DNA of 64,000 nucleotides from Paucisalibacillus globulus (GTDB taxonomy: Bacteria; Bacillota; Bacilli; Bacillales; Amphibacillaceae). Of the stretch, positions 1-64,000 are shown in pieces. Numbering within the stretch: the stretch's first letter is position 1; every line of letters begins with the position of its first letter. Location: assembly GCF_900184735.1 (NCBI RefSeq), contig NZ_LT855399.1:186001-250000 (forward strand). Reading direction: 5' to 3'. The notes below the pieces were generated by a model. That model was not told the origin of the DNA. It was given only the letters and a program-made list of their open reading frames with translations, and did no database searches. The position numbers and the translations under genes were made by a program.

Positions 1-786
1 AAATAGGGTGGGCGCAATTTGTGCGTAGCTTCCTTCAAATGCCCATCTAGATTCATAGTTTCCACGACATAGGTGAGTAGTTACATATAAATCCTCAGGT
101 TTTTCCTCTAATACACCATTCATGACACGAAGAGCTAAATCAATTAATTCTTGGCGTGAAAGATCTGGCTCATAAGCTACTAGACTGTCAGCATTTAACC
201 CCGCAATATAGACATCATCTAGTTGTAAGTAGCGGACACCTGCATCATAAAATGCTTTCAATGCATCACGGTATGTTTGAACTATATCGTTCGCATATTC
301 CTCTACAGAAGGATAAACTGCAGTATTACGTATTCCCCTATGGAATAATTGGTTGGGGCTTGGAATGGTTTGTTTTGCAACAGCACGCCCATCTACGATT
401 TCATTGAAAATCTTAAAGTCTTCCAAAAACGGATGATCCGGATTAAATGATATTTTACCGATATTGCGGACGTCATAGGGTTCAGTTTCTATACCTTGAA
501 ATGGAATACCGCGCTCAGGTACATAACCTTCTAGCCCGTTTAAGTTTTCAAGAAAATCAATATGCCACCATGAACGACGGAACTCCCCGTCAGTAACAAG
601 TTCTAATCCAACCTCAATTTGCTTTTCGACGATACGTTTTAATTCCTGTGTTTCAACAGCACGTAAGTCATTTTTTGTGATGTTTCCGTTCTTATAGTCT
701 TCTCTAGCTTTTAATAGATTCTCTGGACGTAATAGACTTCCTACATGGTCTGCTCTAAATGGTGCTGTAATCGTTTTTTGGCTCAT
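1..786 (-). CDS. MetE C-terminal-like (YxjG/YxjH-type) methyltransferase, 3' end beyond window
   Basis: Reading from the ATG at 786 gives at least 262 residues with no stop before the window edge, so the C-terminal part is missing. The protein opens with FRADHVGSLLRP near residues 10-21, the start typical of cobalamin-independent methionine synthase II family proteins (B. subtilis YxjG/YxjH), and has DGEFRRSWWH and LDDVY motifs further on. Family knowledge suggests methyl transfer to homocysteine or a related thiol in methionine supply; the exact methyl donor is not known to me. A GAAGGA ribosome site lies just upstream. It is the second gene of an operon, 23 bases after the cyclase gene, under the SAM riboswitch at 1660-1762, which fits a methionine-related role. 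Confidence 0.85.
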   Translation of the reverse strand, partial: MSQKTITAPFRADHVGSLLRPENLLKAREDYKNGNITKNDLRAVETQELKRIVEKQIEVGLELVTDGEFRRSWWHIDFLENLNGLEGYVPERGIPFQGIETEPYDVRNIGKISFNPDHPFLEDFKIFNEIVDGRAVAKQTIPSPNQLFHRGIRNTAVYPSVEEYANDIVQTYRDALKAFYDAGVRYLQLDDVYIAGLNADSLVAYEPDLSRQELIDLALRVMNGVLEEKPEDLYVTTHLCRGNYESRWAFEGSYAQIAPTLF

Positions 787-809
787 TCTATATTCCTTCT
801 TTCTTTAAG

Positions 810-1568
810 TTATGGTAGTAATGCAAAAGAGCGTACTGGGAATCCGGATGCTTTTTCAGCCTTTGGAACAATGTTAAAGATTACCGCTCCTTTTGCGGGA
901 ACTTTGTCTAAATTGGTTAGTAACTCCACTTGGTATGTATCTTGTTCTAACACATAGTATTCTCCTAATAGGGCTCCATTTCGCTGATAGTCAATAGCGG
1001 AATCAGTATCAAACGTTTCATGTCCGACTGCCTTGATTTTCCTCTCTTCAAAGAGAAATTTTAATGCTTCTAATCCCCAACCAGGAGCATGCGAGTTTCC
1101 ATCCTTATCCTTATTATTGAATAATTCATGGTCTGGCCATCGTTTACTCCAGTCCGTTCTAAGAGCAACGAAGCTACCTGCTTCTATACGGCCGTATTCT
1201 TCTTCGAATGTAAGAATATCAGCTACGGATAGGGTAAAGTCATGATTACGCGATACTGCTTCTGATTTGTCAATTACAATTAGTGGTAACACTAACTCTT
1301 TCAACTCTAAGTCATCGAGATATCGCTGGTTTCGGACAAAGTGTATTGGAGCATCAAGATGTGTCCCGTATTGCCCAGGGAATGTAAAGCTTTGGGCAAA
1401 AAAACCATCGTCATGTGTGAATAGTGTTTTGAATTCTGCTGCTTCAAATGCAGCGAAATGCGGAGAATCTGGACCGAAAGAATGGGTTAAATCAACCCAT
1501 TCTTTTTCCTTTAATAATTGAATCGCCTTCAATAACTCGTTTGAAGATAGTAAGCTTTCTTTTGTCAT
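810..1568 (-). CDS. cyclase-family protein (kynurenine-formamidase-like fold)
   Basis: 252 residues. The motif GTHLDAPIHF at about residues 68-77, DLTH at 26-29 and VGHETFDTDS in the C-terminal half are the metal-binding signature of the cyclase family (PF04199), which includes metal-dependent formamidases. The length is normal for the family. The ATG at 1568 has GAGGTGA eight bases upstream. It is the first gene after the SAM riboswitch and is followed at once by the MetE-like gene, so it should be induced when S-adenosylmethionine is low. That context argues for a sulfur or methionine-salvage substrate rather than formylkynurenine, but the substrate cannot be read from sequence. Confidence 0.85.
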   Translation of the reverse strand: MTKESLLSSNELLKAIQLLKEKEWVDLTHSFGPDSPHFAAFEAAEFKTLFTHDDGFFAQSFTFPGQYGTHLDAPIHFVRNQRYLDDLELKELVLPLIVIDKSEAVSRNHDFTLSVADILTFEEEYGRIEAGSFVALRTDWSKRWPDHELFNNKDKDGNSHAPGWGLEALKFLFEERKIKAVGHETFDTDSAIDYQRNGALLGEYYVLEQDTYQVELLTNLDKVPAKGAVIFNIVPKAEKASGFPVRSFALLP

Positions 1569-1604
1569 TTGGAATCACCTCATCATTAATTTGAACAACT
1601 AAAA

Positions 1605-1632
1605 AACCTCTTCCTAAAAATAAGAAGAGGTT
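1605..1632 (-). terminator. riboswitch-controlled intrinsic terminator
   Basis: On the minus strand AACCTCTTCTTA pairs with the AGGAAGAGGTT arm and is followed by a T run (TTTTTTAG). The first arm, CTCTTCTT, can alternatively pair with AAGAAGAG at 1656-1663, the 3' end of the aptamer P1 helix. This gives the usual terminator/antiterminator switch. SAM binding holds P1 and lets the terminator form. Confidence 0.9.
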
Positions 1633-1659
1633 CCGCTCAATAATTAATGATACGTTCTC

Positions 1660-1762
1660 TTCTTATCTTCAAGCATTACACTTCTGGAATTGGCACAGTA
1701 CTCATATAAGTCCGCTGCCGAGGTTTCAAAGGGCCAGTCCCTCCACCTCTCTGGATAAGAAA
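1660..1762 (-). promoter_or_regulatory. SAM-I (S-box) riboswitch aptamer
   Basis: The minus strand reads TTCTTATCCAGAGAGGTGGA, then GGGACTGGCCC, GAAACCTCGGCAGC and a closing GATAAGAA that pairs with the first arm as P1. The AGAG-GGTGGAGGGACTGGCCC-GAAACC core is the conserved S-box pattern. Aptamer, antiterminator and terminator are all intact, and a good promoter lies 24 bases upstream. It controls the cyclase and MetE-like genes. In Bacillales this class senses S-adenosylmethionine and switches off methionine genes when SAM is plentiful. Confidence 0.96.
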
Positions 1763-1785
1763 TCGGTAATTTAATTGTTAGCATT

Positions 1786-1814
1786 ACTTTACCCCCACTC
1801 TGAAATAATGTCAA
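1786..1814 (-). promoter_or_regulatory. sigma-A promoter of the S-box operon
   Basis: On the minus strand TTGACA (1809-1814) and TAAAGT (1786-1791) are separated by exactly 17 bases. Transcription would start near 1779, shortly before the riboswitch. Confidence 0.8.
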
Positions 1815-1908
1815 GAGTGAATTTTTTGCAAATTAAAAATTATGATGAATATGTATAGATATATTGTTATGATGGATGTAGCAAAAATTGATGAAGGGTG
1901 GGGGTATT

Positions 1909-4900
1909 ATGACACAACTTAGTCCGGAAGAAAAAAGAGAGATTGTTCGGGAAGAGCTCCATCGACTTGTAAAAGCACGATACATATCGTTGAACATAGC
2001 TGCTAAGATAGTTAATGCACATACGAAGTATTATCAAAATCTTCCAAAAGTGAATCAAATTAAACAGGAAATAGAAAAACCACGTCAACCAGAGACTGAG
2101 ACTCGGGTTAATGTTGTTAAACAGGAAAAAAGGGAAAAAGAAACAACCATAACACCGACTACACAACCTACTATTCAAACAACTAAAAAGCCACAAAAGA
2201 CGTTAACTGCACAACAAGTAAGAGAAAGAAATATTACTTGGGCACTCAATCTTGGGGTTATTCTAGTTCTTTTAGGGGGATTAGTACTTGCTACAAGTAC
2301 GTGGGATATATTAGGAAACTGGATGAAGACAGGATTAATAACAGCAGTTTCTGTTCTGTTTTTTGCATTAGCGTGGTTAACCAATCGAGTACTACATATT
2401 AAGAAAACGGCTTTTGCGTTTTTAGTATTAGGTGGGTTATTCCTACCAATTGTTGTCGTTTCCGCTGGATACTTTGAACTGTTTGGCCATTATTTATCAT
2501 TCTCTGGTGATGGGAAGTATCTATTCGGGGCGATTGGAACATTGATTGTATTGCCAATTTATATGTTTTTAGCTATAAAGTTCGCATCACGACTATTCGT
2601 ATGGTTCTCATACATTTCATTTAGTGTATTTGTTGGACTGCTAATTGCTTCATTATACCTCCCAATTGATGGATTTTATTTGGGGATTATGTTGTATAAT
2701 GCTGCACTGATTCTCGGATACCGAGGACTGAAAAACAATCATAAGGTGAAAGGATTCATAAATGAATTTATCCCATTTATACAAGCTAACATCATTCTTT
2801 CTACGTTATTAATGCTTGTTTTTTATGATAATGAATTAATGTATAGCTTTAATTTAATTTTAACAGCAGTTATTTACTTTTCGATGATTTATGTAACCAA
2901 CCATAAATCCTATCATTTTGTATTTACTGCTATGCTCATCTACGGGGCATACCAACTGGTTGAAAACTCCATCTTAGAAGGTGTGGGAGAGATTGCCTAT
3001 GCATTACTTGGAGTGATCTTCTTGGTTATTCCAAAACTTATAAAAGACACTGGTTCTCTAAAGAAGGTTTTCCAGATTACCAGTGCAATTGTCTCATCGC
3101 TTGCCTTTTTATTTATAAGCTTTGAAGGTATGTTATTACAAATGGGGGAAGGGTCGTTAGTTTTAGTAATTGCATATGTGATTATTGCATTGAACTTCGC
3201 GTATCTTGCTTCAACCGTTAATAACCAACTTTTCACATACTTAAGTCCGATCTTTTTCATTAGTGCGATTTATCAGCTTGCTTTACTTGGAGAAGAATGG
3301 ATGGGATATGATTCCATCATTCTACCATTCTTTATACTAGTTTCTGTGCTTTATCTGGTTGGAGGTTGCCTGATAAAAGTGAAACGATGGGAACCATTAC
3401 GGAAAAGCACTAGAGATATAAGTGGGCTAATATTACTATTTAGTTTGTTATTTGGAGTAGTGGATGTAACGAAAATTGAGCTAAGTGCTATGTTAGGATT
3501 GTTTGCTGCTTTAGCTATCGTGATGGAGCGTTTTGAAACTCGCGCAATCTTTGTACGAATTGCACCATGGTTACATGGGGTTTCTGTTGGGTTAGCTGTT
3601 ATGGCATTATATGACCATTTCATCCCTTATAACGAATTGGTGTATATGTATAATCCGATACGAGCAGAGGAAATCATTTTCGGTAGTTTGGCAGTATTAC
3701 TGCTAAGTTATGGTTGGAGTGCAGTGAAGAAACAACAATTCTCAGATAGTAGCTTCTATCTGGCTCAACTATACTATGGATTTGGTATTCTATTGAGTCT
3801 GGGGTTTGAAACAGATTCTGTTACAAGAGCATTGATAACCCTAGGTGGAATTGGTATGGCAATTCTTTTATACAGAAAAACAAGTTGGCTAGCAATTCCT
3901 TATGTAACGAGTGGGATGACGTTAACGTTCTACCTCAGTTTATTAGTTCTTATTCACGATAGATTTACTTCAGTACCTGTTGTTTTTCAATGGTTTGAAT
4001 TTATTCTTGGAACATTATTATTACTTGGAATTGGGCTTGTGATTGGAGATAAAGACGAACTAATAACGAAAGCATATTATTGTATTGGTCAAATCTTTAT
4101 GCCGTTAGCGCTATTATTAAGTCTACTTAGTAATGGAGAAGATGCAATATGGGCATTTCTCACTGCTACGGGTATCTATGGAGTTACGATAAGGTTAATG
4201 AAGTCGGAGTGGAAGACGAACACATTCTTTTATGCTGGTTTAACGACATTATGGGCATTCTTACTCCTTGTCTTTATAAAACTAGATTGGTATGATTCCA
4301 TAGCCTACACATTCTTTATCATTAGTATGATTCTATTTGTAGGTTGGCAGGCTAGTAACGATATATGGAAGAAACGTATTATCTACTATTTCCTTCCTTT
4401 TTCAAGTATTGGTATGTTGAGTTTTATTTTAAACTATCCATATGATCTGTTATTGTTTGTTATGACCATCTTGTATGGAGTCCTTGTCTTGTTTGTGTTA
4501 CACCGAATGAAATGGGATATTCTATCTATTATTCCATTATTGCTATTATACGCTGCAGTCACAAACGTGAATGTGACGGAATACCGGTCAGATTTTGAGC
4601 CGATACAGCATGCGATTTTTGGTGTGATCTTAATGATATTAGGATTGGTATTCTACAAGTCTCTATATCAGTTAAAGAAAACCCCTTATAAATTAGATTG
4701 GTATACCATTTTGGCATTGCTTGTTTATTTAAATCTATATCAATATAGTTTTGATGGTTTAATCCAAAAGGTTCTACCAGGAATTTTAATCGTCATACTT
4801 CTTTTCCTTAATCGGAATAGAGTCGCAGATTTATCATCCAAATGGCTGATATTTATTGCATTTGTTTACCTGTTACAGCCATATTATGCAATGTTAGGAC

Positions 4901-5379
4901 ATTTCGAACTGCCAGCGTTGTTTGAACGTGAATTTTATGTATTACCATGGATTGCTGTTGTAATTGGTCTACGTAGCTATGTGATGAAGAAGAACACTGC
5001 GGTTACGGGATATCTTCAGTGGGCAGTACTCGTAATAGTTGCGTTGCTACTTGTTCAGGATGGTCTTGCAAGTAATACCATTTATGACGCACTAATTGTA
5101 GGGGTACTTTCACTTGCCTCACTTATTGCAGGCATGATGTACCAGATAAAGTCATTCTTCTTTGTTGGTACGGGAGTTCTATTATTTAATGTCTTTATGC
5201 AAACAAGACCATATTGGGGTGACTTACCATGGTGGGGATATCTATTAATAGCAGGTTCTATCTTAATCGCGGTTGCTAGCTACAATGAATGGCAAAAGCA
5301 AAAAAGTTCAGAAGGAAAAGAAACGTTAGTATCCAAATTCAAGAAAAATGTGATTGAAAGAATTAAGAAATGGGATTAA
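1909..5379 (+). CDS. very large polytopic membrane protein (DUF2157-like)
   Basis: 1156 residues from the ATG at 1909, chosen because GGGTGGGGG sits just upstream; an in-frame ATG at 1891 lies inside that site. The first 100 or so residues are soluble, with a helical segment and a Gln/Thr/Lys-rich low-complexity linker. The rest is an almost uninterrupted run of roughly 30 hydrophobic segments with short polar turns, ending in a charged Lys-rich tail. The NITWALNLGVILVLLGG region after the linker resembles the DUF2157/YtpI-like membrane families. No catalytic motif is visible. It stands alone with its own terminator. The function is unknown; a transporter, sensor or cell-envelope role cannot be separated by sequence. 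Confidence 0.8.
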   Translation: MTQLSPEEKREIVREELHRLVKARYISLNIAAKIVNAHTKYYQNLPKVNQIKQEIEKPRQPETETRVNVVKQEKREKETTITPTTQPTIQTTKKPQKTLTAQQVRERNITWALNLGVILVLLGGLVLATSTWDILGNWMKTGLITAVSVLFFALAWLTNRVLHIKKTAFAFLVLGGLFLPIVVVSAGYFELFGHYLSFSGDGKYLFGAIGTLIVLPIYMFLAIKFASRLFVWFSYISFSVFVGLLIASLYLPIDGFYLGIMLYNAALILGYRGLKNNHKVKGFINEFIPFIQANIILSTLLMLVFYDNELMYSFNLILTAVIYFSMIYVTNHKSYHFVFTAMLIYGAYQLVENSILEGVGEIAYALLGVIFLVIPKLIKDTGSLKKVFQITSAIVSSLAFLFISFEGMLLQMGEGSLVLVIAYVIIALNFAYLASTVNNQLFTYLSPIFFISAIYQLALLGEEWMGYDSIILPFFILVSVLYLVGGCLIKVKRWEPLRKSTRDISGLILLFSLLFGVVDVTKIELSAMLGLFAALAIVMERFETRAIFVRIAPWLHGVSVGLAVMALYDHFIPYNELVYMYNPIRAEEIIFGSLAVLLLSYGWSAVKKQQFSDSSFYLAQLYYGFGILLSLGFETDSVTRALITLGGIGMAILLYRKTSWLAIPYVTSGMTLTFYLSLLVLIHDRFTSVPVVFQWFEFILGTLLLLGIGLVIGDKDELITKAYYCIGQIFMPLALLLSLLSNGEDAIWAFLTATGIYGVTIRLMKSEWKTNTFFYAGLTTLWAFLLLVFIKLDWYDSIAYTFFIISMILFVGWQASNDIWKKRIIYYFLPFSSIGMLSFILNYPYDLLLFVMTILYGVLVLFVLHRMKWDILSIIPLLLLYAAVTNVNVTEYRSDFEPIQHAIFGVILMILGLVFYKSLYQLKKTPYKLDWYTILALLVYLNLYQYSFDGLIQKVLPGILIVILLFLNRNRVADLSSKWLIFIAFVYLLQPYYAMLGHFELPALFEREFYVLPWIAVVIGLRSYVMKKNTAVTGYLQWAVLVIVALLLVQDGLASNTIYDALIVGVLSLASLIAGMMYQIKSFFFVGTGVLLFNVFMQTRPYWGDLPWWGYLLIAGSILIAVASYNEWQKQKSSEGKETLVSKFKKNVIERIKKWD

Positions 5380-5386
5380 TTATTCG

Positions 5387-5412
5387 GAAGCTTGGTTATC
5401 CAAGCTTCTTTT
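5387..5412 (+). terminator. intrinsic terminator of the large membrane protein gene
   Basis: GAAGCTTGG, loop TTAT, CCAAGCTTC, then TTTTTG. A perfect 9-bp stem eight bases after the stop. Confidence 0.9.
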
Positions 5413-5489
5413 TGTTAGATTTGACTTGAAAAGCCTTTCATAGGTTAGAATGGGGGAAGTATAGATAGCAGATAAAAAGGAGCAGATGA

Positions 5490-6266
5490 ATGACACAGCA
5501 AAGTATAATTTTCTTTGATATTGATGGTACATTACTTGATCATAATAAAGAGTTACCAGGCTCAACAGTAGAAGCGATAAAAGAGTTGAAGCGTGAAGGT
5601 CATATTGTTGCAATCGCAACTGGACGTGGGCCTTTTATGTATAAGGAAATTCGTGAGAAGCTAGGAATTAACACGTATGTAAGCTATAACGGACAATATG
5701 TAGTGGTTGAAGGGGAAGTAGTATACTCTAATCCTTTACAAAAAGCAGCATTGAAAAATCTAACGGAAGATGCTTTGGAGAATAATACTCCTGTTGTGTT
5801 CTTAGACCCAGACGTAATGAAGGCAAATGTCCCGGAACATTCTTATATTACGGAAAGTATAAAAACATTAAAGATGGGCTTTCCAACTTATGATCCATCT
5901 TATTATGAAAACAATGCTATCTACCAAACTCTATTATTTTGTGAAGAAAAAGATGAAAAGCAGTATATAGATGCATTTCCTGAATTTGATTTTGTTCGAT
6001 GGCATCCACTATCTACAGATGTATTACCCAAAGATGGCTCTAAAGCTAAAGGGATTGAGAAAGCATTAGAAAAATTACAGATTCCAGCCGAGCGAGTGTA
6101 TGCTTTTGGTGATGGATTAAATGATGTAGAAATGCTTTCTATGGTAAAGAATAGTGTGGCTATGGGAAATGGAGTGGACGAAGTTAAAGCATGTGCAAAA
6201 TATGTAACCAAGCCTGTTGATGAAGATGGAATTTATCACGGATTGAAGATGGTTGGACTGCTTTAG
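5490..6266 (+). CDS. Cof-type HAD-IIB family phosphatase
   Basis: 258 residues. FFDIDGTLLDHN near residues 8-19 carries the two catalytic Asp residues of motif I; FGDGLNDVEML near the C terminus is motif IV. The insert between them is of the C2 cap (Cof/YidA) type, and the length is usual for this family. Members dephosphorylate sugar phosphates, flavin precursors or other small phosphates in the cytoplasm; the substrate cannot be predicted. AAAAGGAG eight bases upstream supports the ATG at 5490. A weak TTGACT and TAGAAT pair with 19-base spacing lies at 5421-5451. Confidence 0.92.
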   Translation: MTQQSIIFFDIDGTLLDHNKELPGSTVEAIKELKREGHIVAIATGRGPFMYKEIREKLGINTYVSYNGQYVVVEGEVVYSNPLQKAALKNLTEDALENNTPVVFLDPDVMKANVPEHSYITESIKTLKMGFPTYDPSYYENNAIYQTLLFCEEKDEKQYIDAFPEFDFVRWHPLSTDVLPKDGSKAKGIEKALEKLQIPAERVYAFGDGLNDVEMLSMVKNSVAMGNGVDEVKACAKYVTKPVDEDGIYHGLKMVGLL

Positions 6267-6292
6267 AACTGTTTGTCGTTATTTTTATGGTT

Positions 6293-6377
6293 GATAGAAA
6301 AATGCGCTATAACTAAGTATTTCCGTAGCGGGTATGTTGCGCTAGCAATAACTATTAGTTACCGCACAGTTTCTATC
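6293..6377. repeat. 85-bp palindromic repeat, short member of the family at 23.7 and 27.8 kb
   Basis: The ends are GATAGAAA and TTTCTATC, with further pairing inside, so the whole element can fold back. The right end, TTACCGCACAGTTTCTAT, is also found at the ends of the elements ending at 23875 and 27991. The internal TTTCCGTAGCGGGTATG is shared too. It sits between two genes and encodes nothing. It looks like an internally deleted copy of a miniature palindromic element. Confidence 0.75.
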
Positions 6378-6481
6378 AATTATACATCAATCATTTCCGA
6401 GAAATTAGTATTTTTAGTTACAGCCCGAAAGCTGTTCATGTTATCATGGTAATAAAGTTATTCATAAAGGAATGTATTGAA

Positions 6482-7093
6482 ATGAACTTTGTATCTATCG
6501 ACTTTGAAACGGCAAATGAAAAACGTAGTAGCCCATGTGCAGTTGGTATTGTCATTGCCAATGAAACAGAAATACTAGATGAATATTATAGCCTGATAAA
6601 TCCCGAAACGTATTTTAACCCGTTCAATATCCGGGTTCACGGAATTCGTGAGGAGCATGTTTTAGATGCAATGACATTTTCAGAGATTTGGCCAACAATG
6701 GAAAACTATCTCTCTGGCAATTTAGTCGTTGCACATAATGCAAGTTTTGATATGAGTGTTATTCGCCAAACATTGGATAGAGATAAGCTTACATATCCAG
6801 AGTTGGATTATCTTTGTACTGCAAATATTGCAAAACAAGTCTGGCCAGATATAGAGAATCATAAGCTGAATACTCTAGCAGATTATCATGGTATCCAATT
6901 TAATCACCATAATGCGTTAGAAGATGCTCGTGTTGCAGCAAGGGTTATGCAAAAAGCCATGGAATTGTATGAATCAGATTCAATTGATATGTTCCTTGAA
7001 CGTTGCAAGATATCTAAAGGTAGGATATATGAAAGAGGATATTATCCACCAAAGGTAAAACGGACGAAGAAGCATACAAAGTTGTATATATAA
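6482..7093 (+). CDS. DnaQ-like 3'-5' exonuclease (DEDDh)
   Basis: 203 residues from the ATG at 6482, which has AAAGGAA nine bases upstream; a longer reading from 6446 has no ribosome site. SIDFETAN supplies Asp7 and Glu9, HNASFDMSV the second Asp, and HHNALEDARVAA the final His and Asp of a DEDDh exonuclease. The nuclease domain covers about residues 1-165, followed by a basic tail ending KRTKKHTKLYI, which may bind nucleic acid. It is shorter than PolC or DinG, so this is a stand-alone trimming nuclease for DNA or RNA. It is monocistronic with its own terminator. Confidence 0.88.
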   Translation: MNFVSIDFETANEKRSSPCAVGIVIANETEILDEYYSLINPETYFNPFNIRVHGIREEHVLDAMTFSEIWPTMENYLSGNLVVAHNASFDMSVIRQTLDRDKLTYPELDYLCTANIAKQVWPDIENHKLNTLADYHGIQFNHHNALEDARVAARVMQKAMELYESDSIDMFLERCKISKGRIYERGYYPPKVKRTKKHTKLYI

Positions 7094-7096
7094 TCT

Positions 7097-7134
7097 AAAG
7101 GAGAAGCGAAATCTAGATTCGCTTCTCCTTTTGT
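7097..7134 (+). terminator. intrinsic terminator after the exonuclease gene
   Basis: AAAGGAGAAGCGAA pairs with TTCGCTTCTCCTTT around a TCTAGA centre, followed by TTG. Nearly perfect 14-bp stem. Confidence 0.9.
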
Positions 7135-7294
7135 AGTTAATGGCTATTTCTTAAATTCTGTTATGAACGATTGATTTTATTGTTTTTGGAAGATAATCAA
7201 TTTGAAATGCACTTTTGAGTAATGATTAGATATCCGGAATTAAATAGTGTATCCTTTTACTGTAGATATTTTTGGTAAAACAGGAGGATTTTTC

Positions 7295-8287
7295 ATGAAT
7301 AAGAAACGCTGGTTTGCGATACTTGCAGCTGCTGTTCTATTTTTTGTTTCACTAGGCTTTCAATTCGTAACTAGTATTGCCAGTACAAATTTTGAACAGT
7401 TGTTTGCTTTTCCCGAAAGTAAATTCCAGGAAGAAGTAATAGAAGAAGGTGCAAATGGTAAGATTGTTGTCTTACATCTGGATGGTGTCATTCAAGATAC
7501 GGCACCAAGCACTTTACTTAATACGACATCCTATAATCATCGTCAGTTTTTAGAAATGTTAGATGAGGCCGGTAAGGATGCTAATGTAGATGGAATTATA
7601 TTGCGCGTGAACACACCAGGTGGTGGTGTTGTTGAAAGTGCTGAAGTACATGATAAGATAGTAGAAATACAAGAACAATATGAAAAGCCAATCTATGTAT
7701 CAATGGGGAACACCGCAGCATCAGGTGGTTATTATATTGCTGCCCCTGCAGACAAAATTGTGGCCCATTCTGCTACATTAACAGGCTCAATCGGAGTTAT
7801 TATGCAAGGGTATAATCTTGCTGGGTTAACAGAAAAATTAGGTGTGGATGTTAATACAATTAAAAGTGGAAAACATAAAGACATTATGTCTACTTTCCGT
7901 GAAATGACAGATGAGGAAAGGGCATTACTTCAAGAGATGATTGATGACATGTATGGAGAGTTTGTTCAAGTCATTGTCGATGGAAGAGAAATGTCGGAAG
8001 CGAAAGTTCGTGAGCTTGGTGATGGGCGAGTATACACTGGAAACCAAGCAAAGGAAAATGGACTTGTTGATGAACTAGGGTCATTAGACGATACCATTGC
8101 ATTAATGAAGAAAGACTACGAACTTGATAATGCAACCGTTGTGAAATATAACAAACCACTCGGGTTCGAACAACTATTAGGTATGTCTGTACAGAACTTT
8201 GTAGGTAAGGATCAAGAATTAATGAGTGTCTTAGAAATAGTTAAGGAATCTAATACACCAAGAGCAATGTATCTTTACTCTAATTAA
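7295..8287 (+). CDS. sppA: signal peptide peptidase SppA
   Basis: 330 residues from the ATG at 7295, with CAGGAGGA seven bases upstream. An N-terminal membrane anchor (about residues 5-29) is followed by an S49 peptidase domain. GNTAASGGYYIA places the nucleophile at Ser143. IKSGKHKDIMS places the general base at Lys195, the same 52-residue spacing I recall for B. subtilis SppA (S147/K199). The enzyme faces the outside of the membrane and degrades leftover signal peptides. The RDD protein 12 bases downstream matches the sppA-yteJ pair of B. subtilis and supports the assignment. Confidence 0.95.
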   Translation: MNKKRWFAILAAAVLFFVSLGFQFVTSIASTNFEQLFAFPESKFQEEVIEEGANGKIVVLHLDGVIQDTAPSTLLNTTSYNHRQFLEMLDEAGKDANVDGIILRVNTPGGGVVESAEVHDKIVEIQEQYEKPIYVSMGNTAASGGYYIAAPADKIVAHSATLTGSIGVIMQGYNLAGLTEKLGVDVNTIKSGKHKDIMSTFREMTDEERALLQEMIDDMYGEFVQVIVDGREMSEAKVRELGDGRVYTGNQAKENGLVDELGSLDDTIALMKKDYELDNATVVKYNKPLGFEQLLGMSVQNFVGKDQELMSVLEIVKESNTPRAMYLYSN

Positions 8288-8299
8288 GGGGGCCTTATA

Positions 8300-8764
8300 A
8301 TGAGTGAACAAGTAATATATGCAAATGAGGCCCGTGCTTCAGAGCATCGATATGCTGGTTTTTGGATGAGGTTTTGGGCTTTTCTGATTGATTTAATTGT
8401 GATCAGTAGCTTGAATGGAATTTTGGTTTCTCCATTTAAGTTTGTCAACGATGGCATTGCCATAAGCGTTGGGTTCTGGACCGTTCCTGGAATTATCAGT
8501 GCGATTGTCTTTTATCTATACTTTATTCTAATGACTAAGTTTTTTGGTCAGACCATAGGTAAAATGATTCTTGGCATTAGAGTAATCCGTGAAAATGAAG
8601 AACCCCTTAGATGGAGCGATGTACTTTTCAGGGAGCTAGTGGGAAGATTCCTTTACCGAGCATTCTGGTTCTTAGCAGTTTTATATATCGTTGTCGGGTT
8701 TATGGATGAAAAACAAGGTATACATGATATGATTGCAGATACACGAGTTGTATTTGATCGATAA
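8300..8764 (+). CDS. yteJ: RDD family membrane protein (YteJ-like)
   Basis: 154 residues. After a short polar N terminus, YAGFWMRFWAFLIDLIV is the RDD-type first helix (Arg...Asp pattern); a second and third hydrophobic segment follow, with FGQTIGKMILGIRV between them. The family is of unknown biochemical function; some members are linked to Na+/H+ exchange or act as transport partners. It follows sppA by 12 bases, starts at an ATG behind AGGGGG, and the pair ends at a strong terminator, so they form an operon. In B. subtilis I recall YteJ being implicated in control of SppA. Confidence 0.9.
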   Translation: MSEQVIYANEARASEHRYAGFWMRFWAFLIDLIVISSLNGILVSPFKFVNDGIAISVGFWTVPGIISAIVFYLYFILMTKFFGQTIGKMILGIRVIRENEEPLRWSDVLFRELVGRFLYRAFWFLAVLYIVVGFMDEKQGIHDMIADTRVVFDR

Positions 8765-8769
8765 AATTG

Positions 8770-8800
8770 GAAGACACGGGCAAACCGTGTCTTCTTTATG
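8770..8800 (+). terminator. intrinsic terminator of sppA-yteJ
   Basis: GAAGACACGG, CAAA-type loop, CCGTGTCTTC, then TTTATG. 10-bp GC-rich stem. Confidence 0.9.
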
Positions 8801-8904
8801 TTTGTTTGGGTGAAGTTTTCCGAATGTGATTCAGAGCTAGAGTTAAGAATCACTACAATATGATGAATAGCAATTCTATTCAACATTTCAATTTAAACTC
8901 ACAT

Positions 8905-9340
8905 ACAAATAGGCAAATAGGTCTCCCCTAATAATCATTTCCTTCCAATACCTAGTTCCAAAAGGCGAATAGGCGGTCCCTAATCTTCACTTCAATCCAA
9001 TCTCTAGTTCCAAAAGGCGAATAGACCTATCCTAATCATCATTTCAATCCAATCTCCAGTTCCAAAAGGCGAAAAGGCCGTCTCTAATCATCATTTCAAT
9101 CCAATCTCCAGTTCCAAAAGGCGAATAGGCGGTCTCTAATCATCATTTCAATCCAATCTCCAGTTCCAAAAGGCGAATAGGCGGTCTCTAATCATCATTT
9201 CAATCCAATCTCCAGTTCCAAAAGGCGAAAAGGCCGTCTCTAATCATCATTTCAATCCAAACCTCAGCTCAATAAGGCGAATAGCCCCCCTATTCATCAT
9301 TTCAACCCAAACTCCAGTACGAAATGACGAATTCTCTGCC
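8905..9340. repeat. 52-bp tandem repeat (minisatellite), about 8 units
   Basis: GGCGAA-type starts occur at 8964, 9016, 9068, 9120, 9172, 9224 and 9276, exactly 52 bases apart, with degenerate units at 8912 and 9326. The unit runs GGCGAATAGGCGGTCTCTAA then TCATCATTTCAATCCAATCT then CCAGTTCCAAAA. The middle units are nearly identical and the outer ones decay. There are no unique spacers and no open reading frame. It fills most of the 592-base gap between yteJ and the CotF-like gene. Confidence 0.95.
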
Positions 9341-9356
9341 AATAATTATCACTACT

Positions 9357-9857
9357 TTAATAGTTCATATCAATAGCCATATTGGCCATGTTCATATCGT
9401 TTTCTAAAAGCTTCTCCAGATTATAGGCTGGGTACATTCCATTCTCATACATAAAGTTAAATACATCTGCATGGCATTGAATGGCTTTTTGTAAGTGGTT
9501 GGTTAACGTTTCTCGTACCATTGGTGTTGCGGTTTCTGTTATGGCGATTGCGTAATTTCGAACAGAAGTCTTCGCTAGTGCTAATAAATCACCAGCATAG
9601 AAACCAGTACCTAGCTCCAGTGGATTTGCTGCCTCAGCCCTTGGTGCCATTCCATAAAATTGGAGTAGTTCTTTTAAATTGTTTTCTAGGTCCCCGATAG
9701 TTCGTTGATATAATGTGCGTAGGTTCTCATCTTGTACGTCCACTATTGCTTTTTTTAGCTTCATTAATCCAATGGATTGAAAAGCAACCAATTCATGTAT
9801 TTCCAATGTTTCATGATATGCCAAGTGCTGTGGCTGTCTGTTCATGGATTCTTCCAT
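9357..9857 (-). CDS. CotF-like spore coat family protein
   Basis: 166 residues, all helical in character, with a ferritin-like arrangement: HETLEIHELVAFQSIGLMKL, a second helix pair around residues 35-65, then YAIAITETATPMVRETLTNH and a C-terminal FNFMYENGMYPAYN segment. This pattern is that of the CotF/YhcQ coat family (PF07875), often found in spore-forming Bacillaceae. GGGGGAAACAAA before the ATG at 9857 sets the start. It is probably made in the mother cell or forespore and placed in the coat; no promoter for a sporulation sigma factor was confirmed. Confidence 0.75.
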   Translation of the reverse strand: MEESMNRQPQHLAYHETLEIHELVAFQSIGLMKLKKAIVDVQDENLRTLYQRTIGDLENNLKELLQFYGMAPRAEAANPLELGTGFYAGDLLALAKTSVRNYAIAITETATPMVRETLTNHLQKAIQCHADVFNFMYENGMYPAYNLEKLLENDMNMANMAIDMNY

Positions 9858-10049
9858 TTTGTTTCCCCCTAGTAAGTAGTCAGTTAACTATATGAAGCGC
9901 TGGTTCGTAAAGTAGCTTGTTAGGTCGAAATTAGGCGAATATCATGAAGTTTTGACAAGTATATTGCTTCCTTTAGTTTACTGAATTAATATAATAGATA
10001 GAATATTATGACTTATAAGACATCAAATTATTTGAAGGGGTTGTGATGG

Positions 10050-11660
10050 ATGAACACAGATTCAAATGTAATTGATGGACTAGATAGGTTATTGGAACGT
10101 GCACGTAGAAATACATTAGGAGATATATTAGCAAGAACAAGTGATAGAATGCCGGATAAGTTTGCTCTTGCTTACCGGGATAAGCGTTTAAATTACGAAG
10201 AACTCGATGATTTAGTAAATCAGACTGCAATTGCATTTAGGCAAAGGGGCATGAAAAAGGGAGATATGATTACAGTCATGTCCAAAAATAGCTTAGACTT
10301 TGTTATTGTGAACTTTGCACTTGCTCGTATAGGGGCAGTTATGATTCCAATCAACTATATGCTCACGAAGGAAGATGTCGCATTTATTATAAAACATGCG
10401 GGTGCTTGTGGGTTAATTGCTTCTGAGGAATATGCTAAGGTCCTAGATCAGGCTTCTATAGGACAGGGGATTTCCTTCCGTTATTTAATGGATATAGAAG
10501 AGGGAGAGATGCCCGATGAAAGCTTAGATGATTGGACTATATTACGTGATGTTCGCTTAGAGCAGCCAACAGATTTTGTTGACTGTGACTTATCTGATGA
10601 AACTCTTGCTCATGTACTTTATACGAGTGGAACGGAATCGAAGCCAAAAGGTGTCATGCTGACACATAAAAGTATTGTAAGTGAGTATGTGAGTTGTATC
10701 GTAGATGGTCATATGGATGAAAAAGATGTATTGATTCATGCATTGCCCATGTATCATAGTGCACAGCTACACTGCTTTTTAGGTCCGAGTATATATTTAG
10801 GATCCAGTGGGATCATTCTAGATGGTGCTAGTCCTGAGGTCATTCTACGAACTATTGAAAAAGAAGGTGCAACACAACTTTTCTGTCCACCGACTGTCTG
10901 GATTGCCTTACTAAGACATCCAGAATTTGACACACGAGATTTATCTACTTTAGAAAAATGTTATTATGGTGCAGCCATCATGCCAAGAGAAATTTTGAAA
11001 GAGTTATCAGAACGGCTGCCTAACGCGAAGTTCTGGAATTTCTATGGGCAAACTGAAGTAGCACCGTTAGCTACGGCATTGCAACCCGAGGATCAATTAC
11101 GTAAGCTTGGTTCAGCCGGAAAGCCAACGTTAAATATGCAAACAAAAATTGTAGATGAACAGGATCAAGAAGTTCCACGAGGAGAAGTTGGAGAGATTGT
11201 ACACCGAACACCACATGCCATGAAAGGGTATTTATTTGATCCTGAAAAAACAGCTGAGGCTTTCCGGGGTGGATGGTTCCATAGTGGAGACCTTGGGGTG
11301 ATGGATGAAGAGGGATTTATCACCATTATTGATCGGAAAAAGGACATGATTAACACAGGTGGTGTTAATGTATCCAGTCGAGAAGTGGAAGAAACCATTT
11401 ATCAATTAGATGGAGTTTCAGAGGTTGCTGTAATTGGGATTCCTGACAAGTACTGGATTGAAGCAGTAACAGCCATTATAGTTCCAAAAGAAGGTGCTCA
11501 TTTAACGGAAGAAGCAGTAGTGGATTACTGCCGTAGTGTGTTATCAAAGTTTAAAGTACCTAAATATGTTGCTTTTGCAGATTCTCTTCCAAAAAATCCA
11601 AGTGGTAAAGTGTTAAAACGAGAGTTACGTGATGAATATGAGGGATTAGGAGAGGAATAG
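10050..11660 (+). CDS. AMP-forming acyl-CoA synthetase
   Basis: 536 residues. YTSGTESKPKGVMLTH near residue 190 is the phosphate-binding P-loop of the ANL superfamily; NFYGQTEVAPLAT near 330 binds AMP; GWFHSGDLGVMDEEGFITII and DRKKDMINTGG near 410-435 mark the hinge; PKNPSGKVLKREL at the end holds the catalytic Lys. It activates a carboxylic acid, most likely a medium or long chain fatty acid, to its CoA thioester. GAAGGGG nine bases upstream supports the ATG at 10050. It is monocistronic; chain-length preference cannot be told. Confidence 0.9.
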   Translation: MNTDSNVIDGLDRLLERARRNTLGDILARTSDRMPDKFALAYRDKRLNYEELDDLVNQTAIAFRQRGMKKGDMITVMSKNSLDFVIVNFALARIGAVMIPINYMLTKEDVAFIIKHAGACGLIASEEYAKVLDQASIGQGISFRYLMDIEEGEMPDESLDDWTILRDVRLEQPTDFVDCDLSDETLAHVLYTSGTESKPKGVMLTHKSIVSEYVSCIVDGHMDEKDVLIHALPMYHSAQLHCFLGPSIYLGSSGIILDGASPEVILRTIEKEGATQLFCPPTVWIALLRHPEFDTRDLSTLEKCYYGAAIMPREILKELSERLPNAKFWNFYGQTEVAPLATALQPEDQLRKLGSAGKPTLNMQTKIVDEQDQEVPRGEVGEIVHRTPHAMKGYLFDPEKTAEAFRGGWFHSGDLGVMDEEGFITIIDRKKDMINTGGVNVSSREVEETIYQLDGVSEVAVIGIPDKYWIEAVTAIIVPKEGAHLTEEAVVDYCRSVLSKFKVPKYVAFADSLPKNPSGKVLKRELRDEYEGLGEE

Positions 11661-11663
11661 TTT

Positions 11664-11716
11664 AAAAAGGAAGTGAGGTCAAAATAGTTTGGACTCTTAC
11701 TTCCTTTTTAATTAGT
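11664..11716 (+). terminator. intrinsic terminator of the acyl-CoA synthetase gene
   Basis: AAAAAGGAAGTGAG pairs with CTTACTTCCTTTTT across a 20-base loop, then AATTAG. Confidence 0.8.
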
Positions 11717-11827
11717 GGTTTTAAATATCTTATAACGGGTATATAACTTGTACAGAAGAAAACATGCCGATCTCATTTAGGATAAATCCATTTATTTTAG
11801 CAATAATAACAAATGGAGGTGTCCTAA

Positions 11828-11968
11828 ATGGCAGAAAAAAGCGATAACTGGAGCAAGAGACGTCCCATTTCAAGTGTTAACCCACAAGGGCTTACAGAGG
11901 AAACGGCAGATCACCGTCCAAAGTCTCAGTTAGAAGATCGTGCAAAGAAAAGAAATACTAAAGTTTAA
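11828..11968 (+). CDS. 46-aa hydrophilic protein upstream of csgA
   Basis: A short reading frame with a good GGAGGT seven bases before its ATG. The product is 46 residues, without hydrophobic segments, and rich in Lys, Arg, Asp and Ser: it begins MAEKSDNWSKRRPISS and ends DRAKKRNTKV. I do not recognise a family. It ends five bases before the csgA-like frame opens, so the two are probably co-transcribed and perhaps translationally coupled. That context suggests expression in the developing spore. No promoter was confirmed. Confidence 0.6.
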   Translation: MAEKSDNWSKRRPISSVNPQGLTEETADHRPKSQLEDRAKKRNTKV

Positions 11969-11973
11969 AGCGG

Positions 11974-12231
11974 GTGAAGACAATCGACCATACATTACTA
12001 TACTTACGTGAATCATTATCCAATTACGAGGGTAATGAGTTGAGTCAGTCTATTCATCAAAAGCTACAAAATAAGAACTATCAGAGTGAAAGAGAATTTG
12101 TTGAGGATTTAGATGATAGAGAGATGCAGTATTTAGACAAAATACTAGCACGTGAAATTAGTTATGCTGAAAACGTTCAAGATGATATGCGAGTCCAACA
12201 ATTACGAGAGGTCTATGAAATCATCTTTTAG
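11974..12231 (+). CDS. csgA: CsgA-like sigma-G-dependent small spore protein
   Basis: 85 residues if read from GTG at 11974. LLYLRESLSN, EFVEDLDDREM and AENVQDDMRVQQLREVYEI match my recollection of B. subtilis CsgA, an 82-residue sporulation-specific protein. The start is odd: the GTG lies inside the likely ribosome site (GCGGGTGA). The known homologue starts where this frame has ATC (11983), eight bases after GCGGG. A rare ATC start or coupling to the upstream gene are both possible. Expression late in the forespore is expected from the family; the role is unknown. Confidence 0.7.
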   Translation: MKTIDHTLLYLRESLSNYEGNELSQSIHQKLQNKNYQSEREFVEDLDDREMQYLDKILAREISYAENVQDDMRVQQLREVYEIIF

Positions 12232-12278
12232 AACACTAGGTTTAATAGCCTATTTTTGTCAATTGGATAACATTGACA

Positions 12279-12307
12279 TTGATATTTTACCTTCGAAATA
12301 GTAATAT
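12279..12307 (+). promoter_or_regulatory. sigma-A-type promoter of the structured RNA
   Basis: TTGATA (12279-12284), 17 bases, TAATAT (12302-12307). Predicted start near 12314. No coding frame begins between it and the terminator at 12514. Confidence 0.6.
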
Positions 12308-12313
12308 AAGGAT

Positions 12314-12548
12314 ACAAGCTACGATGTACGTGTTTTACTAAGTTTTAACCTCTAATGCGATAATAGGGAGTTTTAAATTGAAGCTCTAATGCCGAGCCGC
12401 CATGGATTAGCGGAAGGCAGGAAGGTTTCTGCGAACACCCACTTAGTGAAGTGGTGGTTTAAAACTTTTTATGACAAATACGGCATATGTGGCTGATAAA
12501 AATGAACTTGAGCGACCAGTTTCCTAATGGAGACTGGTCATTTTCTTA
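12314..12548 (+). ncRNA. unassigned structured RNA, about 235 nt
   Basis: Promoter at 12279 and terminator at 12514-12547 bound a stretch with no credible reading frame. Visible pairings: AGCTAC 12318-12323 with GTGGCT 12489-12494; AGTTTTAACC 12341-12350 or, alternatively, AGTTTTAAA 12369-12377 with GGTTTAAAACT 12456-12466. Three compact hairpins lie inside: 12397-12413 (CCGC/GCGG), 12417-12432 (GCAGGA/TTCTGC) and 12439-12454 (CCACTT/AAGTGG). ATGCCG 12389-12394 can also pair with CGGCAT 12481-12486, crossing the main stem. AGTTTTAA and CTCTAATGC each occur twice, so two folds compete. I do not recognise it as 6S, SRP, RNase P, tmRNA or a known riboswitch. It may be a free small RNA; a leader of the VOC gene 150 bases downstream is less likely. 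Confidence 0.6.
12514..12547 (+). terminator. intrinsic terminator of the structured RNA
   Basis: GACCAGTTTCC, loop TAAT, GGAGACTGGTC (one mismatch), then ATTTTCTT. No gene ends just before it, so it ends a noncoding transcript. Confidence 0.85.
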
Positions 12549-12698
12549 TTCTCCAGGCACCATACCATGGTTATCCAACAATTATTTTCTTTTCAATTCA
12601 AAAAGCTGATAAGCAAAATCATTCATATGGTATTTGTTTTAAGTATTATAAATTATCTGTATGTAATACTATAATAGAAGCAAGAGGGGGGACTGGAG

Positions 12699-13067
12699 AT
12701 GAAATTTCGATATGAACAATTGGACCATATACAGTTGGCTGCTCCAAGAGGTGGAGAAGACCAAGCGCGTGCATTTTATGAGAGACTACTCGGATTTCAA
12801 GAAGTAGAGAAACCGGAGAACTTAAAAAAGCGTGGGGGAGTTTGGTTCTCAGATGGTGTAATCCATATACATATTGGTATTGAAGAACCATTCCAGCCCG
12901 CAAAAAAGGCACATCCAGCATTTAGGGTTAAGAATATTGAGGAAATGAAAAAGTATTTGAAAAGTAAAGAAGTAGCATATCAAGTCGATCATGATTTGCC
13001 TGGTGCAAACCGTTTTTACTTGCATGACCCGTTTGGCAATCGTTTAGAGTTTTTAGAGTGGCAATAG
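12699..13067 (+). CDS. VOC family (glyoxalase/dioxygenase superfamily) protein
   Basis: 122 residues, one VOC module made of two beta-alpha-beta-beta-beta units. LDHIQLAAPRGGEDQARAFY opens the first; HDPFGNRLEFLEW closes the second and is highly typical. Metal ligand candidates are the His in LDHIQL, the His residues in IHIHIG and the Glu in LEFLEW. Members isomerise, cleave or bind small molecules, including glyoxalase I and resistance proteins; the substrate is not predictable. AGAGGGGGGACTGG precedes the ATG, and a TATAAT is present at 12669. It has its own terminator. Confidence 0.88.
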   Translation: MKFRYEQLDHIQLAAPRGGEDQARAFYERLLGFQEVEKPENLKKRGGVWFSDGVIHIHIGIEEPFQPAKKAHPAFRVKNIEEMKKYLKSKEVAYQVDHDLPGANRFYLHDPFGNRLEFLEWQ

Positions 13068-13073
13068 AGGCAT

Positions 13074-13108
13074 GGGATTTCTCCTACTAGTGAGAAATCC
13101 CTATTTTT
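13074..13108 (+). terminator. intrinsic terminator of the VOC gene
   Basis: GGGATTTCTC, loop CTACTAGT, GAGAAATCCC, then TATTTTTA. Confidence 0.9.
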
Positions 13109-13161
13109 ATGATAAAATTGTTTGAAAAGTTTTTATTCTTTAGGTACCAGGGGGAAATAAG

Positions 13162-14115
13162 TTGAAGAAGAAAATAGGAATTATAGGAGGAAGTATCTTT
13201 ACCATATTAGTTGTTGTCTTATTAATCGGCGGGAATTATTTCTACAGTGAAGGGATTAAACGTGGAACAGAAGTAGAATTACATACAGAGCTAGAGAGTG
13301 TTAATAGAGAGGCAACTCAAACGGCTTTATCAATTATCGAGGAAGCGGAGGAATGGTATTCCATTCAAAATCCTGTAGAATTAGAAATTGTTTCCTATGA
13401 TGATTTACGATTAAAGGCGGGCTTTTTTGACAATGAAGCAGAAACAGGGAAAGTAGTAATTCTAGCACATGGTTACCGCGGTACACGTGATCATATGGAT
13501 GACTTAGTAAAATTCTATTATGATCAAGGGTTTGATGTGCTAATGCCAGATTCCAGAGGGCACGGTAAAAGCGAAGGTGATTATATTGGTTATGGTTGGC
13601 ATGATAGACTCGATTATTTAACATGGATTGATTTACTAATTGAAGAACATGATGCAGAACAAATTTTATTACATGGCAATTCAATGGGAGCTTCACTTGT
13701 GTTAATGACAAGTGGGGAAGAATTGCCTGATGAAGTAAAAGGAATCATTGCTGATAGTGGGTATACTTCGGTTAAGGAAGAGTTAAAACATCAATTAAAG
13801 CACTTATATCATCTACCAAGTTTTCCGATTTTAGATGTAACTAGTATGATTACTAAAGTTCGTGCTGGATACTTCTTCGGGGAGGCTTCAGCGGTGGAAC
13901 AGGTGAAGAAAAACACGAAGCCACTCTTTATTATTCATGGCGATGCAGATGAATTAGTTCCGACCGAAATGGCTTATGAATTATATGAGGCAGCTGGTGG
14001 AGAAAAAGAACTTTGGATTGTCCCAAATGCTGGTCATACAAAGGCTTACTCCATTGCAACAGAGGAGTTTCAAAGTAGATTACAACTATTTATTGATAAG
14101 ACAATAGATAATTAG
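13162..14115 (+). CDS. membrane-anchored alpha/beta hydrolase (YqkD-like), copy 1
   Basis: 317 residues starting at TTG 13162, fixed by CAGGGGG nine bases upstream. A signal anchor (about 5-28) is followed by an alpha/beta hydrolase fold: AHGYRG oxyanion region, DSRGHGKSEGDYIG, nucleophile in LLHGNSMGAS, acid in HGDADELVP, and His in NAGHTKA. The domain is expected outside the membrane. The substrate is unknown; the family includes esterases and acyl-peptide hydrolases. A second 317-residue copy lies at 32789-33742 with the same layout, so the two are paralogues. Confidence 0.88.
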   Translation: MKKKIGIIGGSIFTILVVVLLIGGNYFYSEGIKRGTEVELHTELESVNREATQTALSIIEEAEEWYSIQNPVELEIVSYDDLRLKAGFFDNEAETGKVVILAHGYRGTRDHMDDLVKFYYDQGFDVLMPDSRGHGKSEGDYIGYGWHDRLDYLTWIDLLIEEHDAEQILLHGNSMGASLVLMTSGEELPDEVKGIIADSGYTSVKEELKHQLKHLYHLPSFPILDVTSMITKVRAGYFFGEASAVEQVKKNTKPLFIIHGDADELVPTEMAYELYEAAGGEKELWIVPNAGHTKAYSIATEEFQSRLQLFIDKTIDN

Positions 14116-14198
14116 GTAGACTTTTTTGTTCTAGTATAAGAATAATGTGGATAAGATGATTATAATTTTAAATTCAACTGCCAAGGGAATGGTACGTT

Positions 14199-15488
14199 AT
14201 GAGGAAAAGGCTAACAGGTAAGATCATATTTTTTGTAACTGCTCTCTTACTCGTGTTAGTAGGTTGCACACAAGAAAAACAAGAAGCAAACCGAGATACT
14301 AACAGAAAGGATACCTCCGAGGAAGAAGTAGAAACGCAAACCAAGGAATATATTCCAGAAGAAACCGATGTTGTATTCAAAAATGATGCACTAAGAAATA
14401 AGGATGCCTTAGAAAACTTTATTGAGACTGCGGGCGCAAACGGAAAAGACAATGAAAGCCAGATTAGAATTGTAAAATATGAGCCTGAAGGCGTACTTAT
14501 TTTTAATCTGCAATCAAGGTATGATGAAAATGCCAATCAAGCTTGGATTGAAGTAGAACCAGATTTGGAATACTTTGATGAATCAAAAGTAATATCACAG
14601 GATGTATTTTATAATGCACCTCAACAATGTTGGTATATGTCTAAAGATATGGAACAAGGCTTTTATAAATTCCATGAATGCAGAACGAACTGGGAATACC
14701 ACTTGTTTCCAATAGTTGATCGCACATTGACCTATGAGGAATTAATAAATCCAGAACCAGAAGATAAACAGAAAGAAGTTGTACCTTTCCAATTTTATCA
14801 TTTACAAGATATTGCACTAGAAATATTCTTATCAAAAAAAGATGCCAAAGAGTGGCAGCGACACTTTGAGGCGGACAATCAAGAAAAAATGGAAGAAGTA
14901 AAAGATAGAAATATTAAGAAGCTTATACTAGGGAATGTTGATATTGCTAAAGTCACTGATAATAAGGTCTTAGTGACATCATGTGAGGATGGATTATGCG
15001 AAATATACACAGACCATTCTTTTCTTATCAGAGGTTATGTTGTTCCAGAGATTAGAATTGAAGTGGAATCGGCAGAGGGATGGGCAATAGAACAACCAGA
15101 TAACGAAGAAGATGATCTTGAATCAATCTGGAAGGACTTAGACGAACAAGTTGGGAATCTTCTGGAGGAATCATCTGATTTAATTTCAATATACGAAAAT
15201 GATGTACCTGGAGCTTCTAATTCAAACGCTAAATTGTATTATGATAAAGTGAACGGAAGAATTAATATGTTGCGATATATACTTCCAGAAGAAACGGAAT
15301 TAGTAGAGGAATATTATCAACTATTAATGGCCTCAGAATTGCTTTTTAATAGTATAGATTTAGGCAAATACTATTTTGAAAATGGTGAGGGGAAAGATCT
15401 GGAGACGCTGCTAGAGGAAGAAATCGTCCCGTTAAGAGAGGAACTAGAGGAGTTGGTAACATCGATTAGAGAGCTAAACGAAGAATAA
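14199..15488 (+). CDS. lipoprotein with DUF4362-like N-terminal domain
   Basis: 429 residues. The signal ends in a lipobox LVLVGC with Cys at about residue 24, followed by an acidic, charged spacer (residues 25-60). The region ALENFIETAG...IRIVKYEPEG (about 65-110) resembles the DUF4362 domain of secreted Bacillus lipoproteins. The remainder is acidic and Glu-rich with no motif I recognise, including three Cys that could form a disulfide, and a helical C terminus. It would be anchored to the outer face of the membrane. No ribosome site is strong; AAGGGAATGGT lies before the ATG. Function unknown. Confidence 0.75.
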   Translation: MRKRLTGKIIFFVTALLLVLVGCTQEKQEANRDTNRKDTSEEEVETQTKEYIPEETDVVFKNDALRNKDALENFIETAGANGKDNESQIRIVKYEPEGVLIFNLQSRYDENANQAWIEVEPDLEYFDESKVISQDVFYNAPQQCWYMSKDMEQGFYKFHECRTNWEYHLFPIVDRTLTYEELINPEPEDKQKEVVPFQFYHLQDIALEIFLSKKDAKEWQRHFEADNQEKMEEVKDRNIKKLILGNVDIAKVTDNKVLVTSCEDGLCEIYTDHSFLIRGYVVPEIRIEVESAEGWAIEQPDNEEDDLESIWKDLDEQVGNLLEESSDLISIYENDVPGASNSNAKLYYDKVNGRINMLRYILPEETELVEEYYQLLMASELLFNSIDLGKYYFENGEGKDLETLLEEEIVPLREELEELVTSIRELNEE

Positions 15489-15576
15489 TCGTATCATACC
15501 GAAACTTTTAATAGTATTAGAACGTATGATAACTGTTACAAATAAGATAAGGAGCTTGACAGTAGGAGGAATAACT

Positions 15577-16041
15577 GTGGAAAGCCAAAGAGTTGAGGAC
15601 CTATACAAGAGTCTGGAAGAAATTATAAACACTGTTGATAAACAAGTTGTTTCTAAATTGGAAATAGATAAGTGTAAACGAATCATTAATAGGTTGAGCT
15701 CTTTCTCAACTGAGTGTGAAGTATGTTATCAACACTTTACAGATTTGGAAAAACACGTTACATCCCTTAAGGATAAGAAAAGTGAACTTACAGCAGATGA
15801 TATTAAACATCATAAACAAATCGTAAGTAACATTAGCTCTCATCTGCAAAAGCAGCATAAGCTAGTACCTAGTGGGTATTATCTGGGGATATATATGTCG
15901 ATAGGTACCAGTTTAGGGATAGTATTTGGATTGGTATTATTTGATAATATTGCACTCGGATTACCACTGGGAATAGGTATTGGCGTGGCAATTGGATCAG
16001 GTCTAGATGCCGATGTTAAGAAAAAAGGATTATCCTTATAG
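15577..16041 (+). CDS. hypothetical helical protein with glycine-rich C-terminal hairpin
   Basis: 154 residues from GTG 15577, preferred over the longer frame because AGGAGGA lies seven bases upstream. The first 110 residues are charged helices with a coiled-coil look and two Cys in STECEVCYQ. The C terminus has two hydrophobic segments rich in Gly (GTSLGIVFGLVLF and GLPLGIGIGVAIGSGL) that look like a glycine-zipper membrane hairpin. I do not recognise a family. It follows the lipoprotein gene by 88 bases and may be co-expressed with it. Confidence 0.65.
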   Translation: MESQRVEDLYKSLEEIINTVDKQVVSKLEIDKCKRIINRLSSFSTECEVCYQHFTDLEKHVTSLKDKKSELTADDIKHHKQIVSNISSHLQKQHKLVPSGYYLGIYMSIGTSLGIVFGLVLFDNIALGLPLGIGIGVAIGSGLDADVKKKGLSL

Positions 16042-16087
16042 CACTCTCTAACAAACCCATACAACGTGTTGCCTTACGTATAATAGT

Positions 16088-16121
16088 AAATGGAGCCGCA
16101 ATTATTTACGGCTCCATTTAC
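16088..16121. terminator. bidirectional terminator between converging genes
   Basis: TAAATGGAGCCG, loop, CGGCTCCATTTA. It lies between the plus-strand gene ending at 16041 and the minus-strand acetyltransferase ending at 16122. Confidence 0.8.
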
Positions 16122-16574
16122 TTATTCCTTAATAAAATACTCCATTACTAACTCATCTTCAATTTTTTCATCTGTCATGATGAACCCAACTTTTTTATAA
16201 AAGTCGATTGCTCCTTTGTTTTCAGGTACAACGGATAATCGAATCCGTTCACAGTCATCATGTTTGGAAATCATATCAATTAATGCTTTCATGGCAAGCA
16301 TTCCAAAACCTTTCCCTTGAAATTGTTCTCCAATCATAAATCGTGGTATCCAGTGCTTATCCTCCAGATCATTACCTGGTATGTATTCAACTGCAGCTAC
16401 CCCGACCACGTTATCTTGGTGACAGATTGCATACGGTGTGAAGGTTTCGTCTACATAGGCCCAAGCAATTGTTGCGATGTTCCTGGCTACAAATTCCTTT
16501 TGATCCTCTGACACTTCCAACCTTACACAATCTCGAATATTTTCTTTTGTTATAGCTTTGATTTCTATCGTCAT
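16122..16574 (-). CDS. GNAT family N-acetyltransferase
   Basis: 150 residues. GEQFQGKGFGMLAMKALI is the Q/RxxGxG/A acetyl-CoA binding loop, and ENKGAIDFYKKVGF is the usual motif B end. ITKENIRDCVRLEVSEDQ at the N terminus resembles the spermidine acetyltransferase-like (PaiA/BltD) branch. It would move an acetyl group to an amine in the cytoplasm. The ATG at 16574 has AGGAGA upstream. It lies 12 bases after the nucleotidyltransferase gene, so the two form an operon. Confidence 0.88.
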   Translation of the reverse strand: MTIEIKAITKENIRDCVRLEVSEDQKEFVARNIATIAWAYVDETFTPYAICHQDNVVGVAAVEYIPGNDLEDKHWIPRFMIGEQFQGKGFGMLAMKALIDMISKHDDCERIRLSVVPENKGAIDFYKKVGFIMTDEKIEDELVMEYFIKE

Positions 16575-16586
16575 GTTATTAGTCTC

Positions 16587-17156
16587 CTACTCTACTAAAT
16601 AAGTTACCTTAGGCCATCTGTTGTGCCATTTTTTCTTTTGTATTCGGTGGTGATAGATTTGCATTCTTTGATTAGAATCTGTGAAATATGGTGTTGGACG
16701 GACTGCCATGTTTAATATATCATCAACACCGTGTGGAGCTACTAATCTCAGTGAGTCATTTGTGTCTAATTTAATTCCTATTGCGGTAACCGTTTCTGGA
16801 AACTTTGAAATGGCGTCAATCGTATCAATATACGGTTCTAATCCATTCACATGATGCATCCGTGCCTCATTTTTTACTGACCATGGTATGGTTGGTAAAG
16901 TGCTTCTTAATCTTTGTTCTAACTCTTTTTCTATTGACTCATCGGTATTATGTTGATCAAAGTAGACCACATCCACATCATCTACCAAAGTGGTATGTGA
17001 AAAACCATGTTGCTTGTCCCATATTTTGGAACGAACAAATCCTGCACAAATCCACCAGTCTGGAAGGTCTAGCGATTGAACTATTCTGAGTGCAGACATC
17101 GTTTCCTTATCACTAGACAATAAATCTACTATGGCTTGTTCATTTGCTAGTATCAC
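16587..17156 (-). CDS. nucleotidyltransferase family protein (PF06042-like)
   Basis: 189 residues starting at GTG 17156 behind GGAGGGAG. CAGFVRSKIWD near residue 37, the DDVDVVYFD acidic triad near residue 60, and EARMHHVNG near 98 are the pattern of the COG3575 nucleotidyltransferase-like family. The two Asp in DVDVVYFD would bind metal and nucleotide. The substrate is unknown; such proteins are common in Bacillaceae beside acetyltransferases. First gene of a two-gene operon with the GNAT gene. Confidence 0.88.
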   Translation of the reverse strand: MILANEQAIVDLLSSDKETMSALRIVQSLDLPDWWICAGFVRSKIWDKQHGFSHTTLVDDVDVVYFDQHNTDESIEKELEQRLRSTLPTIPWSVKNEARMHHVNGLEPYIDTIDAISKFPETVTAIGIKLDTNDSLRLVAPHGVDDILNMAVRPTPYFTDSNQRMQIYHHRIQKKKWHNRWPKVTYLVE

Positions 17157-17335
17157 GAGTTCTCCCTCCGTTAATCAAAAATATCATACACCAATTCTAT
17201 GGTGGTGGCTACTACTAATCTTAAATTTCCTACTGATTAATTAGAGCAATTTTTTACCAGTTTTATAGTATGTTTGTCATGAAACAAACATATAATTTCT
17301 CAGGAGAAACCAATTATTTTTTTAGGAGGATTCAA

Positions 17336-17704
17336 ATGGGGGATAAGTTAATCAAAATCTCTGTTGTCTATTTTTTAATCGGTGTTTTTCTAGGGTTATA
17401 CATGTCTATAGCACATAATTATATGTTAACAGGCGTGCACGTACATATTAACTTGTTAGGGTGGATGTCGCTTGTGGTAGCCGGTATCCTCTATAAGTTA
17501 TATCCTCATTTAGAAAATACGGCTGTCGCAAAGATTCATTTTTGGTTACATAATCTAGGTCTTCCAGTCATGATGGGTGGTTTGACACTTGTCCTATTAG
17601 GCAATCGTGGAATAGTCGTTTTAGTTTCTATTGGAAGTATGGTTGTTGTTTTAGGAATCGTATTCTTTGTATATAATGTATTAGCTAATTTAAGTAAAAA
17701 CTAA
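17336..17704 (+). CDS. small heme-oxidase-like four-helix membrane protein
   Basis: 122 residues from ATG 17336, set by TTAGGAGGA six bases upstream. Four hydrophobic segments are visible. The motif HVHINLLGW in the second and HFWLHNLGLP in the third contain His residues like those that hold heme in the large subunit of cbb3-type oxidases and nitric oxide reductases. The protein is far too short for an oxidase (about one third), so it is a domain-sized relative. It may bind heme or only keep the fold. No partner subunits are nearby. Confidence 0.75.
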   Translation: MGDKLIKISVVYFLIGVFLGLYMSIAHNYMLTGVHVHINLLGWMSLVVAGILYKLYPHLENTAVAKIHFWLHNLGLPVMMGGLTLVLLGNRGIVVLVSIGSMVVVLGIVFFVYNVLANLSKN

Positions 17705-17706
17705 AA

Positions 17707-17755
17707 TGAAAAGCTGACTCTGTGATGTTACTCTGCATCACTAGAGACAGCTTTT
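17707..17755. terminator. bidirectional terminator between the oxidase-like gene and maf
   Basis: AAAAGCTGACTCTGTGATG pairs with CATCACTAGAGACAGCTTTT. The maf stop codon lies inside the second arm. Confidence 0.85.
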
Positions 17756-18318
17756 ATGTTGAATTTCTTTAATTCTCGAACAACACGTGATATGGGTAGA
17801 CCAACGACATTGAAATAATCACCTATAATTTGTTTTACTAGAACTGCCCCATTACTTTGAATACCGTATGCTCCAGCCTTATCAAATGGGTCCTTAGTTG
17901 AAATATACGCATGGATCTCTGCTTCTGTTAGGGGCCAAAACTCAACTGTTGTTTTTTCCACAAATGAAATTTTCTTGTCTTTGGATACAATGGCTACACC
18001 GGAATAAACATCGTGCTTTTCACCACTTAAATTGGAGAGCATATGGAATGCTTCATCGTGGCTTTTTGGTTTACCATAAATATCTCCTCTATATGCTACG
18101 ACAGTATCTGCAGCCAGAATGACCTCGTGGTCGTTTTGAAAGGGAACATGCTGAGATGCTTTAAGTAAGGCTAGTTTCTCTGCCATTTGAGCAGGTTCAA
18201 TGGTTGTGATGACTGATTCATCCACTGTTTGGTTTCGAATTGTAAATGGAATTTGTGCAAGCTCTAATAATTCTTTTCGTCGGGGTGAGTTAGAAGCTAA
18301 AATTAATTCAGGGATCAA
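17728..18318 (-). CDS. maf: Maf nucleotide pyrophosphatase
   Basis: 196 residues from TTG 18318, with AGGAGG ten bases upstream. LILASNSPRRKELLELA at the N terminus is the nucleotide-binding signature of Maf; ILAADTVVAYRG and FDKAGAYGIQSNGA complete the family pattern. Maf hydrolyses dTTP, UTP or modified nucleotides in the cytoplasm and can delay septation when overproduced. Length is as usual (about 190). In B. subtilis maf sits before radC and mreB; those genes are not here. Confidence 0.93.
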   Translation of the reverse strand: MIPELILASNSPRRKELLELAQIPFTIRNQTVDESVITTIEPAQMAEKLALLKASQHVPFQNDHEVILAADTVVAYRGDIYGKPKSHDEAFHMLSNLSGEKHDVYSGVAIVSKDKKISFVEKTTVEFWPLTEAEIHAYISTKDPFDKAGAYGIQSNGAVLVKQIIGDYFNVVGLPISRVVRELKKFNIKAVSSDAE

Positions 18319-18491
18319 AATAATATATCCTCCTACTAAAATCTAACATAATCTCTTGATACGTTTAGTATACTCAAAATGAGTACAAATTTGAAATAGG
18401 TACGAAGGGAAATAAAAGTTACTATATACATAATCGACAAACTTTGATATTTTAATAATAATGTATTTTATGAATGAAAAGGGGGAGCATT

Positions 18492-18767
18492 GTGCAGACG
18501 CAAGAAACGAATGGAAAAGCAGTTGCTGCTTTAGTACTTGGTATTTTGGCAATTGTAATTCCTTATATTGGATTAATTATTGGAATAGTTGGCCTAGTGT
18601 TGGCTGGTAGTAGCCTTAAAGAAATCACCCTAACGAATCAGGGCGGTAGAGGACTTGCTATTGCTGGAAGAGTAACAAGTATTGTTGGTATTTGTATTTG
18701 GGGAATTATTCTTATCTTTTTAATTATTGGTTTTGTATTAATAGCATCAGATCCATATTATTGGTAA
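18492..18767 (+). CDS. DUF4190 small membrane protein
   Basis: 91 residues from GTG 18492, placed just after GGGGGAG; the upstream ATG at 18474 has no ribosome site. Two hydrophobic segments, LVLGILAIVIPYIGLIIGI and IVGICIWGIILIFLIIGF, flank GSSLKEITLTNQGGRGLAIA. This Gly-rich loop between two helices is typical of DUF4190, a widespread family of unknown function. Monocistronic, with a good terminator. Confidence 0.85.
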   Translation: MQTQETNGKAVAALVLGILAIVIPYIGLIIGIVGLVLAGSSLKEITLTNQGGRGLAIAGRVTSIVGICIWGIILIFLIIGFVLIASDPYYW

Positions 18768-18787
18768 AAAACTTATCAAATATAATA

Positions 18788-18812
18788 GGGGAGCCATTAT
18801 GGCTCCCTTTTT
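18788..18812 (+). terminator. intrinsic terminator of the DUF4190 gene
   Basis: GGGAGCCAT, loop T, ATGGCTCCC, then TTTTTATTT. It overlaps the stop of the converging phosphatase gene. Confidence 0.88.
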
Positions 18813-20865
18813 ATTTGCTCTTCTTATAGGTTATGGTACTATTTTCCTTTAGAAGTAGATTTTGCATAAAGTCATTGGTGATTTTCAATAGTCCAATGTT
18901 GTTTTGATTATGCAAAACCGTACCATCTGGTGCAGACAAATACTTAATTAGTTCATGCCATAATATCCTCTTACTTTGCGCTTTAGGATGTTTTTCGATT
19001 GTTAACTTATTATTGTGGTCACAAGAACGAATAATAGATTTGCTTCTTATACTATACGTTTTCAAGGAGACTACTAGTTTAAGAATTTGTCCCCAAATTC
19101 CAGAAAAACTCATATTATGAATTGGGCTACTTGTAAATTGGTTGATTGTTAAGCGTTTTTTATTTTGACTATAAATAGTAGATCGTACCGCATTAGAATA
19201 GTGGACATCTCCTGACAAAATGATACAAGGGTCAGGTCTCCATCTCAATAAATGTTGGATAAATTGATTAAACCCTTTCCCATTATATTTCCAAGCTTCA
19301 AAATCGAGGGTATAGTGAACAGGAAGTCCTAAAGCTCTTAGAGGGTAAACAAATCGTTTTAGAAAGGATTCGATTATTCCCAATCCATAAAGCGGTGTCG
19401 GTGATACAATAATTAATGGGTCACCTGTTTTCCATCTACTGTTAAACAAGGTTCTTGATACGACACTCCATCCCTTCTTACCAATTAATTGTGGAGCTGT
19501 ATTTCCTTCACGATAGATTGTTCCTACTCTAAGCGGTTTTGGGTGATAATCATATTCCCTCATGGTTCTAATATCCAGAAATAACGCTTTAGGACTTGTC
19601 GGAGTAACAAAACACCAATTCTTCATATTAGGTAGTTGCTCTGTCCATCTATCTGGAAATACTGAATGATTCAGATGATATCTGAAGAAGGAAGAGTAAT
19701 AGGGAAGGTTTGCTTGGAAAGCATTGGGGTCGTTGCCCCAACCTTGAAATAGCCAGTACGCCGCTAGCCCATTCGTAACAGTATGTTTTCCTAAAGTTGT
19801 TAGATTAACACGATCAATCCATTCCTTAGATATATTCCAATCATCGGTAATATCATGATCATCAAATATCATAAAGGTTGGTGTATTTGCTAGAACTCTT
19901 CGGGTAGAGGAAACTGTTGGGATAAATCTCTTTAATTCTTTAAGTTGGGTTCTATATTGCTTTTTTAATCGTTTTATCTCTCTTTTTCTATTTCTTTCAT
20001 TGAGATTTGAAAACATAACATAGTATTCATCATGTTTTATCAGTGTATCAAAATTTGGGAAGCCACTATTATTCTCCCAAAGAGAGGGACTTAAGGTTAG
20101 TAGATACATGGTTGCGTATTCTTGAAACCTGATTAAGTGATTTCCCGCATTATTAGACGTAAAGTTAGCGAAAGTCTCCATAATAAATTGGCGACCATTT
20201 AATTGATCGATTCTTTTGTTAAATGGTGACTTCTTTAGTTCAGGCTCAAGGTCTTCTAGATTGTGTATCTCTTCTCCAATTACCTCTTGGGCTACCTCTT
20301 TTAGTTTATAAAAAAGTGGAACAGCTACGTCATCTGCGTATATTTGATCTCCCATTAGAAATAGGGTGTTGGGCCTTTCTTCAAGATTGAGAGCATTTCG
20401 CTCAATCCTAGCATCTGCTTTTACAATAGCGCTTAGTTTTTTCCCGTGCGGTTTTTGGCAAGAGCCATAAAGAATGTTTGAAGGTTTATCCTGTTGAATG
20501 ATAAATGTCGGATATTGAAGGTTCCCATACACGATATTATCTGGGTTATCTTTGGAGAGTAGACCAAGGTCAGTAAGACTCTTTTGGCCATCCCTATTAG
20601 TAAATGTAATATTGTAACCAAGTAATGTGTCTAGTGGAAAAGAATTAGCTCTCGGAGTTATTTTTAATAGATAGGTGTATAATTGCTTGCCTGAACGAAT
20701 CATCTCAAAATCTGTTTTGGTATCGATTGGACTATAGGTTACTGATTTGCTCTCTAATTCTTCAACCTCATACAGTGATGCTTCCGGTTTTATATTATTA
20801 CTAGTTGTTAGCCAGATGTATACGCAGTTTTTTTCGACGCGCCTTACAATCGGACCTGCTAACAA
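18811..20865 (-). CDS. PhoD-like metallophosphatase
   Basis: 684 residues from TTG 20865. YGSCQKPHGKKL, LFLMGDQIYADDV, MIFDDHDITDDWN and ILSGDVHYSNA are the metal-binding blocks of the alkaline phosphatase D family. No signal peptide is seen, so it may act in the cytoplasm or at the membrane on a phosphodiester; substrate unknown. The start is uncertain: TTG 20865 has no ribosome site, but GGGGGTGA lies seven bases before an in-frame ATT at 20883. Starting there adds six residues, giving KTLPFLLAGPIVRR, which looks like the proper family N terminus. Confidence 0.85.
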   Translation of the reverse strand: MLAGPIVRRVEKNCVYIWLTTSNNIKPEASLYEVEELESKSVTYSPIDTKTDFEMIRSGKQLYTYLLKITPRANSFPLDTLLGYNITFTNRDGQKSLTDLGLLSKDNPDNIVYGNLQYPTFIIQQDKPSNILYGSCQKPHGKKLSAIVKADARIERNALNLEERPNTLFLMGDQIYADDVAVPLFYKLKEVAQEVIGEEIHNLEDLEPELKKSPFNKRIDQLNGRQFIMETFANFTSNNAGNHLIRFQEYATMYLLTLSPSLWENNSGFPNFDTLIKHDEYYVMFSNLNERNRKREIKRLKKQYRTQLKELKRFIPTVSSTRRVLANTPTFMIFDDHDITDDWNISKEWIDRVNLTTLGKHTVTNGLAAYWLFQGWGNDPNAFQANLPYYSSFFRYHLNHSVFPDRWTEQLPNMKNWCFVTPTSPKALFLDIRTMREYDYHPKPLRVGTIYREGNTAPQLIGKKGWSVVSRTLFNSRWKTGDPLIIVSPTPLYGLGIIESFLKRFVYPLRALGLPVHYTLDFEAWKYNGKGFNQFIQHLLRWRPDPCIILSGDVHYSNAVRSTIYSQNKKRLTINQFTSSPIHNMSFSGIWGQILKLVVSLKTYSIRSKSIIRSCDHNNKLTIEKHPKAQSKRILWHELIKYLSAPDGTVLHNQNNIGLLKITNDFMQNLLLKENSTITYKKSK

Positions 20866-21028
20866 AAAAGGCAGTGTCTTAATAGTTTCACCCCCTTACT
20901 AAAGATAGTCTATTCTTATGAAAGTAGGATGATTGTTTTTCTGCCTAGGGAATATTGTGCTAATAAAGTATTCTAATCTACAAATACAGAAAATTTACTA
21001 TATAATAAAAATTAAAGGGAGTGAAACC

Positions 21029-21703
21029 ATGAAACGGCCAAGAATAATATTAAATATTTTTTCGTCGGTGGATGGGAAAACAACTACTGCAAGAGACCGG
21101 AATGTAACAGAGTGGACAGCTAAAGGATTGGACGGAGACGCTCACGAATATACGAACCGACTATATGATGAATTAAATTGTGATGGACTAGTTTCTGGAA
21201 GTGAGACATTAATGGTATTTGGAAATCACTGGGTAGAGTTGGATAGGCCTTTATATGAACCAAAGAAGTCAAAGGCATATATCGTTTTTGATGGTAGGGG
21301 AAGAATTAATTGGTATCAGAGTGATGGGTTACTAGTGGTTACAAGAGAAGACGTATCAAATGATTACATACAGCAACTTAAGGAAAAAGAAATTCCTTAT
21401 ATTCAAGCGGGGAAGGGAGATTACATAGACTTACATCTCGCCCTAGAAAAATTATATGAAAAGGGCTTCAGAAGATTGGGGTTAAATGGAGGTGCTTTAA
21501 TGAATGGTGCTTTTCTAAGGGAAGGCCTGATTGATGAGGTTAGCTTGTTCTTCGCTCCACTGGCAATTGGAGGTTCTAATACGCCTTCTATTTTTGACGG
21601 ACCTGAGCTAGAAACTTTAGATGATGCTGCAAAACTAGAATTATTAGACATGAAGAAACTAAGAGGCGGGACAGTTTGGCTTCATTATCTTGTAAAACAA
21701 TAA
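21029..21703 (+). CDS. RibD C-terminal-like (dihydrofolate-reductase fold) reductase
   Basis: 224 residues from ATG 21029, which has AAAGGGAG upstream; the longer frame has none. IILNIFSSVDGKTTT at the N terminus, GLVSGSETLMVF and RRLGLNGGALMNGAFLREGLIDEV mark the RibD C-terminal domain. That domain reduces a riboflavin precursor with NADPH, but stand-alone copies have other, mostly unknown, substrates. It is followed 15 bases later by the DJ-1 protein and then the glycosylase, so the three form an operon. Confidence 0.88.
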   Translation: MKRPRIILNIFSSVDGKTTTARDRNVTEWTAKGLDGDAHEYTNRLYDELNCDGLVSGSETLMVFGNHWVELDRPLYEPKKSKAYIVFDGRGRINWYQSDGLLVVTREDVSNDYIQQLKEKEIPYIQAGKGDYIDLHLALEKLYEKGFRRLGLNGGALMNGAFLREGLIDEVSLFFAPLAIGGSNTPSIFDGPELETLDDAAKLELLDMKKLRGGTVWLHYLVKQ

Positions 21704-21718
21704 AAAGGAGAATACAAA

Positions 21719-22282
21719 ATGAAGGTATTATTTTTAGCTTATCCAATGTATGCAGATTTTGAAATTGGACATACACTTTACTTTCTAAGAAAACTTGGCA
21801 AGGCTAAGGTGACGACAGCTACTGTAGATGGTAAGCCGGTTGAAAGCCTTGGTGGTATTATCACTCAAGCACAAACCGAGATATCAAATGTGGATCCTAC
21901 GGAATATGATTTGCTTCTAATTTCTGGTGGAGATGGAGTGGCACAGGTTCTGGATGATATTTCAATACAAGAATTTCTAAACGATTACAACAACCTTAAA
22001 AAGCCAATTGCAGCAATATGTGCTTCCTCAACACTACTTGGAAAAGCAGGACTGCTTAAAGGGAGAAAGTTTACTTGTGCTCCAAACACAATGGAGTTGT
22101 TTAGGAATGTTTTTAGTGATGCAGAATATACTGGAAATCGTATAGAAAAAACAGACCATATCATTACGGCTAAAGGAACAGCATTTCCGGAGTTCACCAT
22201 TGCTGTAATAGATCAATTAGGATTATGGAAAAATAAAGAGCAACGAGAAGGAGCATTGAAATTTTGCAAAGGAGAAGTTTAA
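21719..22282 (+). CDS. DJ-1/PfpI family protein
   Basis: 187 residues, ATG at 21719 behind AAAAGGAG. The DJ-1 nucleophile elbow is KPIAAICASSTLLGKAGLL, with Cys near residue 102; LLISGGDGVAQV earlier provides the Gly-rich loop, and GNRIEKTDHIITAKGTAF the C-terminal part. Family members act as deglycases, chaperones, amidases or transcription cofactors; which one cannot be told. Second gene of a three-gene operon. Confidence 0.88.
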   Translation: MKVLFLAYPMYADFEIGHTLYFLRKLGKAKVTTATVDGKPVESLGGIITQAQTEISNVDPTEYDLLLISGGDGVAQVLDDISIQEFLNDYNNLKKPIAAICASSTLLGKAGLLKGRKFTCAPNTMELFRNVFSDAEYTGNRIEKTDHIITAKGTAFPEFTIAVIDQLGLWKNKEQREGALKFCKGEV

Positions 22283-22286
22283 AGCC

Positions 22287-22790
22287 TTGACTGATAAAAT
22301 TTTTGGACTGCCACCAATTGTAACAAAAGATGCAAAAGTTATCATCTTAGGTTCTATGCCAAGTATACTTTCACTTGAGAATCAAGAATATTACGGGAAT
22401 CCACGTAATCATTTTTGGAGGATTATTTATGGGTTGTTTGAAGAAGATATACCGCATACTTATGAGGAAAAAATCGAATTTGTAAAGCGAAAGGGCATTG
22501 CACTTTGGGATACAATTGGAACATGTTACCGAGAGGGGAGTCTAGACTCTTCTATCAAGGGCGAAGAGCCAAATAATATTCCGGGCTTTCTCCAAGAGTA
22601 CCCTTCGATTAAACTCATTGCTTGTAATGGAACTAAATCGTATAAAACCTTAACAAAGTATTTTTCACCAGAGATGCTAGAAGGTAGGCAGGTTATTCAA
22701 CTCCCATCATCTAGTCCGGTTCCAGGTAAGTATAACAAAACATTTGAGGAAAAGCTGGAAATCTGGAAGCAAATACTAAAGTATCAATAG
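22287..22790 (+). CDS. DNA-deoxyinosine glycosylase (UDG superfamily)
   Basis: 167 residues starting at TTG 22287, four bases after the DJ-1 stop, with AAAGGAG about ten bases upstream. VIILGSMPSILSLENQEYYG and NPRNHFWRIIYGL are the active-site region, and LPSSSPVPGKYNK the DNA-intercalation region, of the hypoxanthine-DNA glycosylase branch of uracil-DNA glycosylases. It removes deaminated adenine from DNA. Length is as expected. Confidence 0.88.
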   Translation: MTDKIFGLPPIVTKDAKVIILGSMPSILSLENQEYYGNPRNHFWRIIYGLFEEDIPHTYEEKIEFVKRKGIALWDTIGTCYREGSLDSSIKGEEPNNIPGFLQEYPSIKLIACNGTKSYKTLTKYFSPEMLEGRQVIQLPSSSPVPGKYNKTFEEKLEIWKQILKYQ

Positions 22791-22816
22791 AAAAATATGT
22801 AATTTTCAAAAAAGTG

Positions 22817-22846
22817 TTGTATGGGACATATTCAATTCGGTATAAT
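22817..22846 (+). promoter_or_regulatory. promoter of the antitoxin RNA
   Basis: TTGTAT (22817-22822), 18 bases, TATAAT (22841-22846). Predicted start near 22853. Confidence 0.7.
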
Positions 22847-22852
22847 TGAATT

Positions 22853-23000
22853 TGGGAGTGTCGCGAGCCTAAAAGTAGGGCGAGTCGTAAGCTGCAACTT
22901 ACGACTCGGACAATTTTCGTAGGCTGCGGCGACTTCCGTTCTTGGTGAAAAAGGTAATTATCCTGGTTCCGTATGAGATACAGGGTGATTACTTTTTTTC
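22853..23000 (+). ncRNA. candidate antisense antitoxin RNA of a type I toxin-antitoxin pair
   Basis: A transcript from the promoter at 22817 would end at the terminator 22953-22998, which reads GTGATTAC then TTTTTTTC. It contains a strong hairpin: GAGTCGTAAG (22882-22891) with CTTACGACTC (22898-22907) inside an outer stem GTCGCGAGCCTA/TAGGCTGCGGCGAC (22859-22933). Its 3' portion, about 45-50 bases, is complementary to the 3' end of the toxin mRNA, including its last codons. That is the arrangement of RatA/SR4-type antitoxins in B. subtilis. Confidence 0.65.
22953..22998. terminator. bidirectional terminator shared by toxin and antitoxin transcripts
   Basis: GGTAATTATCCTG pairs with CAGGGTGATTAC. 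On the plus strand it is followed by TTTTTTTC; on the minus strand by CTTTTTC. Both transcripts can stop here. Confidence 0.85.
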
Positions 23001-23075
23001 ACGGGTGTTCACAACTAACAATACAAGTGTTGAGAACATAATCATCAGCTCAATAGTCTTGTCAATCGGTATCAC
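22989..23075 (-). CDS. holin-like type I toxin peptide (28 aa)
   Basis: A GTG start at 23075 with AAAGGGG nine bases upstream gives 28 residues: VIPIDKTIELMIMFSTLVLL followed by VVNTREKK. A Pro-x-Asp start, one hydrophobic helix and a basic tail are the hallmarks of the putative holin-like toxin family (relatives of TxpA and BsrG). The ribosome site is buried in a long hairpin at 23078-23111 (GCTTCA...TCCCC with GGGG...TGAAGC), as in known type I toxins. TATAAT on the minus strand lies at 23166-23171, with a poor -35. The peptide should insert in the membrane. Confidence 0.75.
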   Translation of the reverse strand: MIPIDKTIELMIMFSTLVLLVVNTREKK

Positions 23076-23077
23076 AA

Positions 23078-23111
23078 GCTTCAGCCCCTTTCATGGGGGA
23101 TTTTTTGAAGC
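23078..23111 (-). promoter_or_regulatory. hairpin hiding the toxin ribosome site
   Basis: In the toxin mRNA GGCTTCA...TCCCC pairs with GGGGCTGAAGC, so the GGGG of the ribosome site is double-stranded. This should keep translation low until the RNA is processed or opened. Confidence 0.7.
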
Positions 23112-23447
23112 CGCCGATATGCCAATTTGATAAGTCGGTTCTCCGCCTACAGTATTGTCCACTTTATTATACTACATTTGAAGGGGTCTCGTATCGGGAT
23201 TATTGCGAAATGGTAAAATATTCTCATAATTTTAGGTTGCTACTGAAAAATACCTACCTATAGCGGTTTTAAGAGAAAGTTGTCGTACGAGGGACTATGT
23301 GACTAGAATGTCTGCATAGTTTTTTTTATGCGGTTTTATGAAGTAAAGTATCTCCACTTATCTTAGGCTGGCTAATTTACAATAGATAAAAACTGCGTGG
23401 TAACTAGTTTAATTAAAACAGAATTAGTTATTGGGTATAGCTGTTCG

Positions 23448-23636
23448 ACACCGCTCCGGCAGAATACTCCGCTTTCCGCGGGCCCGGCCTCAGCCTCCTC
23501 GAGGAAAGTTCGCCTCTACGGGGTCTTCGGACACGTGCTATTCCCGCAGGACAAGGAATGCTTCTGCAGCATAAACATCGCACGAAGAAAATTGTTCTTT
23601 ATTTTCGAGGAGTCTCCGTATTCTGCCTGCGCTGGT
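23448..23636. repeat. Bacillaceae-type intergenic palindromic repeat, diverged copy
   Basis: GCTCCGGCAGAATACTCCGC, TTTCCGCGGGC, CAGCCTCCTCG, GGGGTCTTC and GTCTCCGTATTCTGCC resemble the GC-rich element found between genes in many Bacillaceae. About 57 bases (23550-23606) interrupt it compared with the usual CCCGCAGG-AGTCT junction. It has no coding content and is far more GC-rich than its surroundings. Confidence 0.7.
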
Positions 23637-23708
23637 TTTGATCTTCTATTCCTAGGTAGTATTAGATTCTGTTTATTATTGATATGAAAATAAGCTTATT
23701 CACTCTAC

Positions 23709-23875
23709 ACTAGCGAAGGAAATACACGGAGACTCCTGCGGGAGGATAGGCATCGGTGAGACCCCGCAGTGCGTAAGCGCGAGGAGGCTCACCAGCCGCC
23801 CGCGGAAAGCGGAGTGTATTTCCGTAGCGGGTATGAAGCTCTATCCATAATACTTACTTACCGCACAGTTTCTAT
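23709..23875. repeat. GC-rich palindromic repeat, inverse orientation
   Basis: Read on the minus strand it begins ATAGAAACTGTGCGGTAA and continues CATACCCGCTACGGAAATAC, ACTCCGCTTTCCGCGGGC, GGCTGGTGAGCCTCCTCG and GCACTGCGGGGTCTCACCGA. These blocks match the element at 27782-27991 almost base for base. Internal palindromes would make a strong RNA fold. Confidence 0.85.
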
Positions 23876-23901
23876 GAAAAGTACGGTTCGGTCATCTGTA
23901 T

Positions 23902-25002
23902 CTAATTAATTTTAATATGCTTACTACTATCATCTTTATATTTTCGGTAGAAACTTACCATTGGTTCCAATGTGTCTTTTAAATCGGGGCAACTGATGCC
24001 AGACCCCTCTAAATCTCGTATAGTTTCACTGCAGTCGTATGACGAGTGAATCGTGAAGTAATCTAATGCTTCTGCCTCTGCTCGTAACCACTTTCTAATT
24101 GGCTTTAAACGAAGTGATGCCTTAGTTGCTGATAGTGGGATTCTTCCCTTCGGTGTTCTACCTAAATATTCTTCAGTAAGCATTTTCTGCAGTTCCCACA
24201 TCTTGTATGGTTTAGGATCTGTTAAATGATACGTTTTCCCTTCACCTACTGGACGAATGGCCAAATAACTAGTTGCTTTCAGTACATAGTCTGAGGGGAC
24301 GAAATTCCCTTCTGCAGTTCCTTTCCCAAAGTACGGGATGACTGGTAAAAATTTCAATCTGTCTAAAACATTCAACTGAAAATATAAGCCATCAAACTTA
24401 ATGGTCTCTCCAGTTTTAGAATGACCTTTTACAACACCAGGGCGGATAATAGTAGTTGGTATATCTTTCATGATGTCTTGTACAAGTAGTTCAGCTAAGT
24501 ACTTGGTATACTCATAATGATTCCGGAACTCTTGTCCTTTTTTAAGTTCATTCTCATAAATTTTCCCTTCACGTTTCCCGGATACATAGGCCGTACTGTA
24601 GTAAATATAACGTTTAAGATTACGTAGTTTTGTTAGCCACTTGTTTACATTCTTAGTTCCGTTAACATTTACCTCATAGGCGATATCTTTCGGAACTGCC
24701 AAGTCGTAAATAGCGGCTAGGTGAAAGACATGAGTGATTTGTTTTGATAGCGTTTCCAAAATAGCTGTGCCAAGTCCTATGTCTTGTTTAGTAATATCCC
24801 CTTCCACTATTATAAATAGTTCGGTCGAGACACCTGTTTGATTAATAATCTCATCTAGAGTACTTTTAGCAAGCTCCTTTTGGCTGGGTAAGATTAATAG
24901 ATACATATGTTGTATATCATCACGATGATCCTGTATCATCTGTTTTATTAAACTTGATGCAAGAAAACCTGGAAAACCAGTAATAAAAAATGAATAATTC
25001 AT
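23902..25002 (-). CDS. extended SDR / NAD-dependent epimerase-reductase family protein
   Basis: 366 residues. ITGFPGFLASSLIKQM at the N terminus is the GxxGxxA dinucleotide-binding turn; HLAAIYDLAVP and YYSTAYVSGKREGK follow; YEYTKYLAE holds the catalytic Tyr and Lys. TIIRPGVVKGHSKTGETIKFDG resembles the NAD-binding 4/thioester-reductase-like branch that handles fatty acyl or polyketide substrates. AGGGGG precedes the ATG at 25002. It is divergent from the histidine kinase gene 141 bases away. The substrate is unknown. Confidence 0.85.
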   Translation of the reverse strand: MNYSFFITGFPGFLASSLIKQMIQDHRDDIQHMYLLILPSQKELAKSTLDEIINQTGVSTELFIIVEGDITKQDIGLGTAILETLSKQITHVFHLAAIYDLAVPKDIAYEVNVNGTKNVNKWLTKLRNLKRYIYYSTAYVSGKREGKIYENELKKGQEFRNHYEYTKYLAELLVQDIMKDIPTTIIRPGVVKGHSKTGETIKFDGLYFQLNVLDRLKFLPVIPYFGKGTAEGNFVPSDYVLKATSYLAIRPVGEGKTYHLTDPKPYKMWELQKMLTEEYLGRTPKGRIPLSATKASLRLKPIRKWLRAEAEALDYFTIHSSYDCSETIRDLEGSGISCPDLKDTLEPMVSFYRKYKDDSSKHIKIN

Positions 25003-25143
25003 GATATTACCCCCTTACCTTAATAATTCGACAAATACAAACGAATTTCCTTTCTTGTCAAAATTTACATTCTTAATTTGATGTCCTATGTTAAAATAAT
25101 ATTAATATTTTATAAAATTATAAGGCTAGGAAAGTAGGGTATT

Positions 25144-26238
25144 ATGAAATACTTTTGGGTTCGATTCATCGTATTTGTTGCACTATGGACCTATTCCATC
25201 TTTCAATACAGTAACCATTTTGGAATAAGTATATTGTTTTTTGCAGGGGCGTTGGGGGTCTTTTTCTTCCTGTCTTTAAAACAGGTCTATGTTTCCTTAT
25301 ACATACTTTTGTCGGTTGTCATCGTTTTGCACGATGTTCTAATTACGGACGGAAATCTATTCACCATCATTTTATTGTTTTATGTTTCGATTGTAGCTTC
25401 CTTCCGTTTACGTGCAAAAAAACTATTAATCTATCTTGGTATTAATTTGTTTTTTTCTATAACCATTGGATACATCCAAGGGAACCAAATTATAGGTATT
25501 GTACTACTCTCAATATTACTTTATTTTGTTATAGTGGCATTAAGTGAGTCACAAGTTCAGTTAACTGAACAACGGACTCTATATGAGCAATTACTTGGCG
25601 AATATCGTAAGCAAAAAAGGGTTATTTTACTTGCAGAACAAGATGCTAGGACAGAGGAACGGAACAGAATTGCACGGGATATTCATGACTCTGTGGGCCA
25701 TCGATTAACTGCATTAATCATGAAGCTTGAAATGCTGGCAATTCAGAATAAAAACGAGGAGTATCGTGATTTAAAGAAAATGGCAGAGGAAAGTCTAGAT
25801 GAAACCCGGCATGCGGTTAAAACATTGCAAGCAGATGATAATGAAGGAATTGCTGCTGTGGTGAATCTAATTCGGAAGCTAGAAGTAGAGAATCAAATTG
25901 TCATCCAGTTTACAATCAAACAAGGGGTACTAACCGTTCCTTTATCTAATCAAAATAGTGTTGTGTTATATCGTGTTATACAAGAGGCCTTGACAAATGC
26001 TATGCGACATGGTCATTCTAGGGAAGTTCAGGTAATATTAGGGAAATCAGCTATTGGTGATGTTACATTCGAGGTATCCAATGCTGTTTATGAGAGCAAG
26101 TCGTTTGTATTGGGCTTTGGTTTAATAAATATGAAAAAAAGAGTGGAAGAGGTAAATGGTCGCTTGGATGTATTCCAGAAAGAGAACCGATTTACCATTA
26201 TGGGTATTATTCCAGCCGTGACCGTGAATGGGGGATAA
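25144..26238 (+). CDS. sensor histidine kinase (LnrJ/DesK-like)
   Basis: 364 residues. The first 140 or so contain about five hydrophobic segments; a coiled linker (TLYEQLLGEYRKQKRVILL) leads to RNRIARDIHDSVGHRL, the HisKA_3 dimerisation motif with the phosphorylated His near residue 180. The C-terminal ATPase shows NAMRHGHSREVQV and GFGLINMKKRVEEV. It has no large extracellular domain, so it likely senses within or near the membrane, as in bacteriocin, lipid-drug or envelope-stress sensors. It pairs with the response regulator two bases downstream. Confidence 0.93.
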   Translation: MKYFWVRFIVFVALWTYSIFQYSNHFGISILFFAGALGVFFFLSLKQVYVSLYILLSVVIVLHDVLITDGNLFTIILLFYVSIVASFRLRAKKLLIYLGINLFFSITIGYIQGNQIIGIVLLSILLYFVIVALSESQVQLTEQRTLYEQLLGEYRKQKRVILLAEQDARTEERNRIARDIHDSVGHRLTALIMKLEMLAIQNKNEEYRDLKKMAEESLDETRHAVKTLQADDNEGIAAVVNLIRKLEVENQIVIQFTIKQGVLTVPLSNQNSVVLYRVIQEALTNAMRHGHSREVQVILGKSAIGDVTFEVSNAVYESKSFVLGFGLINMKKRVEEVNGRLDVFQKENRFTIMGIIPAVTVNGG

Positions 26239-26240
26239 TT

Positions 26241-26870
26241 ATGTGGCGAGTATTGTTGGTAGAGGATCAGGCAATTGTGAGACAGGGTTTAAAGGTAATT
26301 CTAGAGCAAGATGAGAATATAAAGGTAACACATGAGGCTGAGAATGGCGAAGAGGCAATTGAAATATTGAATCAATATTCGATTGACTTTATCATGATGG
26401 ATGTTAGAATGCCTGTGATGAATGGAATTGAGGCCACACGAATAATTAAAAAACAGTGGCCAGAAGTGAAAATATTGATCTTAACTACCTTTAATGATGA
26501 CGAATATGCCCTAGAAGCCTTAAAGGAAGGGGCGAATGGATTTCTATTGAAAACAGCTGATTCCCAGAAGTTGATTGATGCGGTATATAGTTGTATGAGT
26601 GGTGGTTTAACGATTCATGATGAAGTAGCAGCAAAAGTGATGCCAAGATTACTACAACGTGAACAAAAGGAGGCAATATCCATCGATTTGTCCCCGAGAG
26701 AAATAACCATTACGAAGTTAGTAGGGGAGGGAAAGACAAATAAGGAGATTGCCGACGAGCTTTATTTATCTATTGGAACAGTAAAAAATCATATAACACA
26801 GATTCTTCAAAAGTCAGGATTGCGAGATAGAACACAGCTTGCAATTTATGCAATTAAACATGATTTATAA
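26241..26870 (+). CDS. NarL/LuxR-family response regulator
   Basis: 209 residues. VLLVEDQAIVRQGL begins the receiver domain; FIMMDVRMPVMNGIEATR holds the phospho-acceptor Asp near residue 53; ILTTFNDDEYALEALKEGANGF supplies the Thr and Lys. Residues 145-205 form a LuxR helix-turn-helix, LSPREITITKLVGEGKTNKE and YLSIGTVKNHITQI. It is the partner of the kinase immediately upstream. By analogy with LnrK it may control the ABC transporter at 29347. Confidence 0.94.
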   Translation: MWRVLLVEDQAIVRQGLKVILEQDENIKVTHEAENGEEAIEILNQYSIDFIMMDVRMPVMNGIEATRIIKKQWPEVKILILTTFNDDEYALEALKEGANGFLLKTADSQKLIDAVYSCMSGGLTIHDEVAAKVMPRLLQREQKEAISIDLSPREITITKLVGEGKTNKEIADELYLSIGTVKNHITQILQKSGLRDRTQLAIYAIKHDL

Positions 26871-26891
26871 AATGCTCCTACCCTGAGTATG

Positions 26892-27713
26892 CTAATTTGA
26901 GATTCGGGCTTTTCTCCCTACTTTACAGACTAATCGCATTAATGAATGGTGTAATGGAGGGAAAATTGCAAAGATGACGTCCATTGTTTTTCTCATGGGC
27001 ATTGGACATATGATAGGTTTATTTTTATGAACACCCTTAATAGCCATCTTTGCTAATTTTTGAGGAGACATCAATTTCTGCTTTTCCAATTGTTTGGTCA
27101 TAACAGATTTATCGATTTTAATAGCCCTTGCTTCTTTAAAAATGGGAGTATCAACAAATGTTGGACAAAGTGTACTTACTTTTATACAAAATTCCTCTCC
27201 TTCATAATGGAGAGATGTCGTTAAGCCTACAACTGCATGCTTTGTAGTAGAGTAGGCTGAAGAAAGAGGAGAGGGACCGAGACCTGCAGCTGATGATGTG
27301 TTAACGATGTGTCCGAAGGCTTGCTCTTTCATTATTTTATAACCTATTTCTGTACCATAAATGACACCCCATAAATTAATATCCATGATTTCCTTCCAGT
27401 CTTCTAATGTCACGTCATACATTTCACCATACATAGCTATGCCAGCATTGTTAAAGAGGTAATCTAACCTACCGAATTCTCGATATATTCCTTTAATTAC
27501 ATTCTCTACGTTCTCGTAGTTGGTTACATCTAAACGAACAAATCTAGACGTCTTAAATTCATGATTGAGTTCTGCTTCAAGGATTAACCCATTCTTTTCA
27601 TTAATATCTGCGATTATGACAAATACATCTTGAGCCATTAATTCTTTACAGATTTCCTTTCCTATACCGGATGCACCACCAGTTACAATTGCAACTTTTC
27701 TCGTTCCCTCCAT
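26892..27713 (-). CDS. classical SDR oxidoreductase
   Basis: 273 residues from ATG 27713; AAAGGAGAGG fits this ATG better than the TTG six bases before it. IVTGGASGIGKEICKEL is the TGxxxGxG cofactor turn; LFNNAGIAMYG the NNAG motif; INTSSAAGLGPSPLSSAYSTTKHAVVGL was read as NTSSAAG and YSTTKHA, giving the catalytic Ser, Tyr and Lys. It oxidises or reduces an alcohol or ketone using NAD(P). The C-terminal region is basic and partly hydrophobic, as in membrane-near SDRs. It ends only 21 bases from the response regulator stop, in the opposite direction. Confidence 0.9.
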   Translation of the reverse strand: MEGTRKVAIVTGGASGIGKEICKELMAQDVFVIIADINEKNGLILEAELNHEFKTSRFVRLDVTNYENVENVIKGIYREFGRLDYLFNNAGIAMYGEMYDVTLEDWKEIMDINLWGVIYGTEIGYKIMKEQAFGHIVNTSSAAGLGPSPLSSAYSTTKHAVVGLTTSLHYEGEEFCIKVSTLCPTFVDTPIFKEARAIKIDKSVMTKQLEKQKLMSPQKLAKMAIKGVHKNKPIICPMPMRKTMDVIFAIFPPLHHSLMRLVCKVGRKARISN

Positions 27714-27781
27714 CCACAACCTCTCCTTTAATGGTGTACTATTTTCATTAAGGATATTTACGTATAGTTTGTTGCTGTTTT

Positions 27782-27991
27782 GATAGAAACTGCACAGTAA
27801 ATAAGCATTTTGTATAGAGCAGCATACCCGCTACGGAAATACACTCCGCTTTCCGCGGGCGGCTGGTGAGCCTCCTCGTGCTAGCGCACTGCGGGGTCTC
27901 ACCGATGCCCGCGGAAAGCGAAGTATTCTGCCGGAGCGGTATCGTCCCACTATCCCACTTTAATTACGGTGGATGTACCGCACAGTTTCTA
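27782..27991. repeat. 210-bp GC-rich palindromic repeat, full copy
   Basis: Left end GATAGAAACTGCACAGTAA, right end TGTACCGCACAGTTTCTA: these are inverted relative to each other. Between them lie CATACCCGCTACGGAAATAC, ACTCCGCTTTCCGCGGGC, GGCTGGTGAGCCTCCTCG, CTGCGGGGTCTCACCGATG and ATTCTGCCGGAGCGG. The first part matches the repeat ending at 23875; the last part matches the left end of the one at 23448. It therefore looks like a mosaic of two modules. Confidence 0.85.
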
Positions 27992-28320
27992 ACATACTAT
28001 TTGTTAACTTAATCTATCCAGAGTGACAACAACCGTTTTGAAAATAGCCTTTTTAAAATAGATTTACAAATAAACATAACTTAGATTGAATAATCTTATT
28101 AATTAAATTATACACAATTTTCAATATTACAAAGTTGGTTTCGGTCATAATTCATTTTATTGTCATATTTCGTAACAACAACTTAAATAATTATTTAGTA
28201 TGTCAAGTGTCTTATCCTAAGTGTGTTACTCTTCAATAATTTGTAATATCTAGAATAAATTAGAGGCGCAACTTTCTATTATAATGACAGTATGGATCCT
28301 AAATAAGAAGGTGTTTCTAG
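27992..28320. other. AT-rich intergenic stretch
   Basis: About 330 bases between the repeat and the ctaG-like gene. No reading frame, hairpin or repeat stands out. TATAAT occurs at 28280-28285 with a poor -35 and may be the promoter of the ctaG-like gene, whose AAGAAGGTG ribosome site follows. Confidence 0.5.
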
Positions 28321-29127
28321 ATGCTTGATATTATGTTGGAGGAATTTCCTTTCTCCTCACTATGGAATTCAGGGATATTTCTTTTCCTAGCGTTTTCTGC
28401 TGTAATTTATTTATTTATCCTACCACAGGAAAAGAAACACCCATTTTGGAAGTCGGCAGTATTCTTTATTGGTCTTGTTGTTATATTCTTCAGTGCTGCT
28501 AGTCCATTGAACATTATTGGTAGAATTCAGTTTAGTGCTCATATCGTGCAGATTGTTTTGCTTGTGTTTATTGCACCACCACTTCTGATTATTGGAATGA
28601 AGCGAAGAATATTGGTTCAAGCTTTCAAAATTAAGATTCTTGCTAAGATTTTTGACTTTATTACCAAACCAGTTGTTACGATTGGACTTTTCTTTTTAGC
28701 ACTTTACGGCTATCACCATCCACCTATCTTTGATCAGGCAAGAGTAGACTTATATGGGAATTATTTATATTTATTCATTTTATTCTTAACGGCTATTCTC
28801 CTATGGGTACCCATCTTATCGAAGAAAAATACCAAAAAAATGTTGACTATTTATCATCTCATTTGCATGGCTTTTATTTTGCCGCTTGGAGGTATCTTGC
28901 TTCTTTCAAAAGAGATATTATATCAAGCCTATACAGATTTAACGACGTTTACCCAGGCATTAGAAGTCTGCTTACCAACAGGGCAGACACTCTCCCCGGA
29001 ATTAGTGTTATTGCTATTGCCATTTGAACCAATTGGAGAACAATATACAGGTGGGATAATTTGGGTAGTAGCTGGACTAGTCATCTTTAGTATCTCGTTA
29101 CTGGTTAATAGAATAATAGTGAAATGA
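28321..29127 (+). CDS. CtaG-like cytochrome c oxidase assembly protein
   Basis: 268 residues with about seven membrane segments. The order of helices and motifs such as FSAHIVQIVLLVFIAPPLL, LYGYHHPPIFDQA and PLGGILLLSKEILYQAYTDL fit the caa3_CtaG family. In B. subtilis CtaG is needed to assemble active caa3 oxidase; many Bacillaceae carry extra CtaG-like copies (YozB region and others). No oxidase genes are here, so this is likely such a separate copy. It sits between the two-component genes and the ABC transporter but has its own terminator at 29134. Confidence 0.85.
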   Translation: MLDIMLEEFPFSSLWNSGIFLFLAFSAVIYLFILPQEKKHPFWKSAVFFIGLVVIFFSAASPLNIIGRIQFSAHIVQIVLLVFIAPPLLIIGMKRRILVQAFKIKILAKIFDFITKPVVTIGLFFLALYGYHHPPIFDQARVDLYGNYLYLFILFLTAILLWVPILSKKNTKKMLTIYHLICMAFILPLGGILLLSKEILYQAYTDLTTFTQALEVCLPTGQTLSPELVLLLLPFEPIGEQYTGGIIWVVAGLVIFSISLLVNRIIVK

Positions 29128-29133
29128 TTTACT

Positions 29134-29168
29134 CGTAGCTCTCTTGATTAATAGGGGGCTTTTTTTAT
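29134..29168 (+). terminator. intrinsic terminator of the ctaG-like gene
   Basis: AGCTCTC pairs with GGGGGCT (two G-T pairs), followed by TTTTTTTATT. Confidence 0.7.
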
Positions 29169-29254
29169 TGAGTGGAGTTTCGATAAATGATTTAGAGCTA
29201 GTGTATATATCCGGGGATAAAGAGATGATAATTTGTAATTCTGGAAAAAAGTGA

Positions 29255-29293
29255 CTGGAGTCATGTTCCAATTTCTAATTGTTATGACTCCAG
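29255..29293. promoter_or_regulatory. inverted repeat upstream of the ABC transporter
   Basis: CTGGAGTCAT (29255-29264) and ATGACTCCAG (29284-29293) are perfect inverted arms separated by 19 bases, without a T run behind them. It lies 53 bases before the ATPase start. It could be an operator for a dimeric regulator, perhaps the response regulator at 26241, or an mRNA stem. Inference only. Confidence 0.4.
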
Positions 29294-29346
29294 ATAGTAT
29301 TGATTTTATTCAAACAGCCGTATTCTTATGGTAGGAGGGGAATCGA

Positions 29347-30279
29347 ATGATCGAATTAGTAGATTTAACGAAGAAATTTAAACAAATGTACGCTGTGAAG
29401 AATTTAAATATGTTTATTGAACGAGGAGAAATTGTTGGGTTATTAGGTCCAAACGGGGCGGGTAAATCAACTGCCATATCGATGCTATCATCATTAGTTG
29501 AGCCAACTAGTGGTGATGTTCGGTTTGAAAATAATAGTATCTTGAAAAAACCTGCCCCTTTCCGGAAAGTCGTTGGAATGGTCCCTCAGAATATTGCATT
29601 ATATACAGATTTGACTGCGGAAGAAAATTTATTGTTTTTCGGAAGAATCTATCGACTACATGGGAAAGAATTGGAGCGCAAAGTTGATGAAGTACTAGAA
29701 CAAATTGGCCTTACAGATCGAAGAAAGGATGTCGTTAAGAAGTTTTCGGGTGGGATGCAACGAAGACTTAATATAGGTGTGGCTATGTTACATGATCCTG
29801 AAGTACTGATAATGGATGAACCTACTGTTGGGATTGACCCACAATCAAGAAATTATATATTAGAGACGGTCAAACGACTGAATGAAGATAGAAACATGAC
29901 CGTATTGTATACCAGTCATTATATGGAGGAAGTGGAGTTTCTTTGTGATCGCATTTATATCATGGATAAAGGGAACCTCATTGCTTCAGGAACAAAGGAT
30001 GAGATTAAGCAAATCCTTTCATCAGAAAAAACTATTTCTATAACGATGGAACGATTAAATGATGAGTTTGTAGAAGTTTTAAAACAAAATCCACAGGTAA
30101 ATCGCGTAACTACAGGGGAAAAAGAGGTAACAATTTTAGTTCCCCGTGATGCTAATGTCTTTTCTGAGATTATCAGATTAGCAGAATCTACTGGTATTGA
30201 GTTAAATTCTGTAGATAACAAAACACCTACCCTTGAGGATGTATTCTTACATCTAACTGGTAGAGCCTTAAGGGATTAG
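29347..30279 (+). CDS. ABC transporter ATPase (LnrL-like)
   Basis: 310 residues. GLLGPNGAGKSTAISML is Walker A, VPQNIALYTDLTAEENL the Q-loop region, KFSGGMQRRLNIGVAM the ABC signature, VLIMDEPTVGIDPQSR Walker B, and YTSHYMEEVEFLCDR the switch His. A C-terminal extension of about 70 residues is typical of drug or lantibiotic exporters (DrrA/CcmA class). TAGGAGGGG precedes the ATG. It is followed by two ABC-2 permease genes, giving the same three-gene layout as B. subtilis lnrLMN. Confidence 0.94.
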   Translation: MIELVDLTKKFKQMYAVKNLNMFIERGEIVGLLGPNGAGKSTAISMLSSLVEPTSGDVRFENNSILKKPAPFRKVVGMVPQNIALYTDLTAEENLLFFGRIYRLHGKELERKVDEVLEQIGLTDRRKDVVKKFSGGMQRRLNIGVAMLHDPEVLIMDEPTVGIDPQSRNYILETVKRLNEDRNMTVLYTSHYMEEVEFLCDRIYIMDKGNLIASGTKDEIKQILSSEKTISITMERLNDEFVEVLKQNPQVNRVTTGEKEVTILVPRDANVFSEIIRLAESTGIELNSVDNKTPTLEDVFLHLTGRALRD

Positions 30280-30289
30280 AGGTGAGATA

Positions 30290-31546
30290 ATGATCTGGCA
30301 TATTATTAAAAAACAGGGGCTATTATTCTGGCGTAATAAGCAGCAGTTAATTCTTCTTATTGCATTACCTATTATTTTGATTGCTATATTAGGAGCTGCT
30401 TTAGGTAGTGGTTTTGATAATGAAAGTAGTCCTATTAAGATGAAGGTTGCATTTATAGAACAGGTAGAAGAACAAGATCAGATTGAACAATTTCTTACTG
30501 ATTTACAGGAACAGGTTCCAAGTGGAGTCGTTGATGAAATTAAGTCTAATATCGATATGATGGCACCGATAACCAATATCAAAGCAGTACTAGAAAGTGA
30601 AGAAGTGAAGGAGTTCTTGGAAATCACCTATATGGATCCTTCGGAGAAAAGTGTGATAGTCGATGATGAATCGTATACTGCTATTGTAGAGGTTCCAGAA
30701 GGTTTTTCCTATGATGTTCTTGAATCTATGGTATTTAACAATGTAATATCTCCAACTCTCCTCATAACTTATAACGAGGAACAGCAGGTTGGAACAAGTA
30801 TTGTTTCAAGTTTTTTTACCCAGTTTCAGGAGCAGCTAACTTTAGGAACTTTCCTAGGTGAAAAAGGGATTGATTTATCCGCTATCGATTACCAGGAAGT
30901 TAATGGCGAAGTTATTTCAATCAATGAGCAAAAGCCAGTTTCAGCAAGCGCATACTACACAATTGGAATGACGGTTATGAATGTCCTATTCTTAGCTGGA
31001 GCCGTTGGTTATTATGCATATTATGAGAAAGAAATAAATGTATTTAATCGGATTATTATGGCGAATATTTCGAGATGGGTTTACTTCTCAGGGGTTCTGG
31101 CGTCGGGCACAATCTTTGCTTTTATTCAGAGCTTGATAATATTTGGATTTTCGTGGCTTGTTTATGGTATCCGTTTCCCTGATATCCTTGATTTCCTTGT
31201 TGTAACCGTAGCATACTCGTTTGCTATTGGTGGTCTTGCAGTTCTATTGTCAGCATTAAATTACCGATTGAATTCCGAGACAATTACCAATTTCTTTATG
31301 AATATTATTGCTACATTGTTAGCGGTTCTTGGGGGGAGTTTTTATCCTATTGGAGATTTTTCTTCTTTGTTTCAAACGCTTGGAAATATGACTCCTAATG
31401 GTGCGGGTTTAACAGCTTATTTAACACTATTAAGAGGAGAAGGGATTGCTGGAATAAGCGATAATCTTATGTATCTAGTAATCTTCGCATTAATGACTGT
31501 AGTAGTAGCAGCACTATGTTTTCCGAAGAGAGGAGTATCGGCATGA
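30290..31546 (+). CDS. ABC-2 type permease (LnrM-like)
   Basis: 418 residues. One N-terminal helix (about 18-38) is followed by a 170-residue extracytoplasmic region rich in acidic residues, then five helices at the C-terminal end, the last with GGSFYPIGDFSSLFQTLGNMTPNG, a typical ABC-2 ending. Ten bases after the ATPase; its stop overlaps the next start (ATGA). With its partner it should form the membrane channel of an exporter for a membrane-active compound. Confidence 0.9.
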   Translation: MIWHIIKKQGLLFWRNKQQLILLIALPIILIAILGAALGSGFDNESSPIKMKVAFIEQVEEQDQIEQFLTDLQEQVPSGVVDEIKSNIDMMAPITNIKAVLESEEVKEFLEITYMDPSEKSVIVDDESYTAIVEVPEGFSYDVLESMVFNNVISPTLLITYNEEQQVGTSIVSSFFTQFQEQLTLGTFLGEKGIDLSAIDYQEVNGEVISINEQKPVSASAYYTIGMTVMNVLFLAGAVGYYAYYEKEINVFNRIIMANISRWVYFSGVLASGTIFAFIQSLIIFGFSWLVYGIRFPDILDFLVVTVAYSFAIGGLAVLLSALNYRLNSETITNFFMNIIATLLAVLGGSFYPIGDFSSLFQTLGNMTPNGAGLTAYLTLLRGEGIAGISDNLMYLVIFALMTVVVAALCFPKRGVSA

Positions 31547-32649
31547 TTGGAATCTTATTAGCTAAATTTAAAGGATTCATTCGTAACCCTTGGACTTTTG
31601 TCATATTTACCGGCATGTCAATGCTTATGGCTTTTATCTTCGGTGGAACCGGTGTTGATAAGGCCTATGTTCCCATCCACGGAGATGAAAAGATAAAAGA
31701 TTCTTTTATTGGTCAAGAACTTAAAGAACTGGAAGGCTTTCAGTTTAGTTGGATGACTGAAGAAGAAATAAAGGAAAAGATTGAGTCAGGAAAAGCAGAA
31801 ATTGGAGTTGTTCTAGGAGATAATGATTTTTCAATTATCGTTGGGGTAGATTCCTTTAATGCCGATTTAGTACAGCAAATTATTTCTGGTATTTATCAGG
31901 AAAAATTGGAACGAGAACAAATTCTATTAGCAGCAGGTCAGAATTCTTCCGATGAAAAAAATATATTAAATGAAATGGATTTAGCCATGGAGCAACCTAT
32001 TTTTGAAATAAAATCGGCAAGTTTTCGTGGGGAAGGGGCTTTTGTATACGATAATTCCCTACACCGAGTATTTGGCTTTTCATTATTCTTTGTTATTTAC
32101 ACAATCGCTTATAATGTATTGCCTATACTGATTGAAAAGAGACAGGGTATTTGGGATAGAATGATTTTGTCTCCACTGAAAAAGTCAGAGATGTATGTAG
32201 CTAATTTATTGTATAGCTTTATAACTGGTTACTTTCAAGTATTAGTTATATTTCTCATGTTCCGCTATGTCGTTGGTGTTGATTTTCACGGTAGGTTCTT
32301 TGAAACGCTAATACTTTTAATTCCATATGTATTCTCAGTAGTTGCACTTGCTATGTTAATCTCGTCCATTGTCAAAAACGTACAACAGTTCAATGCCGCC
32401 TTACCAATACTTGCAGTTAGCATGGCCATGATTGGTGGAGCATATTGGCCAATTGAAATTGTAGAATCAAAATTTTTACTGATGTTGTCTAAGATTAATC
32501 CTCTAACCTATGGAATGGAAGTACTGCACGGGGTAGCGGTCTACGGATATCCGATGGAAGAACTATTATTCCCAATAAGTATCTTGATATTAATGGGGGT
32601 AGTGATGATGGGGATTGGGATTCATTTGATGGAGAGAAGACATGTTTGA
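31543..32649 (+). CDS. ABC-2 type permease (LnrN-like)
   Basis: 368 residues from ATG 31543, which overlaps the previous stop as ATGA and has AGAGGAG upstream. It has the same plan as its partner: N-terminal helix, long outer segment, then NVLPILIEKRQGIWDRMILS and five C-terminal helices with GGAYWPIEIVESKFLLMLSKINPLTYG. The two permeases are related and likely form a heterodimer. Operon ends at the terminator 32672-32706. Confidence 0.9.
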   Translation: MIGILLAKFKGFIRNPWTFVIFTGMSMLMAFIFGGTGVDKAYVPIHGDEKIKDSFIGQELKELEGFQFSWMTEEEIKEKIESGKAEIGVVLGDNDFSIIVGVDSFNADLVQQIISGIYQEKLEREQILLAAGQNSSDEKNILNEMDLAMEQPIFEIKSASFRGEGAFVYDNSLHRVFGFSLFFVIYTIAYNVLPILIEKRQGIWDRMILSPLKKSEMYVANLLYSFITGYFQVLVIFLMFRYVVGVDFHGRFFETLILLIPYVFSVVALAMLISSIVKNVQQFNAALPILAVSMAMIGGAYWPIEIVESKFLLMLSKINPLTYGMEVLHGVAVYGYPMEELLFPISILILMGVVMMGIGIHLMERRHV

Positions 32650-32671
32650 TTAATAGAAGTAATAATGTTTA

Positions 32672-32706
32672 AAAAGGTACCATCACACAATATGGTGCCT
32701 TTTCAA
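32672..32706 (+). terminator. intrinsic terminator of the ABC transporter operon
   Basis: AAAAGGTACCAT, loop CACACAAT, ATGGTGCCTTTT, then CAAAT. 12-bp stem whose second arm supplies the T run. Confidence 0.88.
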
Positions 32707-32788
32707 ATATCTACCAATGAAATAGTGTGAAAATTTTTAGTATAATAGTATTATAGACAACAAGAGAGCACATCTAGGGGGAAGTAAG

Positions 32789-33742
32789 GTGAAGAAAAAG
32801 GTATTTAAAATCGTAGCAGGGCTTTTTGTCATACTGTTCATTATAGATATTATTGCGAGTTTTTATTTTTACGATCTTGCTATCAATCGAGGCCCAAAGG
32901 ATTTCCTTAGTGGGAATAAGGATTTAGAAGTATCGGCAGAAACCATGGAGGTTTTGCTTGATGGTGGTTGGCGTGATTGGGTAGCTAATCAGGAGTTTGA
33001 ATCTTTAGAAATGACATCAAGAGATGGCTTACTTTTACAAGGATATTTTCTTGAGGCAAAGGAACCAACTAATAAACTCGTCATTGCTGCACACGGATAC
33101 TTAGGACGTGGAAGTGATATGGGCCTCTATGGGCAATATTATTATGAGGAATTAGGATACCATTTCTTTACCGCCGATTCCCGTGGACATGGGAGAAGTG
33201 AAGGGGACTACATCGGATTTGGTTGGCCAGATCGATTAGATTACCTGGATTGGATTAATAAAATGATACAAAAACTTGGACCTGATACTGAAATTATTTT
33301 GCATGGATTATCTATGGGTGCTGGAACTGTCTTGATGGCGGCAGGGGAAGAGCTTCCAGAGAATGTAAAATTGGTTATAGCTGATAGCCCTTATACAAGT
33401 GTTCATGATTTATTCTCTTATCAGATTAAAAGAATGTTTAAGCTCCCACCATTTCCTTTCATTCACACAACTAGTATCGTAACAAATGCCAAAGCAGGTT
33501 ATTCATTTAAAGAGGCATCTGCATTGGAACAAGTGAAAAAAGCAGAAGTTCCTATTCTGTATATTACAGGGAACGGGGATACATTCGTCCCTACAGAAAT
33601 GGCTCATGAACTCTATGAAAATACCGGTAGTGAAGCTGAAATCGTCACATTTGATGGAGCTAATCACGGTGAGTCATTTGTGATGGATGAGGAGAAGTAC
33701 ATTCGCGTGTTGAATGACTTTTTGGAAGAAAATTTGGATTAA
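32789..33742 (+). CDS. membrane-anchored alpha/beta hydrolase (YqkD-like), copy 2
   Basis: 317 residues from GTG 32789 behind AGGGGGAAG. Signal anchor about 6-27; AHGYLGRGSDMG; DSRGHGRSEGDYIGFGW; nucleophile in LHGLSMGAG; acid in ITGNGDTFVP; His in GANHGES. By eye nearly half of the residues agree with the copy at 13162, including the whole RGHGxSEGDYIGxGW block. Both have a non-ATG start and equal length, so they are paralogues that split after a duplication. It stands alone with its own terminator. Confidence 0.88.
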   Translation: MKKKVFKIVAGLFVILFIIDIIASFYFYDLAINRGPKDFLSGNKDLEVSAETMEVLLDGGWRDWVANQEFESLEMTSRDGLLLQGYFLEAKEPTNKLVIAAHGYLGRGSDMGLYGQYYYEELGYHFFTADSRGHGRSEGDYIGFGWPDRLDYLDWINKMIQKLGPDTEIILHGLSMGAGTVLMAAGEELPENVKLVIADSPYTSVHDLFSYQIKRMFKLPPFPFIHTTSIVTNAKAGYSFKEASALEQVKKAEVPILYITGNGDTFVPTEMAHELYENTGSEAEIVTFDGANHGESFVMDEEKYIRVLNDFLEENLD

Positions 33743-33760
33743 TAATATAGTTTGTTACAT

Positions 33761-33800
33761 AGGGATATGAATCTATCGATTTGTATCCTTATTTTTTAAA
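33761..33800 (+). terminator. intrinsic terminator after hydrolase copy 2
   Basis: GGATATGAAT pairs with ATTTGTATCC, followed by TTATTTTTTAAA. Confidence 0.7.
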
Positions 33801-33872
33801 TATACAAATAATTCATAAATTTATGATAAAATGATAGGTGAACTTAATTAAATGTGGTCCAGGGGGGATATG

Positions 33873-34088
33873 ATGAATAAGAATACGTTGTTTTTTACTA
33901 TAGGTATCATAATCGGATTGTTTATATTGCCAGGGATATTAGAATGGCTTGGCTTACCTTCATTTGCTGATGTTATTACGATGATATTTGGCGAACCAAA
34001 TACTGTTAATAGGTTGGTAGTTGGCCTATTGGGAGTATTAATATTCTTCTTTTTTATAAAAGTATTTTTGAAGAAGAAAGTGGGTTAA
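33873..34088 (+). CDS. small two-helix membrane protein, unknown
   Basis: 71 residues. AGGGGGG lies just before two adjacent ATGs (33870 and 33873); the second gives better spacing. FFTIGIIIGLFILPGILEWL and LVVGLLGVLIFFFFIKVFL are membrane helices; the loop between holds FGEPNTVNR; the tail is Lys-rich. I do not recognise a family. It is monocistronic. Confidence 0.6.
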   Translation: MNKNTLFFTIGIIIGLFILPGILEWLGLPSFADVITMIFGEPNTVNRLVVGLLGVLIFFFFIKVFLKKKVG

Positions 34089-34093
34089 AAATT

Positions 34094-34125
34094 GCGGACG
34101 TCTCTAAATCTTTAGAGACATCCGC
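34094..34125 (-). terminator. terminator of the S9 peptidase gene
   Basis: GCGGATGTCTCTAAA pairs with TTTAGAGACGTCCGC on the minus strand, followed by AATTTTTAACC. It may also slow plus-strand transcripts. Confidence 0.8.
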
Positions 34126-34136
34126 TACAATTAATC

Positions 34137-36134
34137 TTACAAATACTTCTCAAACCAATCACAAATATGATTTAAACGTTCAATACGTAATTCAGGCTTA
34201 CCACTACGGCTTAACTCATGGTTTGAACCAGGGAATCGAACAAATTCAGTTTCTTTCTTAAGATGTTTTAATGTGACAAATAATTGTTCCCCTTGTTCAA
34301 TTGGGCAACGGTAGTCATTTTCACTATGCAAGATTAATAGTGGTGTTTCCACTTTGTCTGCATATTTCAATGGAGATATATCCCATAGAGCTTTTGGATC
34401 ATCAAGTAGATCATAACCATGTTGCCATTTATTAAAGAAGTAACCAATATCACTAACACCGTAGAAGCTTAACCAGTTACTGATTGAACGTTGTGTAACT
34501 GCGGCTTTGAATCGGTTAGTATGACCAACAATCCAGTTTGTCATGAATCCACCATAGCTTCCTCCAGTAACACCTAGACGTTCTTTATCAATAAAGTCGA
34601 ATGTTTCAACAGCATAATCTACAGCAGACATTAAGTCACGATAATCTCCACCGCCATAATCACCGCGGCATGCATTTACAAATTCTTGACCATATCCATG
34701 TCCACCACGTGGGTTCGTATATAGAACTACATATCCTTGTGCAGCTAATAGTTGCATTTCATGGAAGAATGTTTGACCGTACATGACATGTGGGCCACCG
34801 TGAATTTCTAGTACCATTGGATATTTTTTTCCTTCTTCAAAACCATACGGGCGTAACAACCATCCATGTACATCCCAGCCATCTTCAGCTTTAAAGGAAA
34901 TTGCCTCCGGTTTACCTACTTCCACTTCATCAAGGAAATCTCTATTGGCATCTGTTAGTTGTTTTGAATTTAACTTAGCATCTAATAGATAAAAGTTACA
35001 AGGTTCTACTGGGCTACTTACACCAATTACAAAAGAGTCGTTAGTTGGATCGTAAGCGAAACCAAATACATGGCTATCCACATTGTAAAGTTCTTTTAAC
35101 TCACCTTGTAGAGTTACTTCATATAGGTTCGTTGCACCTTTGTCAGAGCCAATGAAAAATACACGGTTTTCATCTTTAGACCAAACAGGACCATTTTCAG
35201 AAGAACCTAAGCGAGTATCTCCGGCAATCATATCTCCTAATTGGAAGTCCCAGCCATCACTTAGACAAGTGTGCTCTTTTGAATCAACATCATAGATATA
35301 TAGTTTGGTGAGTGTTGCATTTAGGAATTCTTGCTTATGACCTAAATAAGCAATTCTTTTACCACTTGGAGAGAACTTAGCTGTATAGTAAGAACCCTCA
35401 CCGTCTGTTAATCTGGTAATCTCTTTTGTTGCTACATCTAATGAATATACATCACTCTTTAACTCATATTCTTCATCTTCACTTAAGTTTGCAGCAAATA
35501 GAATAGTCGAACCATCAGGTGAAATATCTTGAAATCCATGATGATGATTTCCGCTTGTTAACTGTGTGAAGGTTTCTTCTTCTACATCATACAGGACAAT
35601 CTGTGACTTTTTATCATCTAAAAACCCTTGAGCATCTGATTTATAGCGTAAGTTTTTTACATGTAGAGGTTTTTTGCTTTTTTCCTCTTTTTCTTTTTTC
35701 ATTTCTTCTTTGGAAAGTTCTTTTTGACTTGTGACATCATCACCTTGTTCTAATGAAGCCGTGAAGATGATGTACTTTCCATCTTTAGACCATGTTGGAC
35801 TTACTGCGCCATTTTTGAAAGTAGTAAGTTGCTTAGCTTCTCCGCCATCTAGTGGTAGTAACCATAATTGTGGTACCCCGCTTCGAGTGGACTGGAACAC
35901 TACTGATTTCCCATCCGGTGAAAAGCGAGGATTACTGTTTTTATCATGGCCAAATGTCCATTGTTTTGAATTCTCCTCGTCCACATTTTGAACGAATAAA
36001 TTTGATTCATATTCTTTCTTATCGTTTACAGTGGTGGAAACATATGCAAAAGCTGTTCCATCAGGTGAAAACTGTGGGTCGCTGAATACATCAAGATTCA
36101 TAAAGTCTTCGGTAGTTATAGCACGTTTAGCCAT
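34137..36134 (-). CDS. S9 family prolyl oligopeptidase / acylaminoacyl peptidase
   Basis: 665 residues. The N-terminal 400 form a beta-propeller with repeated FSPDG blades (DPQFSPDGTAFAYVST, PRFSPDGKSVVFQST and others). The C-terminal hydrolase has GGSYGGFMTNW with the nucleophile near residue 525, ENDYRCP with the Asp near 606 and GSNHELS with the His near 638. Cytoplasmic, as no signal peptide is present. Such enzymes trim short or acylated peptides. TTTGGAGG sets the ATG at 36134. Length is normal. Confidence 0.93.
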   Translation of the reverse strand: MAKRAITTEDFMNLDVFSDPQFSPDGTAFAYVSTTVNDKKEYESNLFVQNVDEENSKQWTFGHDKNSNPRFSPDGKSVVFQSTRSGVPQLWLLPLDGGEAKQLTTFKNGAVSPTWSKDGKYIIFTASLEQGDDVTSQKELSKEEMKKEKEEKSKKPLHVKNLRYKSDAQGFLDDKKSQIVLYDVEEETFTQLTSGNHHHGFQDISPDGSTILFAANLSEDEEYELKSDVYSLDVATKEITRLTDGEGSYYTAKFSPSGKRIAYLGHKQEFLNATLTKLYIYDVDSKEHTCLSDGWDFQLGDMIAGDTRLGSSENGPVWSKDENRVFFIGSDKGATNLYEVTLQGELKELYNVDSHVFGFAYDPTNDSFVIGVSSPVEPCNFYLLDAKLNSKQLTDANRDFLDEVEVGKPEAISFKAEDGWDVHGWLLRPYGFEEGKKYPMVLEIHGGPHVMYGQTFFHEMQLLAAQGYVVLYTNPRGGHGYGQEFVNACRGDYGGGDYRDLMSAVDYAVETFDFIDKERLGVTGGSYGGFMTNWIVGHTNRFKAAVTQRSISNWLSFYGVSDIGYFFNKWQHGYDLLDDPKALWDISPLKYADKVETPLLILHSENDYRCPIEQGEQLFVTLKHLKKETEFVRFPGSNHELSRSGKPELRIERLNHICDWFEKYL

Positions 36135-36220
36135 TCGAGAAAAACCTCCAAATATAAGTAGTATTTTGAAAACTTGTTCTTATTCTAAACTATTTCGGGT
36201 TACGAAGCAATTAGAAAATA

Positions 36221-36739
36221 CTAGTTTTTTAGATTATATTCAAGGCTCCTTAAAAACTTGTTTAATTGAATGCGGTTTTTAAAAATATGTATGTCTTTAT
36301 TTTGTAATCTCGCTAGTCTATCATGCATTTTGGGTGCTTTATTTTTGTTATAATTCTTAGTCCATAAAATAAAGTCCCAGTCTAATTTTTCAGGACAGTC
36401 CTTGCCGATGTCGGGTCGTGTTTTCTTACTATACATGATTCGCCTTTTAGTAATTCCATATAAACATCGGAGGGTAGAGTAGTTTAAGAAGATAATAGTA
36501 TCAGCATCCTCCAGGCGCTTTGGTAATGTAATCCCATAGTTTCCGTCAATGATCCAGCTATCTTGTTTTAGAAGCTCTGCATGTCTCTTGAGTAAAATAG
36601 ACTCTTCTGCAGGTGTCCAACCTGGTTCCCAGTATAGGGCATCCATATGATGGACCGGTATATCTAATAATTGTCCCAGTTTCTTAGCGAGGGTAGACTT
36701 ACCCGCTCCAGGGTTTCCTAGAATGGTTATTTTTTTCAT
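36221..36739 (-). CDS. P-loop kinase-like protein (FlaR/topology-modulation type)
   Basis: 172 residues. ILGNPGAGKSTLAKKLG is a Walker A motif, HHMDALYWEPGWT the characteristic second block, WIIDGNYGITLPKRLEDAD the third, and IIFLNYSTLRCLYGITKRR the fourth. This is the adenylate-kinase-like family annotated as DNA topology modulation protein. The actual reaction is unproven; phosphorylation of a small molecule is likely. AAAGGAGGAAG precedes the ATG. Confidence 0.88.
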   Translation of the reverse strand: MKKITILGNPGAGKSTLAKKLGQLLDIPVHHMDALYWEPGWTPAEESILLKRHAELLKQDSWIIDGNYGITLPKRLEDADTIIFLNYSTLRCLYGITKRRIMYSKKTRPDIGKDCPEKLDWDFILWTKNYNKNKAPKMHDRLARLQNKDIHIFKNRIQLNKFLRSLEYNLKN

Positions 36740-36787
36740 CTCTTCCTCCTTTAAAGTGGAATATTCAGAATACGTATCATGAAATAG

Positions 36788-36822
36788 GAGGCTGTCTCAT
36801 ACCTTATCTCTGAGACAGCCTT
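36788..36822 (-). terminator. hairpin after the dat gene
   Basis: AAGGCTGTCTCA pairs with TGAGACAGCCTCC on the minus strand; the T run is weak (TATTTC). Confidence 0.55.
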
Positions 36823-36825
36823 GTT

Positions 36826-37698
36826 TTAGACGTTTGCAATTAAATTTTCTTGAATGTTAGCATCCTTTTCATAGGCTACTTGTAATTTTCTCGTAATGGT
36901 ACCTGGCTTACCGTCCCCTACCTGGTGACCGTCTACAGAAACAATGGGTGTGATTTCCGATGTACTACTGGATAAGAAGATCTCGTCAGCTTCAAAAATA
37001 TCTTCAATTAAAAAGGCTTCCTCCACTAGTGGGATTTCAAGTTCTTGTACAAATCGTTCAATTGCCATGCGGACACAACCATGTAAGATGTTTTTCGTTG
37101 TAGGGTGTGTGAAAATCTTCCCATCCTTAACTAGATATACGTTAGAAGCAGAACATTCTGTCACAAGACCATTCCGGTGAAGGATTGCTTCATAACATCC
37201 ATGCTCCTTAGCAACTTGTTTTGCCATGACATTTGGCAATAAATTTAGGCTCTTAATATAGCAATTCTCCCACCGCATATCACGGTGTGTAATCACAGAG
37301 ACACCGCCTTTTAAGGATGATAGATTACGAGGGAAGGATTGGACATAGGCATAAATATTGGGTGCGACACCTTCTGGGAAAATATGGTCCCTAGGTGCTG
37401 AACCTCTAGATACTTGCATATACAGCTTTGCATCTTCGGTTATGTTATTTCGTTTCAATAACTCTAGTAATAATCCTTTTAAGACTTCTTTGGATTGGGA
37501 GAGTTTTATTTTAATAGCTTCAGCAGAACGATATAAACGGTCTATATGCTCATCAAGTAAGTAGTAACTACCTTTGTATATCCGTATTACTTCATATACT
37601 CCATCCCCAAACTGAAGAGCACGCTCCTCTACAGGGAATTTCAAACTGTCGCGATGGATGAATTTATCTTGTGATAAAATAACTGGAAATACTGACAA
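36826..37698 (-). CDS. dat: D-amino-acid aminotransferase (class IV)
   Basis: 290 residues from TTG 37698, with AAGGAGG nine bases upstream. RALQFGDGVYEVIRIYKG at about residue 26, NCYIKSLNLLPNVMAKQ with the PLP Lys near 148, GLVTECSASNVYLVKDG and IFLSSSTSEITPIV are the class IV fold; the sequence follows B. subtilis Dat (YheM) closely. It converts D-alanine and 2-oxo acids, supplying D-glutamate for the cell wall. Branched-chain aminotransferase is the alternative but the N-terminal block favours Dat. Confidence 0.9.
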   Translation of the reverse strand: MSVFPVILSQDKFIHRDSLKFPVEERALQFGDGVYEVIRIYKGSYYLLDEHIDRLYRSAEAIKIKLSQSKEVLKGLLLELLKRNNITEDAKLYMQVSRGSAPRDHIFPEGVAPNIYAYVQSFPRNLSSLKGGVSVITHRDMRWENCYIKSLNLLPNVMAKQVAKEHGCYEAILHRNGLVTECSASNVYLVKDGKIFTHPTTKNILHGCVRMAIERFVQELEIPLVEEAFLIEDIFEADEIFLSSSTSEITPIVSVDGHQVGDGKPGTITRKLQVAYEKDANIQENLIANV

Positions 37699-37881
37699 GC
37701 TATTCGCCTCCTTATTGTTATGACTATTTTATTACTTCCATATGCGGTTGTAAATGTTTGTTTGTATATACTATTCATTCGAAAACTATCTGTTATAAGT
37801 GTCAGATTATGTGTAGGTATTTATAATCATTTACAAGATAGGGCGAATTCAATAATTCAATCAAAAGTTTTACATTTTCCC

Positions 37882-37910
37882 TTGCCAAGTGAAGAAGTTA
37901 TTGATATAAT
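37882..37910 (+). promoter_or_regulatory. promoter of tRNA-Gly
   Basis: TTGCCA (37882-37887), 17 bases, TATAAT (37905-37910), 43 bases before the tRNA. Confidence 0.85.
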
Positions 37911-37953
37911 AAATTCTGCGTTCGAAAAATGAACAGTTATTCTAATAAAATTT

Positions 37954-38027
37954 GCGGGTGTAGTTTAATGGTAAAACTCCAGCCTTCCAAGCTGATGTCG
38001 TGGGTTCGATTCCCATCACCCGCTCCA
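37954..38027 (+). tRNA. tRNA-Gly (anticodon TCC)
   Basis: GCGGGTG pairs with CACCCGC as the acceptor stem; D arm GTTTAATGGTAAAAC; anticodon loop CTTCCAA with anticodon TCC; T arm TGGGTTCGATTCCCA; discriminator T and an encoded CCA (38025-38027). No variable-loop oddities. It reads GGA and GGG glycine codons. A strong promoter precedes it. Confidence 0.98.
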
Positions 38028-38178
38028 TACATATGTCCTAACGCAGTATTTCGTAAAAACTTACGAAGTGTTGCGTTTTTCCATTTCTTCATTAAAATCC
38101 TCAGAACACTTAACAAACTTATTTCCAAGTAGTATCTTAGAGTTAGTAAAATATGACATCAGAAGGGAGGCGCTGCAA

Positions 38179-39330
38179 ATGAATACTAATCAGTTGAAAC
38201 AAGAAATCATCGAGTACAGTAAAGAAATTGGAATCGATAAAATTGGTTTTACAACAGCTGATGTTTTCAGCGAATTAAAAGAACGTCTAAAACGCCAACA
38301 AGAATTAAACTATCAATCCGGTTTTGAAAAGGGCTCCAATGAAGAGCGTACAGAACCAAGGCGATTATTACCAGAGGCTCAATCGATCATTTCTATTGCA
38401 GTTGCCTATCCTTCAAGAATGAGAAAAGATGCACCAAAGAGTACGAAGGAAGAACGTAGAGGATTTTTCTGTCGTGCGTCATGGGGAGTAGATTATCATG
38501 ATGCTCTTCGCGAACGGTTAAGAAAATTAGAGACCTTTATACATGAGCGGGTAAAAGATGCGGTTACGAAAATAATGGTTGATACTGGGGAATTATCAGA
38601 TAAGGCTGTGGCAGAGCGTGCTGGGGTTGGTTTCGTTGGAAAAAACACCATTCTGATAACGGAAGAATATGGTTCATTTGTTTACCTTGGTGAAATGATG
38701 ACCAATATACCATTTGTACCAGATTCTCCGGCCGAAGATGGATGTGGTGATTGTCGCAAATGTATTGATGCTTGTCCAACAGGTGCCATAATCCAAGGCG
38801 GACAATTGAATGCGCAGCGCTGTATTGCATTCTTAACACAAACAAAGGATTTCCTTCCAGATGAGTTCAGGAGTAAGCTAGGGAATCGAGTGTATGGTTG
38901 TGATACCTGCCAATTAGTTTGTCCGAAAAATAAAAAGATAGATTTTCATATTCACCCTGAATTTGAACCGGAAGATGATGTTGCAAAACCAAAGTTGAAG
39001 CCTATGCTATCCATTTCCAACCGTGAATTTAAAGAAACATTTGGCCATATTGCAGGATCTTGGAGAGGTAAGAAGCCAATTCAGCGTAATGCCATTATTG
39101 GTCTTGGTCACTATAAAGATAAAACAGCAGTGGATGACTTAATAGCTATCATGCAACACGATCCACGTCCAGTGATTCGTGGTACTGCTGCATGGTCCCT
39201 TGGGAAAATAGGTACAGAAGAAGCATTTATTGCAATACAACAAGCAATGCATAAAGAAAAAGATTCGGATGTACTCTTCGAAATGGAAAAGGGATTAGCT
39301 TTTCGTGAAATACAACTCACAAAAAAATAA
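38179..39330 (+). CDS. queG: epoxyqueuosine reductase QueG
   Basis: 383 residues from ATG 38179, with GGGAGG eight bases upstream; the longer frame has no support. GCGDCRKCIDACPTGAI (about 190-206) and CDTCQLVCPKNKK (about 240-252) bind two 4Fe-4S clusters. VDTGELSDKAVAERAGVGFV and KNTILITEEYGSF are the cobalamin-binding region. HEAT-like repeats close the protein. It carries out the last step of queuosine synthesis in tRNA. ogt follows by 11 bases in the same operon. Confidence 0.95.
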   Translation: MNTNQLKQEIIEYSKEIGIDKIGFTTADVFSELKERLKRQQELNYQSGFEKGSNEERTEPRRLLPEAQSIISIAVAYPSRMRKDAPKSTKEERRGFFCRASWGVDYHDALRERLRKLETFIHERVKDAVTKIMVDTGELSDKAVAERAGVGFVGKNTILITEEYGSFVYLGEMMTNIPFVPDSPAEDGCGDCRKCIDACPTGAIIQGGQLNAQRCIAFLTQTKDFLPDEFRSKLGNRVYGCDTCQLVCPKNKKIDFHIHPEFEPEDDVAKPKLKPMLSISNREFKETFGHIAGSWRGKKPIQRNAIIGLGHYKDKTAVDDLIAIMQHDPRPVIRGTAAWSLGKIGTEEAFIAIQQAMHKEKDSDVLFEMEKGLAFREIQLTKK

Positions 39331-39341
39331 GGGAGAAGATG

Positions 39342-39854
39342 ATGAACCTTTATTATGGCGAAATCAACACACCTATAGGAATGTTAATAGCCGTTAGTGA
39401 TGGTAACAAGATAGTTCGAATTGATTATGGGACGTTTACCGGTAATCAAGATAAACTGATGAATTGGGTGAAACGGTATATTAAAGAAGGTCACTTCATC
39501 CATGCACCTGAAATGGTTGCTTTAGTGGACAAGCAATTACAAGAGTATTTTGATAAAGAAAGATTGTCCTTTGAAATTGGGTTCTCATTCTATGGTACGG
39601 AATTCCAGAAGAAAGTGTGGCAAGCATTAGTAGATGAACTCCCATACGGAAAAGCAAAGTCTTACAAAGATATTGCGATAGCTATTGGTAATCCAAAGGC
39701 TGTTCGAGCGGTTGGAGGGGCAATTAATAAAAACCCATTCTCTATTGTAGTTCCCTGTCACCGGGTAGTAGGAACAAGTGGAAAATTAGTAGGGTATAAT
39801 GGTGGTTTAAGTAAAAAAGAATACTTATTAAAGCACGAAGAAATATTGATTTAG
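39342..39854 (+). CDS. ogt: methylated-DNA-protein-cysteine methyltransferase
   Basis: 170 residues. The active-site motif IVVPCHRVVGTSGKLVGYNG has the acceptor Cys near residue 138. FQKKVWQALVDELPYGKAKS and AVRAVGGAINKNP form the DNA-binding helix-turn-helix and Asn hinge. It takes the methyl group from O6-methylguanine once and is then used up. Either ATG at 39339 or 39342 is possible; the second is better spaced from GGGAG. Confidence 0.93.
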   Translation: MNLYYGEINTPIGMLIAVSDGNKIVRIDYGTFTGNQDKLMNWVKRYIKEGHFIHAPEMVALVDKQLQEYFDKERLSFEIGFSFYGTEFQKKVWQALVDELPYGKAKSYKDIAIAIGNPKAVRAVGGAINKNPFSIVVPCHRVVGTSGKLVGYNGGLSKKEYLLKHEEILI

Positions 39855-39860
39855 ACAAGT

Positions 39861-39893
39861 CTCCCCTCCATATATTCTAATGGAGGGGATTTT
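39861..39893 (+). terminator. hairpin overlapping the amidase ribosome site
   Basis: CTCCCCTCCAT pairs with ATGGAGGGGA around TATTCTA, followed by TTTTTATG. It looks like the ogt terminator, but its second arm (GGAGGGG) is also the ribosome site for the ATG at 39895. Confidence 0.8.
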
Positions 39894-39894
39894 T

Positions 39895-40737
39895 ATGAAG
39901 TTATTAGAAGAGTTTTGGAAAGAAATTTTTGAAACGAAATCTAAAGGATTAGAATGGTGGGAAAGGCAACAGGCATTAAATGAAAAGCGAAATGCGAAGC
40001 TAGTCAAAGTAAACGGGAAGGGTCATATATACCAACGAATGAAATATGACCAGGAGGAAAAAGTATATTATCACCTACATCTATCCATGTTGATGAAACA
40101 GGGCAAACATTTTTTTAGAGAAGAACGAACTATTCCATATGAATTCAGACTAAGGGCCGGTGAGATTATGGATCATAGGCCGACTGTTATAAATGAACAA
40201 GTTGAACCGACGGAAAAGTTATTTCCTGATGTAGGAAAAGGTGAAAAATCGGAACGGTTTGTATATGACCGCCTTGCTGCTGTTCAATATGCAGAAAGAT
40301 GGTGGAATAGTTATAATCCCCAATATCGTAAATTCGAAGTAGATTGCACGAATTATGTTTCACAATGCTTACGTGCAGGAGGTGCTCCGATGAGGGGGGC
40401 ACCAAATCGAAATCAGGGTTGGTGGTACTCAGGGAGCAATTGGAGTTATAGTTGGGCAGTAGCCCACTCCTTAAGGTGGTACTTAGCAGGGTCTACACAA
40501 GGGTTAACCGGAACAGAAGTAGATTCTCCAGCTGAACTACAACCTGGTGATGTTATCTGTTACGACTTTGAAGGAGATGGTAGGTGGAATCATAATACGA
40601 TTGTTGTCGCAAAAGATGCCTATGGTATGCCACTTGTTAATGCGCATACATCTAATAGCCGACAACGTTATTGGTCCTATGAGGATTCCACAGCCTACAC
40701 ACCAAATATCCAATATAAGTTTTTCCGTATCGGATAA
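39895..40737 (+). CDS. amidase-domain protein (PF12671-like)
   Basis: 280 residues from ATG 39895, after GGAGGGG. The N-terminal 120 residues are charged and without motif. The C-terminal domain has YDRLAAVQYAERWWNSYNP, then FEVDCTNYVSQCLRAGG with the likely catalytic Cys, GDVICYDFEGDGRWNHNTIV with a His, and NAHTSNSR. This is the Amidase_6 family, often found in spore-forming bacteria and thought to act on cell-wall peptides. No signal peptide is present, so it may act in the forespore or mother cell. Confidence 0.85.
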   Translation: MKLLEEFWKEIFETKSKGLEWWERQQALNEKRNAKLVKVNGKGHIYQRMKYDQEEKVYYHLHLSMLMKQGKHFFREERTIPYEFRLRAGEIMDHRPTVINEQVEPTEKLFPDVGKGEKSERFVYDRLAAVQYAERWWNSYNPQYRKFEVDCTNYVSQCLRAGGAPMRGAPNRNQGWWYSGSNWSYSWAVAHSLRWYLAGSTQGLTGTEVDSPAELQPGDVICYDFEGDGRWNHNTIVVAKDAYGMPLVNAHTSNSRQRYWSYEDSTAYTPNIQYKFFRIG

Positions 40738-40794
40738 AAGTGATATAATAATAAAGTTGATTATAGAAAGGTAAAGAGCAAGGAGAAATGAATT

Positions 40795-41268
40795 GTGAGT
40801 GTACATGTTGTATTATTTGAACCAGAAATCCCAGCCAATACAGGGAATATCGGAAGAACTTGCCTAGCTACAGATACAAAACTTCATCTTATCCATCCAC
40901 TTGGATTCTCTACAGAAGATAAAGCAGTTCGCAGAGCAGGTCTAGATTATTGGAAAGATGTTGATATTGAGGAACATCAAACCATTTTTGACTTATATGA
41001 GCAATATCCAGAGGGTAAGTTTTATTATATTGAAAACTTCGGGACAAAGCATTATACCGATTTCGACTTTAGTAACACAGAAGAAGATTTATTCTTTGTA
41101 TTTGGAAAAGAATCTACCGGAATACCAAAGGATCTATTGGTAGGCAAAGAGGATCAATGCCTCAGAATTCATATGAATGATAAAGTACGTTCCTTAAATT
41201 TATCAAATACAGCTGCAATTATTGTTTATGAAGTATTAAGGCAACAAGGTTTTCCTCATTTAACTTAA
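40795..41268 (+). CDS. trmL: tRNA (cytidine/uridine-34 2'-O) methyltransferase TrmL
   Basis: 157 residues from GTG 40795 behind AAGGAG. PEIPANTGNIGRTCLATDT, FGKESTGIP and RSLNLSNTAAIIVYE are the three SPOUT motifs that make the trefoil knot binding SAM. The length matches YibK/CspR. It methylates the wobble ribose of tRNA-Leu. It lies 57 bases after the amidase gene and has its own terminator. Confidence 0.95.
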   Translation: MSVHVVLFEPEIPANTGNIGRTCLATDTKLHLIHPLGFSTEDKAVRRAGLDYWKDVDIEEHQTIFDLYEQYPEGKFYYIENFGTKHYTDFDFSNTEEDLFFVFGKESTGIPKDLLVGKEDQCLRIHMNDKVRSLNLSNTAAIIVYEVLRQQGFPHLT

Positions 41269-41274
41269 AATTTG

Positions 41275-41307
41275 AACGCTATTCACTATGTTGAGTAGCG
41301 TTTTTTG
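41275..41307 (+). terminator. intrinsic terminator of trmL
   Basis: AACGCTATTCA pairs with TTGAGTAGCGTT, then TTTTGTTT. Confidence 0.88.
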
Positions 41308-41348
41308 TTTGGTTTGTTGTGGATTCTGGGTAGAAGATTGGAGGTAAC

Positions 41349-41960
41349 GGGCACAAGTACCGGATTTCTGGTCGCAAGGTTACTGGTATTGGGCACAAGT
41401 ACCGGATTTCTGGTCGCAAGGTTACTGGTATTGGGCACAAGTACTGGATACAAGGTCACAAGGTTGCTGTTATCGGGTAAAAGCACCAGATTCCCGGTCG
41501 CAAGGTTGCTGGTATTGGGCACAAGTACTGGATACAAGGTCACAAGGTTGCTGGTATTGGGCACAAGCACCAGCCCCTCGGTCGCAAGGTTTCTAGTATG
41601 AGTCACAAGCACCGAATTCCCGGTCACAAGGTTGCAGTTATCGGTCACAAGCACTAGCCCCTCGGTCGCAAGGTTGCTGGTATTGGGCACAAGTACTGGA
41701 TACAAGGTCACAAGGTTGCTGGTATTGGGCACAAGCACCAGCCCCTCGGTCGCAAGGTTTCTAGTATGAGTCACAAGCACCGAATTCCCGGTCACAAGGT
41801 TGCAGTTATCGGTCACAAGCACCAGCCCCGCGGTCGCAAGGTTTCTAGTATGAGTCACAAGCACCGAATTCCCGGTCACAAGGTTGCAGTTATCGGTCAC
41901 AAGCACTAGCCCCTCGGTCGCAAGGTTTCTAGTATCAGTCACAAGCACCCGATTACCCAC
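41349..41960. repeat. 42-bp minisatellite, about 14.5 units, with 21-bp sub-periodicity
   Basis: Units start at 41349, 41391, 41433, 41475, 41517, 41559, 41601, 41643, 41685, 41727, 41769, 41811, 41853, 41895 and 41937, exactly 42 bases apart. Each unit has two related halves, such as GGGCACAAGTACCGGATTTC and GGTCGCAAGGTTACTGGTAT, sharing GGTCRCAAG. Higher-order blocks recur, for example the 84 bases from 41769 and 41853. Because 42 is divisible by three and the unit lacks stops, long frames stay open on both strands, including a 233-codon minus frame of 7-residue repeats. It has no ribosome site and lies between two terminators, so I read it as noncoding. Confidence 0.95.
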
Positions 41961-41965
41961 ACTAA

Positions 41966-42001
41966 ATAAAAAAACTAGCCCCTCCAAAAAGAGCTAGTTT
42001 T
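41966..42001 (-). terminator. terminator of the 33-aa gene
   Basis: On the minus strand AAAACTAGC pairs with GCTAGTTTT and is followed by TTTATTTAG. Confidence 0.88.
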
Positions 42002-42008
42002 ACCAACA

Positions 42009-42110
42009 TTATTGATTTTTCTTTGGTACTCCTGGCTTTGCATCATATCCAGCAGCGAAGATTGATACTAGGAATGTCACGATAACACCCATTAGAAGTG
42101 CTAATTTCAT
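42009..42110 (-). CDS. 33-aa single-helix membrane peptide
   Basis: ATG at 42110 with AAAGGAGGATTACAT upstream, stop at 42009. The product begins MKLALLMGVIVTFLVSIFAA and ends GYDAKPGVPKKNQ: one membrane helix and a short polar tail. It has its own terminator at 41966-42001. Strong ribosome site, terminator and sensible composition make it a real small gene. I do not recognise it. It is divergent from odhA. Confidence 0.75.
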   Translation of the reverse strand: MKLALLMGVIVTFLVSIFAAGYDAKPGVPKKNQ

Positions 42111-42321
42111 ATGTAATCCTCCTTTAATAAAGTCCATATGTAAAGATGAGCTTATCATATCTGTCCCCATTATAGCGAAAAAATTACAGAAAGTGAACTA
42201 AGAATGGTTACAAAATCATGAATGTATAAATTAGAAAATTCACTATCTTTGTAATTTGATACATTTCTGTGTAAAGGCACATAAGATATATTGTTCTCCT
42301 ATGAAAAATAAGGTATATTAG

Positions 42322-42350
42322 TTGATGAAGTTTGATGTCAGTTCTATAAT
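42322..42350 (+). promoter_or_regulatory. sigma-A promoter of odhAB
   Basis: TTGATG (42322-42327), 17 bases, TATAAT (42345-42350), 65 bases before the odhA start. Confidence 0.8.
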
Positions 42351-42414
42351 AAGAATTGTCGAATAATAACCGTTTTCAAACGGAGAAAGTTAACTTCTAA
42401 TGGGGGTATAAGAC

Positions 42415-45270
42415 GTGGCACAAAATGACGAATCTTCACAAAGATTCTGGGGAGAGTTTCATGGTCCTAATATAGGATATTTAGAAGAACAATATGAGTT
42501 GTATAAAGAGGACCCTCAAGCAGTTGATCCTAGTATAAAAGAATTATTTGATCAACATGGAGCTCCTATTTGGTTGAATACTTCAACCAATACGGTACAA
42601 GAAAGTTCTGGAAGTACTTCTATTAATGATGTCAAGAAGATTACCTCAACAGTGAAATTAGTTGAGGCTATTCGTCGTTTCGGTCATTTAGAAGCAGATA
42701 TTTATCCAGTGAGTATTCATGAGGAAAGAAAATCTGAATTACTCAATCCGGGGAATTATGGTCTTACTGAAGCAGATTTAAAAGAAATTCCTGCTTCTTG
42801 GGTATGGGAAAAGGCACCAGCTGGTGTTGATAATGCATTTGATGTTGTGCAAGAGTTACGAAAATACTATACTGGCACGATTACATTTGAATATGACCAT
42901 GTAGATAGTGACGAAGAGCGTGACTGGTTATCGAATTATATCGAATCTGGAAAAGCTCGATTAAATCTATCTGATGATGAGAAAAAACAATTACTAGATC
43001 GATTAGCAAATGTTGAAGGATTCGAATCATTTCTTCAAAAGACATTTGTTGGACAAAAGCGTTTCTCTATTGAGGGACTTGAAGCTATGGTTCCGATGCT
43101 TGATCACATTGTTAAGTACGCAATAGAGGATAAAGTTGAAAATATTATGATGGGGATGGCACACCGAGGTAGATTAAGTGTATTGGCCCATGTGTTAGGA
43201 AAACCAATGGATAAAATTTTCTCAGAATTCCATCATTCACCTAATAAGGAATTGATGCCTTCTGAGGGTTCTAGAGGAATTACCTATGGTTGGACTGGTG
43301 ACGTTAAATATCACTTTGGTGCTGTTAAAGATGTAAAAGACGGTAACGAAACCAAGATTAAAATCACACTTGCACACAACCCATCTCACTTAGAATTTGT
43401 CAATCCTGTAGTAGAGGGGTTTGCTAGAGCAGCACAGGATGACCGTTCAGAAAGTGGTTATCCAAAACAAGATGTCTCAAAAGCTATTCCAGTATTAATT
43501 CATGGGGATGCTGCTTTTATCGGAGAAGGTGTAGTAGCTGAAACACTTAATCTTGCAAATCTACCTGGATATCGCACTGGTGGTACACTTCACATCATTG
43601 CGAACAACTTACTTGGATATACAACAAACCAGGAGGATGGTCGCTCTACTCGCTATGCAAGTGACTTAGCAAAGGGCTTTGAGATTCCAGTCATGCATGT
43701 AAATGCGGATGATCCAATTGCATGTGTATCTGCAATTAAACTTGCTTATGACTATCGTCAAAAATTCAATAAGGATATTTTAATAGACTTAGTAGGATAT
43801 CGCCGCTATGGTCACAATGAAATGGATGAGCCAAGAGTTACACAACCTAAACTTTATGGTTTGATTGATAAACACCCTACAGCAGCTAATGTATTTGCTC
43901 ATGAATTGGCAGAGAAGGGAATTGTCTCTAAAGAAGAATTTGACCAAATGGTAGCTAAGATTGAAGAAAACTTAAAAGCTATTATTGATGGCATGGATGA
44001 AACTGAAATTGTTAAAGTCGAATGTAAAGATATGCCTGATGCTTTAAATACCGACTTAGAAAAATATGAAACTGCGGTAGCGAAGGAAGAACTGGAAGAG
44101 CTTAATAATGGACTATTTACACGTCCTGAAGGCTTTACAGAAAATAAAAAGCTAGCAAGAATTTTCAAACGACGTAAAGAAGCATTGCAAGAAGGAAACT
44201 ATGTTGACTGGGGTGCAGGGGAAGCGCTTGCTTATGCCTCCATCTTAAAAGACGGTATTCCAATCCGTTTAACTGGTCAGGATTCAGAGCGTGGAACATT
44301 TGCTCACCGTCATGCGGTACTAAATGATGCTGTGACAAATGAAAAATATAGTATCTTTCACGGGTTAAGTGCTAATGCATCGTTTGATATACGTAATAGC
44401 CCTCTTTCTGAAGTTGCGGTATTAGGTTTCGAATATGGATATAGTGTTCAATCTCCTAATACACTAGTTCTTTGGGAGGCACAGTTTGGTGACTTTGCAA
44501 ACGTAGCACAAACTATTTTTGATCAATTCATCTCATCCGCTCGTGCTAAATGGGGAGATAAGTCCAATATGGTATTATTACTTCCTCATGGACATGAAGG
44601 AGCTGGACCAGAGCACTCAAGTGCAAGATTAGAACGGTTCTTACAAATGGCTGCTGAGAATAACTGGATTGTTGCATATGTAACATCATCTGCACAATTC
44701 TTCCATTTAATTCGTCGTCAAGCAGCATTACGTGGAAAAGAAGAAGCTCGTCCGTTAGTGTTAATGACACCGAAAAGTAGCTTGCTTCGAAATCAACGTA
44801 TTGCTTCAGAGGCAAAAGAATTTACAGAAGGAAAATTCCAGTTGCTACGTAACCAACCAAACTTAAAAGTGAGCAAGAAGAATGCAAAGCGCTTACTAAT
44901 TGGAACTGGTAAAGTCATGATTGATATTGAGGAAGCACTTGATGGTTCAGATGAGAAATTAGATTGGCTACGCGCTGTTCGTCTTGAACAAATATATCCA
45001 TTCCCAACAAAAGAATTGGAGAAAGTTCTAAAAGAGCTTCCAAATCTTGAAGAAATAGTTTGGGTACAAGAAGAGCCTAAAAATCAGGGAGCATGGGATT
45101 TCGTAGATGATTATTTACGTGATCTATTAAAACCGGGTCAAACATTACGCTATATTGGCCGTCCAGATCGCTCAGCACCAGCTGTTGGGGATCCAAATGT
45201 CCATAAAGCCGAACAAGAGACAATCATACAACAAGCAATTAACCCGACATTAGGAGGAGAATCCAAATGA
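42415..45270 (+). CDS. odhA: 2-oxoglutarate dehydrogenase E1 component
   Basis: 951 residues from GTG 42415. [60 protein letters not shown] and [17 protein letters not shown] are the thiamine-diphosphate and active-site blocks of OdhA. It decarboxylates 2-oxoglutarate in the TCA cycle and passes the succinyl group to OdhB. Length is the usual 940-950. The stop overlaps the odhB start as ATGA, so they are co-translated. The E3 subunit is shared with other complexes and is not here. Confidence 0.97.
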
Positions 45271-46517
45271 GTGAAATTAAAGTACCAGAACTTGCAGAGT
45301 CTATTACAGAAGGAACGATAGCAGAATGGTTAGTTAGAGTAGGGGACAAAGTTGAAAAAGGTGACCCAGTTGTTGAACTAGAAACGGATAAGGTTAATGT
45401 TGAAGTGAACTCAGAAGTTTCTGGTGTAATTACTGAAATTGTGAAAGAAGAAGGCGAAGATGTTGTGGTTGGTGACGTCATCGCATTAGCAAGTGAAGAA
45501 GGTGGAGCTACTCCTGAGCCTGTAAAAGAGGAAGCACCAGCTGCAAAAGAAGAAGCACCTAAAGAAGAGCCAAAAGCTGCACCAGCACCAGCTGCTAAGC
45601 ATGAAGAAGAAGCTTCAAACCGTGATGTCATTGCTTCACCAGCAGCTAGAAAGCGTGCTCGTGAATTAAACATTGATTTAAGTACAGTAGCAACTCGTGA
45701 TCCACTAGGTCGTGTTCGTCCTGAGGATGTTGAGGCCGCTGCAAGTGCACCAAAACAACAAGCTGCTCCTGCCAAGAAAGAAGAGCCAAAAGCTGCTGTA
45801 ACAACTGAACCTAATAAGCCAGTTGAAGTGGTGAAGATGTCTCGTCGTCGTCAAACCATTGCAAAACGCTTAGTTGAAGCTCAACAGACTGCAGCAATGT
45901 TAACTACTTTTAACGAAGTAGATTTAACAAATGTTATGAAACTACGTAGTGAACGAAAAGATAAATTCTTAGATAAACATGGAGTAAAACTTGGATTCAT
46001 GTCATTCTTTACTAAAGCAGTGGTAGGAGCATTAAAAGACTTCCCACTACTAAATGCTGAAATCCAAGGAACTGATCTATTAGTTAAGAAGTTCTATGAT
46101 ATTGGTATTGCAGTATCTACAGATGATGGTCTAGTAGTTCCGGTAGTACGCGATGCTGACCGTTTAGACTTCGCTGGAGTAGAACGCGAAATTGCTAACT
46201 TAGGTAAAAAAGCCCGTAATAAGGAATTAGGCTTGAATGACTTATCAGGCGGAACATTCACGATAACAAATGGTGGAACTTTTGGTTCTATGCTATCTAC
46301 ACCAATCTTGAATGCACCTCAAGTTGGTATTCTAGGAATGCACAACATCATTAAGCGTCCTGTTGCAATGCCGGATGATTCGATTGAAGTACGTCCAATG
46401 ATGTACCTTGCACTTTCTTATGATCACCGAATTGTTGATGGTAAAGAAGCAGTACAATTCCTTGTACGTGTGAAACAATTACTTGAAGATCCATATGATT
46501 TATTATTAGAAGGTTAA
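45267..46517 (+). CDS. odhB: 2-oxoglutarate dehydrogenase E2 (dihydrolipoyl succinyltransferase)
   Basis: 416 residues. Lipoyl domain (1-78) with [13 protein letters not shown], lipoylated at Lys42; an Ala/Glu/Lys-rich linker (80-120); E3-binding domain around [15 protein letters not shown] (125-160); a second linker; and the catalytic domain (195-416) ending in [15 protein letters not shown] with the active His and Asp. The two flexible Ala-rich linkers are typical. ATGA overlap with odhA, then a strong terminator. Confidence 0.97.
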
Positions 46518-46527
46518 TATATGAAGG

Positions 46528-46557
46528 AAGCCCCGCTCAAGCGGGGCTTTCCTTGTT
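46528..46557 (+). terminator. intrinsic terminator of odhAB
   Basis: AAGCCCCGC, TCAA, GCGGGGCTT, then TCCTTGTTT. Confidence 0.92.
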
Positions 46558-46844
46558 TAGGTTAATAATGTATCAGCATTTATTATCCTATGTTCCTTTT
46601 GCAAATCAAATAAGAATAATTGAAAAACTTGACCGAAGACGGATATAAAAGTCCTTCTTTGGTCTTTTCGTTGCCTGAATATAAAGTCATATGCCTTTAT
46701 ACTGGATTATTATATCTACTTTTGTATAAAATGAAAAACGGAGTCCGTCCACATATAAAAACAATATTTCAAGAATCCTATTATTCAATCACAATTTGGG
46801 TATTACTAATAGGGTAATCATTAACTAACTTAGGAGGCACATCT
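46558..46844. other. intergenic leader before the nucleoside transporter
   Basis: The stretch holds a terminator-like hairpin at 46630-46667 (GACCGAAG with CTTTGGTC, then TTTTCG) well upstream of the transporter gene. It could be an attenuator or end a short transcript. I see no purine-riboswitch core. A 65-codon frame here lacks a ribosome site and is not accepted as a gene. Confidence 0.4.
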
Positions 46845-48032
46845 ATGAGTATTATTCTCGGTATACTTGCCATCATTGTAGTCATTGGACTTTCATATCT
46901 TTTATCCAACAATCGTAAAATCATTAATTTCAAAGGAATTGGGATTATGATTCTGGCTCAACTCCTTACAACGTGGTTCATGTTTTCTACTACGATTGGA
47001 GAAGCAATAATTAATGGAATATCAGCTGTTTTTGATAAGTTAATTGAATTTGGTACGGCTGGTGTTAACTTTATACTTGGTGGTGTTATGCGAGGAGAAG
47101 GTGGGATATTTTTCTTTGACGTACTTCTACTTATCATCTTTTTCGCAACGATACTACAAGTCCTTACGTATTTAAAGATCTTACCGATTATTATTAAGTA
47201 TATTGGTGGAATCATCTCTAAAATAACTGGTCTACCAAAAGTTGAATCTTTTAATGCAGTAAATAGTATTTTCTTTGGTCAATCGGAAGCATTACTTGCA
47301 GTTCGCTCTCAGTTTCATCATTTAACTGCTAATCGATTGTATATTGTTAGTGCTTCAGCAATGGGGTCTGTATCGGCATCAATTGTTGGGGCTTATATGC
47401 AAATGTTGCCGCCGAAATATGTATTAGTTGCGTTACCATTAAATATGTTTAGTGCGTTAATTGTTGCATCTATTATTGCCCCTGTAAAAGTACCAAAAGA
47501 AGAAGATAGAGTTGATATTGCGGATGTTTCAAATGAGAAAAGTATATTCGAAGCGATGGGAAATGGAGCTCTAGAAGGTGGAAAAATTGCTTTAATTGTG
47601 GGAACGATGCTAGTTGCCTTTATTGCATCACTTGAGCTTATAAACTGGATTATTCAAGCCGTATTTGCTGGGGTAACACTACAGCAAATACTGGGATATA
47701 TTTTATCTCCTATCGGAATTCTTATGGGAATTCCAACAAGTGAAGTAATTGATGCAGGAAGTATAATGGGAACCAAAATTGTTACAAATGAATTTGTGGC
47801 GATGTTAGAATTTCAAGACATGCTAGGTAAAGTTTCCGAAAAAACAACGGGAATAGTAACCGTGTTTTTAACTTCATTTGCAAACTTCTCTTCGATTGGA
47901 ATAATCGCTGGAACGGTTCAAGGAATTGATCGAGAGAAGGGTGGAGAAGTTTCCGGTTTTGGACTAAAGCTATTGCTGGGTGCAACTCTTGCCTCGATCC
48001 TCTCTGCAACAATTGCAGGGTTATTTATCTAA
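46845..48032 (+). CDS. nupC: NupC-type concentrative nucleoside transporter
   Basis: 395 residues, about ten membrane segments, ATG behind TAGGAGGC. GQSEALLAVRSQFHHLTANRLYI is the conserved substrate-binding block (QxE), read here as GQSEALLA; SASAMGSVSASIVGAYMQM and PLNMFSALIVASIIAP follow; NEFVAML and TSFANFSSIGI form the second binding region. It imports nucleosides with protons or sodium. Length is normal. Several Bacillaceae carry more than one NupC; the preferred nucleoside is unknown. Confidence 0.92.
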   Translation: MSIILGILAIIVVIGLSYLLSNNRKIINFKGIGIMILAQLLTTWFMFSTTIGEAIINGISAVFDKLIEFGTAGVNFILGGVMRGEGGIFFFDVLLLIIFFATILQVLTYLKILPIIIKYIGGIISKITGLPKVESFNAVNSIFFGQSEALLAVRSQFHHLTANRLYIVSASAMGSVSASIVGAYMQMLPPKYVLVALPLNMFSALIVASIIAPVKVPKEEDRVDIADVSNEKSIFEAMGNGALEGGKIALIVGTMLVAFIASLELINWIIQAVFAGVTLQQILGYILSPIGILMGIPTSEVIDAGSIMGTKIVTNEFVAMLEFQDMLGKVSEKTTGIVTVFLTSFANFSSIGIIAGTVQGIDREKGGEVSGFGLKLLLGATLASILSATIAGLFI

Positions 48033-48069
48033 ATTTGTAGCACAATATGATGGAGGATTGTCCCACATA

Positions 48070-48107
48070 AAAAACTCATCTACAATATTACATTGTGGAT
48101 GAGTTTT
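48070..48107. terminator. bidirectional terminator between nupC and the MATE gene
   Basis: AAAACTCATCTACAAT pairs with ATTGTGGATGAGTTTT. Confidence 0.82.
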
Positions 48108-49461
48108 GTTGTACTATTAAACGATATTTTTTCTGAATATGCAACAGTCTTATTAATAAGAGTAGAGCACCGAAGCTCAGTCCAGTAATAATTCCAACCC
48201 AATAACCAAATGGACCAAGGTTTGTGTGATTTGCTAGGATCCAGCCGGTTGGGAGGCCGATAACCCAATAAGAAATAAGTGCGATTATCAATGTCGTGTT
48301 CACATCTTTGTACCCACGCAGTGCTCCTTGAATCGGTGCACCAAAGGCATCAGCAAGCTGGTAAACAATAGCATAGCCGATAAACTGAACGGTTAGCGCT
48401 ATTACATCTGGATCTCCATTATATAAGCTAGCTACGAAATCATTAAATACATAAAGAATGATACCGTTAAATATAGCAATAAAAATACCACCTGTAATCC
48501 CGATATATCCATATAGTTTTGCGTCAACCATCCTTCTTGCTCCGACCTCAAATCCTACTGTAATGGTTAACGCCATTCCCACACTTAATGGAATCATGTA
48601 TAGTAAAGCTGAGAAGTTCATGGCTGCTTGGTGAGCCGCAATGGTGTTGGTGCTATACTCACTCATTAATAAGGTTACAGCTGAAAAAATACTGGTTTCA
48701 AAGAAAATGGCAAAACCAATTGGAATTCCTATCTTTAATTGTTCCAACCAGTCTGAAATCTTTGGTTTAACCCAAGTAGAAAATATCTGATAATCACGAA
48801 ATGGTTTTAATCGAATTAATATGGCAACTGCAAAAATGCAAATCATCCAATAGGTTAGCGCAGTTGCAATCCCAGCACCAATTCCTCCCATGGCAGGGAG
48901 ACCAAATTTGCCAAAAATAAAGATATAATTAAAAACGATATTAATAGGCAAGGCAATTAAAATGATAAACATAGAAATTCTAGTTTGGCCTAAAGCATCC
49001 ATAAAACAACGTAAGGTATTAAAAATAAATAAAGGAATAATCCCAGCACCTAAGGTAATAAGATAGTATTTGGCAATATGTCGTACTTCCATTTCTAAAT
49101 CCATTGTATTTAGAATAGGATTCAATGCAAATACGCCTAATAAAAGAATAATGCCTGCAAGTCCAATGGATAGGTAAATGGCCTGTTGTACTTTCTTCGC
49201 TATGGAAATATTATCTTTAGCACCAAGCAAATGGGCGATTATCGGTGTAATAGCTAATAAGATGCCATTAATTCCGGTAAATACAGGTACCCATAGACTT
49301 GAACCAATGGCCACGCCAGCTAAATCCTGTGCACCTGCTCGACCGGACATTACCGTATCAAAGAACGTCATTAGGTTTAAGCTTACCTGAGTAATGAGTA
49401 TTGGAAAGAATATCATGATAAATAATTTAATCTTTTCTTTTATTGAAGTTGTTTGATACAT
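48088..49461 (-). CDS. MATE family efflux pump
   Basis: 457 residues from ATG 49461, which has AAAGGAAG nine bases upstream; the longer frame to 49605 overlaps the next gene and has no site. Twelve membrane segments in two halves. FFPILITQVSLNLMTFFDTV and MSGRAGAQDLAGVAIGSSLW at the start and YAIVYQLADAFGAPIQGALR with GYKDVN in the second half are the MATE signatures. It exports cationic drugs or metabolites with Na+ or H+. Divergent from the MurG-like gene. Confidence 0.93.
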   Translation of the reverse strand: MYQTTSIKEKIKLFIMIFFPILITQVSLNLMTFFDTVMSGRAGAQDLAGVAIGSSLWVPVFTGINGILLAITPIIAHLLGAKDNISIAKKVQQAIYLSIGLAGIILLLGVFALNPILNTMDLEMEVRHIAKYYLITLGAGIIPLFIFNTLRCFMDALGQTRISMFIILIALPINIVFNYIFIFGKFGLPAMGGIGAGIATALTYWMICIFAVAILIRLKPFRDYQIFSTWVKPKISDWLEQLKIGIPIGFAIFFETSIFSAVTLLMSEYSTNTIAAHQAAMNFSALLYMIPLSVGMALTITVGFEVGARRMVDAKLYGYIGITGGIFIAIFNGIILYVFNDFVASLYNGDPDVIALTVQFIGYAIVYQLADAFGAPIQGALRGYKDVNTTLIIALISYWVIGLPTGWILANHTNLGPFGYWVGIITGLSFGALLLLIRLLHIQKKYRLIVQQNSSTM

Positions 49462-49579
49462 ATATAATGCTTCCTTTTTCTGTTGATTTTTAATAGGATA
49501 GAGAGGTAACAGAATTACACATATAGAAGTTATTATACGCTTGATGTTGTGTAATTGGAAAGAGGGGACCACAAAAGTA

Positions 49580-50653
49580 ATGAAAAATAAACGAATACTC
49601 TTCACTGGCGGAGGAACTGCGGGCCATGTGATTGTTAATCTAGCATTAATTCCTGTTTTCCAACGTGAAGGATGGGAAATTGATTATATTGGTTCGAAAA
49701 ATGGAATTGAACGTGATTTAATAGAACAATTAGAAGATGTTACTTATTATCCAATTTCTACAGGTAAGTTACGACGGTATATGTCGTTAGAGAACCTAAA
49801 GGATCCATTTAAAGTAGTGAAGGGAACACTTCAAGCTTGGAGAATTATTGGGAAGCGAAAACCATCTGTGATTTTCTCAAAAGGAGGATTCGTGTCAGTT
49901 CCAGTTGTTCTAGCTTCGAAAATGCGTGGTGTTTCTGCAGTAATTCATGAATCAGATTATACTCCTGGCTTAGCGAATAAGTTAGCCATTCCTTTTTCAA
50001 AAAAAGTACTAGCAACTTTTCCAGAGACTTTGGAATACTTACCTGAGAATAAAGCCGAGTATGTTGGAGCAGTTATTCGGGAGGAGTTATTTCAGGGGGA
50101 TAAAGGGAAGGGTCTTGCGTTATGTGGATTCCAAAATCATAAACCCGTACTTCTAATTATGGGCGGGAGTGGTGGTTCCCAAAAAATTAATGAAACAGTT
50201 CGTCAAAGCTTGGATGAATTACTAACCCAGTTTCAAATCGTTCATATTTGTGGAAATGGAAAAATTGACAACTCAATTCAAAGAGAGGGCTATATTCAAT
50301 TTGAGTATGTCAACGAGGAATTAAAAGATATCTTTGCTGCCACCAATTTTGTCTTATCACGTGCAGGTTCTAATGCTATCTTTGAATTTCTGGCTTTGCA
50401 TATTCCTATGTTATTAATTCCACTCTCGAGAGAAGCTAGTAGAGGAGATCAAATTATTAATGCTAAATCCTTCCGTGAAAAGAACTATGCCAGGGTACTA
50501 GAAGAAGAGGAATTAACGGAAGAAAAGCTTGTGAAAGAACTTGAAAAATTAGTACAGCAAGCACCAGTAATAGTAGACAAAATGAAAAGATATCACAGTG
50601 AGAAATCACGCGACCGAGTAGTACAGATTATAAAAGAATCTACAAAATATTAG
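49580..50653 (+). CDS. MurG-like UDP-GlcNAc glycosyltransferase
   Basis: 357 residues from ATG 49580 (AGAGGGG twelve bases before). RILFTGGGTAGHVIVNLALI is the lipid I binding loop; SKGGFVSVPVVLASKM and IHESDYTPGLANKLA follow; LIMGGSGGSQKINE and SRAGSNAIFEFLALHIPMLLIPL form the UDP-GlcNAc site. MurG makes lipid II for peptidoglycan. No division or cell-wall cluster surrounds it, so it is probably the second MurG type seen in some Bacillaceae, not the dcw-cluster gene. Confidence 0.9.
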   Translation: MKNKRILFTGGGTAGHVIVNLALIPVFQREGWEIDYIGSKNGIERDLIEQLEDVTYYPISTGKLRRYMSLENLKDPFKVVKGTLQAWRIIGKRKPSVIFSKGGFVSVPVVLASKMRGVSAVIHESDYTPGLANKLAIPFSKKVLATFPETLEYLPENKAEYVGAVIREELFQGDKGKGLALCGFQNHKPVLLIMGGSGGSQKINETVRQSLDELLTQFQIVHICGNGKIDNSIQREGYIQFEYVNEELKDIFAATNFVLSRAGSNAIFEFLALHIPMLLIPLSREASRGDQIINAKSFREKNYARVLEEEELTEEKLVKELEKLVQQAPVIVDKMKRYHSEKSRDRVVQIIKESTKY

Positions 50654-50660
50654 ATGGAGA

Positions 50661-50697
50661 ATGTTCTTGTTTCATAATCGAAGCAAGAACATTTTTA
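50661..50697 (+). terminator. intrinsic terminator of the MurG-like gene
   Basis: ATGTTCTTGTTTC pairs with GAAGCAAGAACAT, then TTTTAATT. Confidence 0.88.
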
Positions 50698-50768
50698 ATT
50701 CCTGCTGATAAATATGGCAAAGATAGGAAACAATAAAACTAGCTATGATACTGCTTAGGAGGAACAAC

Positions 50769-51785
50769 ATGTCATCTAATATTAGATTAACATCAGGAGA
50801 GATTGCCTCACTTTGGACAAATTATATGAATGATAGTATGTCTAAATTGATCTTAAATTTTATGATAAAAGATATTAAGGATAATGAAATACTCCCAATT
50901 GTTCAGTACGCACGTGACATGTCTAATGCACATTTGAATGATTTTACAAAAATATTCGAAGTAGAAGAATTTGCAATCCCAAAGGCTTTTGGGGAAGAAG
51001 ATGTTAATATGGAAGCACCTTGGCTATACACGGATACTTTTTGTTTAACATATGTGAACCATATGGCAAGAGTGGGGATGATTGCATATACTGGTTTCCT
51101 TACCATGTGCACGAGACAGGATATACGTGATTTTTATACGCAAGCCTTAAAAATGACAACTGAACTATATAATCGGACATTGGATCTCCAACTTGTAAAA
51201 GGAATTAATGCAAGACATCCTAACATTACGGTACCAAAGGAAACGGATTTTGTTGATAGTAAGGATTATTTAAGTGGTCTAAATCCTTTTCACGAGAAGC
51301 GACCATTGAATGCAATAGAGATTTCTTATCTGTATATGAATATTATGACCAATTCATTAGGAATGAAAATTTGTTTATCTTATGCGCAAACTTCCCCAAA
51401 TAAAGAAGTGCAGGAGTATATGTTGAGGGGAAAAGAGATAGCCAAAAAACATATAAAACTATTTGTCGATATATTAATGGACAATGACATTGATGCCCCG
51501 AGATTGCCAGATATTGCGGTAAGTGATTCTACCACATGGACATTTTCCGATAAAATGATGATGTTTCAGGTGTCCTTGTTAATGCAGGCTGGGATAGGAA
51601 ATTATGCAACAGCAGCAGCAGCTAGTCAACGGAGTGATCTAATGATTAACTATGAGAGGTTATCATTAGAGGTTGCGAGGTATTCGAAAAGTGGTGCAGA
51701 TATCATGATAAAAAATAGTTGGCTTGAGCAACCACCGGGTACCAATAATCGAAATCAATTAGCTAGAAAAAAAGAAGAAAGCTAA
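50769..51785 (+). CDS. DUF3231 family protein
   Basis: 338 residues from ATG 50769 behind TAGGAGGA. Two similar all-helical halves, each beginning with a segment such as LTSGEIASLWTNYMNDSMSK and LNAIEISYLYMNIMTNSLGM, as in ferritin-like bundles. DUF3231 proteins are common in sporulating Bacilli and lie near spore-coat families. The function is unknown. Single gene with a bidirectional terminator. Confidence 0.85.
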   Translation: MSSNIRLTSGEIASLWTNYMNDSMSKLILNFMIKDIKDNEILPIVQYARDMSNAHLNDFTKIFEVEEFAIPKAFGEEDVNMEAPWLYTDTFCLTYVNHMARVGMIAYTGFLTMCTRQDIRDFYTQALKMTTELYNRTLDLQLVKGINARHPNITVPKETDFVDSKDYLSGLNPFHEKRPLNAIEISYLYMNIMTNSLGMKICLSYAQTSPNKEVQEYMLRGKEIAKKHIKLFVDILMDNDIDAPRLPDIAVSDSTTWTFSDKMMMFQVSLLMQAGIGNYATAAAASQRSDLMINYERLSLEVARYSKSGADIMIKNSWLEQPPGTNNRNQLARKKEES

Positions 51786-51802
51786 AAGTTAGCTTTCTTC
51801 TA
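51773..51802. terminator. bidirectional terminator between DUF3231 and MMPL genes
   Basis: AGAAGAAAGCTAA pairs with TTAGCTTTCTTCT; the DUF3231 stop lies inside. Confidence 0.82.
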
Positions 51803-51810
51803 ATTGTAGT

Positions 51811-54800
51811 TTAGTGAGTACGACGGAACGGCCACCAATTAGCTTTTCCGAATAGTTTTACCATAACTGGTATGAATAAAGGTAACATTACGAAAGCATA
51901 TAGTGCTAACCCAACTAATACAACTGTCGCAATTTGTAAAATGGATAATACGCCAGATGGGAGCATCGCCCCAAAAGTACCACCTAGGATAACTGCTGCC
52001 GAGATAATAACTGTTCCCATTTTCTTCATCGAAGTAATCATGGCTTCCTTAATATTCACATCGCGATATTCATTAAAGCGGTCCATTAAGAAAATACTGT
52101 AATCAATACCGAGTGCAGTTAACATAACAAAGGCAAAGAATGGTACGGCCCATGTTAACCCATCATAACCCATAATATTAACAAAGATAATTTCACTGAT
52201 TGCCATGGATGTGAAATAAGTTAATACTAGTGAACCAATTAGATAGATAGGCATAATAATGGAACGTAGTAAAATTATTAAGATGATGAAGATACCAATG
52301 ATCATATATAATACAGTTTTTGAATAATCCTCATCTGAAACATTTTGAAGGTCATTATTGGTACTACTAATCCCGCCTAGTAAGGCTTCACTATTTTCAA
52401 AAATAGTATTTTGTTTTACCTCATCTGCCTTCTCACGGATGGAATCAACCATTGTTAATGCCTCTGTTGAATAAGGGTTATATTCAAGAATTACTTCAAA
52501 TTTGGCTATGGTCTTATCTTCGGAAAGGTACATATTAGCACCTTCCATAAACGCTTCATTTTCTAAGGCTTCCTCTGGAATCATGACAATTGGATTATTT
52601 TCGTCAGTTTCGATTTCGGATAGATACCCTTGCACCTCTGATAATCCATTTCCAATTTGTTGTAGCCCATTTGCACCCTCTGTTAATCCTGATGATAATT
52701 GTCCAAGTTGGTCTTGCATTTCCTGGAATGCCGATTTTAATTGTTCCTGGCCACCATACATTTCGGATAAACCTTCCTGTAGGCTAGGTATATTAGTAAC
52801 AACTTTGTCTTGACCATCTGCTGCTTGATTTAAACCTGACTCCAGTTCACCAACTCCAGCGATTAAATCACCAATTCCTGCAGAAAGTTGTTCTTGTGCG
52901 GAAATAGATTTTGCTAAATTAAACTGCTCATTCTTTTCGTTAAGCGCATTGAATGGAGCAATAACTTGTGTTTCCATAAGTTGTTGAATGCCAGATAGCG
53001 GCTCAACTTGTTTAGATATATTTTCTAACGTAACGTATGCAGTCATAAAATCCTGATCTTTCTCTAAATCGGGATGATTCGAAAGGACAGTACTTAGACT
53101 ACTGTACACTTGATTTATTATGCTTGGCAGTTGACTTAGACTATCAAATTGTTGACTGTTTATGTCTGATAACCCTTGGGCTAATTGCTGATATCCATTT
53201 AGTAGTTCTTTATTACCGGCAATCGTTTGATCTAAATTATCTTTAATGGTTTGTAAGTTCTCCTTAACTTCACCTGCACCCATAGCACCAGACTCAATAC
53301 CATTTTCAATTTGCTCTAATGCAGCTTGGATATCACTCACTCCGGTACGAGCAGCTTCTGTTCCGTCAAGTAATTGGTCAACTCCGTCTTTTGCTTCCTC
53401 TAACTGTGGTCCTGATTCTTCTAATTTACTAGAAGCTTCTTGTAAGCCACTTTGTACTTCTGTTATTCCGTCTGTACTCTTACCAACACCATCAGCTAGC
53501 TGACCAGTGAAGGTATCCACTTTAAAGTCTTCAATAATGGAACCGGTTGGTCTGGTTGCACTTCTCACTTGTTCTACTCCATTTAATTTTGCAAGTGATT
53601 CGGCAATCCGTTCCATTTGCTGGAACTCTTCTGCGGTGTCGATTGGATTTTCTGATTCCAATACGACTGTAGTTGGCATTGTTTGTCCTGGTCCAAAGCT
53701 ATCAGAAATATAGTTAAATCCTTTCACTGATTTATAAGAATCTCCTATTTCTTCAAGTGAGTTATAGGATTTATCACCATCATAGCTTACTAGAGCAGGG
53801 ACAACTATTACAGCAACAATCAGTAGAGCAATTAGTGGTCTTGCCCATGCGAATGTTCCAACAGTACCCCATAATTTACTCTCTTTATGAGAAACCGATT
53901 TATCAAATGGCCAGAATAACTTTTTCCCTAGAACAACTAAGAAAAATGGTACTAATGTTGCAAGGGCAATTAGTACAACCGCAACACCAACTGCTACAGC
54001 TACTGCTGATTGATAGAGGGAGAAGGTTGAAAGTCCAATGGTAGAGAAACCTATTAGTACAGCAATACCTGCATAGAGAATCGTTTTACCGCTTGTTTTG
54101 TACGTGCGGATGACAGCATCTTTAATGGAAGTACCACCTGCAAGTTCCTCTTTAAATCTACTAATCAATAAAATACAATAATCGGTTCCAATTCCAAACA
54201 TAACGGCAACCATGAATATTTGTGTGAAGGTCGAAAGAGGAAAATCAACCTTATCTGCCAAGATGGATACAATCCCTTGTGCAGCCAAATATGAAATACC
54301 GACTGTTAATAACGGAATAAATGGAGCTACAAAGGATTTAAATACAATAAATAGAATAACGAGAATTAAGCCTACTGTAATAATTTCTGTTTTCTTTAAC
54401 CCTTCTTCAGAGTTGGTAATAATATCCTGGGAAATAAATGCTTCACCAGTAAGATAGTGCTCCACATCAATACTCTCAAGTGTTGAATATATAGTCTCAC
54501 GAGCTTCATCAATGTCTTGATTTTCTAATGATACCTGAAAAGGAACAATAATAGTTTTGTCATCAGATGATACAGTTTGTTCTTCAATGGCAGGATCATC
54601 CATAAAACTAAGGATATTAGAGATGCCTAGTGCCTCACTCTTTTCCTCTAAAATCGAAATGGACTCGGCTACTTTTTCTCTTTCTGCGCTATCAAAACTA
54701 TCAGCCTCGTGAAAAACAAGAACGGCACTAGTTTGATTGCCTTTTTGATTTTCTTGCATCGATTCTAGTAATTGTTGTGCTTGGACAGATGGTGAATCCT

Positions 54801-54927
54801 CTGGCGCAGCAATTTGTCCTTTTTCTCTAACAAGATCTTGCAGATTTGGTGCAAATACAAATAATGAAACAGCTGCACCAATCCACAATACAGCAATCAA
54901 CCATCTGAAGCGGATGATATGTTTCAT
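51811..54927 (-). CDS. MMPL/RND-family membrane exporter
   Basis: 1038 residues. Membrane segments lie at about 5-25, 180-340 (five helices) and 365-385, then a long outer region of about 400 residues rich in Gln, Gly and Ser that reads as coiled coil (repeated LxxGLxxxxxGLxxL patterns), then five more helices from about 860 to 1020. The motif GIGTDYCILLISRFKEEL and LGIDYSIFLMDRFNEYRD are the paired proton-relay blocks of MMPL proteins. Like YdfJ/YdgH of B. subtilis it should export lipids or hydrophobic drugs. It is co-transcribed with the MarR gene 15 bases upstream. Confidence 0.93.
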   Translation of the reverse strand: MKHIIRFRWLIAVLWIGAAVSLFVFAPNLQDLVREKGQIAAPEDSPSVQAQQLLESMQENQKGNQTSAVLVFHEADSFDSAEREKVAESISILEEKSEALGISNILSFMDDPAIEEQTVSSDDKTIIVPFQVSLENQDIDEARETIYSTLESIDVEHYLTGEAFISQDIITNSEEGLKKTEIITVGLILVILFIVFKSFVAPFIPLLTVGISYLAAQGIVSILADKVDFPLSTFTQIFMVAVMFGIGTDYCILLISRFKEELAGGTSIKDAVIRTYKTSGKTILYAGIAVLIGFSTIGLSTFSLYQSAVAVAVGVAVVLIALATLVPFFLVVLGKKLFWPFDKSVSHKESKLWGTVGTFAWARPLIALLIVAVIVVPALVSYDGDKSYNSLEEIGDSYKSVKGFNYISDSFGPGQTMPTTVVLESENPIDTAEEFQQMERIAESLAKLNGVEQVRSATRPTGSIIEDFKVDTFTGQLADGVGKSTDGITEVQSGLQEASSKLEESGPQLEEAKDGVDQLLDGTEAARTGVSDIQAALEQIENGIESGAMGAGEVKENLQTIKDNLDQTIAGNKELLNGYQQLAQGLSDINSQQFDSLSQLPSIINQVYSSLSTVLSNHPDLEKDQDFMTAYVTLENISKQVEPLSGIQQLMETQVIAPFNALNEKNEQFNLAKSISAQEQLSAGIGDLIAGVGELESGLNQAADGQDKVVTNIPSLQEGLSEMYGGQEQLKSAFQEMQDQLGQLSSGLTEGANGLQQIGNGLSEVQGYLSEIETDENNPIVMIPEEALENEAFMEGANMYLSEDKTIAKFEVILEYNPYSTEALTMVDSIREKADEVKQNTIFENSEALLGGISSTNNDLQNVSDEDYSKTVLYMIIGIFIILIILLRSIIMPIYLIGSLVLTYFTSMAISEIIFVNIMGYDGLTWAVPFFAFVMLTALGIDYSIFLMDRFNEYRDVNIKEAMITSMKKMGTVIISAAVILGGTFGAMLPSGVLSILQIATVVLVGLALYAFVMLPLFIPVMVKLFGKANWWPFRRTH

Positions 54928-54942
54928 ACGTAATCTCTCCCT

Positions 54943-55374
54943 TTATTCATCATTCATTATCTTTGCTAGCTTCTCTAGTGATTGAATGAATGTGTAGATT
55001 TCATCTTTTTCAAAGTTCTTTAAATAATCCCCTAGTACTTCATATAGAGCTTTTTCTGTATAATTCACGAAATTAACTCCTTTTTCTGTTACGTGGAGAT
55101 AAACAACACGGCGATCTTCTTCATCACGTTCTCTTTCAATTAGTTCTTTATCGACTAAACGATTTATTTGCGCTGTTACAGCACTTTTCCCAATGCCAAA
55201 TTCATTCGCAACATCCGTACTAGTACATTTTGCGTTTTTAATAATGTAATGCAACGTGGAGAATTGATCCGTTGTGATATCGGAATGTATTTTATCTTTT
55301 AGGATGAGATTAACCCGACGATAAACTTGGTTAATCGCAGTTTGATATCGTTCGATAAGCTCTTTTAATTCCAT
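54943..55374 (-). CDS. MarR family transcriptional regulator
   Basis: 143 residues from ATG 55374; a longer reading to 55425 lacks a ribosome site and runs into the operator. Winged helix-turn-helix: STDVANEFGIGKSAVTAQIN and RLVDKELIERERDEEDRRVV, with dimerisation helices at both ends. Its promoter region has the perfect palindrome ATAGTTCAC-CTT-GTGAACTAT at 55417-55437, a likely autoregulatory operator. It should repress itself and the exporter until a ligand binds. Confidence 0.93.
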   Translation of the reverse strand: MELKELIERYQTAINQVYRRVNLILKDKIHSDITTDQFSTLHYIIKNAKCTSTDVANEFGIGKSAVTAQINRLVDKELIERERDEEDRRVVYLHVTEKGVNFVNYTEKALYEVLGDYLKNFEKDEIYTFIQSLEKLAKIMNDE

Positions 55375-55400
55375 TGAAATATGGGCACCCCCAAACATAA

Positions 55401-55437
55401 ATAGTTCATCTATTAAATAGTTCACCTTGTGAACTAT
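55401..55437 (-). promoter_or_regulatory. MarR operator palindrome
   Basis: ATAGTTCAC (55417-55425) and GTGAACTAT (55429-55437) are perfect inverted arms with a CTT centre. A further half-site ATAGTTCAT lies at 55401-55409. The position, just upstream of the marR start, fits autorepression. Confidence 0.8.
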
Positions 55438-55523
55438 ATTATCATAACAGGATATTTAGAATGTCGCAATTATTATTTCCAATTATTTTTAGTTTAACAG
55501 GGGTGAGGATTGGGTAAGTATCA

Positions 55524-55832
55524 TTATGAATTGATAAGGAGATGATAATCCAAAGAATTAATTACAAACAGATTACATGCAAAGTAAATGATGCAACTGA
55601 TAATTGAAAATGATGGAGTCTCGCCATTATTAAATACTAAGAATTCGAGAGTTATATGGAGGATTATAGGTAATAAAGCTAGATAGATAAGTTTTATTAT
55701 AGTAGAGGGTGGATTCTCATAGATAATCTTCGAATATTCCTCTATACGTAGTTTGATAGATTTTAAATTGTTCTGTAACATTAAATGTGTTGCGTTTATG
55801 AAAAACCCTTTCTTAACCCCCAAATAAATCAA
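55524..55832 (-). CDS. possible small membrane protein, doubtful
   Basis: A 102-codon frame in a 560-base region between the marR operator and the betaine operon. STIIKLIYLALLPIILHITL and FSIISCIIYFACNLFVI are hydrophobic segments, as in a two-helix protein. No convincing ribosome site precedes the TTG at 55832 or the inner ATG, and composition is as AT-rich as the flanking DNA. It may be a real orphan, a remnant or chance. The rest of this gap shows nothing else. Confidence 0.25.
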   Translation of the reverse strand: MIYLGVKKGFFINATHLMLQNNLKSIKLRIEEYSKIIYENPPSTIIKLIYLALLPIILHITLEFLVFNNGETPSFSIISCIIYFACNLFVINSLDYHLLINS

Positions 55833-56000
55833 TTACTATTCTTCATACATATCGTGTTCTTTTTACCAATAAACATATTAGCGCTAATTTTTTTACAATG
55901 TATGTGCAATCAATTTTTGGATTATTGGGAATTTTTATGGGAAGGTTTTATCATGAATATCTTGGGAAGGTAATTTATTTTAACAAAAGGAGATTTATGG

Positions 56001-56993
56001 ATGAAAAAAATAGGTGTTGCATTAATTATAGGTTTTCTAATTATATTATCAGCCTGTAGTTCGGAGTCTAGTGGGGACTTAGAAACTATTGTACTAGCAG
56101 ATGCTGGTTGGGACAGTATTCGTGTTCACAACAGCATTGCTCAAACAATTATTGAGGAAGGTTTTGGTTATAAAACAGAGGTTACTTCTGGTTCCACAGC
56201 AGCAACCGTTCAAGGTTTGCGCCAAGGCGATATAAATGTATATATGGAAATTTGGACAGACAATATTAAAGAAGTATATGAAGAAGCAACCGAAGCAGGA
56301 GATTTTGAAACGGTTTCTGTTAACTTTGATGATAATGAACAAGGGCTATATGTTCCTACTTATGTAATTGAGGGGGATGAAGAAAGAGGGATTGAGCCCG
56401 TAGCCCCTGATTTAAAAACAGTAGAGGATTTGAAAAAGTATCCAGATGTCTTTGCTGATCCAGAAGATCCAGGGCGTGGACGTATTCTTAATGCTCCAAG
56501 TGGCTGGGCTGTAGCAGACGCAATTAATGCGAAGTTTGAAGCATACGGTTTAGATGAAACGATGAATAACTTTATGCCTGGTTCAGATGCTGCAGCAGTA
56601 GCTGATCTAGTAGACAAATACGAGGCTGGTGAGCCATGGGTTGGCTATTATTGGTCACCAACTGCTATAACAGCAAAGTATAATTTAACATTACTAGAAG
56701 AACCGGCCTATGAAGAGGAAGTTTGGAATGAAACAAAAGCAACAGAATTTCCTCCAAATGATGTAGTAGTTGCTGTTCATAAAGATTTTCCAGAACAAGC
56801 ACCAGATGTTTATGATTTCTTAAGTAACTATGAAACTAGCAGTGCACTAACAGAGGAAGCATTAAATTATATGGATGAAAATGGTGCTGAACCGGAAGAG
56901 GCTGCAATTTGGTGGATGGAGCAACATGAGGATATTTGGACTAGCTGGGTAGATGAGGAAATCGCTGAAAAGGTAAAAGATGCTTTAAAGTAA
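56001..56993 (+). CDS. opuAC: glycine-betaine ABC transporter, binding lipoprotein
   Basis: 330 residues, ATG behind AAAGGAG. Lipobox LSAC with Cys at residue 19. The mature protein is acidic: TIVLADAGWDSIRVHNSIAQ, GDINVYMEIWTDN, VGYYWSPTA and AAIWWMEQHEDIW supply Trp and Tyr residues as in the aromatic box that binds quaternary amines. It resembles ProX/OpuAC. It would catch betaine or a similar solute outside the membrane and hand it to the permease. First gene of an operon; the order is binding protein, permease, ATPase, the reverse of B. subtilis opuA. Confidence 0.88.
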   Translation: MKKIGVALIIGFLIILSACSSESSGDLETIVLADAGWDSIRVHNSIAQTIIEEGFGYKTEVTSGSTAATVQGLRQGDINVYMEIWTDNIKEVYEEATEAGDFETVSVNFDDNEQGLYVPTYVIEGDEERGIEPVAPDLKTVEDLKKYPDVFADPEDPGRGRILNAPSGWAVADAINAKFEAYGLDETMNNFMPGSDAAAVADLVDKYEAGEPWVGYYWSPTAITAKYNLTLLEEPAYEEEVWNETKATEFPPNDVVVAVHKDFPEQAPDVYDFLSNYETSSALTEEALNYMDENGAEPEEAAIWWMEQHEDIWTSWVDEEIAEKVKDALK

Positions 56994-57002
56994 TGAACGT
57001 TT

Positions 57003-57034
57003 AGCGGCTGGCCTGTTTGGTTAGCTGCTTTTCT
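57003..57034 (+). terminator. leaky hairpin between binding-protein and permease genes
   Basis: AGCGGCT pairs with AGCTGCT (one G-T pair), then TTTCTTTCC. A weak stop here would give more binding protein than permease. Confidence 0.6.
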
Positions 57035-57091
57035 TTCCTTTAATTTAAATGATAAAAGAGAGGTGAAGGGCTGTTATTAGGCAGCCTAACT

Positions 57092-57943
57092 ATGGGAAGT
57101 TTTCCTGATATACGAACAAACTTAGGTGATTATGTTAAACAATTTGTTGATTTCTTAGATACAACATTAGAAGGATTTTTTGATTTTATTTTTTTCATTT
57201 CTTCCAGAACCATTAATTTTTTAGATGATTTATTAGTTACCATGCCTTGGTGGTGTTTTGTACTTATCATTTTCCTGTTAGGATGGTATTTTAAATCCGT
57301 GTTCTCTGGGATATTATATAGTTTATTTATTTTCCTAATTGGAAGTTTTGGATTATGGGAAGACATGATGACAACAATAGCTATTATATTAACCGCAGTT
57401 ATTATCTGTCTATTAATCGGTATACCAGTTGGTATTTGGATGGCATTTAGTAAAGGTTTTTCAAATGTGATGCGCCCATTACTTGATGCGATGCAGACCA
57501 TGCCAAGTTTTGTTTATCTCATACCTGCAATCTTCTTCTTTGGATTAGGTAATGTTTCTGCGATTTTTGCCACTTTAATATATGCCTTGCCTCCGGTCAT
57601 TCGTTTAACAGAGCTTGCAATTCGTGGTGTGGATCAGGAAGTGATTGAATCGGCTCAATCTTTTGGTTCTTCAAGAGGACAGATGCTTAGAAAGGTACAG
57701 TTGCCTCAAGCACTTCCTACTATTATGGCAGGTGTTAACCAAACAACAATGATGGCACTTTCCATGGTTGTTATTGCTTCCATGGTAGGAGCAAAAGGGC
57801 TTGGAGAGCAAGTGCTTGTTTCTATAAACCGTATTGATATTGCTTTAGGATTTGAAGCGGGGATCAGTATTGTATTTTTAGCCATTATTATTGACCGGGT
57901 TACAAATGGAATTGCAGCTAAGTTCCAAAGGGGGATTAAATAA
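57092..57943 (+). CDS. opuAB: glycine-betaine ABC transporter permease
   Basis: 283 residues. Seven or so helices; LAIRGVDQEVIESAQSFGSS is the cytoplasmic EAA loop that docks on the ATPase; MPSFVYLIPAIFFFGLGN and VNQTTMMALSMVVIASMVGA are typical of ProW/OpuAB. The ATG at 57092 has no strong ribosome site. AGAGGTGAAGGG sits just before an in-frame CTG at 57071, which would add seven residues, so a CTG start is possible. Its last base overlaps the ATPase start. Confidence 0.92.
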   Translation: MGSFPDIRTNLGDYVKQFVDFLDTTLEGFFDFIFFISSRTINFLDDLLVTMPWWCFVLIIFLLGWYFKSVFSGILYSLFIFLIGSFGLWEDMMTTIAIILTAVIICLLIGIPVGIWMAFSKGFSNVMRPLLDAMQTMPSFVYLIPAIFFFGLGNVSAIFATLIYALPPVIRLTELAIRGVDQEVIESAQSFGSSRGQMLRKVQLPQALPTIMAGVNQTTMMALSMVVIASMVGAKGLGEQVLVSINRIDIALGFEAGISIVFLAIIIDRVTNGIAAKFQRGIK

Positions 57944-59151
57944 TGGAAACGAAGATTAAAATTGATCATGTCTCCAAAATATTTGGACCAAAACCGAAAT
58001 CGGTAATTCCATTAATTAAAGAAGGAAAAACAAAAAATGAAATCCTAGCGGAGACAGGACATACGGTTGGAGTTTATGATGCTTCCTTTGATATTAAGAA
58101 GGGGGAAGTCTTTGTCATAATGGGATTGTCTGGCAGTGGGAAGTCTACCTTAATTCGTTGCTTCAATTTATTGAACAAACCTACAGACGGTTCAATTTAT
58201 ATTGATGGCGAGGATATAGTAACATATAAAAAGCAAGATCTAAAAAAAGTTAGACAAGAAAAAATAGCAATGGTTTTCCAACACTTTGGCTTGTTTAGTC
58301 ATCGTACCATCTTAGCAAATGTGGAGTATGGGTTAGAAATACGTGGCGTGTCAAAAGACGAACGCCGAGCGATAGCACTTAAAAATATTGAAATAGTAGG
58401 ATTGAAAGGGTATGAGGATAAGTATCCAGATGAACTCTCTGGCGGAATGCAACAGCGTGTTGGTCTTGCTCGCGCACTTGCAAATGATCCAGATATCCTG
58501 TTAATGGATGAACCATTTAGTGCGCTTGATCCGCTTATTAGACGTGAGATGCAGCTTGAGCTTTTAGATATCCAAGACCGTTTACAGAAGACCATTATTT
58601 TTATCACGCATGATGTCAATGAAGCGTTTAAGTTAGGGGACCGAGTTGCGGTTATGAAAGATGGTCATGTTGTCCAGGTTGGAACACCGGAAGAAATTAT
58701 TGAGTCACCGGCAAATCATTATATTTCTGAGTTTATTAAGGACATTGATCGTTCCAAAGTATTCCAGGCAGAGCATATCATGATTAAGCCAAATGCCTTA
58801 GTGTCATTAAAGGATGGACTAAATGTAGCGATTAAGGAAATGGAAGAGAATGGGATTTCTAGCGTATTTGTAGTGGATCGTGGGCGTAGAGTAAAAGGAA
58901 TTGTTACGATAGATGATGCTATTCAGGCGAAGAAAGAACAAAAATCCTTATCGGATATATTACGTGATGATTATGCTGTTGTAGAAAAAGAGGAGTATAT
59001 TAATGATTTGATTCCGAAAGCATTAGAGTCGAAATATCCGTTAGCAGTAGTAAATGATGAAGATAAATTAATTGGTTTTATTCTACGGGTTCATGTACTT
59101 TCTGGATTGGTTTCAGATGATATAGAAGAAAGTAATGAGTATTATTATTAA
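57943..59151 (+). CDS. opuAA: glycine-betaine ABC transporter ATPase with CBS domains
   Basis: 402 residues; the ATG overlaps the permease stop (TAATG). GLSGSGKSTLIRCFNLL is Walker A, LSGGMQQRVGLARAL the signature, LLMDEPFSALDPLIR Walker B and FITHDVNEAF the switch. The N-terminal region before Walker A (KIFGPKPKSVIPLIKEGKTK) is the OpuAA/ProV extension. Residues 280-395 form two CBS domains, which in OpuA sense ionic strength or c-di-AMP. It powers uptake during salt stress. Confidence 0.94.
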   Translation: METKIKIDHVSKIFGPKPKSVIPLIKEGKTKNEILAETGHTVGVYDASFDIKKGEVFVIMGLSGSGKSTLIRCFNLLNKPTDGSIYIDGEDIVTYKKQDLKKVRQEKIAMVFQHFGLFSHRTILANVEYGLEIRGVSKDERRAIALKNIEIVGLKGYEDKYPDELSGGMQQRVGLARALANDPDILLMDEPFSALDPLIRREMQLELLDIQDRLQKTIIFITHDVNEAFKLGDRVAVMKDGHVVQVGTPEEIIESPANHYISEFIKDIDRSKVFQAEHIMIKPNALVSLKDGLNVAIKEMEENGISSVFVVDRGRRVKGIVTIDDAIQAKKEQKSLSDILRDDYAVVEKEEYINDLIPKALESKYPLAVVNDEDKLIGFILRVHVLSGLVSDDIEESNEYYY

Positions 59152-59198
59152 GTAAATAGAGATAGATACAGACTAAGAATATTTGTCTAGAACAACTT

Positions 59199-59246
59199 GA
59201 AAGGGCATGTGGAATCAAGCTAGATTTCATATGCCCTTTCTGTTTT
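59199..59246. terminator. terminator of the betaine operon
   Basis: GAAAGGGCAT pairs with ATGCCCTTTC (longer with one internal loop), then TGTTTT. The converging gerKC-like gene stops at 59263. Confidence 0.85.
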
Positions 59247-59262
59247 ACAATATTGAACGTTT

Positions 59263-60393
59263 CTATCTATTCACAGTACCGTGGCGGATAATATTGACGT
59301 TGACATTAAAATTTGAATGTATGGTAGGGAAACTTTTATCCCATTCCTTATCTGACAATTTACCACCCTTCTTTTTTATACGGTACTTCTCTCCATAACC
59401 GAAAACATCGGTATTCACTTCTTTTAAGTAACTAAAGATTTCCTCGTATCGGGATGTTATGACCTTTTCTATTTCTTGTTCTAGTTTTTTCAAAGCTTTA
59501 GCATCATCTAATTTATATTCTCTTGATATTTCTAACAGACTTAATTCAATCTTTATGTTGGTATCGAAGTGAAGTTTATCTTTGTCCGTCAGTTGAATAT
59601 CTCCAGTTCCTTTTTCAATTAACAGGACTATTTTTAATTGTTCTTCACCTCCATTACCATGTATTAAGTACTTTTCTACGCTATCTGTTGGAATTTCTAT
59701 TTCTATGAGCTCTTCCTGTGTCAACCCCTCAATAATAGTAAAGTAATACTCATCCTTAATCGGCAATTGCCCTTTCATTTTGTCATCTTTGAAGAGCGCA
59801 ATACCTGTAATTACTGGAGTTTCTTCCCTTAGACCAATAATAGGTAGGATTGGATCTATTCCTTCATCATTTATAATTCTAGCGAATTTTTGTAGAGATA
59901 CTTCTGGGAAGAGTCTTTGTTCAGCACCAGGTTGAACAAGGCCATGAAGAAATTCACCTACGTTAGTCGAAATATGTTCTTCTTGGGTATGTAAGATTTC
60001 TCTACTGTTATCTTCTGTTACTGCTAAACGTACAGTATCGGGAATATTTGCATCTCTTTTAAGGGTATCAATATACGATTTTAGGCCATCTTCTGCTAGT
60101 TCCCTACTATACATTTCTAACTCTAACTTTCCTGGAACTAATTCTTGACTAACTTTTTTTCCTGCATCTTCTACTGCTCCTTTAATCGTACTGCCAACAC
60201 CTGAAACTATTATGGTAGGTTTAGTAGAATTTGCTTGAAATTGTAATACAGACATAGTAATCTCAATGTCATTATTGTCTGCTCGATCCACTCCACGGGA
60301 AGTGATAATTCCAAGATCTTCTAACTGGAAGGTCTGAACACAACTAGATAAGAAAAGTATCATTGACAGAATCATCAAAGTGATTTTTCTCAT
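59263..60393 (-). CDS. gerKC: Ger(x)C-type germinant receptor lipoprotein
   Basis: 376 residues from ATG 60393, which overlaps the previous stop (ATGA) and has GGAGGGG upstream; the longer frame is not needed. Lipobox LSSC at the end of the signal. EDLGIITSRGVDRADNNDIE, GSTIKGAVEDAGKKVSQELV and the long C-terminal domain with FSYLKEVNTDVFGYGEKYR are typical of GerAC/GerKC. It sits on the outside of the inner spore membrane and helps recognise germinants. The exact Ger class (A, B, K, Y) is uncertain. Confidence 0.9.
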   Translation of the reverse strand: MRKITLMILSMILFLSSCVQTFQLEDLGIITSRGVDRADNNDIEITMSVLQFQANSTKPTIIVSGVGSTIKGAVEDAGKKVSQELVPGKLELEMYSRELAEDGLKSYIDTLKRDANIPDTVRLAVTEDNSREILHTQEEHISTNVGEFLHGLVQPGAEQRLFPEVSLQKFARIINDEGIDPILPIIGLREETPVITGIALFKDDKMKGQLPIKDEYYFTIIEGLTQEELIEIEIPTDSVEKYLIHGNGGEEQLKIVLLIEKGTGDIQLTDKDKLHFDTNIKIELSLLEISREYKLDDAKALKKLEQEIEKVITSRYEEIFSYLKEVNTDVFGYGEKYRIKKKGGKLSDKEWDKSFPTIHSNFNVNVNIIRHGTVNR

Positions 60394-61505
60394 GATGCGT
60401 TGTCCCCTCCTTGACTCTTCCGTTTCTTCTTGATTAACACGATTGGAAGGAGTAGTAGTGGGTATATATAAACTACCCAAAAACTAATCCTAGCAATCGT
60501 GTCCGTAAGTTTCGTAATCTGATAATCAAAGTGAAAAAAATTGACTACGATTAGAATAATGCCTGCAAAGATATAGTGGGTCTTTCTTTGTTGAAAATTA
60601 TATAGACGTTTTATACCATAAGCAATTGCCCACATAAGTAATACTAAATTTGGGATTATCACCATAATCCATGTAATAACTACTATATAATCTAAACGTT
60701 CTAAGAATGTAAAAGAGGCACTCTTAACAAGTATCAATAAAGCCCAGTCAATATTTTTTAATCCTAATGCACTAAAGTAACCTATTGAAATCATCGTAAT
60801 TAAAATAAAAATTATGGTTGTGAAAGTCAGACCAAGATAAACCGGAAGTTTTGCCTTCTGTTTATCCTTGATAAATGGATAAATAAACATTAATATCTCA
60901 AACCCTGAAAACGTGTAAGCAGTTGCTTTGGCACCCTTTAATAAATCAGGTAAAGGAGTTTGGAACATTGGAAGATAGTTATACATATTGAGTCGTAATA
61001 ATGGATCGTAAAGTACTACTAGTAGTGAAATTGTAATGATAAAAAATACGAACGTCACACCTACAACAACTCTTATACCTCCCAAAACAGTATAAAGAGC
61101 TAAAATCAGTATGAGTGATGTAATAATCCAATTCGGTAGACCATGGTATAAAAAGATTTGAATAACCTGGATATAGGTCATCAGAATGGAAAGAAAGCTC
61201 CCGGCCAAGAACAAGATGAGGATGGTCCCCATTAATTTACCTAACCAGTTTCCGAATAAGTCAATATGAATACCATAGTAATCTGCATTCTCATATTGCT
61301 GCAATATCATAAACATAGCCCCTACAACAATGCATATAAACAAAAAACCAATAAGAATTGCTAACCACGAGTCGCGTTCTGCCTCCAAGAATACAAACCT
61401 TGGTGCTCCTATGATCCCAACACCTATTTGAACACCTGCAATAATAAAAAACAGATAAAAGGCCCGTATCTGGAGATTTGATTTAACTGTTACATTAATA
61501 TCCAT
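60390..61505 (-). CDS. gerKB: GerKB-type germinant receptor permease
   Basis: 371 residues, ten membrane segments of the APC-like fold: GVQIGVGIIGAPRFVFLEAE near the start, LGGIRVVVGVTFVFFIITIS, and YTFSGFEILMFIYPFI. It is the B subunit, the likely germinant-binding part. It overlaps the C gene by four bases and follows the A gene by seven. No normal ribosome site is strong; GAGTAGGTG precedes the ATG. Confidence 0.92.
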   Translation of the reverse strand: MDINVTVKSNLQIRAFYLFFIIAGVQIGVGIIGAPRFVFLEAERDSWLAILIGFLFICIVVGAMFMILQQYENADYYGIHIDLFGNWLGKLMGTILILFLAGSFLSILMTYIQVIQIFLYHGLPNWIITSLILILALYTVLGGIRVVVGVTFVFFIITISLLVVLYDPLLRLNMYNYLPMFQTPLPDLLKGAKATAYTFSGFEILMFIYPFIKDKQKAKLPVYLGLTFTTIIFILITMISIGYFSALGLKNIDWALLILVKSASFTFLERLDYIVVITWIMVIIPNLVLLMWAIAYGIKRLYNFQQRKTHYIFAGIILIVVNFFHFDYQITKLTDTIARISFWVVYIYPLLLLPIVLIKKKRKSQGGDNAS

Positions 61506-61512
61506 ATTTCAC

Positions 61513-63033
61513 CTACTCATCAATATCACGTTTTTGTTTAGCATCTTTTTTATTAAAGCGGAGTAAATCTTTTGGACGATACGACTTTGCACGCTTCGAT
61601 ACAAAGCTGAAGGGTGTTCTAAAAAATACTTTGTTAAAGTCTGCTAATCGTAACGGATAAATTGGAACTAGATATGGTCGTCCTAATGATGTTAAGCGTA
61701 AAACGTGAATGATTAGCCAACATAAACCAAATACGATTCCAGCTAAACCCAGTAAACCTGCCAAAATTATAAGTGGGAAGCGAATTAATCGTATTGTAGT
61801 TCCAAATAAATAGCTAGGAGTAGTAAATGAAGATAGTGCACTCATAGCAACCACGATAATTAGGATATTACTTGTTAGTCCTGCCTCTACTGCTGCTTGC
61901 CCAATTACTATACCACCCACAATACCCATTGTTTGACCTACCTTGGTTGGCAATCTAGCACCGGCTTCACGCAAGAGCTCTATTAAGAATTCCAATAATA
62001 ATGCCTCAAATATTGGTGGGAAAGGTACTGCTGCTCTTGATTGTCCAATGGATATAAGTAACTGACTTGGTATAATAGCATACTGATACGTCGCTGCAGC
62101 AACATAAGTAGGTGTAACTAAAATCGAAAAAATCATTGCCAAAAATCGCAAAATACGTAGAAATGAACCAGCTTGCCATCTCATATAAAGATCTTCTGTT
62201 GATTCTAAGAAACTAAACAGCGTTGCAGGAGCAGTAAAAGAAGTTGGGCTTCCGTCTACTAAGACTCCTATTTTTCCTCTTGTGACATTATAAGCAAGCC
62301 GGTCAGGTAATTCCGTCTCATCGAACTGGGGGAAAAGGTTCATTTGGGAGTCCTCTAAGTATTGTTTTAAAACAATTGTACCTTCAATTTGATCAACATC
62401 TAACTCTTGTATCCGTTGACGCATTGTATTGACATCATCTTCATTTGCAATAGACTTCATGTAGACAATTCTTACTTCCCGAGGGGCTTGAGTACCTACT
62501 GTGAATTTTTCAAATACAAGGTCTGTTGAATTGATTTGCCATCTAATTACGTTCATATTTATTAGGATGGATTCTGAGAATGCAATCTTAGAACCGAGAA
62601 CGAGAGATTCTGTTTCAGCCTTTTCAACCGAACGGGTTTCTTTCATGGAAAATGGATAAGCTAGCACGGCTTTTTCCATTTCTATATATATAAATACAAA
62701 ACCAATAATTAATTTCTTATGTATGTCCTCTATTGTGTTGGTACTGGTTCCGGAACTATATGGAAGTTCATTTAGTAAATTTTTGTTTGTAAGATCTATT
62801 TCTGGATTTAGATCAACTAATGGTTCAATTATTTGCCCTAATTTATTACCCTCAATTAAATAATCAATATAAAATACTGCAACTTTTTTCTTGTTTACTG
62901 TATACTTGGTAAACTTTAAGTCGTCATGATAATTAAATTTTTCTTTGAAGAATTTCTCTAATGCATCTACCTTTAACGGGAATATATTTGTTTCACTTTG
63001 GTTAGTTTTTTCCGTTTTCTTTCTTCTCCACAT
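61513..63033 (-). CDS. gerKA: GerKA-type germinant receptor subunit A
   Basis: 506 residues from ATG 63033 behind TTGGAGG. Soluble N-terminal domain (1-290), with VNKKKVAVFYIDYLIEGNKL, RGKIGVLVDGSPTSFTAPAT and LFSFLESTEDLYMRWQAG; then five helices, including VGQTMGIVGGIVIGQAAVEA and TTPSYLFGTTIRLIRFP; and a basic tail. This is the GerA family pattern. A-B-C order and tight spacing give a complete receptor operon, expected in the forespore under sigma-G. Confidence 0.94.
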   Translation of the reverse strand: MWRRKKTEKTNQSETNIFPLKVDALEKFFKEKFNYHDDLKFTKYTVNKKKVAVFYIDYLIEGNKLGQIIEPLVDLNPEIDLTNKNLLNELPYSSGTSTNTIEDIHKKLIIGFVFIYIEMEKAVLAYPFSMKETRSVEKAETESLVLGSKIAFSESILINMNVIRWQINSTDLVFEKFTVGTQAPREVRIVYMKSIANEDDVNTMRQRIQELDVDQIEGTIVLKQYLEDSQMNLFPQFDETELPDRLAYNVTRGKIGVLVDGSPTSFTAPATLFSFLESTEDLYMRWQAGSFLRILRFLAMIFSILVTPTYVAAATYQYAIIPSQLLISIGQSRAAVPFPPIFEALLLEFLIELLREAGARLPTKVGQTMGIVGGIVIGQAAVEAGLTSNILIIVVAMSALSSFTTPSYLFGTTIRLIRFPLIILAGLLGLAGIVFGLCWLIIHVLRLTSLGRPYLVPIYPLRLADFNKVFFRTPFSFVSKRAKSYRPKDLLRFNKKDAKQKRDIDE

Positions 63034-63113
63034 ATGAACCTCCAAGGATAAAGCTACTCAGAGTTAGTATGTGTATGAATGGAAAAAATATAAGCAATCG
63101 CTATTAATTGGGA

Positions 63114-63147
63114 AACTAAAAAGACGAGCACTAATATGCTCGTCTCA
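63114..63147 (-). terminator. terminator of the carbonic anhydrase gene
   Basis: On the minus strand AGACGAGCA pairs with TGCTCGTCT, followed by TTTTAGTTT. Confidence 0.88.
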
Positions 63148-63159
63148 TCTTACTATCTA

Positions 63160-63714
63160 TTAATCGCCTCTTGTGACGACATCTACTTTACCTGTTCCTG
63201 GATCAATTACTAATCCATGCACTTTTACATATGGTGGTAGTAAAGGGTGATTTCGAATCACATTAACACTTTGGATAACTGACTCTTCCACGGTTTCAAA
63301 TCCATGAAATTCATAATCAAAATCAATGCCCGCATGTTCCAACGTTTTAATTGTTTCCGTGTCAATCCCTTTTTGTATCATTTTATTCGTGAGTTCTTTC
63401 GTATCCACTCGTGACATACCACAATCATGATGACCAATAACCGTTACTTCTTCAGCTTGTAATTCAAAGATAGCAACAAGAATCCCTTTCATAATACTAT
63501 CGAAAGGTTTACGGATAATAGCACCTGCATTTTTGACCATTTTCACATCACCATTTTCGATGTTCAAAGCCCGGTGTAACAGTTCAACTAAACGAGATTC
63601 CATACAAGTAAAGATAACCATTTTCTTGTTAGGGATGCTATCAGTAGCATACTTTTCATATTCTTTTCCTTCAACAAACTTTTCATTAAAGGCAAGCATA
63701 TCATCAAGATGCAT
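63160..63714 (-). CDS. beta-class carbonic anhydrase
   Basis: 184 residues, ATG at 63714 behind AAAGGAG. FTCMESRLVELL near residues 36-46 supplies the first Cys and the conserved Arg, and VIGHHDCGMSR the His and second Cys that bind zinc. The usual Asp of CxDxR is Glu here (C-M-E-S-R). KNAGAIIRKPFDSIMKGILV and EFHGFETVEESV follow the YtiB-type pattern. It interconverts carbon dioxide and bicarbonate in the cytoplasm. The Glu change may alter activity but keeps charge. Confidence 0.88.
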   Translation of the reverse strand: MHLDDMLAFNEKFVEGKEYEKYATDSIPNKKMVIFTCMESRLVELLHRALNIENGDVKMVKNAGAIIRKPFDSIMKGILVAIFELQAEEVTVIGHHDCGMSRVDTKELTNKMIQKGIDTETIKTLEHAGIDFDYEFHGFETVEESVIQSVNVIRNHPLLPPYVKVHGLVIDPGTGKVDVVTRGD

Positions 63715-63813
63715 ATTTTTCCACTCCTTTTAACTTAAGATACCCCATAAAAAACTATAGCAGTAATCGAACAATATATAAAATAAAAAATAATTATTGG
63801 GGGAGGGGAATCG

Positions 63814-64000
63814 ATGAGTAACAATGTACGAATTTGTAAATTATGTAAAAATACTATGTCTTACAGTGCTTTTTACATGTGCAACAGTTGTCTACGTGAG
63901 CTTGATCAGGTAAGTGCTTATATAAAAAAACATCCCTATGCACCATTAGAAGAAATTTCACAAGAAACAAGCCTTACACTTGATTGTGTTGAACGGACCA
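63814..64000 (+). CDS. zinc-ribbon protein, YvyF/TIGR03826-like, cut by window end
   Basis: 62 residues visible from the ATG at 63814, which has a very strong GGGGGAGGGG upstream. ICKLCKNT and YMCNSCLREL give a four-Cys zinc knuckle; the next part, AYIKKHPYAPLEEISQETSL, looks like the start of a helix-turn-helix. B. subtilis YvyF, from the flagellar region, has this arrangement, but no flagellar gene is visible here, so the assignment is tentative. The 3' part is beyond the window. Confidence 0.6.
   Translation, partial: MSNNVRICKLCKNTMSYSAFYMCNSCLRELDQVSAYIKKHPYAPLEEISQETSLTLDCVERT

Follow-up and report, generated by a model that had tools for sequence, protein, structure and literature searches.

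6S RNAs are small RNAs that bind to RNA polymerase; their central bubble imitates an open promoter. The polymerase uses this bubble as the template for a short product RNA, whose synthesis unwinds helix P2. In Bacillus subtilis both 6S-1 and 6S-2 bind the RNA polymerase holoenzyme that carries the primary sigma factor (PMC11077062), and two 6S copies have also been reported elsewhere, Oceanobacillus iheyensis being among the organisms named in the relevant part of PMC8414754. The naming of the two genes is not uniform. The section of PMC11077062 that describes them equates bsrA with 6S-1 and locates it between aspS and yrvM, and the corresponding section of PMC7726162 assigns the pair of 6S genes in the B. 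subtilis group to recQ/azoreductase (ssrSA) and to aspS (ssrSB), so that the two papers attach opposite labels to the aspS and recQ/azoreductase genes of this group. Throughout this work 6S-1 means bsrA at the aspS locus, after PMC11077062.

For B. subtilis 6S-1, the pertinent section of PMC8876501 holds that the freed 3′ strand of P2 probably pairs with the distal 5′ side of the bubble to form a "central bubble collapse helix"; the same helix is given there as inferred for Aquifex 6S RNA, and 6S-2 is described as less structured in the bubble. In a limited literature search the term was met only in that paper, which is no proof of its absence elsewhere.

The locus analysed here lies in a 64,000-nucleotide stretch of the Paucisalibacillus globulus genome (contig NZ_LT855399.1, positions 186,001 to 250,000), referred to below as the window. 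A scan of the whole window with Rfam 15 matched 12313-12499 (+) to RF00013 (6S/SsrS RNA) with 75.1 bits (gathering score 46.4), the alignment covering model positions 1-187 of 187 (E 5.5e-13). A shorter, permissive scan of 12200-12700 recovered the same match at E 4.3e-15; up to E 1 it listed nothing from any other Rfam family. The first-pass annotation had stated that 6S does not match and had proposed a new small RNA, adding that a strong hit to a known Rfam family would make it ordinary; the Rfam search that it called for returned one such hit, end to end, and therefore the finding is ordinary by that measure and the statement about 6S was wrong. The RNA gene is a further example of a known family and not a novel RNA family, which removes a false candidate for one and places the earlier observation of two competing folds inside known 6S biology. 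The features of the locus are as follows.

12279-12307 (+): sigma-A-type promoter of the 6S-2 gene, TTGATA-17-TAATAT (9/12 matches; place kept in relatives)
12313-12499 (+): 6S RNA, 6S-2/bsrB-type paralogue (full-length RF00013 match; tree placement)
12317-12322 (+): closing stem (helix 1), 5′ strand AGCTAC, pairing with 12489-12494 (fold and alignment)
12340-12350 (+): helix P2, 5′ strand AAGTTTTAACC, pairing with 12456-12467
12340-12353 (+): predicted template of a 14-nt product RNA, 5′-AGAGGUUAAAACUU
12354-12368 (+): central bubble, 5′ side, with GGG at its end (Rfam alignment)
12369-12377 (+): AGTTTTAAA, second pairing option for the P2 3′ strand, resembling a collapse helix (blocked folds and alignment)
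12439-12454 (+): possible hairpin in the 3′ side of the central bubble, CCACTT-AGTG-AAGTGG (96.7% of cells pair)
12456-12467 (+): helix P2, 3′ strand GGTTTAAAACTT, common to both folds (folds and alignment)
12489-12494 (+): closing stem (helix 1), 3′ strand GTGGCT (fold and alignment)
12514-12539 (+): intrinsic terminator hairpin followed by ATTTTCTTAT (11 pairs; 29/30 relatives)

We are almost certain that the RNA at 12313-12499 is 6S-2 RNA (bsrB type), the second 6S paralogue of its genome. A search of that genome with RF00013 and an E cut-off of 10 gave two 6S matches, the other copy lying at C4:284714-284892 with 93.9 bits, compared with 75.1 for the window copy, and adjoining aspS (aspartate--tRNA ligase in NCBIfam). 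Among the genomes searched from the family, every one of the 80 had an above-cut-off 6S match and 48 had two, in a survey whose filters drop some of the weaker matches. In a tree built from 62 sequences, 31 of the window type were separated from 31 high-scoring sequences of the 6S-1 type by a branch with 100/100 support, a value to be read with a bootstrap not fully settled and with one side picked by likeness to the window (30 of the 35 window-similar matches, those with loci, together with L108) and the other by score (the 30 best-scoring of 128 family-survey matches, together with L031). The aspS-linked copy falls on the high-scoring side, and the window copy groups with a Bacillus halotolerans 6S RNA of 77.3 bits, whose flanking genes are named RecQ and FMN-dependent NADH-azoreductase by NCBIfam. 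From its position in the tree and the aspS linkage of the other copy, the window copy is therefore assigned to 6S-2 (bsrB).

The template regions divide along the same line. AGTTTTAACCTYT is present in 31/31 6S-2-type sequences, in L108 by construction since that sequence was found with a pattern containing the template motif, and GACCGAAC, a stretch of the product RNA made on B. subtilis 6S-1, is present in the template region of 30/31 6S-1-type sequences, L056 being the one that lacks it. The window RNA thus resembles Bacillus 6S-2 (bsrB) in its full-length family match, its AGTTTTAACCTYT motif and the side of the tree that it shares with the B. halotolerans copy, but its neighbours differ, with sspL-like and csgA-like genes upstream and a glyoxalase-family gene downstream. 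With Bacillus 6S-1 (bsrA) it has in common RF00013, the rod fold, the position of the product-RNA template and the principle of a collapse helix as set out in the pertinent section of PMC8876501, whereas 6S-1 has GACCGAAC in the template region, adjacency to aspS in this genome and a place on the other side of the tree.

The sequence from 12313 to 12499 folds better than its dinucleotide shuffles (z -3.05, 1/200 as good) and has the architecture of 6S RNA, with two imperfect helical arms around a central bubble. When the window fold was laid on 30 aligned relatives, 92.0% of cells paired and 17/61 pairs changed on both sides, the covariation lying in the arms; 0/500 shuffles reached either value. 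Shifting the partner by 1-3 columns lowered pairing to 40-49%, a sliding control in which the tested fold is favoured by its derivation from the window's own sequence. The closing stem AGCTAC/GTGGCT is found at 12317 and 12489 as first described, nine of the 11 P2 pairs are identical in 30/30 homologues and the other two in 29/30, and the GGG that bounds the bubble pairs with CCC in 30/30. The possible hairpin at 12439-12454 shows no covariation and is absent from the minimum-energy fold of the window. A pseudoknot proposed between ATGCCG at 12389 and CGGCAT at 12481 was rejected: the letters are present, but the outermost pair fails in 18/30 relatives and the innermost in 8/30, no covariation is seen between the two segments, and the standard fold uses CGGCAT as the 3′ strand of its closing arm.

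A promoter and a terminator had also been claimed for this gene, and both motifs are in place. TTGATA at 12279 and TAATAT at 12302 are separated by 17 nt; an overlapping TTGACA-18-AATAGT at 12273 scores higher (10/12 vs 9/12), and promoter-like matches in 12150-12750 are not above chance (3 vs 2.7 +/- 1.7). It is the place of the promoter that is kept in relatives, where the script's top choice in 25/30 loci was a TTG-17-TAnnnT pair whose end falls 7-9 nt ahead of the closing stem; such a pair was seen by eye in the upstream DNA of the remaining five, the window among them. The terminator is above shuffles (1 found vs 0.2 +/- 0.5), and a downstream hairpin with a T-rich tail occurs in 29/30 relatives under loose script criteria applied without a shuffle control. 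No reading frame of at least 50 aa starts inside 12279-12499, in keeping with the earlier remark that none was credible; a 62-aa frame starts at 12527, within the terminator. Promoter, terminator and conserved fold together bear out the description of the locus as a structured RNA gene.

Upstream of the gene are a fatty acyl-CoA synthetase, an SspL-like small gene and a Pfam CsgA-family gene; downstream are a glyoxalase-family gene and an alpha/beta hydrolase. The small gene (11828-11965 (+), 46 aa), directly before the CsgA-family gene, scores 51.5 bits as spore protein SspL against an NCBIfam cut-off of 51.85. Elsewhere the window carries a SAM riboswitch (RF00162) at 1660-1761 (-), 86.9 bits, and a tRNA gene (RF00005) at 37954-38024 (+), 70.5 bits. 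The proximity of csgA had led to the suggestion of a link with sporulation, which the wider comparison does not support. By tblastn at E 1e-5, a CsgA match lies near the window-type 6S in 19/30 loci of the first homologue set (with some 1.5 kb of flanking DNA, less where a contig stops) and in 11/119 loci among the matches listed in a pattern search, and none was found in the 8 kb B. halotolerans 6S locus. This neighbourhood therefore looks like a gene order inherited in one lineage, and as far as the compared loci go it does not count as evidence of a role in sporulation. In the results given in the relevant part of PMC7726162, loss of bsrB (6S-2) left sporulation of B. subtilis unaffected and sporulation of B. 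thuringiensis responded to ssrSA and not to ssrSB; with opposite labels in the two papers, ssrSA and ssrSB therefore cannot be matched to the window type. A sporulation role for the window 6S RNA is unsupported, though conceivable.

Two other identities for the RNA have to be set against these data. A new riboswitch-like or sporulation-linked regulatory RNA outside the 6S family would accommodate the alternative pairings and the sspL-like and csgA-like neighbours, but it is contradicted by a 6S match that runs from end to end and has no rival family in Rfam up to E 1, the same RNA also stands at loci without a visible csgA or sspL match, and the gene has a promoter and a terminator of its own; the full-length RF00013 match refutes this candidate, and we give it next to no chance. 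The RNA might instead be the orthologue of 6S-1 (bsrA), given that RF00013 takes in both paralogues and that the gene labels in the cited parts of PMC7726162 and PMC11077062 conflict. In this genome, however, the aspS neighbour belongs to the other copy and the window copy lies across a 100/100 branch, which makes a 6S-1 assignment very improbable.

The mutually exclusive pairings noticed at the outset were confirmed: AGTTTTAAC at 12341 and AGTTTTAAA at 12369 share the single partner GGTTTAAAACT at 12456, and the two folds of the window are P2 and an alternative helix with the same 3′ strand, which is a likeness to the collapse helix of B. subtilis 6S-1. Among the alternative pairs, seven of nine are identical in 30/30 relatives, one is identical in 29/30 and one fails in 22/30. 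The alternative helix shows no covariation in the 30 aligned relatives, and the near-invariance of both P2 and the alternative pairs means that covariation therefore offers no evidence here. In the free minimum-energy fold the alternative helix replaces P2 in 7/30 homologues, and P2 is absent in 8/30. Blocking 14 bases of the 5′ strand in silico (12341-12354 or the equivalent, one base off the predicted template 12340-12353) gave a minimum-energy fold with at least five pairs of the alternative helix in 26/30 homologues and with none in 4/30. A looser test under the same block, which requires one or more bases of the 9-nt segment to be paired to the 3′ strand of P2 with a probability of at least 0.5, was passed by 27/31 natural sequences and missed by 4/31; when the segment was shuffled, 9.7% of 620 trials passed, with the shuffled segment passing in 75% and 60% of trials in L008 and L023. 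Of the proposal that the element switches between folds, the alternative fold stands in silico, in those 26/30 blocked folds, but is not accompanied by covariation in the alternative helix.

These data, read against the family, suggest how such a switch might work. The RNA of about 187 nt folds into a rod whose central bubble, as in other 6S RNAs, would imitate an open promoter; 6S-2 RNA would thereby bind sigma-A RNA polymerase and keep it off promoters. The polymerase would then copy 5′-AGAGGUUAAAACUU, reading from the bubble's 5′ side on into the P2 5′ strand. In B. subtilis, 6S-2 likewise gives a product RNA that begins with A. The start site on the template 12340-12353 is a prediction; the predicted product has GG at positions 4/5, as do experimentally known product RNAs in the relevant part of PMC8414754. 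The P2 3′ strand GGTTTAAAACTT, once freed, could re-pair with the second AGTTTTA at 12369, as it does in most of the blocked folds, and by analogy with B. subtilis 6S-1 this re-pairing may help polymerase release. A refolding step with the second AGTTTTA as the partner is somewhat favoured. The duplex energies calculated for the window are -7.2 kcal/mol for P2, -5.3 for the alternative helix and -17.1 for the 14-nt product RNA on its template, an order that, as modelled, is what such a switch needs.

The published collapse helix of 6S-1 uses the distal 5′ bubble, whereas the segment used in the window sits just 3′ of the bubble-bounding GGG, and the modelled alternative helix accordingly resembles a cousin of the published one, short of a proven instance. 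Because covariation is absent, the conservation of the alternative helix may come from another role. In a 6S-2 gene the second AGTTTTA could be conserved for a polymerase contact or for the base of the apical arm, with the alternative pairing incidental; the lack of covariation would be expected on that reading, and the GUUU of the segment does also pair at the base of the apical arm (helix 4) in 30/30. Against it, natural sequences form the pairing in 27/31 cases compared with 9.7% of trials with a shuffled segment, and a collapse helix is inferred for both B. subtilis 6S-1 and Aquifex 6S in the cited section of PMC8876501. Incidental pairing is a serious possibility that we nonetheless hold to fall short of an even chance. 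A further reading goes beyond refolding as such: the near-invariant duplicate of the P2 5′ strand (AGTTTTA) just past the bubble may equip 6S-2 RNAs of the Bacillaceae and relatives with their own 7-9 bp collapse helix, dedicated to this step and placed unlike that of 6S-1, so that the paralogues would release polymerase by differently wired switches. This we put forward tentatively, with the second AGTTTTA, which hardly varies among 6S-2 RNAs, as a candidate part of such a release switch.

Among the matches listed in the pattern search, three loci carry two 6S-2-type matches each, separated by 249-342 bp, in Bacillus sp. M6-12 (L090, 1781-2063), Bacillus salacetis (L101, 2397-2772) and Mesobacillus maritimus (L132, 2163-2506), which are possible tandem 6S-2 copies. 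A further 6S-2-type pattern match, at 5277-5310 of L128, comes from a record whose title names Pseudomonas sp. ISL-84, in a listing that otherwise names Bacillus-like organisms; this record may be mislabelled or contaminated.
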